In this document: positions 1 to 36,068 of the stretch, one piece after another
Position numbering within the stretch: the first letter of the stretch is position 1
Layout: every line of letters starts with the position of its first letter
From: a virus
DNA: 36,068 nt
Strand: one strand, 5' to 3'
Virus record (IMG/VR): IMGVR_UViG_3300034066_000343
Span: 1 to 36,068 of that record
Program-made: the position numbers and the translations under genes
The notes under the pieces: generated by a model
Seen by the model: only the letters and a program-made list of their open reading frames with translations
What the model was told of the DNA's origin: nothing
Database searches by the model: none

Positions 1-243
1 ACAAGCAAGGATGTCACCACCCTCTTCAACTTCGGTCTCAGGCAAACGCTGAATCCAACGTGCTTGAACGGTTTTTAATTTTCCGCCTCCTGGAGAAACT
101 TCAGTGCGGATAAGTTTTGCGTTTTCTGGAGAAAGTAAGAACTCAAGAAAAGGAAGTTGCTCACGCTGACCAACTTCGATGAAGAGCTCGCTAAGTGACA
201 TTTGCACATTAGGACACTCCGATAGAATGCGAGATATAGACAT
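1..243 (-). CDS. Major capsid protein, N-terminal 81 residues (allele A, cut by window edge)
   Basis: Begins MSISRILSEC and runs off the window edge after residue 81. It encodes the same 81 residues as the N-terminus of the complete gene at 34196-35239, but 23 of the first 40 codons differ, every one synonymously. It is therefore an allele of the same capsid gene rather than a paralogue. The start is fixed by this agreement and by the leader RNA ending 6 nt upstream. No Shine-Dalgarno motif is present. Confidence 0.9.
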   Translation of the reverse strand, partial: MSISRILSECPNVQMSLSELFIEVGQREQLPFLEFLLSPENAKLIRTEVSPGGGKLKTVQARWIQRLPETEVEEGGDILAC

Positions 244-249
244 GATTGA

Positions 250-331
250 AATGTAGTTTGGAAGTTCCTTCAGTTATTAGGCCGGAAGGTTGCGCCTACT
301 TTGTGCCGATAAAGTTGGCACTCACTACATC
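250..331 (-). ncRNA. Structured capsid-mRNA leader with H-type pseudoknot (allele A)
   Basis: Read on the minus strand. Outer helix P1 pairs GATGTAG (331-325) with CTACATT (256-250), ending 6 nt before the start codon. Hairpin P2 pairs GTGCC (321-317) with GGCAC (307-303). Pseudoknot stem 1 pairs TAGGC (298-294) with GCCTA (282-278). Pseudoknot stem 2 pairs CCTTC (289-285) with GAAGG (271-267). The strand order S1-S2-S1-S2 with loops of 4, 2 and 6 nt is a feasible H-type pseudoknot. Allele B at 35246-35326 keeps all four helices with different sequences in P2 and stem 2. Function is inferred: control of capsid translation or mRNA stability. Confidence 0.65.
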
Positions 332-343
332 ATCATAGAATTG

Positions 344-375
344 CAAAGATATGGAGTCGCTGTGAATTGAGCAAA
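344..375 (-). promoter_or_regulatory. Capsid promoter, Bacteroidota type (allele A)
   Basis: On the minus strand TTTG (375-372) is followed by exactly 20 nt and TATCTTTG (351-344), matching the Bacteroidota -33 TTTG / -7 TAnnTTTG consensus. The -33 box is made from the T-tract of the preceding terminator, so termination and re-initiation are packed together. The transcript would begin just upstream of leader helix P1. Confidence 0.7.
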
Positions 376-406
376 AAAAAATGACTGCCGTCGCTTGCAG
401 TCATTT
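373..406 (-). terminator. Intrinsic terminator after the 90-aa gene (allele A)
   Basis: Perfect 10-bp inverted repeat AAATGACTGC (379-388) / GCAGTCATTT (397-406) with an 8-nt loop, followed on the minus strand by an uninterrupted T run. It ends the portal-to-scaffold transcription unit before the capsid promoter. Confidence 0.85.
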
Positions 407-446
407 CCTTAACGTATACTTTGTACTATGAAACAGGGCAAATATA

Positions 447-719
447 TTAAGGCAATTCGATTTTACCAAAAAAAGGTTTATCGCTTACTGACCTTCGCCC
501 CTCGCAGCTCCAAAGCTGCCGAGCCCACCAATTCGCCGAGCCTTTCTCAGAAGGGATGCCAGCACTACGAGCACAGTAAGAATTCCCTGCATCTGTGCCG
601 GGCTTAATCCGATAGCCTTCAGCACCAAAGTGAATCTCATTGCCGTCATCATCTACCGCCTTATATTTTTTCCCAACACGTTCCGAGGAGGTCACGTTGA
701 AACCTTCATACTGTGGCAT
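447..719 (-). CDS. Conserved small phage protein, DUF5754-like (allele A)
   Basis: A 90-residue protein beginning MPQYEGFNV, with the run KKYKAVDDDGNEIHFGA and a tryptophan-rich C-terminal half (NWWARQLW). This resembles the small phage DUF5754 pattern (K-I-HFGA-GY, then Y-x-R, then FW-x-x-LW). The second allele at 35487-35759 differs at 13 of 90 positions, mostly conservatively, so the protein is under selection. It lies after the scaffold gene and before the capsid promoter, which fits a minor structural or assembly role. No catalytic motif is visible. Confidence 0.75.
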   Translation of the reverse strand: MPQYEGFNVTSSERVGKKYKAVDDDGNEIHFGAEGYRIKPGTDAGNSYCARSAGIPSEKGSANWWARQLWSCEGRRSVSDKPFFGKIELP

Positions 720-867
720 ACGTGGTCATTGAAAGTTTATTCTCCAAATATGCAAGCACAATCTCAAGTGCCTTGGTTAGCTGTGCTGGTTCCACCATTT
801 CGCTATTCAGCCCTTGCCTCCAATCGGCATGATGCTTCAATACTTTGTATGCTTGCTTGATTGTCAT
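706..867 (-). CDS. Small conserved hypothetical protein, 53 aa (allele A)
   Basis: Begins MTIKQAYKVLKHH and contains W-R-x-G-L-x-x-EMV-x-P-x-x-L-T-x-AL, a pattern shared with the allele B version at 35746-35895. Its ATG overlaps the scaffold stop as ATGA (translational coupling), and its end overlaps the start of the next gene by 14 bp. The two alleles agree only at the W-R-x-G, EMV and LT-x-AL positions, far more divergence than in the neighbouring capsid gene. The fold is probably all-helical. Function unknown. Confidence 0.75.
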   Translation of the reverse strand: MTIKQAYKVLKHHADWRQGLNSEMVEPAQLTKALEIVLAYLENKLSMTTYATV

Positions 868-1688
868 TTCGAAAAGAATCGAGGGTTGATACCGCGTATC
901 TTCTTGTCTGATTGTGATTCCAATTGCGGCACCATTGGCGCACCCGGTCTCGGCACTCTTTGCCCTGCTGATGGATTCTTTTGAATGATGCCGGCAGCAG
1001 TTGCTTCCTGAAGCAGCACATCAGAGAGGTTAAGGAATGACCCTGCTTTCTCTTTGCTCTTTAATCGTTCGCCGCTGTTGCGGTCCTTCACGAATATATT
1101 GCCGTCCTCTTCCAAGTCGATTGCATACTTCTCGCTGATGGTAGCTTTAAAGCCTTTGATGGTGAATTCATTCACGGAAGGATCAAGCTTAATGGCTCCA
1201 AGTTCGCGCTCGAATGTATGGTTGATCTTGCTCTGCTTTTGCTCCTCTGCCATCTTCAGCTTGAACTGGTCGAACTGATTGATGGCATCTTGCCTTGCTG
1301 AGTCAATATCGGTAACCTTCTTTTCGAGTGTCTTGTATTTCTTCTCCCACTCCTTTACAAGTTCCTCTGAGCCGGACTTGTCAGCACGTTGCTGCCATTC
1401 ATCTTGCTGCTTCTCATAAGCTTCGCGAGCTCGCTCTGAGGCCATGCGTAAAACATCTTGCGCCTTCTTGTCTTTGAAATCTTCCTCAGTGAGTGTAACT
1501 CCGAAAGGTTCGAAAGCACGCTTGGCAACATGTGCAATTGTGCCGTTAATCTTTCCGAGCTTTTCGTTTAGCTCCTTTGAGTTGACCCAGTTCTCCTGGA
1601 ACTTCTCCTTCGCTTCCTCCAGGTTTTCGGCTTCGTTTAGGTTTAGGAAGTTCACTATCTCCAGTGCTTCCTCCGGTTTGATCGGCAT
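864..1688 (-). CDS. Probable capsid scaffolding protein
   Basis: A 274-residue, highly charged protein. The N-terminal two thirds is strongly helical with heptad-like EKKYKTLEKK and FKLKMAEEQKQ segments (about residues 90-160). The C-terminus is short and basic, ending INPRFFSK. A long coiled coil with a positively charged capsid-binding tail, placed between the MuF-like gene and the capsid gene, is the usual phage scaffold signature. Allele B preserves the last residues exactly while the proline-rich linker before them differs. No protease motif is seen, so scaffold is preferred over a protease-scaffold fusion. Confidence 0.7.
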   Translation of the reverse strand: MPIKPEEALEIVNFLNLNEAENLEEAKEKFQENWVNSKELNEKLGKINGTIAHVAKRAFEPFGVTLTEEDFKDKKAQDVLRMASERAREAYEKQQDEWQQRADKSGSEELVKEWEKKYKTLEKKVTDIDSARQDAINQFDQFKLKMAEEQKQSKINHTFERELGAIKLDPSVNEFTIKGFKATISEKYAIDLEEDGNIFVKDRNSGERLKSKEKAGSFLNLSDVLLQEATAAGIIQKNPSAGQRVPRPGAPMVPQLESQSDKKIRGINPRFFSK

Positions 1689-1812
1689 ATATTTCAGGGG
1701 TGTTAATTGGTTGCAATTCTAACTCTTTCGCGCCTTTCTTTTTTATCAGATGCTCGGCCACCATATCGGAGGCTTTGATTATGCGCCCATCTGAGAGTAT
1801 CAAGTGTCTCAT
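1546..1812 (-). CDS. Small basic protein overlapping the scaffold start, 88 aa
   Basis: Begins MRHLILSDGR; the first 41 residues look like a normal soluble protein (KASDMVAEHLIKKKG). The remainder, read across the first 142 bp of the scaffold gene, becomes low-complexity and basic (KPKRSRKPGG). The first half is unlikely to be spurious because no other gene occupies 1689-1812. The overlapped tail could be read through passively. A TAnnTTTG element sits 4 nt upstream of the start. Function unknown. Confidence 0.5.
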   Translation of the reverse strand: MRHLILSDGRIIKASDMVAEHLIKKKGAKELELQPINTPEIYADQTGGSTGDSELPKPKRSRKPGGSEGEVPGELGQLKGAKRKARKD

Positions 1813-1816
1813 GTTA

Positions 1817-1824
1817 CAAAGGTA
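1817..1824 (-). promoter_or_regulatory. Isolated -7 element (TACCTTTG) before the 88-aa gene
   Basis: TACCTTTG on the minus strand lies 4 nt before the ATG at 1812, which would give a nearly leaderless transcript. No TTG box is present 17-23 nt upstream, so the promoter is only partly supported. Confidence 0.3.
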
Positions 1825-1833
1825 AAAAAATAA

Positions 1834-2745
1834 TTAATCATAAAACCCCTCGGCCCTCGCTCTTGCTTTTACGCTCTCCGGCACTTTTCGATCGGGCACT
1901 GGCACCAGATAGTGTCGGCAATTCCACCCACCCACTAAAGTGAAGATTGACTTGCTATCTGTGCCATCTATGCGCCCAGCCCAAGTGCCGTCACGTATGT
2001 CTCTTATGCCACCACTATTCTTGCCGTCTCCCCAAGCTTCAATCTCCTTGCGGTGGAATATCTCCCCTTCACGATGCTCGCAGAACGGCCGTGTTGTAGG
2101 TATCTCGCCGCCAAGATATTCGAACCACTCAATACCAAGTTCGTCATTCACAGCGGCTGAATAGCTTCTATCCGCAACAGCCTGAGCGGTTGTTGCTGTG
2201 GTCTTGATGTTGGCAAGTAGCCTGCCATCATTCGCCTCAGTGCCGGTGACTATTCCCTCCAATGCTGCAACGGTCTCGCGTAGTGGAGACCTTGCTGCGA
2301 TGTTGGTTGTCAGCTGCTCAAGGAATGGCTGCGTGAATCTTGCATCCAGCCCAGCACCAAAGAAGGTATTGATGGCATTCTGCTTGCTAAGTTGTAACAA
2401 TTGCTTCTGCACTTCGGTCGGCTCGAATGCACTCTCGAATGTACGTGCAATCTCATTTGTCAACTGCACGCCTTCATCAATCGAACTAAGGAAGGCACGA
2501 ACGGCTTCGCGGTATTCACTGCCTGCCAATACCTTCTTGAGTTCATCGCTGATAAGTGCAATGCGCCTTATGTTGCCTTCAGTCTGCTCGATGTTTCCGG
2601 CAGCTGTGACATCCATGTCCTCCAAGATAGGGCGAATCTTGCGCCATATCTCAGCTTGAGTCTTCTGGGCAGCCGTTGCCAGCTTCTCAGGCACTGACTC
2701 GAACAGTGCAATCTTATCGCGAACTAACGAATCAAATGATGCCAT
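1834..2745 (-). CDS. MuF-like minor head (head morphogenesis) protein
   Basis: A 303-residue protein encoded directly after the portal with a 14-bp overlap. The N-terminal 200 residues are helical. The C-terminal part carries the phage Mu gpF-type hallmarks: PFCEHREG, then a charged stretch, then GGWNCRHYLVPV. The paired Cys/His motif (C-E-H and N-C-R-H) is diagnostic of this family. MuF proteins bind the portal and are packaged as minor head components. No toxin domain is fused at the C-terminus. Portal, MuF, scaffold, capsid is the canonical gene order. Confidence 0.85.
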   Translation of the reverse strand: MASFDSLVRDKIALFESVPEKLATAAQKTQAEIWRKIRPILEDMDVTAAGNIEQTEGNIRRIALISDELKKVLAGSEYREAVRAFLSSIDEGVQLTNEIARTFESAFEPTEVQKQLLQLSKQNAINTFFGAGLDARFTQPFLEQLTTNIAARSPLRETVAALEGIVTGTEANDGRLLANIKTTATTAQAVADRSYSAAVNDELGIEWFEYLGGEIPTTRPFCEHREGEIFHRKEIEAWGDGKNSGGIRDIRDGTWAGRIDGTDSKSIFTLVGGWNCRHYLVPVPDRKVPESVKARARAEGFYD

Positions 2746-4639
2746 TCAGTAGCTCCTGTTGCGCCTGTTGGATTGGATCCAGTTGAGTGCCTATCTTATC
2801 CGATGCCAAGCGATTCAATGCTGCAATCTGTTCGCTCATTGGTAAGTCAATGAAGCGAGGTGCATCTTCAGTAGGGATGTAGTTTCGAATGAGCTCCATG
2901 ATCAGCTGAGGTGCGCTGTGGTGAATCACATCTTGATACTTCTCAACCGTGCCATTTGCAACACGCAACGCGATGTCTGCACTACTCATCAGTAGCAACT
3001 CATCCGCATTGATGATCAGGTCGTAAATCGCTGATGTCTCCTCATCAGTGTAGTGAATTGCTCGGATGTAGTTGTAGACATTGCTGAATGTAATCGATGG
3101 AGGCACACCAGCCTTAACGCCTTCGCTGATAACAGCAAGGTAGTCGCTCGGAGTTGATATGTCGAATGATGTTGGATACACCAAGTTCACACCGCCAAAG
3201 AATTCGCCGTATCGCATTTGCCCCATTGTCACCAAGCAGAATTCGTAAAGGTTGAACAGCTGGTCTGATATAGGCTTGATGAAGGCATACAGCGCACGCA
3301 GCTTGTTCAATGACCCCGTTGCAGTCGATGCTTCGCCAATGGTTCCGCTTTCGTCACTCGATGGCAAGTGCAATATCCTTCTTGCCTTGGCCATCTGCTG
3401 CTCAATCTCTGTACGCAGGAAGTTCAATGTATCCATTGGAGGGCTCACGAACTTGAGGTACTCACCAGATAAAGCACTGTCTCCTTCGCTCAATGCTGTC
3501 TTAGGCTTGATTAATAGCATGCCAGTAGGCGAGAATCTTGACTTCACTCCGGACCCGTTACATGAACCGCAAGTCCTGTAACCGCCATTGATTGGATCAA
3601 AGATTTGGCCGTCCTGGCATTTGTTTCCTTCGCGGTCAATGAACTCGCAAATCTCCCCAAGCGCAACCATGAAAGGGAAGGCACTTGTGGCCTTGCTGAT
3701 TTGCAAGTATGACTCATCGAGAATCACTTGGTCCAACAAAGGCACAGCCGTGATGAATGGTGACTGGAATGCAATCTCGCCATTGATGAGCTGTGGAGTG
3801 CCTTGAAGCTTTTGAGCAGGCACATATCCAAGGTTATGCTGATAATACAGCACAGGCTCCGAGAATGTCATGTCGGACTTCTTGCCGTACTGATAGACCT
3901 TCCAAATTGCTTCGGTGTCATATATCTCAAGCACAAGACCTGAATGCTCCATCTTGCTGCCTGCCTTCACCTCGCTCTTGTCATCGGATATCACCATGTA
4001 ATACTCTCCGAACTTCTGCCCCACGATGCTCTTGCAGGAATAGTATTCCGGCATCGGCTTGATAAGATCGTTGCTTATCACCTCTTCGCCCTCTTCATTC
4101 TCGATGGTCTCAACATCTTCCGGAGAGATAGCGATGATTCCGTTGGGGTCGATCAGCTTCAATGTTGGAAGCATGGTCTTCACGAACATCTCCAGTGATC
4201 CGAACTTTTCAATCTCGTTATTTACATAACGCTGAAACGTATCATCCCCAAAGATTGGCTCAAGTTCTGGCGTGTATCGGATGGACCAGTTCTGATCAGC
4301 GAAGGCACGGCTTATCGTAGCCTTGAAGTCCTCGAACACGCTGAGTGTCGTGGGCTTGTAGTTGGCTCTGATGTACTCAGCCTGCGCATCAGTCTGATTA
4401 GGTGCACGCACACTCAGCAAGTGAGCTGGGTAAATGTCAGGCCGGGTATGCGGCAAGATGCTGTCATACATCTTAGCGGCATAGTTATACCCCGGCCAAT
4501 ACTCAGGATATTGAGTTACACCAGTGCGCTCCTTAGTGATGGGGTTGATGGGTGAGCTCTTCGAAGCGGTCTCCCATCCCTTGTACTGGTATGCGAACCT
4601 TCGAACAATCTTGTCAATGTCCTCAGTAGAAAGTGCCAT
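2732..4639 (-). CDS. Portal protein with a zinc-finger-like insertion
   Basis: A 635-residue protein upstream of the MuF and scaffold genes. It shows the portal pattern of a helical clip/stem region (LRTEIEQQMAKARRILHLPS, then TATGSLNKLRALYAFIKPIS) and a long helical C-terminus. An unusual feature at residues 331-364 is four cysteines, C331, C341, C357 and C360, ending CGSCNGSG like a DnaJ zinc-binding repeat. This probably coordinates one zinc ion within the ring. It forms the 12-mer channel through which the terminase translocates DNA. Its start overlaps the stop of a 25-codon gene (TAATG). Confidence 0.85.
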   Translation of the reverse strand: MALSTEDIDKIVRRFAYQYKGWETASKSSPINPITKERTGVTQYPEYWPGYNYAAKMYDSILPHTRPDIYPAHLLSVRAPNQTDAQAEYIRANYKPTTLSVFEDFKATISRAFADQNWSIRYTPELEPIFGDDTFQRYVNNEIEKFGSLEMFVKTMLPTLKLIDPNGIIAISPEDVETIENEEGEEVISNDLIKPMPEYYSCKSIVGQKFGEYYMVISDDKSEVKAGSKMEHSGLVLEIYDTEAIWKVYQYGKKSDMTFSEPVLYYQHNLGYVPAQKLQGTPQLINGEIAFQSPFITAVPLLDQVILDESYLQISKATSAFPFMVALGEICEFIDREGNKCQDGQIFDPINGGYRTCGSCNGSGVKSRFSPTGMLLIKPKTALSEGDSALSGEYLKFVSPPMDTLNFLRTEIEQQMAKARRILHLPSSDESGTIGEASTATGSLNKLRALYAFIKPISDQLFNLYEFCLVTMGQMRYGEFFGGVNLVYPTSFDISTPSDYLAVISEGVKAGVPPSITFSNVYNYIRAIHYTDEETSAIYDLIINADELLLMSSADIALRVANGTVEKYQDVIHHSAPQLIMELIRNYIPTEDAPRFIDLPMSEQIAALNRLASDKIGTQLDPIQQAQQELLNGII

Positions 4640-4716
4640 TATGCAACTGCTTTAGTTGTTGGTTGATTTATGATGTGCGAGCCGCAGCTCTTAGATCGGC
4701 AGAAGTTATTTTTCAT
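4639..4716 (-). CDS. 25-residue micro-protein coupled between methyltransferase and portal
   Basis: The ATG overlaps the methyltransferase stop (ATGA) and the TAA overlaps the portal start (TAATG), so this 25-codon frame exactly fills the gap between two genes. The product starts MKNNFCRSKSCGSH, with two cysteines and a histidine in a compact metal-binding-like spacing. Precise coupling at both ends argues for real translation. Its role may be only to keep ribosomes moving toward the portal start. Confidence 0.55.
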   Translation of the reverse strand: MKNNFCRSKSCGSHIINQPTTKAVA

Positions 4717-5282
4717 GGTTTCTGAATTAGCGAAAGGCCACGCCCTTCGGATGTGTTTAATGTGATGACGTTGTACTTGTAATAACTTGCATACTCCATC
4801 AGTTTCTTTACATCAGGAATGTGAATGGTATCATGATATGCAATGATGCCACCTTTGGCAATCATTCGCTCAACTTCTTTAAACTCCGGCAAGATATTCG
4901 CCCAGCTATGATCTCCATCGACAAAGATAAAATCGAACTGTCTCGGCTTCATGCCTTGCATTACCTTGATTGATTCGCCAAGGATAAAATCAACCTCAGC
5001 CCCGAATGTACTTAGGTCGTGCTTCAAATAATTGTTTATATCAATGCCAGTGTATTTGCCACCATACGGCAAGGCCGCAATCATCTTGACTGATGTCTCT
5101 CCTTCGAACACTCCGATTTCAAGCACGTTTGCTGCGCCTGTCATCTTGATTAGTGAGCCGATGAATTCGCATACATCAATTTCACTGTTCCATTCATTGC
5201 GAGCCACTTCAGTAAATGTCTCAGTTGTCACAATCTTTTTAGGTCTGCCAACTTTCTTAGGCTTATCTTCTTGGGTCTGCAT
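4713..5282 (-). CDS. Class I SAM-dependent methyltransferase
   Basis: A 189-residue Rossmann-fold methyltransferase. Motif I is VLEIGVFEGETS (residues 53-64), followed by the acidic ribose-binding residue in TGIDI (D81) and FIFVDGDHSW (118-127), typical of the Methyltransf_24/caffeoyl-CoA O-methyltransferase-like group. The N-terminus has a basic KKVGRPKK segment like an AT-hook. It overlaps the glycosyltransferase gene by 20 bp, so both are probably co-translated. No DNA methyltransferase catalytic motif (DPPY) is present, so a sugar or small-molecule O-methyl acceptor is more likely. A modified virion glycan is the contextual inference. Confidence 0.8.
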   Translation of the reverse strand: MQTQEDKPKKVGRPKKIVTTETFTEVARNEWNSEIDVCEFIGSLIKMTGAANVLEIGVFEGETSVKMIAALPYGGKYTGIDINNYLKHDLSTFGAEVDFILGESIKVMQGMKPRQFDFIFVDGDHSWANILPEFKEVERMIAKGGIIAYHDTIHIPDVKKLMEYASYYKYNVITLNTSEGRGLSLIQKP

Positions 5283-6183
5283 GCTTATGGTCAGTTATTC
5301 TGTGAATAAAGTATTTGTGCTGAATGCCATCTTCTTGCATCCATGCTTTTAATTTTCGGTCGAGCCAGTCGATGTAAAAGCTTGGCGTGAATCCTTTGCC
5401 GCCATAATAGCTCATTAGATAGAACCGTTGTTCAATCTGGGTAAATGTGAACTCTCTATTCATCTGGAAGCAAACCACATCAATCTCATAAGGCTTGAAG
5501 TTATTTTTACCGAATGATACATTGAAGTAAAGCTCATCGGGTTGCCCACCGCCCCACTTCATTCGAAGCTTGTTAATGGGCATCGGATTGTTGAGATACA
5601 TATCAGCAGCGGTCCGATAAATCGCTTCAGCTTCATCGCATTTCTCAATGAACTGAATACTGCTATTGATGGCGTATATCTTATCTGTTTTATTCAATCC
5701 GAAGTGTTGCCATAATTGGTCAGCCCACGCCCATTGCATCTCTTTAAAATCGCGGCCTTTGTCGATGGTATGCTCACCCACAACTCGAGTGGCATACTTA
5801 GCATCGTTTGCAATTAGCTGCTCGATAAGAGGCTGCAAGTCCTTCAAGCATACGGCATCTACATCGAGGTATAGATTGTAATGGAACGGCAAGTAATCAT
5901 AAAGCAAAACTTTGGCCTTGCCTGGATCTAATTTCTTATTCGTGTATATGTGCTGCTCCGGCAAATCTACATATACATCGATTTGGTTTGTCAAGTCATG
6001 GCAATAGTACAATGCCCTTTCCTTGCTGTCGGTGATTAGCGCAATCTGCAAATCTTTATTGAATCGTTTAATCGAGTACGCTAAATTGTAAGCAGCCCAA
6101 TAATATTGAGGCTTGCCAAAAGCAACAAGCACCACCCCTGTTGAGGCGTGCTTGTCACTCTGATTTGTTGGTTGAATATCCAT
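5263..6183 (-). CDS. Glycosyltransferase, GT-A fold (GT8-like)
   Basis: A 306-residue protein with an N-terminal nucleotide-sugar fold (VVLVAFGKPQYY), a metal-binding DxD motif in LYLDVDAV (D107 and D109), and an INSSIQF motif with the downstream acidic QPDEL expected of retaining GT8-type enzymes. It would transfer a sugar from a nucleotide sugar to an unknown acceptor. No membrane segment or signal peptide is present, so it acts in the cytoplasm. It lies inside the virion operon, immediately after the putative tail-tube gene (TAATG overlap) and before a methyltransferase, which suggests glycosylation of a structural protein. Confidence 0.75.
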   Translation of the reverse strand: MDIQPTNQSDKHASTGVVLVAFGKPQYYWAAYNLAYSIKRFNKDLQIALITDSKERALYYCHDLTNQIDVYVDLPEQHIYTNKKLDPGKAKVLLYDYLPFHYNLYLDVDAVCLKDLQPLIEQLIANDAKYATRVVGEHTIDKGRDFKEMQWAWADQLWQHFGLNKTDKIYAINSSIQFIEKCDEAEAIYRTAADMYLNNPMPINKLRMKWGGGQPDELYFNVSFGKNNFKPYEIDVVCFQMNREFTFTQIEQRFYLMSYYGGKGFTPSFYIDWLDRKLKAWMQEDGIQHKYFIHRITDHKHADPRR

Positions 6184-6722
6184 TATCCAAAGATACCAGC
6201 AGGGGCATCGTATTGTTCAGGAATATTCTTGTCACGCCATGAGAACGTCACTTCGTAACGCTGCAATTCATTGTTCTGCTCAGGCAAGATGAAGTTCGCT
6301 GAGGTAGTAATACCAACTGGAGGGTTGATGTATATCACCTTTCCGCTGTCGCACATGTACGCAAGTATCCATGCAATGCGGCGGTTGTTTACATCATTCC
6401 AGAAAGTATTATTCTCGTCAGTTACGTTTGCATCAAACAAGGTTGCAGTACGGTCTTCGTTGATACGAATTGCAGTACCGCAGCCGATTGGGCTGTCAAC
6501 AGTTACCGGAGAACCAGCAGGAAGAGCGAAGCGGATATCCTCGATGAGCTTTGCAGTGCCGGCAATTAACAATGCGTCAACTGCTGCTTCATCTGAAGGA
6601 TTAACCAATTCTGTTCCGCAGGCTCCCACGATAATCGCAGAAACACCACCGAGCTTGTATTCGTTGCAGTTTACTAAGTTGTGATCAAGTAGCGAAGAAT
6701 CGCAGTAGCTTACACAAGCCAT
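6183..6722 (-). CDS. Putative major tail (tube) protein
   Basis: A 179-residue protein beginning MACVSYCDSS. The C-terminal part (residues about 135-179) reads as a beta-rich segment ending in a W-x-D-K-N-x-P-x-x-YDAPAGIF motif. It has its own promoter and a structured leader of the same design as the capsid leader, which suggests a very abundant virion protein. Together with its place after the tape-measure and tail-tip genes and its length, major tail protein is the best guess. No diagnostic motif is visible, so another abundant structural protein is possible. Confidence 0.5.
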   Translation of the reverse strand: MACVSYCDSSLLDHNLVNCNEYKLGGVSAIIVGACGTELVNPSDEAAVDALLIAGTAKLIEDIRFALPAGSPVTVDSPIGCGTAIRINEDRTATLFDANVTDENNTFWNDVNNRRIAWILAYMCDSGKVIYINPPVGITTSANFILPEQNNELQRYEVTFSWRDKNIPEQYDAPAGIFG

Positions 6723-6725
6723 AGT

Positions 6726-6792
6726 ATAGAGATTTAATTTGTTGGTGTGATGCCAGTTGAATAGGATGGCACACTAAGTCCTACGTCTCTAT
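6726..6792 (-). ncRNA. Structured leader with H-type pseudoknot (putative tail-tube mRNA)
   Basis: Read on the minus strand. Outer helix pairs ATAGAGA (6792-6786) with TCTCTAT (6732-6726), 3 nt before the ATG. Pseudoknot stem 1 pairs TAGGA (6783-6779) with TCCTA (6766-6762). Stem 2 pairs GTGTGCCA (6774-6767) with TGGCATCAC (6755-6747), 8 bp with one bulged T. Loops are CTTA (4 nt), 0 nt and 6 nt. The GTAGG core, the 4-nt first loop and the closing helix next to the start codon match the capsid leaders at 250-331 and 35246-35326. The extra P2 hairpin of those leaders is absent. Confidence 0.6.
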
Positions 6793-6803
6793 GATGATCT
6801 GTG

Positions 6804-6832
6804 CAAATATACGAATTTATTCTTGATACAAA
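6804..6832 (-). promoter_or_regulatory. Promoter for the putative tail-tube gene
   Basis: Minus strand TTTG (6832-6829), 17 nt, then TATATTTG (6811-6804). The -7 box is perfect and the spacing is at the short end of the Bacteroidota range. The -33 box lies within the last codons of the preceding tail gene. Confidence 0.55.
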
Positions 6833-8454
6833 TTGATGTTGTCTTGTGTTAGCAAGCGATCCCCATCTTGAGCCAATATAAACGGCTCACTATCTAAATC
6901 CAATATCGAAGGTAGGCAGTTCGCATCGGCTGCCGTACAGACAGTCTTACGCACCTTGTCGTTCTTCTTATACAAGTCGATGGTAATGGAACCAAGTTCA
7001 TTGGCATCGTTGTACTCGATGTCTGGGAAGTCAGCCTCAGCTGGTGAATACAAATCGCCGTTCACATACAAGTTGTCGAAGTACGTGATAATCGAAAGGA
7101 AGTCGAACACGTACTCAGGCAATTGGCCAAAGAAGAAGGACACACGCTTGCGAATATCTGCATAGGATGTCACAGCCTTACCACTTGCATATCTGAATAG
7201 GTCGACATCCGAGTTGTACTGTGGTCTAAATCTGCGGCCCTCCAAACGGATGCCAGGCAAGAACGATGTGCCATTAAACGCGAGGCCGAATTGATTCTCC
7301 GCATTACAGCCTTCAAGCTTGAAGTACTTGCAATCATCTGAGAAATCACCCACGCTGATTAGGTCGCTGTATTGGTCATAGCTTGCCCAGTTCTTATCGG
7401 CTTGCACGGTTATCTTCTTAACGGTTATTTCGCCGTCAAGTGAAGCACCGAATTGAGAGCCGAATAAACTTACCGCTCCGTTTGATGTTGGCGTTATAAG
7501 AAAACTATACGTGCCTGCCGTACTTATTGAGCTGCCATAGTTAATGCCGTCAACTTGCAAACGAAGCCGCGCATTTGAAATCGAATCTACAACTATCGTA
7601 ACGTAATAGTCTTTGTTTTCGCATAATTCTGTAACGCTTAAAAGCTCGGCTGCATTGCCTATTACAGTCAAATCAATTTGCGCCTCGCCATTGCCAATGT
7701 TCCAATTATCAACCCCTACCGTTGGCGTAGAAGTCCAGCCCGTAGGGATGCGCGGCACGCTATTAAAGAATGGATTGTAAATAAAATACTGACCGCACGT
7801 GTTGGTGCAATAATCCGCAATCGCTAACCGATAGCAGCCCGGCTCAATTTCGTAATCGGCCATGTTGATTGCAGCCGTCAAATAGTTATCCCTTAAAGTT
7901 AGAACAGGGTCAAACCTTTGAACTATCGCAAGGGTTTGCGCATCTACCAATCCGGTAAATAGCCAGCCGCTTGCTAACGTTTCGATTTGGTCAACGGTGA
8001 ACGTGCCGTCGAATACATCTCCAGTAGCGCCAACGAAAAAGAACGCAATTGCTGGGCTTGTCTGGTCATAATTATCGATTATAAAAGTATGCGTACCCGG
8101 TGCGGATAAATTCACAGTTGTGCCTACTGCCGTTCCAACAGTCAATGTTCCGCTGTTGTACGTGTCTATTGTTACCGTTATTCTCCAATTGCGAACGATG
8201 TCAAAAAGTATTCGCCCTTCAACATACCCTCCAGCGTTGCCGGTTCCCGTTATCGTACTACCCGATTGTGTCCAATCTCCAAATAATATTTGGTCGCCTC
8301 TATCGGATACGCCGCATCTACCTATCTCAAGTTGGTAAAATAATTGGTCATTGAAATCCACCAACTGCGAATACTCCGAGCCACAGCCCTCGCAGCCTTC
8401 AGGCAAAACAGTATTAAATATTATCGGTTGGTTAGGTATCGAGGTATAACTCAT
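6817..8454 (-). CDS. Tail tip protein with two jelly-roll-like modules
   Basis: A 545-residue protein. Two segments, about residues 55-165 and 235-355, follow the same pattern: an early W and G, alternating hydrophobic strands, a GTHTF or GTYSF turn, then DGT/DGE-I-TV. That is the layout of carbohydrate-binding beta-sandwich (CBM4/9-like) modules. The C-terminal 190 residues (RLEGRRFRPQY onward) look like a conserved tail domain. Paired cysteines occur near the start (CEGC). It overlaps the upstream tail gene by 4 bp (ATGA). Adhesion or receptor binding at the tail tip is inferred from the modules and the position after the tape measure. Confidence 0.6.
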   Translation of the reverse strand: MSYTSIPNQPIIFNTVLPEGCEGCGSEYSQLVDFNDQLFYQLEIGRCGVSDRGDQILFGDWTQSGSTITGTGNAGGYVEGRILFDIVRNWRITVTIDTYNSGTLTVGTAVGTTVNLSAPGTHTFIIDNYDQTSPAIAFFFVGATGDVFDGTFTVDQIETLASGWLFTGLVDAQTLAIVQRFDPVLTLRDNYLTAAINMADYEIEPGCYRLAIADYCTNTCGQYFIYNPFFNSVPRIPTGWTSTPTVGVDNWNIGNGEAQIDLTVIGNAAELLSVTELCENKDYYVTIVVDSISNARLRLQVDGINYGSSISTAGTYSFLITPTSNGAVSLFGSQFGASLDGEITVKKITVQADKNWASYDQYSDLISVGDFSDDCKYFKLEGCNAENQFGLAFNGTSFLPGIRLEGRRFRPQYNSDVDLFRYASGKAVTSYADIRKRVSFFFGQLPEYVFDFLSIITYFDNLYVNGDLYSPAEADFPDIEYNDANELGSITIDLYKKNDKVRKTVCTAADANCLPSILDLDSEPFILAQDGDRLLTQDNINLYQE

Positions 8455-10451
8455 GGCAGTAGCTTGTTGGATCTTAGTTCGAATTGCGCATTCTTGCGCA
8501 TCACTGATTCAATGTTTATTGCTTTGATGTAGGTCGGAGAAACTGCAAGAGCATCATCTTTCCGACCTAATAGGATTGGCTTCGATGTCTCGCTTGTGAT
8601 GGCGTTTATCTCTGCCATAGTCAGCGGACGCTTGAACTTGTAGAGATAGGTCTGCACATCGTTAATGTCGACTGGCTCCAATGTAGTTGGGGTAAGTGGA
8701 AGGCCAGAGCCTGAGAACTCAGTGCGATAAACAGTACCGCTTGGAATGTCCGTCCATTGAAACAAGACACACTGAGTTGCAGCAGGTCCAGGAGTGACAA
8801 TCTTCACTGATGCATCCGTGCGAACCAAGTCACCGGCATTGCACACAATCGTTGCGGTAACAGTCAGCTCGCTGAAGTTGATTGCAGGTGATGTAATCTG
8901 TGGCCCATCGATAGTTTGTATATCTGCATCTGCTGCATCATAATGCTTAATGCTTGCGAAGCCAATTTTATTGCCTGTTACAAGCGACAATCCATCAAGT
9001 TGGATCTTAGCATTGAATGTGTAGATGCCTGTAAATGGAACCACATAAGTAGAGCCGCTGAAGTTGTTGCCAGCATCTGTGATTTCATTTGGATAATTCA
9101 AGAAGGTTGCAGTTGCAGCAGCATAAGAATAGAACTGGTCATCATCAACAGTCCAGCACTGAGTGTCAACAGTTGCCCTTGCTAAGAATACCGTTGTTGC
9201 CGGATTGAATGGCTGAAGGAATGACTCAAGGCTGTTCGGGAAACCACTAAGCCAATTCGCAGAAACGAATTCATTTGTAAAGTTGCCGTTATAAATAGCA
9301 TTACCAATTCCATAGGGATCATATATTTTTGCCCTGGCAGTAAATGCTCCATAGAATCCATCCCAGTTTGCCATTATAAAAACGCCATTGGTATCATATC
9401 CAGTGTTGTTAAATACCACAATGTCCTGAATGACATTGGTATCAAAGATGATATCCGATGTCTTTAGCTGCAATACATTGCTTGTGTTGCACTCGCCAAT
9501 GAAACCAAACTTCTCATCTCTGAAGCCTCTGAATGGAGTCTGTATAAATTCGCAAGGTGTATCTCCGTTATCGCATTGGCCAGCCTCCAGCACCAAGTCA
9601 TTGCCAAACTGAGCCGCTTGATAAAGCCTCTTAGTATCGAACTTCATTTCGATGTCTGGCTGATCGTAAAGGTTAACCGATGGAGTTGATTGCTGGAAGT
9701 ATGAAGCTTGCTCGATGCGCAGCAATGGCCTGCCATTGCCTTGCTTCTCGATGCCAAGCCCAAGGTTCAACTTCAGCCTTAATGCATTGTAAAGAGTCTC
9801 GAATGAAGCAAGCACCTCAACGTCTTGCTTAATCCTAATCGATTCACCGCTGGTATAGAACAGCACTTCATTCTGCGGATAGTTTGCAGCAAAGTAGTTC
9901 GAATCAAAGTCAATCAAGCCATCGCTCATGCAAGCAATCAAATGCTTGAATACATCATATACCGTATAGCCAAAAGCTGGTGGATAGAATGATACAGTTG
10001 GCTGAGGTGTAAACACCCACAACTGATACTTTGTTGGAGGTGTAATCGATGCACCATTCTTTGACAATGTCAAATCCATGGAGAACGGAATCGCTTTGTT
10101 GTTATTGATCTTAGTGCTGAAGCTTTCATCATACACCTTGGTCTTAACTTCGCATCGATCCAATATAAAGGCCGCTTCAGTTGCAATGATGTAACCATTA
10201 ATCAACTCCAGCCATGTACCAGACGTGCACAAGTATTGCACATTTACTCGCACCAATTCGCAGTATCCGCTTGTTGCAAGCTTGCTATACAAATACGTGA
10301 ACACATCACCTCCAAAGATTAGATCCGCATCGTAGGAAACTATGCGAGCTCCGATGCTGTCATCTTCATTTATCGTGATGCCAAAGTCCTCCGGATTCAA
10401 TGGCTGGCCCCTATCCAGGCCGTCAATCAAAAACTTCAATTCTGCTGCCAT
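8451..10451 (-). CDS. Large tail protein (distal tail/baseplate hub candidate)
   Basis: A 666-residue protein following the tape measure with a 16-bp overlap. The N-terminal 300 residues (LIDGLDRGQPLNPEDFGI onward) resemble a baseplate or hub protein with short beta-strands. Residues about 380-590 form a beta-rich C1q-like region (VPFTGIYTFNAKIQL is typical of jelly-roll modules). The gene directly after the tape measure in siphoviruses usually encodes the distal tail or tail-associated hub protein. No lysozyme or peptidase motif is present. Confidence 0.65.
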   Translation of the reverse strand: MAAELKFLIDGLDRGQPLNPEDFGITINEDDSIGARIVSYDADLIFGGDVFTYLYSKLATSGYCELVRVNVQYLCTSGTWLELINGYIIATEAAFILDRCEVKTKVYDESFSTKINNNKAIPFSMDLTLSKNGASITPPTKYQLWVFTPQPTVSFYPPAFGYTVYDVFKHLIACMSDGLIDFDSNYFAANYPQNEVLFYTSGESIRIKQDVEVLASFETLYNALRLKLNLGLGIEKQGNGRPLLRIEQASYFQQSTPSVNLYDQPDIEMKFDTKRLYQAAQFGNDLVLEAGQCDNGDTPCEFIQTPFRGFRDEKFGFIGECNTSNVLQLKTSDIIFDTNVIQDIVVFNNTGYDTNGVFIMANWDGFYGAFTARAKIYDPYGIGNAIYNGNFTNEFVSANWLSGFPNSLESFLQPFNPATTVFLARATVDTQCWTVDDDQFYSYAAATATFLNYPNEITDAGNNFSGSTYVVPFTGIYTFNAKIQLDGLSLVTGNKIGFASIKHYDAADADIQTIDGPQITSPAINFSELTVTATIVCNAGDLVRTDASVKIVTPGPAATQCVLFQWTDIPSGTVYRTEFSGSGLPLTPTTLEPVDINDVQTYLYKFKRPLTMAEINAITSETSKPILLGRKDDALAVSPTYIKAINIESVMRKNAQFELRSNKLLP

Positions 10452-13015
10452 GAGTATCGCGAATCGCTGCTGTTAAAATTAATCACTGTGTTCTTGTTTC
10501 GCATATCCTTCCGCAATCCTTTCAACTCACGCTCCATGCTCTTGCTGTTCAGCGATGCGTTCACTGTAATGCCGTCACGCTTGTTGTTCATCGCATAGCC
10601 AGCGATGGCAGGACGCACATACTTCTCATCGATGAACTTCCTGAATGCAGCACTCGATGTGTTCATCGCATCCAATGCTTGGCGATGGCGTGCCACTGAG
10701 CTCTTGTTCACCACATACTCGCCTTTCTCTGCCTCAATCAATGTGCCTCCAGCCTCATGGCTTCTGCCACCTACCGGACCACCCTTCTTGAACTTCGGCA
10801 CTGGCTGTGCAGATATTATGGCAATCTGTGCAAGACCGGCAGCGGCAGTGATGGCAGCAAGCACAGGATTGGCAATGTTCTTTGTCACCTCAGCAGCCGT
10901 GTTAATCACAGCAGTAAAGATTGCAAATATCTTTTCAGATTGCGCCTGCCTTGCTTTCTCTTGTGCTATCTTTTGGTTTGTCCTTAATCGAAGCGCATCA
11001 AGTTGTCTCTGCTTGTTTATCTCTGTCTCTGTTGACCTTTCAATTGCCTCGGCTTGTCTTTGGCTTTCTGCATCAATCTCTTCAATGCGCAATGCTGACT
11101 GCTCACCTTGCAAATCAATGATGCCACCCAATGTATCGGCAACAGCTCGTGCAATTGCAAACGCATTGTCGATGGCTTTTTCAGTTGACTTCCTTCGCTC
11201 CTCTGTAATTTGCTGCTGTGTCTTCGCCTCATCCAATGCAATCTGCTCATTGGCCAATTTGGTATCAGCGACATTTTGCCGAATTGCATCCTGCCGCTTC
11301 TTTGCTTCCAGCTCGATGATCTGAATCCTTCTATCCAGCGATGTTCCTTCCTCGATCTCCAGCCTTTGCAAGAATGCGATGCGCGTGTCAAGCTGAGTCT
11401 GCAAAGATGTGTCGGCAAGATCAGCAAGTTCAACCTGAAGCTTCGCCTCATTCTTCTTGCGCTCCTCTGCAACTTGCTTATCGAAATCAATCTGCAATGC
11501 TGCTGTCTCTTGGCGCAATGCGTTGAAGGTGTCACGCTCGGCTTTGGCTATTGCCTCCGCATCAGCCTTAGCACGGTCCGCTGCTTCCTTAGATCGCTTA
11601 TCTGCTTCTTCCTTTCGCTTGGCGTTTTCTTCAGCTGCGAATACATTGTTGATGCCTTGAATTTCAAGTCCTGTTTCTATTCTATTTGCCTTGATTCTAT
11701 CTTGGCTCGCTTTGATATTAGATTCTTGAATTGCTAATTGCGCTTCAAGTGATTTTGTCTGTTCGCTCTCAACTTGCTGTCCTGTCCTTGCTGCATCTCT
11801 TTGGTCCGCAATTCTTGCTTTTGCAAGCTCTGCAGATAATCTCTTTTGCTCTCTTAATGCAACAGTCTGGGCAGCAACTTCAAGCTTTAAGTTATCTTGA
11901 AATAGTTTATTTCTCTCAGCAATCTGCTGATTACGATCAGCCTCCTCTTGTGATAACTCACCATTAGCAATCTTAATCTTAATCGCAGCATCCAGCTGGC
12001 TATCTCGTAACTCTTTAATTGCCTTTCGTGAATTGTCGGCAGCTTGCTTGGATAGTTCCAAACTGCGATTAAAGCTCGCTTGATTCGCCGCCGCATCTCT
12101 CAACCTATCCACAAGCAAAGCAATCCCTGTCACAAACAAGCCAATTCCAGTCGCAGCCAATGCCACTCTGAATGCGCTGATTGCTCCAGTGCTGATGGCA
12201 GTGGCAACAGCAACCGCCTTCTGACCTGCCGCAAGCAATGCAAGCTTCAATGCGCCCTGCCCTGTTATCTGCTGGGCAAGGTCATTAACGCCGTTAGCGA
12301 TGGCAGTCACAGCCGTTGTCTTGGCAATAACTTCCTGCAACTCCTTACCTTCCGAACCGAACAATGCAGCCGCACCTTGCGCAACCTCGAAGCCTGATGC
12401 CAGTGCTTGCGTTGCACCTACCGCTGCATCGAACTTGAACGTGTCCGATGCCAGCACACGCACTCGCTCGCGTGTATCTCCAATCTGATCTTCCAGCCTT
12501 GCCGCTGCAAATAATAACTTATTGAACTCATCAGTGTTCTCTTTGCCCTGTGTCTCAAGCTGTGCAAGCTCTTGCTTTAATGCTCTGAGCTGTCCTGTCA
12601 GGCTCTTCTGCTTCGTCTCGGTCTGCTCAAAGGTGTTGTTCAATTCTTTCTGCTCCGCATTCACCTGGCTAATCTGCACCTTCAATACCTGCTGAGCTTT
12701 CACATTGTCCTGATAAGCCTTGCTCACGCGATTGCCGGAAGCCACAAGAAGCACTTGCTCCTTCTGCAATTCCTTCAAGTTCGTGGTTAGCTTATCCGAT
12801 TCTTTGTTGAGCTGGTCCAATGCAGCCTTCACTTGCTGGCTCCCAAAGGCAGCAGCCGCAGCACCGCCTATCTTCTTGAACTCATCGGCAACCTTCTTCG
12901 AGGTTTCCGTTGCGCCTTTTACAAGTTCGTCATTGGTCTGAGTTATCTTGCCGACCGCAGCTTCAAGGCCTTGCGCATTGGCTTTGTAAATAATCTCAAC
13001 TTCTGCTTGAGCCAT
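10436..13015 (-). CDS. Tail tape measure protein
   Basis: An 859-residue protein, the second longest gene here, with long coiled coils at about residues 1-180 and 330-640 (repeated EEADKRSKEAADRAKADAEA-type helices). Hydrophobic segments lie near 255-310 (LALLAAGQKAVAVATAIS, ATGIGLFVTGIALLV) and 680-735. The C-terminal domain has a glycine-rich FKKGGPVGGRSHEAGG motif, common in tape measures. It sets tail length and is ejected during infection. By the rule of roughly 1.5 angstrom per residue, a tail of about 130 nm would be expected. It lies immediately after the frameshifted tail chaperone. Confidence 0.93.
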   Translation of the reverse strand: MAQAEVEIIYKANAQGLEAAVGKITQTNDELVKGATETSKKVADEFKKIGGAAAAAFGSQQVKAALDQLNKESDKLTTNLKELQKEQVLLVASGNRVSKAYQDNVKAQQVLKVQISQVNAEQKELNNTFEQTETKQKSLTGQLRALKQELAQLETQGKENTDEFNKLLFAAARLEDQIGDTRERVRVLASDTFKFDAAVGATQALASGFEVAQGAAALFGSEGKELQEVIAKTTAVTAIANGVNDLAQQITGQGALKLALLAAGQKAVAVATAISTGAISAFRVALAATGIGLFVTGIALLVDRLRDAAANQASFNRSLELSKQAADNSRKAIKELRDSQLDAAIKIKIANGELSQEEADRNQQIAERNKLFQDNLKLEVAAQTVALREQKRLSAELAKARIADQRDAARTGQQVESEQTKSLEAQLAIQESNIKASQDRIKANRIETGLEIQGINNVFAAEENAKRKEEADKRSKEAADRAKADAEAIAKAERDTFNALRQETAALQIDFDKQVAEERKKNEAKLQVELADLADTSLQTQLDTRIAFLQRLEIEEGTSLDRRIQIIELEAKKRQDAIRQNVADTKLANEQIALDEAKTQQQITEERRKSTEKAIDNAFAIARAVADTLGGIIDLQGEQSALRIEEIDAESQRQAEAIERSTETEINKQRQLDALRLRTNQKIAQEKARQAQSEKIFAIFTAVINTAAEVTKNIANPVLAAITAAAGLAQIAIISAQPVPKFKKGGPVGGRSHEAGGTLIEAEKGEYVVNKSSVARHRQALDAMNTSSAAFRKFIDEKYVRPAIAGYAMNNKRDGITVNASLNSKSMERELKGLRKDMRNKNTVINFNSSDSRYSWQQN

Positions 13016-13765
13016 CTTTTTGCTGCTTTAAGAACAGCTCAAATTTAAGCAAATAAGTTGAAACATCTGAAGCCATCAATGTATTGAACTCGACAATGTT
13101 GCCACTGCAAAGATTCATGGCCTGAATGCGAATATCGTCTACTGCTTTTTTCGCCCTGTATCCAGGTGAGTAGTTAAGTGCTGGAGCACTTGTGTCAGCT
13201 TTCGCTGGGCTTCCACGTTGTACTCCCATAAGATCTGAAAGTCTTGTGGAGACATAGTGAGCAAGGGCATCAGAGGATCGATATCCAAGCGAGTAAAAAA
13301 ATCGTGGGAAGCCTCCTTGCACATCCCTTCGAACAATTCAAGTTTCTGCTTGTGGATCTCTGGGTCGATGACTCCCGGATCTTCATCATCCCTCACCACC
13401 CATGTTGCTGCAAGGTTGAGCAATAGGTCCCGATGGATAACAGTATCCTGCCTCTCGCGAATCACATGGATGTAAGCAGCAACTACTGCCGCGTTCTTTG
13501 GATTGCTCAAGCCAGCACTCAATGCCTTCTCCATGCCAGATAGTATCTTATCCATCTCGCTGCCTGATAAGCCCGAACTGATGCGCTCCATCAAGCCCAT
13601 CGACATGCTAAACCTCTCAAGAGGTAAATTCAATTCTTTCGGGAAACGGTAGTACTTGTGTGTTGCATCCTTGAATAGTTCGACCATTGGCCGCAATGGC
13701 TTCTGCTGTTTACTGCGTGTAAAAGTTAATCGCAGTCGCTCGCCTAATCTTTTGAATAATTTCAT
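12996..13765 (-). CDS. Tail assembly chaperone, long form by -1 frameshift (256 aa)
   Basis: Predicted fusion of residues 1-207 of the short form with 49 residues read in the -1 frame (AVDDIRIQAMNLCSGN onward, ending KDGSSRS) to the stop at 12996. The slip occurs at A_AAA_AAG, two codons before the short-form stop. The extension occupies the otherwise gene-free interval before the tape measure and overlaps its start by 20 bp, as in lambda G/GT followed by H. The extension lacks a good separate start near the overlap, which supports frameshifting over an independent gene. Expression ratio is unknown. Confidence 0.75.
13139..13765 (-). CDS. Tail assembly chaperone, short form (208 aa)
   Basis: A helical 208-residue protein beginning MKLFKRLGERL, encoded just before the tape measure. 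It is the position and size class of the lambda gpG analogue, which coats the tape measure during tail assembly. No sequence motif identifies the family; the assignment rests on position and on the frameshift site at its 3' end. Its start overlaps the preceding small gene by 56 bp. Confidence 0.75.
   Translation of the reverse strand: MKLFKRLGERLRLTFTRSKQQKPLRPMVELFKDATHKYYRFPKELNLPLERFSMSMGLMERISSGLSGSEMDKILSGMEKALSAGLSNPKNAAVVAAYIHVIRERQDTVIHRDLLLNLAATWVVRDDEDPGVIDPEIHKQKLELFEGMCKEASHDFFTRLDIDPLMPLLTMSPQDFQILWEYNVEAQRKLTQVLQHLTTHLDTGRKKQ
13145..13151 (-). promoter_or_regulatory. Programmed -1 frameshift slippery heptamer A_AAA_AAG
   Basis: In the reading frame of the chaperone the codons are CGA AAA AAG CAG TAG. 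A_AAA_AAG is the most efficient bacterial -1 slippery heptamer (as in dnaX). After slippage the next codons are GCA GTA GAC, which stay open for 49 codons. Confidence 0.78.
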
Positions 13766-13964
13766 CCAGTGTGTTCTTTGTTGTGACTTCTTTGTCCGTG
13801 CTCAAGAATGTGATGAAGCAACGCTCCGCTTCATTGTCCTCGTGCACCGTGCTTATGTCATGTGTGTTAATCAGCAAATCCGTCCACCTTTCCTCACGCT
13901 CGAGCAGCTTGTCGATTTCATCATCAACAAGCAATGCCTCGACAATGATGAATCCCGTGAGCAT
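13710..13964 (-). CDS. Hypothetical acidic protein, 84 aa
   Basis: Starts MLTGFIIVEALLVDDEIDK at 13964, just past the stop of the zinc-ribbon gene. An upstream in-frame ATG at 13994 would add 10 residues but overlaps that gene by 29 bp. The protein looks like a small alpha/beta domain with charged helices and ends within the chaperone gene (56-bp overlap). It lies where neck or tail-completion proteins are often found. No function can be assigned. Confidence 0.65.
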   Translation of the reverse strand: MLTGFIIVEALLVDDEIDKLLEREERWTDLLINTHDISTVHEDNEAERCFITFLSTDKEVTTKNTLDEIIQKIRRATAINFYTQ

Positions 13965-13965
13965 A

Positions 13966-14184
13966 TTACCAGCGTAACAACGGGCAGGCTTCATCAGTCA
14001 ATCTCGTCTTTGCCGGCAAGAAGCATCCGCACTCCCTGCATGTGTCAGTCAGCTTGATCCGGTATGGACACTCCTTGCAGATGGCCATGCGCGGCTTCGA
14101 TATCTCTCTGCTCTCCTTAGTGTCAAACGCCCACAACGCCCAGCCGTGCGCGATGCTCTTGATCTTGTTTAGCAGCTTACGCAT
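13966..14184 (-). CDS. Small zinc-ribbon protein (DUF6171-like)
   Basis: A 72-residue protein with four cysteines in C-K-E-C-P-Y and C-R-E-C-G-C-F spacing, followed by LPAKTRL and a terminal CPLLRW. This arrangement is a recurrent phage/Bacteroidota zinc-ribbon family. The N-terminus is basic and amphipathic. It overlaps the upstream gene by 16 bp. Its role in the virion operon is unknown. Confidence 0.8.
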   Translation of the reverse strand: MRKLLNKIKSIAHGWALWAFDTKESREISKPRMAICKECPYRIKLTDTCRECGCFLPAKTRLTDEACPLLRW

Positions 14185-14510
14185 TCGAGTAGGTTTATCG
14201 TTTCAGGTTCATCAACATCCATGTTCACCACGCTGAAGCTGATGCAATCATACTCAACCTCGCAGATGGTGAACTTCTCGCAGTTCTTCAATCCAATCGT
14301 GTAGCCCTGCAATGCATCAATCTTTGCGCCCACGATTGTCAATATGCCATCGACATCCGACTCGGCCACAAAGCTCTGCACCTTCTTAGTTGCATTGTGC
14401 GTTATGGTCACACTGTACTCGGTCTCTGGAGTAACAACACCGAAGGCAATGCCAGCATTGCAAGCTGCCACGTTGATGCCGGAATCAAAGCAAGGAGAAC
14501 ATACGCTCAT
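14169..14510 (-). CDS. Hypothetical beta-rich protein after TerL, 113 aa
   Basis: The start MSVCSPCFDSG at 14510 overlaps the terminase stop as ATGA, which decides the start over longer in-frame options. The body is a predicted beta-sandwich (FGVVTPETEYSVTITHNA). It has seven cysteines, several in pairs (CSPC at the start, ECVSC at the end), suggesting disulfides or metal binding. Position between TerL and the tail genes suggests a structural or head-completion protein. Confidence 0.65.
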   Translation of the reverse strand: MSVCSPCFDSGINVAACNAGIAFGVVTPETEYSVTITHNATKKVQSFVAESDVDGILTIVGAKIDALQGYTIGLKNCEKFTICEVEYDCISFSVVNMDVDEPETINLLECVSC

Positions 14511-15784
14511 AAGTATCGCTTTAGGATTGCGTTCACAAAGTAACGAAAACAATCCAAGAAGTCAGCACGCTCGGATAAGTTTTTTCGGTTGCTCTTCATG
14601 ATGCTTCCATTAGCATCGCACTGCACTTGCTTCGCATCGAACACGAATCCCTTGCACCGCTTGGAATTCACTCGAATATCCAACTTGCGCAGTGCAGCAT
14701 TGCAATCGATGCGGCTGTTGTAGTGCGTTGGGTTAGCCGGAATCAAGAACTGGCTATCACTCATGCCGAGCCTCCGCTTGATCTGCGTGTACGCGCTGGA
14801 GTTGTCACGCTGCTGCACAGTGCCTCCCTTGCCCATCGCATCACCCGTTATCCTGATGAGGCCCATCGGCACGCCAAGCGCAAGCACCGCATCGCAGAAC
14901 GCATCCACGCTGCCCTTCTCAATCTTTATCTCATCCACCACCACCGCGCCCCTGCCAACATGCTGGATGACCAATGCGCAAAGTGGATTGATGTTGAAGT
15001 CTACTGACACGTGCACCGGCACATTGCGATTCAGCTGTACGCTGTCATCGATGTGCTTCTCATCAGCCCACTCATACAGAAACGGATTCGCCACGTCATC
15101 CATGACATCCCAATCACCCTCCACGAATCGGGCGTACTGCACAGGCGGAAGTTCCTTCAGGCTCTCCAGGTACTCAGCAGGGATGTGAGGGTTGTCAGTG
15201 ATCTTGCTCGGGATGAAGCTCCAACGCTCCGGCAATGTGCCGTCCTTATATCGCTCGTAGATGATTGACTTCACCCAGTTGTTCGCTGGGTTGCACGTTG
15301 CCATGCAGACAATCGGGGGCCTTCCTTCCGCCTTGTTCCATGAGCCGATGCGCTCCTGCACTTTGTAGAACGTCTGCTCCTGCAACTCATTAACCTCATC
15401 CAAGCCTGCGCCATTTACCTCAAGTCCTTTGAAGCGGTTGAGGTCCTTGTCATCGTCATAGCTCTCAGCCATGAACAGCAGCTCACTGCCATTGATGAAC
15501 GTCACCACTTGCGTGTCTCTGTTCCAACTTTGAACGTACTGGTTGATGCCGTCATCGAGAATCGCGCTGAAGCTGGGAAAGGTTGTGCGCTTTAGATCAG
15601 GCAAGCTCCTGCGAATAATCACCCAGCGGCTGCGCGGATATTCCAGTGCAAGATAGCTGAGAGTCAGCAGAAGCCAATACGTCTTACCGCCGCGAATCGC
15701 GCCACCAAACACCACCACACGATGCGTGCCTGCCGTTGCCTGGTTAAATGCTTTGGTCTGCCTCTTGGTTAAACTGAAGGCCAT
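14507..15784 (-). CDS. terL: Terminase large subunit
   Basis: A 425-residue packaging motor. The ATPase domain has Walker A GGAIRGGKT (27-35), Walker B ending GLDE (D129, E130) and a coupling motif MATCNPANNW (161-170). The RNase H-like nuclease domain has D262 (VSVDFN), D315 (ITGDAMG) and the acidic pair in RADFLDCF (D408, D411). All key residues are intact. It cleaves and translocates concatemeric DNA into the prohead through the portal. Its start lies within the end of a small membrane-protein gene (16-bp overlap). Confidence 0.95.
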   Translation of the reverse strand: MAFSLTKRQTKAFNQATAGTHRVVVFGGAIRGGKTYWLLLTLSYLALEYPRSRWVIIRRSLPDLKRTTFPSFSAILDDGINQYVQSWNRDTQVVTFINGSELLFMAESYDDDKDLNRFKGLEVNGAGLDEVNELQEQTFYKVQERIGSWNKAEGRPPIVCMATCNPANNWVKSIIYERYKDGTLPERWSFIPSKITDNPHIPAEYLESLKELPPVQYARFVEGDWDVMDDVANPFLYEWADEKHIDDSVQLNRNVPVHVSVDFNINPLCALVIQHVGRGAVVVDEIKIEKGSVDAFCDAVLALGVPMGLIRITGDAMGKGGTVQQRDNSSAYTQIKRRLGMSDSQFLIPANPTHYNSRIDCNAALRKLDIRVNSKRCKGFVFDAKQVQCDANGSIMKSNRKNLSERADFLDCFRYFVNAILKRYL

Positions 15785-15906
15785 AAGTGATCATCATCAT
15801 CCCTTGGATGGTCTTTCATGAATGACTGCACCGCAAGGATGATGAACCAGCCAAAGGCCGCACATAGCAGCAAGGCGGCAACCGTTATCACTGCGCCCTT
15901 AATCAT
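15769..15906 (-). CDS. 45-residue single-pass membrane protein between TerS and TerL
   Basis: The start MIKGAVITVAALLLC overlaps the TerS stop by 8 bp, and the stop lies 16 bp inside terL, so the frame fills the gap exactly. Residues 5-27 form one hydrophobic helix. The C-terminal half is charged with an acidic cluster (DDDD). It could be a small holin-like or anchoring peptide. Nothing in the sequence assigns a function. Confidence 0.5.
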   Translation of the reverse strand: MIKGAVITVAALLLCAAFGWFIILAVQSFMKDHPRDDDDHLWPSV

Positions 15907-16210
15907 CGCTGTCTTTTGTCTTGATGATCACAAGCGGCTCAGTAGTCTTGAGCGTGGTCTCGCTGGTCTGCTTCGGCTTGCCATAGCCTCGGTCAAGAAG
16001 CAGCTCGGCTGCTCTGGTGTCACCCTTCTTTGCCTTCGCATGAAGTGCCAGCAGAATCTCCTCGGCAGCAGTCAGCCCGTCCTTGTTCTCCTTGCCAAGC
16101 ACGTTGGCCAGCAAGATGTGCAAGTCTGGAAGCTTTGGCGGACGGCCGTTAGGATTGCCGCTTTCGCCCTTCTTCCATCTTGGCTCTATTTTACCTCTAC
16201 CGCCTGCCAT
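15899..16210 (-). CDS. Putative terminase small subunit
   Basis: A 103-residue basic protein. The N-terminus (W-K-K-G-E-SGNPNGRPPK) is the DUF5681-type motif common in small terminase-like phage proteins. A helical region follows (TAAEEILLALHAKAKKGD, AAELLLDRGYGKPKQ). Position immediately before terL supports DNA recognition for packaging. A general DNA-binding protein of the DUF5681 family would look the same. Confidence 0.75.
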   Translation of the reverse strand: MAGGRGKIEPRWKKGESGNPNGRPPKLPDLHILLANVLGKENKDGLTAAEEILLALHAKAKKGDTRAAELLLDRGYGKPKQTSETTLKTTEPLVIIKTKDSDD

Positions 16211-16229
16211 ACGTTGTTATTTCGTTGTT

Positions 16230-16541
16230 TCAACTTGTGAACAGCACAGCCTGTGCATCAGTGTTTTGCTCAATTTTGTCGACTTGCTCACGGCTATTAT
16301 CGTAGTGCAAATCGATTTCCAATCGGTCAACTGTTCTCCACTTGTCTGCTCCGTTTGTGAAGTAAATACGCAATCGAGGGATTCCAAGTTTCGTAGCGAT
16401 CGCAAACACCTCAGCAGAAGCACGGCCTTCGTTTCGGGCTGTGATGATAAATACATCATCGCCCTTATTGATGGCACGAATTGCGATATCTTGCCCTGCT
16501 AAGGTGTCCAGCACTCCATCGATGTCGAATGATACTCTCAT
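16230..16541 (-). CDS. HAD-superfamily phosphatase
   Basis: A 103-residue compact HAD fold. Motif I is FDIDGVL (nucleophile D6, acid/base D8), motif II the threonine of IITAR (T34), motif III K67, and motif IV the acidic HYDN (D81). All catalytic positions are present without a cap domain. This small form resembles nucleotidase or polynucleotide 3'-phosphatase-type HADs of phages. The substrate cannot be read from sequence. The start is coupled to the upstream gene by ATGA. Confidence 0.8.
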   Translation of the reverse strand: MRVSFDIDGVLDTLAGQDIAIRAINKGDDVFIITARNEGRASAEVFAIATKLGIPRLRIYFTNGADKWRTVDRLEIDLHYDNSREQVDKIEQNTDAQAVLFTS

Positions 16542-16681
16542 CGGTTGCTGCGTGCTTTACGGAATTTCTCAGCCTCTGCAAGTGCTATTGCAGCAGCTTG
16601 CTGAGATGAATATCCCTCGCTAATTAGCTTGCGGATGTTCATGCTGATTATCTCTTGGCTGTCTCCTTGGAATAGTGGCAT
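16538..16681 (-). CDS. Conserved 47-residue phage micro-protein
   Basis: Begins MPLFQGDSQEIISMNIRKLI and continues with a helix rich in alanine (QQAAAIALAEAEKF). The pattern MPL-x-x-G-x-S, then a helix, then a Q-A-x-AIAL helix, recurs in many phages near the terminase. It sits 1 nt after the upstream stop and overlaps the HAD gene as ATGA. Function unknown. Confidence 0.75.
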   Translation of the reverse strand: MPLFQGDSQEIISMNIRKLISEGYSSQQAAAIALAEAEKFRKARSNR

Positions 16682-16682
16682 G

Positions 16683-17081
16683 TTACAAATTTACTAAATT
16701 TTCGAAAAATAAACTTTCTTGTGTGACATTAATCGCGTGGCCCTTGTAAATCATCTCATCCAATTGCGATTGATAGATAAACAAGTGGCGTATCTTGCCA
16801 TCAATAAAAGCCTTCACTGTGTATCCTTCAACCTTCGCCTTGTCTTGCGTTGGTGTAAGTATGCCAAAGCGATATTTCACATCGCCCTCTTTGCTCAGGA
16901 GCAATTTATTGAAGTTGCCAAATCTTTGCACCTCGTCAAAATGTAAACAAACCGCAACATCGAATTCAAGTGCAGGGTGCGTTAAGTATCCAAAATAGCA
17001 ATGCGATCCCATGTATGAAGAATCGACAAACACGCCAGCTCTCAGCCGTCGTGTGCATTGTTTGTGGTTATAACTGGTCAT
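16683..17081 (-). CDS. Hypothetical protein, 132 aa
   Basis: The start MTSYNHKQC at 17081 overlaps the upstream stop by 14 bp. A longer in-frame reading would run entirely across the neighbouring gene. The product is a mixed alpha/beta protein (GYLTHPALEFDVAVCLHF, TVKAFIDGKIRHLFIY). No recognisable motif. Confidence 0.65.
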   Translation of the reverse strand: MTSYNHKQCTRRLRAGVFVDSSYMGSHCYFGYLTHPALEFDVAVCLHFDEVQRFGNFNKLLLSKEGDVKYRFGILTPTQDKAKVEGYTVKAFIDGKIRHLFIYQSQLDEMIYKGHAINVTQESLFFENLVNL

Positions 17082-17265
17082 CTTTCCAAGCGTGGTATTT
17101 ATCGCAGCCAAGAGTGTAGTAGTCTTTCTCTTCTGAGTCGTAAGGCTCATCTGTGTCATGACGTTGTTGATTTCTAACTTCCTCGAGGATGTTTTGAATG
17201 TTAGCATTCCACTCTTCTTGACTTGAGTAAGGATACCAGATTGTCCATTTTTTTGATGTGTACAT
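17068..17265 (-). CDS. Hypothetical acidic protein, 65 aa
   Basis: The start MYTSKKWTIWYPYSS at 17265 is preferred; a longer frame starts within the preceding gene. Tryptophan- and tyrosine-rich and acidic, ending AWKDDQL. Small acidic phage proteins in this setting often bind host proteins, but nothing specific is visible. Confidence 0.6.
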   Translation of the reverse strand: MYTSKKWTIWYPYSSQEEWNANIQNILEEVRNQQRHDTDEPYDSEEKDYYTLGCDKYHAWKDDQL

Positions 17266-17309
17266 AGTGTGTGTGTTTTGATTGTGTATTGCATTTATCG
17301 TGCCAAAGT

Positions 17310-17498
17310 TCAGCAACCGTCTTCAGGCTCATGTTGCTTGCGCTCGATTGTCAAGCTCGAAAGATAATTGCGGACCATCTGGCGAACGATCTCTTTTGCT
17401 GATGCTGGAACGCGGAAGGATATCGTTGCCATGCTTTCGCCGTACATCGACTTTCGCCCGGCTCCTGATCGCCTACCGCCTCGTTTTTGTGTGTTCAT
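17310..17498 (-). CDS. Ribbon-helix-helix-like DNA-binding protein, 62 aa
   Basis: The N-terminus is basic and glycine-rich (RGGRRSGAGRK), followed by a beta-strand TISFRVPASAKE and two helices, the MetJ/Arc-type layout. It is the first gene after a strong promoter that leads into the terminase and tail genes. A regulator of the late promoter or of its own promoter is plausible. Confidence 0.55.
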   Translation of the reverse strand: MNTQKRGGRRSGAGRKSMYGESMATISFRVPASAKEIVRQMVRNYLSSLTIERKQHEPEDGC

Positions 17499-17502
17499 GA
17501 TG

Positions 17503-17533
17503 CAAAGGTATTTATTTGTTTGTGTTTTGCAAA
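17503..17533 (-). promoter_or_regulatory. Strong Bacteroidota-type promoter before the packaging genes
   Basis: On the minus strand TTTG (17533-17530), 19 nt, TACCTTTG (17510-17503), followed 4 nt later by the ATG at 17498. Both boxes and spacing are consensus. The transcript would be almost leaderless. The promoter overlaps the end of the 78-aa gene. Confidence 0.7.
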
Positions 17534-17748
17534 TTAATATTATTCTTGTGCAGAAGCTTCAGCCAATTAAATGCCTTCACCGCATAGGTTCGATGCGCTG
17601 ATGTGCCAGGCTTCGCTGTTGTCAGATACCTCGCAAGAGACCGATGCGCCTGCTGCGTTGAGGTGTAAGTTGTTGGCCCATCCACAAGCGTGCACTCGTC
17701 TGGAAGCTTCTCGGTCATGTACTGGATAATCTTGGCGTATGTGCTCAT
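17512..17748 (-). CDS. Hypothetical protein, 78 aa
   Basis: Begins MSTYAKIIQYMTEKLPDE; ATGA overlap with the VRR-NUC gene. The basic C-terminal half (RSLARYLTTAKPGTSAHR) could bind nucleic acid. It is co-translated with the nuclease. No family recognised. Confidence 0.65.
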   Translation of the reverse strand: MSTYAKIIQYMTEKLPDECTLVDGPTTYTSTQQAHRSLARYLTTAKPGTSAHRTYAVKAFNWLKLLHKNNINLQNTNK

Positions 17749-18068
17749 GAGTTTATAATCTTCAAGAATTCCTCTTCATTGCGCACGATGTGGTACTCAT
17801 GGCCCAAAGATAGGCAGAGTTGTTGGAACCTTATCTGCAATGGTGACTGCTTGCCGGTGTCTGTCTTCCATTCGATCCAGCATGTCCTGCCTTCAGGCTT
17901 CAGGAAGCACATGTCGGCAACGCCCGGCACAACTCCCATCGCTTTGTTCATTGCTCCCTTGATGCCGTTCATGCTGTTGTTGTTTATGGCAAAAACTCTT
18001 CCACGTAAGTCGGGACGCGCATTCCAGAGGTTTGTGAATGCCTTCGATTGGGTTTTTACTTCGCTCAT
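17745..18068 (-). CDS. VRR-NUC nuclease
   Basis: A 107-residue nuclease of the PD-(D/E)XK superfamily. It has GVPGVADM-like metal-binding aspartate (D52), then CWIEWKTDTGKQS with E66 and K68, and Q-x-x-FQQLCLSLGH. This is the stand-alone VRR-NUC form found in phages. It probably resolves branched DNA (Holliday junctions or replication forks) before packaging. The start lies at the edge of the motif-rich region. Confidence 0.88.
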   Translation of the reverse strand: MSEVKTQSKAFTNLWNARPDLRGRVFAINNNSMNGIKGAMNKAMGVVPGVADMCFLKPEGRTCWIEWKTDTGKQSPLQIRFQQLCLSLGHEYHIVRNEEEFLKIINS

Positions 18069-18153
18069 GGACAGGACAGCTTACAAGATTGAACATGTCC
18101 ATTGTCTGGGTAAAAATGGGTTCTATCCCAATAGCACCAACGGATTGCAGCGA

Positions 18154-18172
18154 TTTGGACAGCCTGTCCAAA
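18154..18172. promoter_or_regulatory. Perfect 9-bp dyad TTTGGACAG-C-CTGTCCAAA
   Basis: Two TGTCCA motifs face each other around one base. The symmetric arrangement looks like a dimer binding site within the motif-rich block. Confidence 0.55.
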
Positions 18173-18194
18173 AAAACATGCTGTATATATACTA

Positions 18195-18220
18195 TGTGTG
18201 TGTGTGTGTGTGTGTGTGTG
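18195..18220 (+). repeat. TG dinucleotide tract, 13 units
   Basis: Thirteen TG units flanked by ATATAT-containing purine-pyrimidine alternation, so about 18194-18237 alternates without a break. Such DNA can adopt Z-form or unwind readily. It lies inside the iteron block. Confidence 0.85.
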
Positions 18221-18350
18221 CATGTGTGTATATATGTTGTTAATAATAGAAAAGTAAGTTGTAAGTTGTCCAGTATTGCTGAAGCACTTGTAAAATATGG
18301 GCTTTCGAGTGGACAACTTAGTAAAAAGCAAGTTGTCCAAAGCTGTCCAT

Positions 18351-20474
18351 TTACATCGGATTTCTGCTCACATAGTACATTGTCACCTTAGAATTCCCTT
18401 TTGTTTTGCGGTCTTTCTCATAGCCTAACGCAGTGAGAATCGAGCCGATACGTTGCAGATTCAGGAAGTTAAGTTTCGTTTCAACAAGCAGGCACTGTTG
18501 TATCTCGGTAAGAGATAGCCACTCACCGAATGATGTTGCGCTTCCAGGCATGAGCTTCTTGTGGATGAGGTCCTCTTCTGGAGTCGAGTGCTTGAATGTG
18601 AGCGTTGACTCATTGAGCGAATCGATATCATCGCGCAAGATGGTGAAGTCGTATCCAATCCGGTAGAGCGCATACAGCTCACGCCATAGCTCCACCTTAT
18701 CGACTTTGTTGTACATGTCCTGATCAATGTCAATAATGTGAATCGGTAGCTGCCTGCGGTTACCAGTTGGATCGTTGAGTATCTGCGTTTCGTTCGATGT
18801 ACCACAGAACACGGCCAATCGGCGAAGGTCAACCGACACGCGGCCGTATGGTTCACGAACGTTGATGAACTCTTTCGAGGTAAGTTCCTTTAGCCGCTTC
18901 TCTTCCTTCTTTGATTTACCACCGTACTCGTCATCGAGAATAATCCATTTTTTGCACATGAGAATCTCGTCATCCTTTCCGGCATCCATCTTCGACTCAG
19001 CGAACATGTACCTCAGCTGCTTGGGTAGCAGATAGCGGAACCAATGTGTCTTTCCTGTGCCTTGCTTCTCACCAGAAAATATAAGCACCAGGGGCGAGTG
19101 TTGACCGTATGCGGAAGCGACTACGGACACCAGCCACTTACCTATCCACTTGTCATAGTTTGGCGTGTCAGAGATTACGCTGTTGATTAGCATGTCAACA
19201 TTGGGGTAGTCATCAGCGATGTGCAGATCTTCCTCGAAGAATTCATGCAATGGGTTGTATGTCTCAACACGATTCGAGAAAATGATGGAAGTGATCAGGT
19301 CTTTTGTGGCCTCTTTGAATACGGCTTTGCAATCAAGAAAAATAGAGTTGATATCACTGTCATCGATGGGCCTTCCGTTCAGTTCCACGTTGCGCGTAAC
19401 GATGTTTTTTCTAAGGTCGAAAGTCTTTATAAATGCCGCAATATCAGCGGATACGTTATCCGATTTAAATTTAATATCCTTTGCTACTATCTCATTGACA
19501 ACTTTAGCACTTTCCTCTGGGCTGATGCCTGCCACTTCGAGGCTTTTCACGATGGCTTCGGGTGAAAGTCCAGCGGCACGTTGCGAGCTCGCAGCACGCA
19601 GGATTTCCTTGGTCTGCTCGGAGTATGCCTGTATGCCGTTTTGCTTGGCGTGGTAGTAGATGGTTGCAATTGTGGACCGCTTGCCCTTGCTTTCGCTGTG
19701 GTTCTTCAAGCAGGCCGTGTACTGCGAATTGCAGTCATCGGAGTTGTACTTGCTGGAGTGCGATGACAGCGTGTGAAAGTAGTCACGACCACCTTCACCG
19801 AATTCGGAAACGAGTGCGTAAGCGATTTGAATCCATTCGGAATAGTCTTCGCAGAGGTTAAGCCCTTTGCGGTCCATCTCAGCGATCATGGCATCGAAGT
19901 CAGTTTTGATGACTGCGACCTTTGCGAGCTTGCGCTCTTTGGGTTTGGCGAGATACTTCTTGAATAAGATTGCCTTGGTGTTGATGTGAATCCAAGGATC
20001 GTAAGAGATGAAGCGAGCGCGTGAGACGTTCTTGCCGGACTGGTCAACGATGAGCTGATAGGTATGGTACAAATACGATGCAATGCCATTAAACGCATCT
20101 GCGTGGCGCGTGCCATCGATTCGCACTATCAGGCATAGTCCATGTCCACTGATGGAAGTAAACGCAGCGTAGATGTAGCTATCTGATGAAATGAGCTTCT
20201 TGGTCTCTTCAGGATTATCGATCTTGTCGATGTCGATGGCAATGAATCCTGAGTGTGCTGTGAGAGCTTCGTCCTTTCGATCAGTGAATTGCCCTGATAC
20301 GGTGACCAGCGGTGCTGATTTTTTCTTTTTATCGCGTTCTTCCTTATCGGGAGTTGCGCGAACTTGCAGAACTATGTCCTGCCATTTGCCGGTTCTGACT
20401 CCTTCCAAAAAGGAAGTGAGCTCGACATCATCGGCTTGTTTTGTGTAGATGGAGTTGTAGTGTGAGATGAGCAT
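18351..20474 (-). CDS. Primase-helicase: BT4734-like N-terminus plus VirE/VapE-type helicase
   Basis: A 707-residue replication protein. Residues 1-180 match the BT4734-like/VirE-N primase-polymerase-related fold, with DID (81-83), GHGLCLIVRID (110-120) and RARFISYDPW. Residues about 190-290 resemble a primase C-terminal domain. The C-terminal half is an SF3-like VirE helicase with Walker A GEKQGTGKT (468-476), Walker B WIILDDE (510-516) and an arginine-rich sensor region. It probably primes and unwinds phage DNA at the adjacent iteron block. Fused proteins of this type are typical of Bacteroidota elements. Confidence 0.85.
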   Translation of the reverse strand: MLISHYNSIYTKQADDVELTSFLEGVRTGKWQDIVLQVRATPDKEERDKKKKSAPLVTVSGQFTDRKDEALTAHSGFIAIDIDKIDNPEETKKLISSDSYIYAAFTSISGHGLCLIVRIDGTRHADAFNGIASYLYHTYQLIVDQSGKNVSRARFISYDPWIHINTKAILFKKYLAKPKERKLAKVAVIKTDFDAMIAEMDRKGLNLCEDYSEWIQIAYALVSEFGEGGRDYFHTLSSHSSKYNSDDCNSQYTACLKNHSESKGKRSTIATIYYHAKQNGIQAYSEQTKEILRAASSQRAAGLSPEAIVKSLEVAGISPEESAKVVNEIVAKDIKFKSDNVSADIAAFIKTFDLRKNIVTRNVELNGRPIDDSDINSIFLDCKAVFKEATKDLITSIIFSNRVETYNPLHEFFEEDLHIADDYPNVDMLINSVISDTPNYDKWIGKWLVSVVASAYGQHSPLVLIFSGEKQGTGKTHWFRYLLPKQLRYMFAESKMDAGKDDEILMCKKWIILDDEYGGKSKKEEKRLKELTSKEFINVREPYGRVSVDLRRLAVFCGTSNETQILNDPTGNRRQLPIHIIDIDQDMYNKVDKVELWRELYALYRIGYDFTILRDDIDSLNESTLTFKHSTPEEDLIHKKLMPGSATSFGEWLSLTEIQQCLLVETKLNFLNLQRIGSILTALGYEKDRKTKGNSKVTMYYVSRNPM

Positions 20475-20483
20475 AATTGTGTG

Positions 20484-22010
20484 TTAAAATCCTGTGAATT
20501 CAATGTACTGTTCTGGGTTTTGTTTTTTATACTGTTCCGTTGAAAGTTCTCCTATTTTTTTATCTACAAATTTTTTATGGAACTGGTCAAATCTGCGATT
20601 CTTTTCTTTACACCAGAGCCTCGCAAGTTCATAAATTTTTGAATAAATAATCTCATAATTTTTAGGTCCTAATTCTTTATATATACTCATCCCATTGTTG
20701 AAAACTTGCTCAATAACCACATAAAGAGATCTATACTCCTTGTGATGCGCATTTGCTTCTATAAGTTTTTTTACATCGATGGCATTAGAAACCAATATAA
20801 ACTTCTCGATGGCCTCATCCTTTGGCTTGATTACCGGAAATACATGGCCGCAAGGAAACAACATCCCGAGATATTGCGCATCGCATACCTTCTTTGCGGT
20901 GTGATGCAGAGCTCCGCACTTTGGGCACTGCCTAACCGGAGCGACTCCTTCGCCTGGCTTCTTTGGATTGTGGAAGATATCGCTCCAGTTGCGAGGCGAT
21001 GACCAAAGCCCATGTGTCATGCAGTTTCCTCCAAGGTCTATGATGGTAAATGCGAGCTTGACATTATGTGGCCGTGCTCCACGTCCGCACATCTGAAGCC
21101 ACAAGGGCATTGATGCTGTGGCCTTGTTAACGATGACGGTCTCGATGTCTGGCTGGTCGAATCCAGTGGTGGCAATTCCGATGTTGTTGAGTATTGCATC
21201 GGGTGTGTTGGCGAACCATTGGAGCACCTCAGAGCGATCAGGCGAGTCAGCATCGAGATGGCGAGAATTGAATCCGGCTTCCACGAACGCAGCGTTAACG
21301 GCCATCGAGTGCTCAACATTGCAATTGAAGATAATTGTCTTTTGGCCGAGTGAGTGTGCCTTGTAGGCGTTTATGGTTGTCTCAATGTACTTAGGTGCTT
21401 TGTATGCCGCCGCCATCTGTGCTGCATCGAAGTCGCCAGCTTTCATCTTGAGCCTTGCGCGGTCCACTATCTGAGCCGCTGAGTAGGTTAGTTCTGGGCA
21501 AAGAAAGCCCTGCTCGATTAGTTCTGGGATGTCGATGCCGCACACGATATCATCGAAATAATTGCGCAGCGGATTGGTCTTGCGTGCTGCAAGCGGCGTT
21601 GCTGTGAAGCCGATGATATATGACTGCGTGAAGTGCTCGATGACCTTTGTGAAGTTGCCGATATGGCACTCATCGACAATCACAAGCCCGATGTTGGCGA
21701 ACTTGTCCAGCCGCTTGTATGCAGTCTCAACCATTGCCACATAAACGCGAGCATGCGGAATCGACTTCATGCCAGCTGTCACGGCTTGTGTGCGGAGCTT
21801 GATGGCCTTGCTTGCCTGTGCGAGCAGTTCTTCGCGATGCACAAGGATTAGGATGTCCGTGCTGTTGCGCGCTGTGAAGCGGTCACATATCGCAGCAAAG
21901 CACACCGTCTTGCCTCCACCAGTTGCGAGCTGCGCAACCACCTTGCGGTGGGTACTCAGCTTCGCAGCGATGTTGTTGATGAATCGTTCCTGGTAGGGGC
22001 GAAGGGTCAT
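20484..22010 (-). CDS. SF2 DEAD/DECH-box helicase
   Basis: A 508-residue helicase with motif I ATGGGKT (29-35), motif II DECH (113-116), motif III FTATP (135-139) and motif VI QMCGRGARPH, all intact. A C-terminal zinc-binding region has CPKCG and, further on, a C-G-H cluster. Most similar in layout to phage type III restriction-like or UvsW-like helicases involved in recombination-dependent replication. No nuclease domain is attached. Its start overlaps the preceding gene by ATGA. Confidence 0.9.
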   Translation of the reverse strand: MTLRPYQERFINNIAAKLSTHRKVVAQLATGGGKTVCFAAICDRFTARNSTDILILVHREELLAQASKAIKLRTQAVTAGMKSIPHARVYVAMVETAYKRLDKFANIGLVIVDECHIGNFTKVIEHFTQSYIIGFTATPLAARKTNPLRNYFDDIVCGIDIPELIEQGFLCPELTYSAAQIVDRARLKMKAGDFDAAQMAAAYKAPKYIETTINAYKAHSLGQKTIIFNCNVEHSMAVNAAFVEAGFNSRHLDADSPDRSEVLQWFANTPDAILNNIGIATTGFDQPDIETVIVNKATASMPLWLQMCGRGARPHNVKLAFTIIDLGGNCMTHGLWSSPRNWSDIFHNPKKPGEGVAPVRQCPKCGALHHTAKKVCDAQYLGMLFPCGHVFPVIKPKDEAIEKFILVSNAIDVKKLIEANAHHKEYRSLYVVIEQVFNNGMSIYKELGPKNYEIIYSKIYELARLWCKEKNRRFDQFHKKFVDKKIGELSTEQYKKQNPEQYIEFTGF

Positions 22011-22219
22011 TTTTCGTAGTGGTATTGATAATACTCTTCTGCTTTGTCATGAAAATGATCTGGAAATACTGGATCAAATAAGCTTCCTTGTCCAAAAGCA
22101 TATTTTATATGCTCCTTCTCCATTGCTTTGGCTTGTTCAAATACATCAAGGACATTTACAAATGGTAGTTTCCTTAACTCAGACTCCAACCACTCAACTG
22201 CTGTTTGTCTATTTTCCAT
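22007..22219 (-). CDS. TAVEWL-family small protein 1
   Basis: The start MENRQTAVEWLE at 22219 is chosen because it aligns with its two paralogues. It contains TAVEWL, then QAKAMEKEHI, and a C-terminal AEEYYQYHYEK. Compared with the paralogues at 22209-22418 and 23802-24005 it carries a longer middle segment. These helical micro-proteins recur in Bacteroidota phages. Function unknown. Confidence 0.75.
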   Translation of the reverse strand: MENRQTAVEWLESELRKLPFVNVLDVFEQAKAMEKEHIKYAFGQGSLFDPVFPDHFHDKAEEYYQYHYEK

Positions 22220-22418
22220 AGGTTTCGTTGTAGTATTGTTCTCCGATTTGAAGCAGCGTAAATGCAGCCGCTTTATTGTAGGTATCAATGATCTGCTCCT
22301 TCTCCATTGCTTTGGCTTGGTTACACCATTCTTTAATGGTTTCTATTGAACATATTTGAGTTGGTCTAACATTGTCTAATTTTTCAACCAACCACTCAAC
22401 TGCTGTCTGCTTTTTCAT
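22209..22418 (-). CDS. TAVEWL-family small protein 2
   Basis: A 69-residue paralogue: KKQTAVEWLVEKLDN, then QAKAMEKEQIIDTYN and EQYYNETYGK. Adjacent to copy 1 with an 11-bp overlap, and ATGA-coupled to the 70-aa gene upstream. Tandem placement points to local duplication. Confidence 0.75.
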   Translation of the reverse strand: MKKQTAVEWLVEKLDNVRPTQICSIETIKEWCNQAKAMEKEQIIDTYNKAAAFTLLQIGEQYYNETYGK

Positions 22419-22627
22419 GACTCCAGTCTTTTATCCATTGGGATGAAGTCCGAGCCATTGCCGTGCACGGTCTTGATGAAGTCAACTTCAACCTTTGCGG
22501 AGTTAATAATTACTTGAGCGACCTCAGCTATTGTGCGTGCTTTGTCGAGCTCCATGTCACCATCTTTGAGCATCTCGATTGTCTCGAATAGGTGGTCTCT
22601 TAGGTGTTCAATTTTGTTCTTTGCCAT
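22415..22627 (-). CDS. Small helical protein, 70 aa
   Basis: The start MAKNKIEHLRDHLFETIEML at 22627 is an ATG; the frame extends upstream only with a TTG. The core motif IAEVAQVIINSAKVEVDFIK is common to small phage proteins next to HNH and helicase genes. It is likely a helical dimer. Overlaps the HNH gene by 20 bp. Confidence 0.75.
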   Translation of the reverse strand: MAKNKIEHLRDHLFETIEMLKDGDMELDKARTIAEVAQVIINSAKVEVDFIKTVHGNGSDFIPMDKRLES

Positions 22628-23234
22628 GTGATTCAATTTTACGTTTTAGTTTAGAAAGTATTTTCATTGCCGATTTGACCTCTTCAGGGTATCGGTGAAT
22701 TGTGTTAAGTCGCATGTTGCTTTCGCGATCTACCAGCATGAGGTTCTCGACTTGCCAGTTGTCTTTGTTCCCATCGATGAAGCGCAGGAACTTACCTTCT
22801 GGAATCGGGCCGTTTTCTAATTCCCAGGCAAGGCGGTGAATCATAACCCAGCCTTGGCGGCCTTCTGCAATCTTCATCCATGTGTATCCTTCGCCATCCA
22901 CGCGAGTCCATCCGATGGGCTTGTGGTTTGCAGGCAGATGGCCCGGCTTGAATAGCGTATGTTCTGGTGCGTTGTTCCGTCCTTTGATTCCTTTGTTCCA
23001 AGCCTCTTGGCCTTTGTAGAAGCGGTTGTTTATTCCAGCAAGTGCCACAACAGGACCATGTATTTCGCGGATGTACTCCTTTGTCTTTTTGATGCCGCGA
23101 GAGTTTGCGAGCTGATGCACCTTGTTAATGCTTATGCCGAGCACATCAGCCATCTCTGCCGTCCGCGTTGTTGGATATGCTTCGATGATGTAGTCAATCA
23201 CCTCTTTTGGATACTTATTTCCCATAATTGCCAT
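22608..23234 (-). CDS. HNH-family endonuclease with N-terminal HTH
   Basis: A 208-residue protein. Residues 10-50 form a helix-turn-helix (RTAEMADVLGISINKVHQLA). Residues 80-190 form an HNH_3-type domain (HKPIGWTRVDGEGYTWMKIA, IHRLAWELENGPIP, FIDGNKDNWQVENL). The catalytic histidine usually just before IDGN is replaced by phenylalanine (LRFIDGNK), as in a phage subgroup. An in-frame ATG at 23225 is an alternative start. Free-standing homing-type nuclease or a domesticated DNA-binding protein are both possible. Confidence 0.75.
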   Translation of the reverse strand: MAIMGNKYPKEVIDYIIEAYPTTRTAEMADVLGISINKVHQLANSRGIKKTKEYIREIHGPVVALAGINNRFYKGQEAWNKGIKGRNNAPEHTLFKPGHLPANHKPIGWTRVDGEGYTWMKIAEGRQGWVMIHRLAWELENGPIPEGKFLRFIDGNKDNWQVENLMLVDRESNMRLNTIHRYPEEVKSAMKILSKLKRKIESHGKEQN

Positions 23235-23805
23235 CGAATTGATTGAGGAAATTTGCGATTAGCTGGTAAGCATGGTCGAGCTCTTGTTGATTGTGCCGGT
23301 ATAGGTAGAGGTCTTTGAACTGCCCAGACTTCTTGACCTTTGGAGGCACGCCGATGTAGTAGAAGTCTTTCGGATCCCAGCCCATCAGCATGCAGTACCA
23401 AACGGCCTGCACATGGTTGAAATGTTTAATCATGTCATCGGCGAAGGCTTGCAGGTTCTTGGCCGTTGTGGTCTTAACATCTGCGATGATCTTCATTTCA
23501 TCCCAGCAGATATCCATAGCACCCTTGGCAAGTACGGTCTTATCTCCAACTGTGAGCTCACTCACCACGATGCGCTCCTTCTCGGATTTGTCGAAGAGCT
23601 CACCAAGTAGTTCCACCTGGTGAATTGCATCGTATGTGTTGCGCACTGCATCGCCCATCTCTGAGTAGTCGCATTCAAGTAGTGAGTAGTGGAAGTCCTT
23701 GCCATAGTTAAGCGATGCCTTTGCATAACTGATGTCTCCCGTGTAGAATCGTTTGATCCTGCTTGCGCTTACCGCTGGGTATTTTATGTAGTCTTCGCGT
23801 GTCAT
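23215..23805 (-). CDS. PD-(D/E)XK exonuclease (DUF3799/YqaJ-like)
   Basis: A 196-residue nuclease. H39 (FHYSLLE), D98 (KGAMDIC), and D109 with K111 in IADVKTT form the H-D-DxK active site, followed by QAVWYCML. This is the recombination exonuclease usually paired with an annealing or SSB protein. Here it lies in the same operon as the SSB-like and coiled-coil genes. It probably resects DNA ends for recombination-dependent replication. Confidence 0.85.
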   Translation of the reverse strand: MTREDYIKYPAVSASRIKRFYTGDISYAKASLNYGKDFHYSLLECDYSEMGDAVRNTYDAIHQVELLGELFDKSEKERIVVSELTVGDKTVLAKGAMDICWDEMKIIADVKTTTAKNLQAFADDMIKHFNHVQAVWYCMLMGWDPKDFYYIGVPPKVKKSGQFKDLYLYRHNQQELDHAYQLIANFLNQFDGNYGK

Positions 23806-24005
23806 GAGTTAAAAACGTGATTGTAGTACGCCTCTCCCAGTTGCAGGCCGTCGAGTGCGCCTTCGTTGTAGGTTTCAACTATCTGCTCTTTCTCCATCTT
23901 CTTCGCTTCCTCAAATGCTTCTTGGAAGTATGGCCCCATCTCTGAGGTGAGCTTGTTCTGCACGGCTATCTCAAGCCATTGCACTGCTGTCATTTTAGTT
24001 GCCAT
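23802..24005 (-). CDS. TAVEWL-family small protein 3
   Basis: A 67-residue paralogue (MTAVQWLEIAVQ, AKKMEKEQIVETYNEGA, LGEAYYNHVF), separated from the other two copies by the exonuclease, HNH and 70-aa genes. The central MEKEQI segment is the best conserved part across the three. Confidence 0.75.
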   Translation of the reverse strand: MATKMTAVQWLEIAVQNKLTSEMGPYFQEAFEEAKKMEKEQIVETYNEGALDGLQLGEAYYNHVFNS

Positions 24006-24006
24006 A

Positions 24007-24243
24007 TTACTTCAAATTTGGGTTAGACTGTTGTGCTCTTTGGCGTGCTCTTCTGATGCTTTCGGCAGCTGGAAGCTTGCCCTCGCTCATCATGTCGAGT
24101 ACTTCCTTTGCAGTTGTTGCATTGAGTTTGTCATAGCCGATTGTGTCGGCCCAGACGTAAGCGATTAGCCTTGCATCGCTCTTGCGTGTTGCAGGCACGC
24201 GCTCAAGTATTTCGCGCACCTGCTTGGTAGGGTTGTGCTTCAT
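24007..24243 (-). CDS. Hypothetical helical protein, 78 aa
   Basis: Begins MKHNPTKQVREILERVPATR, ending in a basic segment ESIRRARQRAQQ. The arrangement (EIL-E-x-P-x-T-R, then a helix, then SIRRARR) is common in phage replication regions. ATGA overlap with the coiled-coil gene. Function unknown. Confidence 0.7.
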   Translation of the reverse strand: MKHNPTKQVREILERVPATRKSDARLIAYVWADTIGYDKLNATTAKEVLDMMSEGKLPAAESIRRARQRAQQSNPNLK

Positions 24244-24869
24244 CGTGTTATTGTTTGGATTTTCTCTTCATAAATCTCAATCCCTGCGATGGAATCCACG
24301 CCGCACTTCTCCATTGCCTTGAGTAGATTCTGCGTGAGGTCTTCAGGCTTGTACATTCCTGAGCCGAACAGGACACTGAGCACCTTCATCCAATCTACTT
24401 CGCCATTGATGCGAGTGCGGCGGATGGTGCGAATGCCTTTGATGTGACTGTGCTGGATGCTTACCTCAGCGGTGTTATCCACAAGGCTCTCAAGTGTCGT
24501 GGCCTTCTCTTGCTCGGCTGCGAATTGCTTCTCGCAAGCTGCGTTGTATTCGAGCATTGCGTTCTTTGTCGATGCGATGAAGCTTTGCAGCGGCATTATT
24601 GCATCGGACTCTATGCGCATGAGTTCTTTCTTGTAGGCATCGAGAGGGCCAGTGACCATCTTGCGTGCATCTTGAATGGCCTTAATGGCCTTGTTCACTT
24701 CCGCTATTGCATTGGATGCAGCGGTGTAGTGCATTACGTTGTCGATTGGATACGCTACGCCTTCATAGCTGTTGCGTTCGATTATTTGCTGGGCTGACAA
24801 TACCTCAGCTGAATTTATTGTCTGATACAATTTCTCGATTGGAATTGTTATCTTTGCGATGCTGTTCAT
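24240..24869 (-). CDS. Coiled-coil recombination-associated protein, 209 aa
   Basis: Mainly helical with a long coiled coil (about residues 55-130, KAIKAIQDARKMVTGPLD, then YKKELMRIESDAIM). The C-terminal part contains a beta-rich RRTRINGEVDWMKVL segment. Such proteins recur beside phage exonuclease and SSB/annealing genes and are thought to assist recombination. No catalytic motif. Confidence 0.65.
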   Translation of the reverse strand: MNSIAKITIPIEKLYQTINSAEVLSAQQIIERNSYEGVAYPIDNVMHYTAASNAIAEVNKAIKAIQDARKMVTGPLDAYKKELMRIESDAIMPLQSFIASTKNAMLEYNAACEKQFAAEQEKATTLESLVDNTAEVSIQHSHIKGIRTIRRTRINGEVDWMKVLSVLFGSGMYKPEDLTQNLLKAMEKCGVDSIAGIEIYEEKIQTITR

Positions 24870-24887
24870 GTGTTTTGATATGTGAGT

Positions 24888-24918
24888 AAGGCCGAGGTGT
24901 TGTGTGTGCCTCGGCCTT
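24888..24918. promoter_or_regulatory. 10-bp perfect hairpin between the SSB-like and coiled-coil genes
   Basis: AAGGCCGAGG (24888-24897) pairs perfectly with CCTCGGCCTT (24909-24918) around an 11-nt loop. On the minus strand it is not followed by a T tract, so it is not a standard terminator for the operon. On the plus strand it is followed by TGTTATTTTT and could stop antisense transcription. An mRNA-processing or attenuation role on the minus strand is possible. Confidence 0.6.
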
Positions 24919-24926
24919 TGTTATTT

Positions 24927-25589
24927 TTAGAATGGCAGGCCGTCTGAGTCGTTAGCGAATAGGCTGTCGAGATCCGGCTCATCAGTTACAGTTGTGCTCT
25001 CCCACTTTGGAGCAGGCACAGCGGCAGGCTTGGCAGTATTCCGAGCAATCCACTCATCGCTTTTGCGAATATCTTCCTGAAGGAAGTCAGGCAGCTTGTT
25101 GAATACTGCATCGCTATGTTCGGTCGTGTCATAGCTTAGCAATTCATTGATTGCTGGAGGGCACGCCATTCCTTTTGGAAGCGGAGAGATGCTCATGATG
25201 TTTGCATAGGTGCGGTCGTCTTTGCCGTTGTGTGCGATGTTTACCATGCAAGAGTGTCCGAGTAGCTTGATGATGTCGAAGTCTCCAGCTTGAGCATCGG
25301 TCATCTTTTTGCCAATCCATGATTCAACGAACTTGCGAAGTGATGCCTTCTCGCCCATGCTGAGGTTGAATACAGTCTTAACATAGAACGGCTGTTCTCC
25401 TTTGTCCTCGCTGAATACTGCTGTTTCAAGTGGCAGTTCAAATAAGAATTGAACCTTGCGTTTCTTGTTTCCCCACTTCTCATCGAAGGTGGTTCCCTTG
25501 TCAATGATTTGGTAGCATCTTGCTACGTGTGCTCCTTCGGGAGCGATTTGGCGGCTTGAGCCATTGCCAGAGTTTACTGGTGCTTTCAT
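24927..25589 (-). CDS. SSB-like single-stranded DNA-binding protein
   Basis: A 220-residue protein with an OB-fold-like beta core (KVQFLFELPLETAVF, FYVKTVFNLSMGEKA, SCMVNIAHN) and an acidic tail ending DSDGLPF. That tail matches the SSB tip (D-D-x-x-PF) that recruits partner proteins. It heads the recombination operon (exonuclease, helicases downstream). The start is the only ATG consistent with the N-terminal glycine- and serine-rich segment. Confidence 0.8.
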   Translation of the reverse strand: MKAPVNSGNGSSRQIAPEGAHVARCYQIIDKGTTFDEKWGNKKRKVQFLFELPLETAVFSEDKGEQPFYVKTVFNLSMGEKASLRKFVESWIGKKMTDAQAGDFDIIKLLGHSCMVNIAHNGKDDRTYANIMSISPLPKGMACPPAINELLSYDTTEHSDAVFNKLPDFLQEDIRKSDEWIARNTAKPAAVPAPKWESTTVTDEPDLDSLFANDSDGLPF

Positions 25590-25598
25590 GTTTAAAGA

Positions 25599-25910
25599 TT
25601 AAATTGAGGTTAAAAGTGCTTGAGTTGATTGTTCGTGAAGATACTCGGTAACGAGTGCAAATGTGTTGTGGAATTCATCCATGTTGCAAGGGTCCCAAAG
25701 GCGTTTCTCTGGTGCAACGCCATGCTCCATGCTGCGATGGTATTGGCGTGCGAGGTTAGCGGCTTGAGAGTCGCATCGGGTGTAAAGGCCCTTGATGCAT
25801 CCGTCATTTACAACCATGACCATTGTGCCGGTTAAGTGATTGTAGTGGAAAAATTCTGTGCCCTTCCAATTCTTGAAGGTCGTTGCTGTTGAGAGTTCTG
25901 GTGTGTGCAT
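25599..25910 (-). CDS. Hypothetical protein, 103 aa
   Basis: Begins MHTPELSTATTFKNWKG; a mixed alpha/beta protein with several histidines and aromatic residues. It lies just downstream of the early terminator. No family recognised. Confidence 0.6.
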   Translation of the reverse strand: MHTPELSTATTFKNWKGTEFFHYNHLTGTMVMVVNDGCIKGLYTRCDSQAANLARQYHRSMEHGVAPEKRLWDPCNMDEFHNTFALVTEYLHEQSTQALLTSI

Positions 25911-25934
25911 GTGTATAAAGGTGTAAAAGTTTAA

Positions 25935-25962
25935 GAAAAAAGTGGGGGCGGTTAGGGCCCCC
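25935..25962 (-). terminator. Terminator after the first early gene
   Basis: On the minus strand a GC-rich stem GGGGGC/GCCCCC (25962-25957 with 25949-25944) and 7-nt loop are followed by ACTTTTTTC. It separates the 63-aa gene from the recombination operon, so it probably acts as a partial terminator. Confidence 0.7.
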
Positions 25963-25976
25963 GTTAAGGTTAGGAA

Positions 25977-26168
25977 TTATAGGGGAATATACCCATCGAT
26001 TAAGTATTGATTTAAATTCGCTAAGTGCGCGATATATTGTTCTACAACATCTTTTTTGCGCAAATCTTCAGAATACGCATTCTCTCTATCGATTAGATTT
26101 TGTGTTTCAATAATTGATTTGAAAATTTCTGAGCGAATTTCTTTGGTTACTTCAATTGTTGTTGTCAT
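25977..26168 (-). CDS. First early gene, 63-aa hypothetical protein
   Basis: The start MTTTIEVTKEIRSEIF at 26168 is the first ATG; upstream frame extension would use a TTG within the promoter region. Helical and charged (DRENAYSEDLRKKDVVEQ). It is bracketed by a strong promoter and a terminator as a single-gene unit, as host-takeover genes of phages often are. Function unknown. Confidence 0.65.
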   Translation of the reverse strand: MTTTIEVTKEIRSEIFKSIIETQNLIDRENAYSEDLRKKDVVEQYIAHLANLNQYLIDGYIPL

Positions 26169-26189
26169 GGCTGTGATTGTTTTGTTTGA

Positions 26190-26219
26190 CAAATGTACAA
26201 CCTTATTTTGATTTCACAA
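26190..26219 (-). promoter_or_regulatory. Early promoter, Bacteroidota type
   Basis: On the minus strand TTG (26219-26217), 19 nt, TACATTTG (26197-26190), in an AT-rich gap. It drives the 63-aa gene and, by readthrough, the early replication genes. Confidence 0.7.
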
Positions 26220-26285
26220 TACCTAAACAAAGAAAACAGCAAACCACCAGCGTAAAAAATCGCAAGTGCTTAATAATCAACGCAA

Positions 26286-26930
26286 TTATTTTGCGCGACC
26301 AATTGCGAAACCTGTGATGCCACCGAGCGCAAAAGCGAATGCCTTTGTCTCATACCATTTTTTCGGAGGCTGTGCCACAATTACGTTGTGCATTCCTGTA
26401 ACGCTTACATATGGATTGTCTATGCCAAGGCGAACAACCTTGTCACGCTTACGCGAAAAGAGGCCACCTCGCAGCGTATCTCCAATTGCAACGGTATAAC
26501 TTACCGGAATTATAATCGAATCGATTTGAAGCCTTCCTAAGCGGTTTATTGAGCCACCTATCTGAAGGAATTTACCCTCTCGGCTGAATGACCTCGGCAG
26601 GCGCAAGTGCGGAAAGCTGTCGATGTACACGGTCTCGCCAAGCTCGACTTGCGTCACCACCTTTGTCCGCGTCTGATACCTCACCACCACTTCAGGCTCT
26701 CGCAGCTCCAAGGCTCGCAGCTTTGTGCCTGCCTTCGCGAGCTGGACGGCTTGGCTGTGGATTCTGGAACTGTCTCTTGCGATGCGCACAGTATACTCCG
26801 AATTCAGCGAATCAAGATACATGGCATTGCTTTCCGATTCACTCAATGCACCGCATGTGCGCAATAGCAGAAGCAGAATAAATAAGCAGATTGCCAACAG
26901 GCTCAGTGTACTGATGTTGCTCTTGTGCAT
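26286..26930 (-). CDS. Membrane-anchored spanin-like protein, 214 aa
   Basis: An N-terminal hydrophobic anchor (residues 8-25, LSLLAICLFILLLLLRTC), a helical stretch (30-75), a beta-rich middle (REPEVVVRYQTRTKVVTQ, then IDSIIIPVSYTVAIGD), and a C-terminal glycine-zipper helix (AFALGGITGFAIG). Two membrane-embedded ends with a periplasmic body fit a lysis protein bridging membranes, as spanins do. It lies four genes after the endolysin. A general envelope protein cannot be excluded. Confidence 0.5.
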   Translation of the reverse strand: MHKSNISTLSLLAICLFILLLLLRTCGALSESESNAMYLDSLNSEYTVRIARDSSRIHSQAVQLAKAGTKLRALELREPEVVVRYQTRTKVVTQVELGETVYIDSFPHLRLPRSFSREGKFLQIGGSINRLGRLQIDSIIIPVSYTVAIGDTLRGGLFSRKRDKVVRLGIDNPYVSVTGMHNVIVAQPPKKWYETKAFAFALGGITGFAIGRAK

Positions 26931-27097
26931 TTGATTAGTTCGTTAAGTCGTTTTAAATACTCATCCTTATTGCGCAATTCATTGAGCAAGATATCAGCCG
27001 CCACCTTCAGCGGCATAGCTTTTTCTGCGATATAAACAGCCAGCACCTTTACAAGTCGCTCATCACATTCGCAATCGGTAGCCGGTAGGTTGCTCAT
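26903..27097 (-). CDS. Small conserved helical protein, 64 aa
   Basis: Begins MSNLPATDCECDERLVKVLA. The helical core continues as KVAADILLNELRNKDEYLKR. Overlaps the preceding gene by 4 bp (ATGA) and the following spanin-like gene by 28 bp. Function unknown. Confidence 0.65.
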   Translation of the reverse strand: MSNLPATDCECDERLVKVLAVYIAEKAMPLKVAADILLNELRNKDEYLKRLNELIKCTRATSVH

Positions 27098-27660
27098 ATT
27101 TGCCTGGTTGCTTTCTTAACTAATAGCCGGATGACATCATCAAGCTTATCAACGCTATTTGCAAGCATCTTCATCACATCATTGCGCTCCTGATCCGTTG
27201 CGCTTTCGTGCTCAATCATCATCTTCACCAAGCCACCGATTGAAGTCAATGGCTGGCGAAGTTCATGAGATAGCATGAAACGGAACTCTTCCAGAAGGAT
27301 CTTCTGGCGTTCATGCTCATGGTTGCTTATGGAAGTAACATCGACAAGTTGAATCCCGATGAAGTGCAGCATGTCAACAATGGAATAAATATTCCACATG
27401 TTGTAACGCTCAGAGGCCATCTTCTGCTTTGTCTTGGCATAGGTGCGAATCGGGTCCGGTGCTTTCTTCTGCGACTTCCTGATTGCAGTGAGCAACTCAT
27501 CGCGATCGGAATCATTGGCCGCAATGTCCAATATATTGCCGGGCTTAATGTGGCTGCTGTACTCCTTGAACAAGTCATTGGAGGTGACGATATTGCCATC
27601 CTTATCGGTGATCACATAGAAGAGGTCGATGCTCGACTCAAGGATGTGCAGGCTTGCCAT
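27094..27660 (-). CDS. PAS-DHp protein: histidine kinase without an ATPase domain
   Basis: A 188-residue protein. Residues 1-110 form a PAS domain (DLFYVITDKDGNIVTSN, LHFIGIQLVDVTS). Residues 115-185 form a HisKA dimerisation helix pair with a perfect H-box FMLSHELRQPLTSIG (H132, E133, P137). The HATPase_c domain (N, G1 and G2 boxes) is absent and the gene stops cleanly, with no remnant downstream. The protein could dimerise with, or accept phosphate from, host kinases. It starts at the ATG at 27660; the only upstream extension is a TTG. Cytoplasmic; lies within the lysis region. Confidence 0.8.
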   Translation of the reverse strand: MASLHILESSIDLFYVITDKDGNIVTSNDLFKEYSSHIKPGNILDIAANDSDRDELLTAIRKSQKKAPDPIRTYAKTKQKMASERYNMWNIYSIVDMLHFIGIQLVDVTSISNHEHERQKILLEEFRFMLSHELRQPLTSIGGLVKMMIEHESATDQERNDVMKMLANSVDKLDDVIRLLVKKATRQI

Positions 27661-27664
27661 ATCG

Positions 27665-27672
27665 CAAAGATA
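27665..27672 (-). promoter_or_regulatory. -7 element (TATCTTTG) before the PAS-DHp gene
   Basis: TATCTTTG lies 4 nt before the ATG. A TTG box is at 27698-27696, 23 nt upstream, at the edge of the accepted spacing. A leaderless transcript of this gene is possible. Confidence 0.4.
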
Positions 27673-27689
27673 AGGCAAGGATTGAACTT

Positions 27690-28094
27690 TTAGGCCAATT
27701 CTTTACGTAAGTCCTGCAAAAGATTTGACCATGCAGCACCGCATGTCATAAGGTACTTTGCCGACATCCACAGAGTGAAGCTGAACACAATGCCGTTTAA
27801 AAGTATATCGTAATTCATAGGCATCTCCAAATCTTTCGTGTTTCTTACAGGCTGAGGTTTGACGGTGTAGTACGTAGGGGCCGCTAACAAAGATACATCG
27901 CAGGGCTGAATTGTGTCGAATGCGGTTAAAACTATTTCGGGCTTTGCTTTCGGTTGTGCCATGACAGCCTCGAAGCTTTCGCGGTTAGCCTTGGCGAAGC
28001 TTGTATCTGCATTAGCCGCCTCCCAGCTTATGGTGTCGATGTTCACCTTGTTATGGCGCACGGTCTTTATTGTATCTCTACGAATCTGCTGCAT
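27690..28094 (-). CDS. Membrane protein of the lysis region, 134 aa
   Basis: Residues 1-90 are soluble (MQQIRRDTIKTVRHNKVN). One hydrophobic helix is near the C-terminus (YDILLNGIVFSFTLWMSA, about residues 95-113). It overlaps the holin-like gene by 17 bp. A second holin/antiholin or an envelope protein is possible. Confidence 0.5.
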   Translation of the reverse strand: MQQIRRDTIKTVRHNKVNIDTISWEAANADTSFAKANRESFEAVMAQPKAKPEIVLTAFDTIQPCDVSLLAAPTYYTVKPQPVRNTKDLEMPMNYDILLNGIVFSFTLWMSAKYLMTCGAAWSNLLQDLRKELA

Positions 28095-28284
28095 CGCTCT
28101 TTGCTTTTGGAATATACCCGGCAGCTATTAGTGCTGCAATTATGGCTGTTAATGTTTCGGCTGTTATCACTTTAAAGATTAGTAAAAAGATGGATACCAA
28201 AATCATCAGCGAGCCGATTGTGCTACGCCAATGCTTGACAATGATGTCAATGATTCGCCTCGGTTTGGTAGCACGTTTTCGCAT
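28078..28284 (-). CDS. Holin-like membrane protein, 68 aa
   Basis: A basic N-terminus (MRKRATKPRRIID), then hydrophobic segments (IGSLMILVSIFLLIF, then ETLTAIIAALIAAGYI), and a short charged tail. Size, two possible membrane helices and position directly after the endolysin gene fit a class II holin. No family motif is diagnostic. Confidence 0.55.
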   Translation of the reverse strand: MRKRATKPRRIIDIIVKHWRSTIGSLMILVSIFLLIFKVITAETLTAIIAALIAAGYIPKAKSDAADS

Positions 28285-28330
28285 AGGTTAAATTACGCGA
28301 AAGCAGCCTGAACGTTGGGGCAAATAAGGC

Positions 28331-28789
28331 TTAGAAATTACAAAGTGAGAAATACAGATTCGCCTCTTCGCGCCTGCGATTGGTCAGCCCTGCAAGCACC
28401 TTGCCGCCTGCCTTGTTCCAACGCAGGAACTCATCGAGTATCGAAGGGTCGGCTGCGTTTGCTTTGGCTTTCTTTAGCAATGTGGATTTGATTAATGCAC
28501 CCGTGCCAACGTTGTAGCTGAATGCCACCAACGCATCGAACTGGCATTGATTCAAATTCGGTAGGTGCTTATTTACCGCATCTTCATAGGGCGAAAGTGT
28601 AGCAAGTAGCAATTGCGTTGCTTCCTTTTCGCTTGCGAGCTTTTCGCCGAGTAGAATCTTCTTGCCGTTCGGGTAGCGAGTGCTGCCATATCCAATTGTC
28701 GGCACTCCAGCAGGGCAAAGGTATGAACTAAGCCGCAAGCCCTCGTACTTCTTAATCAGGTTCAGACCGAGAAGCGAGGTGCTGCGCAT
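28331..28789 (-). CDS. Phage lysozyme, GH24 endolysin
   Basis: A 152-residue muramidase. The catalytic triad follows the lambdoid E-8-D/C-5-T spacing: E16 (KKYEGLRL), C25 and T31 (VPTIGYGS). Further GH24 landmarks are FDALVAFSYNVGTGAL and GGKVLAGLTNRRREEA. No signal peptide or SAR segment is present, so it needs a holin. It cleaves peptidoglycan at lysis. It overlaps the repeat-protein stop by TAATG. Confidence 0.93.
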   Translation of the reverse strand: MRSTSLLGLNLIKKYEGLRLSSYLCPAGVPTIGYGSTRYPNGKKILLGEKLASEKEATQLLLATLSPYEDAVNKHLPNLNQCQFDALVAFSYNVGTGALIKSTLLKKAKANAADPSILDEFLRWNKAGGKVLAGLTNRRREEANLYFSLCNF

Positions 28790-29610
28790 TATGGAATGAT
28801 TGCACGGATTGTGCCATCCGCTTGGTTATGGTATAAATAATAGCAGCCAGCCGTTGCTCCAAGCCCCACCGTTATTGCTGCTACTGCTGCTGCTGGGTTA
28901 GCGTAAGACGGCATATTTGCCGAGCCCACAACAAACATCCCAGCTAATGTATTGCCAAGTGCAGCACCGCCGCCTATTGCTACAACATTATCACCATTAT
29001 TATTTTTTGCAGCATCATTGCCTACAGCCACAATAAAGTCTCCTGTATTATTTTGGCCTGCTTCATCACCAATTGCTACAATTGTATCGCCTACATTGCT
29101 CCCGCCTGCAGATTTTCCGATACCAATTGAACTAGCCCCTTGATTTGCTGACAGCGACTCATCACCAATTGCTACAATTGTATCACCTGAATTATTATTA
29201 CAACTTGAAGCGCCTATTGCTATAACATTATTGCCGCTATTTGTATTACATGAACTATCACCAACTGCAAAAACATTGTCTCCAGTGTTGCCGTCAGCAC
29301 ATAAACTGCCTAAATAAATCCCAATTGAGCCGCTTGAGCCTTGCCCAGCGCGTGAACCAATTCCGATTTGGTCATCTCCAGTATTGCCGACTAATGCACC
29401 AAAGCCTAAACCCACATTTTTAGATGTGCCATCTGCAATAACATCAATTGTATTTATTACGCTACCATTGTCGTGCGCCGTTTGTAGGTTTACTACGTCA
29501 CCTACTTCAATCTTTTTAGATTGGTTCGCAGTTGTATCTACGATGTATAGTATATCGTTAGCATCTGCCGTTCCTAACGCGGTTAAATCAGTTACTTTAA
29601 CGCCTGCCAT
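28789..29610 (-). CDS. YadA-head-like repeat protein, putative receptor-binding tip
   Basis: A 273-residue protein. The N-terminal module (KVTDLTALGTADANDILYIV) is common in Bacteroidota tail fibres. Residues about 60-225 form eight or nine repeats of about 21-22 residues with the core NSGDTIVAIGDES / NNTGDFIVAVGNDA. This is the YadA/Hia left-handed beta-roll motif, which forms trimers. The last 50 residues form a distinct capping tip. The repeats are imperfect in DNA, giving room for repeat-number change. Exposed adhesin role inferred. Confidence 0.75.
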   Translation of the reverse strand: MAGVKVTDLTALGTADANDILYIVDTTANQSKKIEVGDVVNLQTAHDNGSVINTIDVIADGTSKNVGLGFGALVGNTGDDQIGIGSRAGQGSSGSIGIYLGSLCADGNTGDNVFAVGDSSCNTNSGNNVIAIGASSCNNNSGDTIVAIGDESLSANQGASSIGIGKSAGGSNVGDTIVAIGDEAGQNNTGDFIVAVGNDAAKNNNGDNVVAIGGGAALGNTLAGMFVVGSANMPSYANPAAAVAAITVGLGATAGCYYLYHNQADGTIRAIIP

Positions 29611-29627
29611 AGTTCGTTGGTTTTATG

Positions 29628-29635
29628 CAAATTTA
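29628..29635 (-). promoter_or_regulatory. -7 element (TAAATTTG) before the YadA-like gene
   Basis: Perfect TAnnTTTG, 17 nt before the ATG at 29610. No clear upstream TTG at 17-21 nt, so low support. Confidence 0.25.
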
Positions 29636-29851
29636 CAAATTATTCAGATACGTTAACGCATCTTCTGAACTCTTAAACTTTTGCGCATTTAGTTTGTGTT
29701 CTGTTACTGTGATGCAGTACACACCTTGCTCAGTTATTACGTGAAAGGATATTTCATCCACAGCCTCCCATTTTGGCTCGATTAGATTAAGCCACGGCAA
29801 CCCCGTTGAGGTAAATTCGATATTTGTCGATGTGATGTTTACGTTTGTCAT
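29633..29851 (-). CDS. Small hypothetical protein, 72 aa
   Basis: Begins MTNVNITSTNIEFTSTGLPW; alternating beta-strands and ending EDALTYLNNL. ATGA-coupled to the neck/fibre gene, so it may be a fibre-associated or chaperone protein. No family recognised. Confidence 0.6.
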   Translation of the reverse strand: MTNVNITSTNIEFTSTGLPWLNLIEPKWEAVDEISFHVITEQGVYCITVTEHKLNAQKFKSSEDALTYLNNL

Positions 29852-32472
29852 TTGATTTCGATTTGATAGTATGATATAACAGTCGAATCCCCAGCCGCGC
29901 CGTTCTGAATTGCGAAAATGAGATACTGGTTAACCGTCCAGTCGATATTCGAATTGGTTAGTGATGCTTGAGCTACTGCCGCATCATTCTGAATTGATGT
30001 AACAATCGACTGAAGTGTTTGCGTTACCGTTGCACTTTTCACAATCGCATTTCTGTCAATAGCTTGATAGGTTTGATTGATGTTATTTGTCGATGATGAC
30101 ATCAATAAGGTAGGTGCAGGAGTTACAATCGAATCGGCAGTGTTGGCATAGATTCTCAACACCATAAATCCACTACCGCCAGTCTTTCCTAAACGGCATT
30201 TAAAGTTAATAATCGCTCCAACCGTTATAGTATTTGCAGGAATTAGCACACTCACAACTTTTGTGTTAGTTGTTACGCCCGTTACCGCTGCTTGATTGTT
30301 AAGGTCTTTATAAAGCAACGGCAATGTTGGAAAGGTCGCAAGCGAACCATCGCCTCTCACATATTGCGCTGTCGTACCGCTTGGTGTGTTGAACTTGCCA
30401 TTGAATGTAGTCCAATCGGTCGAGCTTAATGCACCTCTGTTGCTTGCGCTGGCAGTTGGTAGATTGAATGTATGCGTGCTGCTTGCCGAGCTTATGCCGA
30501 AATCCGTGCCACTTGTACCCGTTGCGAAGTTTTGCACTTGGGCAGTCAAGCCGTTCAATGCGTTAAGCCCTGTGGTGAAAGTTGTGATTACTTGGCAGAG
30601 GTTGTTGTCCTCAGTGTGCAGCGTAATGTTTCGCCCCGAAGTAGTTACGAAAATGCGTACTGCAAGCCTATCAGTTGCAAGCAAAGTTGTGGAAGGTACT
30701 GCAAGCGCACTTACATACAAATCGACTACCGTGCCGCCTGTAATCGCTTCGGGGTTTGTAGAGCCTGAAGATATGAGCGTAAAGGTTGCGCCATCGTACT
30801 TGTAAAGCTCCATGTAAAAGCTCGGATTGCCGCCGCCACTCGAAGCGTTAAAGTAGGTCTCGAAGTTCCAATTGCCTGAAGGGATTGCCAAAAGGTTTGG
30901 GTCGCCTGCATCGGTTATAAATTGCGCGATGTATCCATTGCCTTGCGCGTTTGTGCGTGTAAAGTTCGTGCCACCTCCGAGCACTGGAGTGCGGCTCATT
31001 TGAAAGTAATCATTGCCTCCAATCGTGCCCTGACTTATCGAGCCGTTGAGATAATAGTTAACCGATGCGCCACCGCCACCGCCTAAAGGAAAATTTGCCA
31101 AAGAGCCATCGCCACGCACGTACTGGCTCACTACTCCGTTGGCAGTTATGTCAATGCTTGGCGTAGTGGTTGGGTCATTAACGTTAACGCTGAATGCAGG
31201 GTTTGTCGGGTTTGGTACTGTTGCTGAAACCGATGTTACCGTGCCGTTTGTAAGCGTTGGGAAGGTCTGAAGTGCACCCGTGCCATCGATATACTCCGAG
31301 CTTGTTCCTGTTGGTGTATCGAACTTGCCATCGAAGGTATTCCAATCAGCCGAGCTGAGGTAGCCGTCTGTTGTGGTATTTGCTTGTGTGATGCTGATGT
31401 CTGGCGTAGCTCCACCGCTTGAGGAAATTGGCGCGGTTGCGGTTACATTCTCTACAATGGTCGCAGGCAAAACGGGAATTGTAGGCTTGTTTAATATTTC
31501 AGCTACACCGCTCGATGCGTTCCAATCCGAATTAACTTGCGCGGCTGGAATCGTTGGCTTGTTTAATATTTGATTGTTTCCGCTCGTAGCGTTCCAATCT
31601 GAAGGTTGTTGAACCGTTGGAAAGCCTGCGCCAAGATTAACCCAATAGCTGGTGTTAGTTGGCAGTATTGAATCGTTCGCCGCGATGCAGCGATAGACAT
31701 TGCCATTGTACCAAACGATGTTACCAATAGCGTAGGCATTACCCGTTGCGCTTAAATGGTCGGTCGTAAACGGCAAGGCTATTAAAGCACCGCCACCACC
31801 ACCCCCACCAATTGCGATTAACGGGTCGCCTGCCGTACCATTTCCGACTATTGTAATGCCGTCCACAGCAACCTCGGTAAGGCATGGCGTGCATGGTTCG
31901 AAGTCTGGGAGAGGGATATCTCCAGTTGCGCAAGTATCATAGCAGCCGTCCTCGCTTGAGGTGCTGACATTCACATCCACATCAATTGCCACAGCGGCCC
32001 ATTCATAGTTAACTGGCAAGTAGCGGATTTCATTCTGGTATCCATTGGGCACAACCTCATAAGCGATGACACCAATGGCGGTCTTGAATTGCGGATCCGT
32101 TCCGCTGATTAATCTTAGCACCCTCGATGCTACCCAATCCTGAGCATCAGCAGAGTCGCAAGGTAAGTGCGATTTGCGCACCATTGCATAGGCCGTCATG
32201 CTGAACTTAGTCTCATAGATAGACTTGCATCCGGCCAACCTCAAAGAGTCATTCTTGGCCACAGTTATCTTCCCACGCTTGGCCCAGAACAATGTGCCCT
32301 GCTTCGCATCAAAGTCGGTCACAGGAACGGCTTGACCATTGCCAATGTAAAAGGCCCATGCTTTGTCATTGCCTTCGCCTACAAGCTCGCTGAGGCCGTA
32401 TATCTTGTCGAAGATATTGCCGACTTCAATGCGTTGGTTGAGTCTGTCAAGTATGGTAGAAAGTAGATTCAT
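29848..32472 (-). CDS. Neck-domain/tail-fibre fusion protein, 874 aa
   Basis: Residues 1-175 form an alpha/beta domain like a tail-completion or terminator protein (MNLLSTILDRLNQRIEVG, then AVAIDVDVNVSTS). A Cys-rich linker (CYDTC, CTPC) and an eight-glycine hinge follow. A CBM5/12-like module spans about 238-290 (AYAIGNIVWYNGNVYRCIA). Two SDWNATSG/ILNKPTIP fibre repeats and a beta-rich C-terminal shaft and tip complete it. Coupled by ATGA to the neck gene upstream. The layout implies fibres attached at the neck. The longest gene here. Confidence 0.7.
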   Translation of the reverse strand: MNLLSTILDRLNQRIEVGNIFDKIYGLSELVGEGNDKAWAFYIGNGQAVPVTDFDAKQGTLFWAKRGKITVAKNDSLRLAGCKSIYETKFSMTAYAMVRKSHLPCDSADAQDWVASRVLRLISGTDPQFKTAIGVIAYEVVPNGYQNEIRYLPVNYEWAAVAIDVDVNVSTSSEDGCYDTCATGDIPLPDFEPCTPCLTEVAVDGITIVGNGTAGDPLIAIGGGGGGGALIALPFTTDHLSATGNAYAIGNIVWYNGNVYRCIAANDSILPTNTSYWVNLGAGFPTVQQPSDWNATSGNNQILNKPTIPAAQVNSDWNASSGVAEILNKPTIPVLPATIVENVTATAPISSSGGATPDISITQANTTTDGYLSSADWNTFDGKFDTPTGTSSEYIDGTGALQTFPTLTNGTVTSVSATVPNPTNPAFSVNVNDPTTTPSIDITANGVVSQYVRGDGSLANFPLGGGGGASVNYYLNGSISQGTIGGNDYFQMSRTPVLGGGTNFTRTNAQGNGYIAQFITDAGDPNLLAIPSGNWNFETYFNASSGGGNPSFYMELYKYDGATFTLISSGSTNPEAITGGTVVDLYVSALAVPSTTLLATDRLAVRIFVTTSGRNITLHTEDNNLCQVITTFTTGLNALNGLTAQVQNFATGTSGTDFGISSASSTHTFNLPTASASNRGALSSTDWTTFNGKFNTPSGTTAQYVRGDGSLATFPTLPLLYKDLNNQAAVTGVTTNTKVVSVLIPANTITVGAIINFKCRLGKTGGSGFMVLRIYANTADSIVTPAPTLLMSSSTNNINQTYQAIDRNAIVKSATVTQTLQSIVTSIQNDAAVAQASLTNSNIDWTVNQYLIFAIQNGAAGDSTVISYYQIEIK

Positions 32473-33026
32473 GATTTGTTCATTGCGTTTATGATTTGTT
32501 GCACAAGTTCCTCTGCATGGTCCTGAAGCATTGCCTCTTGTTCTTCCTTGGTTGGCAGGAAGATAGTGCCGTACTTGGTTTCTAATCCTTCAATCTTGCC
32601 AAGCTCCGATGCTGGCACTGTTATAGCTGCCTCAAGTCCTTCAGTGATCACCTCTGATGTTAGGAATCCACCCTTCAATTTGCCAGTCAATTCCAGCGGA
32701 AGCTTGCGAGATGTTCCTTTCTTCAGCTCGGCATATCCACCTGGGAAATATAGCGATTCAATTGGCTCGCCACGTTTACCCACTTTGTATCTGCTTGGTG
32801 CTGATGCCAACGCTCTCGGACTAACATAAATTGGCGTAGTGCTGTACGGCTTGGTCGGCAATTTTTCACCTGCTGTATTGGTTCCTCCTGATGAGCCAGT
32901 GCCAAAGATTCGCTTGAACATGATGCGCTTCAATTCGCGAACCGCCACGTACAAAGGAGTGAACTTCGAGAGCCATCCCTCATACAAGATGTCGAGGTTC
33001 TTTTGAATTTCAGCAGGTGTCGCCAT
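32469..33026 (-). CDS. Neck/virion morphogenesis protein (HK97 gp10-like)
   Basis: A 185-residue protein. The N-terminus is helical; the middle has GEKLPTKPYSTTPIYVS and GGYAELKKGTSRKLPLELTG-like segments, typical of gp10/gpG virion-morphogenesis proteins. The C-terminal helix ends INAMNKS. Position between the capsid-side genes and the neck fusion supports a head-tail joining role. Overlaps the next gene by ATGA. Confidence 0.65.
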   Translation of the reverse strand: MATPAEIQKNLDILYEGWLSKFTPLYVAVRELKRIMFKRIFGTGSSGGTNTAGEKLPTKPYSTTPIYVSPRALASAPSRYKVGKRGEPIESLYFPGGYAELKKGTSRKLPLELTGKLKGGFLTSEVITEGLEAAITVPASELGKIEGLETKYGTIFLPTKEEQEAMLQDHAEELVQQIINAMNKS

Positions 33027-33027
33027 G

Positions 33028-34065
33028 TTATGGAAGTGCTGTGACGTACTTCATATTCTTTCTGCAATCCCAGCAATGCGTGTCATCAGGCAGGCGCATG
33101 TTCTGCAACATCGCTCCAAGCTCTTCGCCGTAGCGTGTAGCTGCGATGTCACGTGCAGCCATGATTCCATCCATCAACTCCGCCTTATTCTGCCCCCTAT
33201 TCACAATCACCGTTGTATTCACCCTTTGATTCGGGCTTACTGTAAGCGCATAGTTGTAAATCTCAACAGCCGTAGCGTATGCAAGCGGTAAGGCCATCAG
33301 CCCACCGATTGAACACATCCATCCTTGGCGGTCACAGTTAATGCTATATGTAAGGCTCATGCCTGTGGTATACTTCGAGCTGGTACTGGTCAGCACATTC
33401 GTGCCATCGGTAGTGAGTTCAATGCCAATTGCATCCACGAAAGGGCAGATATGCGATTCTTTTGGACCGCCTCCGCAGCTTGTGCAAGTGCCCTTCTTTG
33501 GCGTGAACTTCACAGTGTTCATGGTTGACTCATACACAATCGCAATGTCAAGCTTGCGCTTTGCTGAGGTGAGTGTCTTGCCGATGAACTGGTCCAATGC
33601 ACCCTCCGCATAAGTGAGCGATTCAATCAACTTGCCTGTGGTCATGTCGAAGATTAACACCGGCACGTTCACATTGGAAGATGCAATTGCAAGATTAACA
33701 TCTGCAAGGTAGAAGTTCAGATATGACACCGTGTTCGGGTCAATCTTTAACCTGATGCCACCATAATTCCCGGCACCCAGAGCAGTCTGCACATTGGAAT
33801 AATTGGACACAACTTGTCCAACACGCTTGTTCTCAATCACAGTGTCGCTCTTCATCATCGGGCTGAGCTTAGTCAGCACATCAGACGATATCTTGCGCCA
33901 TGCAAAGGCACGCTTATCTTCGAACAGCTCAACGCCGTTGTTGTATTGGTCCGTGATAAGTTGCCCTAAGAATGTTTGGTTGATTCCGAGGTCATCGATA
34001 TAGAGTCCAGTCGATGGCTCTGGTGATTCGCAGCCTCTCAATCCGAGTAGTGATTCAATGCACAT
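33028..34065 (-). CDS. Capsid-associated structural protein, 345 aa
   Basis: Follows the capsid gene after a terminator. The N-terminus is Cys-containing (MCIESLLGLRGCE); a central CTSCGG with a later HIC, and a C-terminal HCWDCRK, form possible zinc sites. The body is alpha/beta (LNFYLADVNLAIASS, RVNTTVIVNRGQNKAEL). A second large head protein or adaptor is plausible, but no family is recognised. It has its own -7 element. Confidence 0.6.
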   Translation of the reverse strand: MCIESLLGLRGCESPEPSTGLYIDDLGINQTFLGQLITDQYNNGVELFEDKRAFAWRKISSDVLTKLSPMMKSDTVIENKRVGQVVSNYSNVQTALGAGNYGGIRLKIDPNTVSYLNFYLADVNLAIASSNVNVPVLIFDMTTGKLIESLTYAEGALDQFIGKTLTSAKRKLDIAIVYESTMNTVKFTPKKGTCTSCGGGPKESHICPFVDAIGIELTTDGTNVLTSTSSKYTTGMSLTYSINCDRQGWMCSIGGLMALPLAYATAVEIYNYALTVSPNQRVNTTVIVNRGQNKAELMDGIMAARDIAATRYGEELGAMLQNMRLPDDTHCWDCRKNMKYVTALP

Positions 34066-34079
34066 CTCTTTAGTTTTTA

Positions 34080-34087
34080 CAAAGATA
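34080..34087 (-). promoter_or_regulatory. -7 element (TATCTTTG) after the capsid terminator
   Basis: TATCTTTG lies 14 nt before the ATG at 34065, overlapping the terminator T-tract. No TTG at the expected upstream distance. Same terminator-promoter packing as before the capsid gene. Confidence 0.4.
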
Positions 34088-34113
34088 AAAAAAAGGAGGG
34101 CACGAAGCCCTCC
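34087..34113 (-). terminator. Terminator after the capsid gene
   Basis: Stem GGAGGGC/GCCCTCC (34095-34101 with 34107-34113), 5-nt loop, and a run of eight T on the minus strand (34094-34087). Classical intrinsic terminator. Confidence 0.9.
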
Positions 34114-34115
34114 CT

Positions 34116-34199
34116 TTATTGCGTGGTTAGATTATCTAATCCATCTTGGGTCAATAAGTCCTCATCGGCTTGCGAGAGTAAACCTACCGACCCGATTAC
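34116..34199 (-). other. Candidate -1 frameshift extension of the capsid protein (27 residues)
   Basis: The capsid gene ends GTA AAC CCG TAA. A slip at A_AAC_CCG (XXXYYYZ) continues in the -1 frame for 27 residues (VIGSVGLLSQADEDLLTQ, then DGLDNLTTQ) and stops exactly before the terminator stem. T7 gene 10 makes a minor capsid protein this way, with its terminator hairpin nearby. The heptamer is less slippery than the tail one, so it remains a hypothesis. Confidence 0.35.
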
Positions 34200-35239
34200 G
34201 GGTTTACGATAGAAACGCAGTTCACGTAGTTAACACCAGCGAACTTGTCAGCTGATTCGTAAATGTCAGTCGGAAGAGTCACAACTTTACCAGTTGTAGT
34301 CAACACGATTGACAAGTTACCGCAATCATCCTTCATTGTCAAATCAACAGGAACTCCAGCAGGTGTGAACACCAAAGTCTTAGAGTAGTTTGATCCAGCA
34401 ACAGGAGTGATGCCAGTGTTCCAATCAGCAAGGTTGAAAGACAACCACTGGATTGCTCCGGCAGTAGTTACCAACGCTGAGTTCTGATCACCTTGAGCAG
34501 CAGCCAAACGTGAATCGTAAGCAAAGCCGAAACCATTTTGCTGAGTGATTGCAAGAAGGTCAAGACCGTACTGTGAGCAGCAGCCAGCAGCCATTGCATT
34601 AGCATAACGCTGCATTGCAGCACCACCGAAAGCAACTGGTGCTCCTGGATAGTTAGCCATGCGAGTAGCCTGCTGAATGTCAGCGATTGCAAATGGATTC
34701 GGCTCAGTTGTGCCGTTCATTGTAGCAATCTCCAAGCAGTCACCAGTTACAGTGTAGAAACCTTCTACATCAGTGCCCCACTTTCCGATGTCAGCAACAG
34801 CCTGAACAGCAGCAGCAGAAGCAACCTTGCGGTCGATTACATCCATCAAACGCATAACTGACTCAAGCACATAGCGAGAATTCTCTTGGCAATGGCGAGC
34901 GATGTCAGCAGCATTGATAAGCTGTGATGCAGTGTAAGTGTCAGTTGTATCTACTGTGTAAGTAGTTGTGCTGTCACCATAAGTGTTGGTTGAAGTACAA
35001 GCAAGGATGTCACCACCCTCTTCAACTTCGGTCTCAGGCAAACGCTGAATCCAACGTGCTTGAACGGTTTTTAATTTTCCGCCTCCTGGAGAAACCTCAG
35101 TGCGGATAAGTTTTGCGTTCTCAGGTGACAAAAGGAATTCCAAGAACGGGAGTTGTTCACGCTGGCCCACTTCGATGAATAGCTCAGACAATGACATCTG
35201 AACATTAGGGCATTCTGAAAGAATACGAGATATAGACAT
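34196..35239 (-). CDS. Major capsid protein (complete, allele B)
   Basis: A 347-residue protein, in the size class of HK97-fold capsid proteins, with an N-terminal helical arm, a beta-rich E-loop region (GGGKLKTVQARWIQRLPETE), and a long helical spine (INAADIARHCQENSRYVLES). It is the only gene with both a strong promoter and a structured leader plus its own terminator, consistent with the most abundant virion protein. The N-terminal 81 residues are identical in the second allele. A small acidic extension by frameshifting is possible. Confidence 0.85.
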   Translation of the reverse strand: MSISRILSECPNVQMSLSELFIEVGQREQLPFLEFLLSPENAKLIRTEVSPGGGKLKTVQARWIQRLPETEVEEGGDILACTSTNTYGDSTTTYTVDTTDTYTASQLINAADIARHCQENSRYVLESVMRLMDVIDRKVASAAAVQAVADIGKWGTDVEGFYTVTGDCLEIATMNGTTEPNPFAIADIQQATRMANYPGAPVAFGGAAMQRYANAMAAGCCSQYGLDLLAITQQNGFGFAYDSRLAAAQGDQNSALVTTAGAIQWLSFNLADWNTGITPVAGSNYSKTLVFTPAGVPVDLTMKDDCGNLSIVLTTTGKVVTLPTDIYESADKFAGVNYVNCVSIVNP

Positions 35240-35245
35240 GGTAAA

Positions 35246-35326
35246 AATGTAGAATGTTGGGCTCTCAATTGATAGGCTTGAGAGGTGAGCCTACATCGCC
35301 CCGGTAAGCTGGGGCCACACTACATC
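35246..35326 (-). ncRNA. Structured capsid-mRNA leader with H-type pseudoknot (allele B)
   Basis: Minus strand: outer helix GATGTAG (35326-35320) with CTACATT (35252-35246), 6 nt before the ATG. P2: GCCCC (35315-35311) with GGGGC (35302-35298). Stem 1: TAGGC (35293-35289) with GCCTA (35277-35273). Stem 2: CTCTCAA (35284-35278) with TTGAGAG (35268-35262). Loops are 4, 0 and 4 nt. Relative to allele A, P2 has two compensatory pair changes and stem 2 is wholly replaced while still pairing. Confidence 0.68.
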
Positions 35327-35339
35327 ATCATAGAAGTTG

Positions 35340-35347
35340 CAAAGATA
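35340..35347 (-). promoter_or_regulatory. Capsid -7 promoter element (allele B)
   Basis: TATCTTTG, in the same place relative to the leader as in allele A. The -33 TTTG found in allele A is not evident at the expected spacing here. Confidence 0.5.
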
Positions 35348-35349
35348 AT

Positions 35350-35377
35350 AAAAAAAGCCGACATAATATGCCGGCTT
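35350..35377 (-). terminator. Terminator 2 before the capsid promoter (allele B)
   Basis: Stem AAGCCGGCAT/ATGTCGGCTT on the minus strand (35377-35368 with 35364-35355), one G-U pair, 3-nt loop, followed by seven T (35356-35350, the first two shared with the stem). Confidence 0.88.
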
Positions 35378-35418
35378 CCCCAAACAACAAACAAAGAGTA
35401 GAACACTGAAGCAAAGAT

Positions 35419-35445
35419 AAAAAAAAGCCAGTGCGAAACTGGCTT
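35419..35445 (-). terminator. Terminator 1 before the capsid promoter (allele B)
   Basis: Stem AAGCCAGT/ACTGGCTT (35445-35438 with 35432-35425), 5-nt loop, and a T run to 35419. Tandem with the next terminator; allele A has only one, of unrelated sequence, at this locus. Confidence 0.88.
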
Positions 35446-35486
35446 CTTAAAACGACCTTGTACTTGTATGAAACAGGGCAAAGATA

Positions 35487-35759
35487 CTAAGGCAATTCGA
35501 TTCTTCCAAAAAAAGGTTTCTCGCTTACAGATCTTCTACCCTCGCAGCTCCAAAGCTGACGAGCCCACCAATTGGCCGAGCCCCTTGGTGAAGGAATGCC
35601 GTTGCTTCTCGCGCAGTAACTGTTGCCTGCATCAGTGCCTGGATTGATGCGATAGCCTGATGCACCAAAGTGAATCTCATTGCCATCGTCATCGACAGCC
35701 TTGTACTTCTTATCAGCACGATCAGAAGCCGTCACATTGTAACCTTCATACATTGGCAT
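35487..35759 (-). CDS. Conserved small phage protein, DUF5754-like (allele B)
   Basis: A 90-residue protein beginning MPMYEGYNV, aligned with allele A at 447-719 (13 differences). An in-frame ATG at 35783 would add eight residues but lies inside the preceding gene and has no counterpart in allele A. Ends with the conserved KPFFG-R-IELP. Confidence 0.78.
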   Translation of the reverse strand: MPMYEGYNVTASDRADKKYKAVDDDGNEIHFGASGYRINPGTDAGNSYCARSNGIPSPRGSANWWARQLWSCEGRRSVSEKPFFGRIELP

Positions 35760-35895
35760 ATTGAGTTTTTTTTGCGTGGTCAATTATAATCTTTAAAGCC
35801 TCCGTTAATTTTTGCGGAGTTACCATTTCATTCTCCAATCCTTCACGCCAACGCTGGTGATACTCGAGTATTTTAATCGCGATGCCTAAGCTCAT
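35746..35895 (-). CDS. Small conserved hypothetical protein, 49 aa (allele B)
   Basis: Begins MSLGIAIKILEYHQRWREGL and contains EMVTPQKLTEALKIII; counterpart of 706-867. ATGA overlap with the scaffold gene end and 14-bp overlap with the next gene are preserved. Confidence 0.75.
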   Translation of the reverse strand: MSLGIAIKILEYHQRWREGLENEMVTPQKLTEALKIIIDHAKKTQYANV

Positions 35896-36068
35896 TTCGA
35901 AAAGAATCTTGGATTAATACCTCTTATTTTCTTGTCTTGCCCGGTTTCAATTGGTGGCATGATTGCCTGCCCTGGTCTCGGCACTCTTTGCCCAGCTGAT
36001 GGATTCTTTTGAATGATGCCGGCAGCAGTTGCTTCCTGAAGCAGCACATCAGAGAGGTTAAGGAATGA
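35892..36068 (-). CDS. Scaffolding protein, C-terminal 58 residues (allele B, cut by window edge)
   Basis: Continues the frame of 864-1688 and ends INPRFFSK identically. A linker of about ten residues before the end differs between alleles. The N-terminal part lies off the window. Confidence 0.85.
   Translation of the reverse strand, partial: SFLNLSDVLLQEATAAGIIQKNPSAGQRVPRPGQAIMPPIETGQDKKIRGINPRFFSK

Follow-up and report, generated by a model that had tools for sequence, protein, structure and literature searches.

Ribosomal-protein leaders and autogenous operators place a cis-acting structure, by which expression can be controlled, over the translation start in mRNAs of abundant structural proteins. 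The preQ1-I riboswitch (RF00522) and the other small pseudoknot riboswitches in Rfam fold a small H-type pseudoknot with an A-containing third loop in the 5'-UTR, and the put RNA of the lambdoid phage HK022 is a structured, polymerase-modifying phage RNA at the very start of the transcript. The phage precedent for translational control by a pseudoknot is the operator of T4 gene 32 (PMC535899, PMC3014915), which a review of 2010 considered possibly the only viral pseudoknot in translational autoregulation (PMC3014915). In T4, T2 and RB69, this H-type pseudoknot is located at the 5' end of the mRNA, tens of nucleotides before the start; the operator comprises an unstructured, A+U-rich UUAAA/UAAA tract that separates pseudoknot and start codon, and the gene behind it encodes a self-repressing ssDNA-binding protein.

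Here, we describe a strongly covarying pseudoknot leader on two virion-protein genes of an uncultured phage clade. Its nearest functional likeness is the gene 32 operator, as the pseudoknot lies near the 5' end of the leader and its stem 1 begins ~55 nt before the start codon. However, the interval corresponding to the unstructured tract forms the 3' strand of a helix (P1), and of the genes that follow, one is presumed to encode the capsid protein and the other a protein resembling tail-tube proteins. Because these two defining features of the gene 32 operator fail, the leader was not filed there. Moreover, its sequence differs, a helix that extends to the start codon closes its pseudoknot, and two genes are preceded by it. 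Judged from the comparison of sequences, the leader represents a new RNA family that can be added to annotation; its kind, the structured cis-acting mRNA leader, is known, and its setting is unusual. The whole 5' UTR (~80-100 nt) of both virion-protein mRNAs would consist of this element, in which P1 is predicted to enclose an H-type pseudoknot (stem 1 UAGGx/xCCU and a freely covarying stem 2) and to tie the 5' end to the start-codon region.

The capsid leader in two strains

The window, i.e. the whole stretch of DNA analysed, is a 36,068-base IMG/VR record with nearly all large reading frames on the minus strand. The contig ends (1-1040 and 34999-36068) overlap over ~1 kb with 76-82% identity, so that two strains were probably wrapped into one assembly in this record, and its completeness and topology labels need care. 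Each end carries a capsid leader, named here A and B after the strains. The first-pass annotation had taken them for two alleles; instead, they are the overlapping ends of one contig, in which two strains of a circular or permuted genome were most likely joined by assembly, rather than two alleles within one virion. One capsid gene was found per relative read, and some relatives (e.g., G042) are split at the capsid gene.

The "capsid" label given before agrees with gene order, since portal-like, minor-capsid-like and scaffold-like genes lie upstream, and the product of 34196-35239 is presumed on this ground to be the major capsid protein. Homology does not bear the label out: the protein had no Pfam, PHROG, PDB-sequence or phage-record match, and its AlphaFold2 model reached a pLDDT of 32. 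The features of this transcription unit in strain B are as follows:

34091-34117 (-): terminator-like hairpin 3' of the capsid gene
34196-35239 (-): presumed major capsid gene of strain B (347 aa); it has a promoter and a terminator of its own
35246-35252 (-): P1 3' strand CUACAUU of leader B
35262-35268 (-): stem 2 3' strand UUGAGAG
35273-35293 (-): stem 1 UAGGC/GCCUA with the stem 2 5' strand CUCUCAA (35278-35284)
35291-35297 (-): second GAUGUAG, overlapping stem 1; it can pair with 35246-35252 (alternative helix P3)
35298-35315 (-): P2 hairpin GCCCC-agcuuacc-GGGGC
35320-35326 (-): P1 5' strand GAUGUAG, the first copy of this 7-mer
35340-35347 (-): -7 promoter box TATCTTTG (consensus match)
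35351-35381 (-): terminator-like hairpin just upstream of the leader B promoter

The corresponding features of strain A, from the start of the gene to the promoter, are:

1-243 (-): 5' portion of the presumed capsid gene, which is truncated where the contig ends
241-246 (-): AUCAUG, the start codon (241-243) with its flank, paired with 332-337 (predicted P(unpaired) 0.04-0.20; comparative support)
250-257 (-): P1 3' strand ACUACAUU
267-271 (-): pseudoknot stem 2 3' strand GAAGG (covariation)
278-282 (-): pseudoknot stem 1 3' strand GCCUA
285-289 (-): pseudoknot stem 2 5' strand CCUUC (covariation)
294-298 (-): pseudoknot stem 1 5' strand UAGGC
303-307 (-): P2 3' strand GGCAC (covariation)
308-316 (-): P2 loop AACUUUAUC (family consensus nACUUnnn)
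317-321 (-): P2 5' strand GUGCC (covariation)
324-331 (-): P1 5' strand GAUGUAGU
332-337 (-): outer part of P1, UAUGAU, pairing with AUCAUG at 241-246 including the start codon (folding and comparison)
344-351 (-): -7 promoter box TATCTTTG of the TAnnTTTG type (consensus match)

The outer helix (GATGTAGT/ACTACATT), the hairpin and the pseudoknot of the first-pass annotation are all present at 250-331 and 35246-35326. Its comparison of the two leaders was also confirmed: P2 differs by two double changes (GTGCC/GGCAC versus GCCCC/GGGGC), stem 2 changes from CCTTC/GAAGG to CTCTCAA/TTGAGAG with pairing kept, and stem 1 reads TAGGC/GCCTA in both.

The capsid-leader RNA is delimited by the TATCTTTG box at 351 (strain B: 35347) and the start codon at 243 (strain B: 35239). 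As in Bacteroidota-type transcription units, a TAnnTTTG -7 box is located directly upstream of the leader, at 351(-), 35347(-) and, for the second copy described below, 6811(-), and the same holds for most homologues, nearly all in the case of the capsid leader; these boxes are consensus matches. The transcribed leader strand is the minus strand, because the gene, the TAnnTTTG boxes and the terminators all lie on it.

Several minor features of this unit were observed. Just upstream of the capsid leader (35340-35486 and 344-446, both on the minus strand) there are tandem TAnnTTTG boxes, three in strain B and two in strain A, with terminator-like hairpins between them; short transcripts between the tandem boxes could represent small RNAs or insulators. 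Behind the capsid gene, the next gene has a promoter box (34087, minus strand) fused to the T-run of the capsid terminator, a compact arrangement that is found in relatives too. Conservation of the presumed capsid protein is very high, with a mean column identity of 92% among 13 members. At the mRNA 5' end, 324-338 (-) and 35320-35333 (-), there is a start-stop frame of three codons, AUGAUGAUGUAG. The possibility of a conserved upstream reading frame was examined and rejected: AUG(AUG)nUAG stands at the 5' end of many capsid leaders and, inspected by eye, is absent in the L034-type class.

Covariation among relatives and a second copy of the element

More than 200 relatives of the capsid protein can be found in IMG/VR. 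The 157 leaders with enough upstream sequence correspond to 70 distinct ones, and the pseudoknot core is kept in every one of them (70/70). With the tail-type leaders described below, 131 distinct leaders were available, nearly all on independent contigs; all of the compared leaders come from one phage clade. The core consists of UAGGx, a loop, stem 2, xCCU, a further loop and stem 2'. The loop before the stem 2 3' strand has 5-9 nt, usually with AA, and the capsid leaders add the P2 hairpin with an octaloop or nonaloop of the consensus nACUUnnn. Three more divergent capsids (73-78% identity; L418, L419 and L423) were read separately: in L419, P1 is GUAGUUAG/CUAACUAC and stem 2 is CAUUCU/AGAAUG, and in L418 and L423 a bulge interrupts stem 2.

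The folds of single sequences are only modestly unusual (z of -3.0 and -1.9), that of leader B being unremarkable, and the case for the element therefore rests on comparison. Structural alignments were scripted, since the MAFFT alignments (A3 and A4) misplaced stem 2. Significant covariation across related leaders had been named beforehand as the test of the structure, and it was found: with a tree-based null (R-scape style; 46 capsid leaders, stem 2 and P2 registers picked per sequence), nine pairs were significant at E < 0.05, four in P2 and five in stem 2, and no non-structural pair was significant among the 2,775 column pairs examined. P1 has U-A, G-C and C-G at one position, yet stays below significance there in the tree test. 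Strand-swap permutations, in which the swapped strands were given equal freedom, served as an independent control for the choice of register. Not one of 20,000 permutations reached the observed complementarity for stem 2, P2 or P1 each in the capsid family, and the same result (0/20,000) was obtained for stem 2 in the tail-type family. The core-pair cells comprise 870 Watson-Crick pairs, 50 G-U, 4 A-C and 20 others; because G-U cells (50) outnumber A-C cells (4) in the homologues, the RNA is assigned to the minus strand by this measure as well. The leader observation was thus confirmed as real and beyond chance.

The conserved structured leader with its compensatory changes stands as first described, but it is not specific for the capsid gene: the same pseudoknot, enclosed by P1 and without P2, is present at 6726-6792 (-) before a 179-aa gene. 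The features of this tail-type leader are:

6183-6722 (-): 179-aa gene, tail-tube-like by predicted fold (best E 2.6e-3, pLDDT 55)
6726-6732 (-): P1 3' strand UCUCUAU, 3 nt before the start codon
6751-6755 (-): stem 2 3' strand UGGCA
6762-6783 (-): stem 1 UAGGA (6779-6783)/UCCUA (6762-6766) with the stem 2 5' strand UGCCA (6767-6771)
6786-6792 (-): P1 5' strand AUAGAGA
6804-6811 (-): -7 promoter box TATATTTG (consensus match)

The nearest structures to the model of the 179-aa protein (pLDDT 55) are uncharacterised phage proteins, and major tail and tail-tube proteins follow further down with weak E-values; on this model, the product is presumed to be a tail-tube protein. Our model R1 matches 6747-6786 (-) with 43.4 bits (E 1e-8), a score reached partly by construction, as the copy in the window belongs to the R1 training set. 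R1 was trained on forms with a 7-nt loop and other capsid forms score low, so its misses do not mean absences. The relatives typically have two copies, one per gene; both were found by the model alone in about half of the records of 46 relatives, and the remaining capsid copies, which are below the reach of the model, were read directly.

Tail-type stem 2 is shorter, often with 3-4 pairs and a second segment. The last pair of stem 1 is A-U in 18, U-A in 18 and G-U in 7 tail-type leaders, i.e. paired in 43/43 distinct ones, and in capsid leaders it is C-G in nearly all and U-A in the most divergent. The strict invariance of stem 1 that had been read from leaders A and B consequently holds before neither gene.

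Start-codon pairing and possible functions of the leader

In the capsid leaders, P1 joins the mRNA 5' end to the start codon. The matches between the 5' region and the start codon are UAUGAU/AUCAUG in strain A, UAUGGUAGUCG/CGACUAUCAUG in the L034 class and CGUAGU/ACUAUG in the L025 class, and the capsid 5' regions fit their own start-codon octamers better (12.4) than swapped ones (7.9; reached in 6/20,000 permutations). Tail-type leaders have start matches of 5-7 bp, for which the swap test was not significant (3,368/20,000). In nested folding, the start codons of leaders A and B are predicted to be 2-29% unpaired per base. The burial of the AUG in capsid leaders exceeds that in shuffles, and buried start codons are also predicted at several other genes of the window. 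In addition, a competing helix (P3) can form between the stem 1 flank and the start-proximal strand, and its pairing covaries in capsids (9/20,000); in leader B, GAUGUAG is present twice, and both copies fit CUACAUU.

The first-pass annotation had suggested that the outer helix, closing 6 nt before the start codon, could control ribosome access. This has become more plausible with the pairing of the capsid P1 strand to the start codon itself, translational control still being what we infer from it. Initiation in Bacteroidia proceeds without Shine-Dalgarno pairing and favours reduced structure at the start (PMC9976891); a closed leader should therefore inhibit translation and may act as a translational gate. 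In the closed form, the start codon would be held in a helix and translation kept low, and opening could occur if the pseudoknot or the hairpin is bound, or if P1 is exchanged for the competing P3 pairing. We put the chances at about even that the leader is a new cis-acting RNA element controlling the translation of two virion genes. It probably sets the timing or the amount of both virion proteins. A point against a repressive leader is that capsid and tail-tube proteins are needed in bulk. If translation is indeed controlled, the element offers a testable route to the RNA-level balance of capsid and tail subunits in hosts ignoring Shine-Dalgarno sequences. A more elaborate version would be a bistable switch, in which the start-proximal strand pairs either with the stem 1 strand or with the mRNA 5' end, and the occupancy of the pseudoknot by one shared factor opens both start codons and so sets the timing or ratio of the two most abundant virion proteins; we regard this as a tentative and rather doubtful extension.

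A serious rival to the translational gate, possible though clearly less probable than control of translation, is a constitutive stabiliser of the mRNA, with the 5' end locked in P1 and the hairpin and pseudoknot blocking 5'-end-dependent decay, i.e. with neither a switch nor a ligand. The structure starts within a few nucleotides of the -7 box and includes the extreme 5' end, the products of both target genes must be abundant, and P1, P2 and stem 2 conserve structure rather than sequence, all of which would suit such a role. A plain block, however, would hardly need stem 1 UAGG/CCU and the P2 loop sequence to be kept to such an extent, nor does it account for the matching of the capsid P1 to the start codon and the covariation of the competing helix.

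Control of translation could also be exerted through a protein, and the two readings partly overlap, an operator being in part a special case of translational control. The capsid protein, another virion protein or a shared regulator would bind the pseudoknot and repress or activate both genes, as gp32 does in T4. As in T4 gene 32, the leader has its pseudoknot at the 5' end, with the start codon following ~55 nt downstream, and a core common to two leaders would allow one factor to coordinate both genes. No candidate RNA-binding protein was identified, though, and as neither the last pair of stem 1 nor stem 2 nor P2 is the same in the two leaders, common recognition would be limited to UAGG/CCU and the AA loop; we consider this explanation unlikely. 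With the ribosomal-protein leaders, the element shares neither a match to an Rfam leader family nor any visible ribosomal mimicry.

It is very improbable that the leader acts on transcription in the manner of HK022 put, where the nascent RNA alters RNA polymerase for read-through of downstream terminators. In its favour are just the location of the RNA at the start of the transcripts and the terminators nearby (3' of the capsid gene and between the tandem promoters). Here, however, a pseudoknot and a start-codon helix are found in short, terminator-bounded units; the capsid unit resembles a monocistronic one whose terminator is immediately followed by a new promoter, and the element has its 3' strand matched to the start codon, a link that antitermination would not need.

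A metabolite-binding riboswitch with a small pseudoknot aptamer deserves still less credence, although size and topology (stem 1 and the loop are invariant, stem 2 varies, and one helix competes) are like those of small pseudoknot aptamers. In the limited searches described below, the element occurs in one phage clade only, its targets are virion genes, and its stem 2 is longer than in preQ1-I and freely covarying. In Rfam 15, no match at gathering level was obtained in the window or in 18 relatives, and at E <=10 (including preQ1 and other riboswitches, self-cleaving ribozymes and ribosomal-protein leaders) there were only chance matches near leaders A and B, none of them to a riboswitch, and none at the tail-type leader. 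The earlier statement that no described RNA family matches the leader agrees with these searches. Finally, chance complementarity or an assembly artefact, conceivable while only two copies at contig ends had been read and given the unremarkable fold of leader B, is refuted almost with certainty by 131 distinct leaders together with the permutation and tree tests.

Distribution, host and other features of the genome

Within the limited searches made, the element was not found beyond this clade. A search of 300 genomes of Flavobacteriaceae, with stricter filters and with a model to which some loop lengths are invisible, did not recover the motif: there were 3 matches at E <=0.01, and ~3 are expected by chance. 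In 8 host genomes, matches likewise occurred only at chance number. The single host-genome match inspected in detail (L475) was rejected as coding sequence. Flavobacterium phage 11b and Polaribacter phage P12002L, the nearest isolate phages checked, had no convincing match in the examined portions. With a loose pattern in IMG/VR, 80 of the matches listed were inspected, and promoter and pseudoknot occurred together only at capsid leaders, the rest being chance-like. Two tighter tail-type patterns gave 49 matches that are leaders of tail genes, and others elsewhere that are chance-like.

The terminase and portal proteins are distantly related to those of Flavobacterium phage 11b (31.5% identity, E 2e-23) and Polaribacter phage P12002L (E 2e-6). 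This distant kinship, together with the TAnnTTTG boxes, suggests a Bacteroidota host, and the phages probably form an uncharacterised clade of tailed phages infecting Bacteroidota.

Two further observations concern other genes of the window. A 194-aa frame with a TTG start at 27097-27678 (-) matches the HisKA phospho-acceptor domain of histidine kinases (E 1.4e-7), which is unusual for a small phage genome. Genes for a ResIII/DEAD-type helicase, an HNH endonuclease and a DUF3799 PDDEXK-like protein form one cluster at 20487-22010 and 22611-23805 (-).
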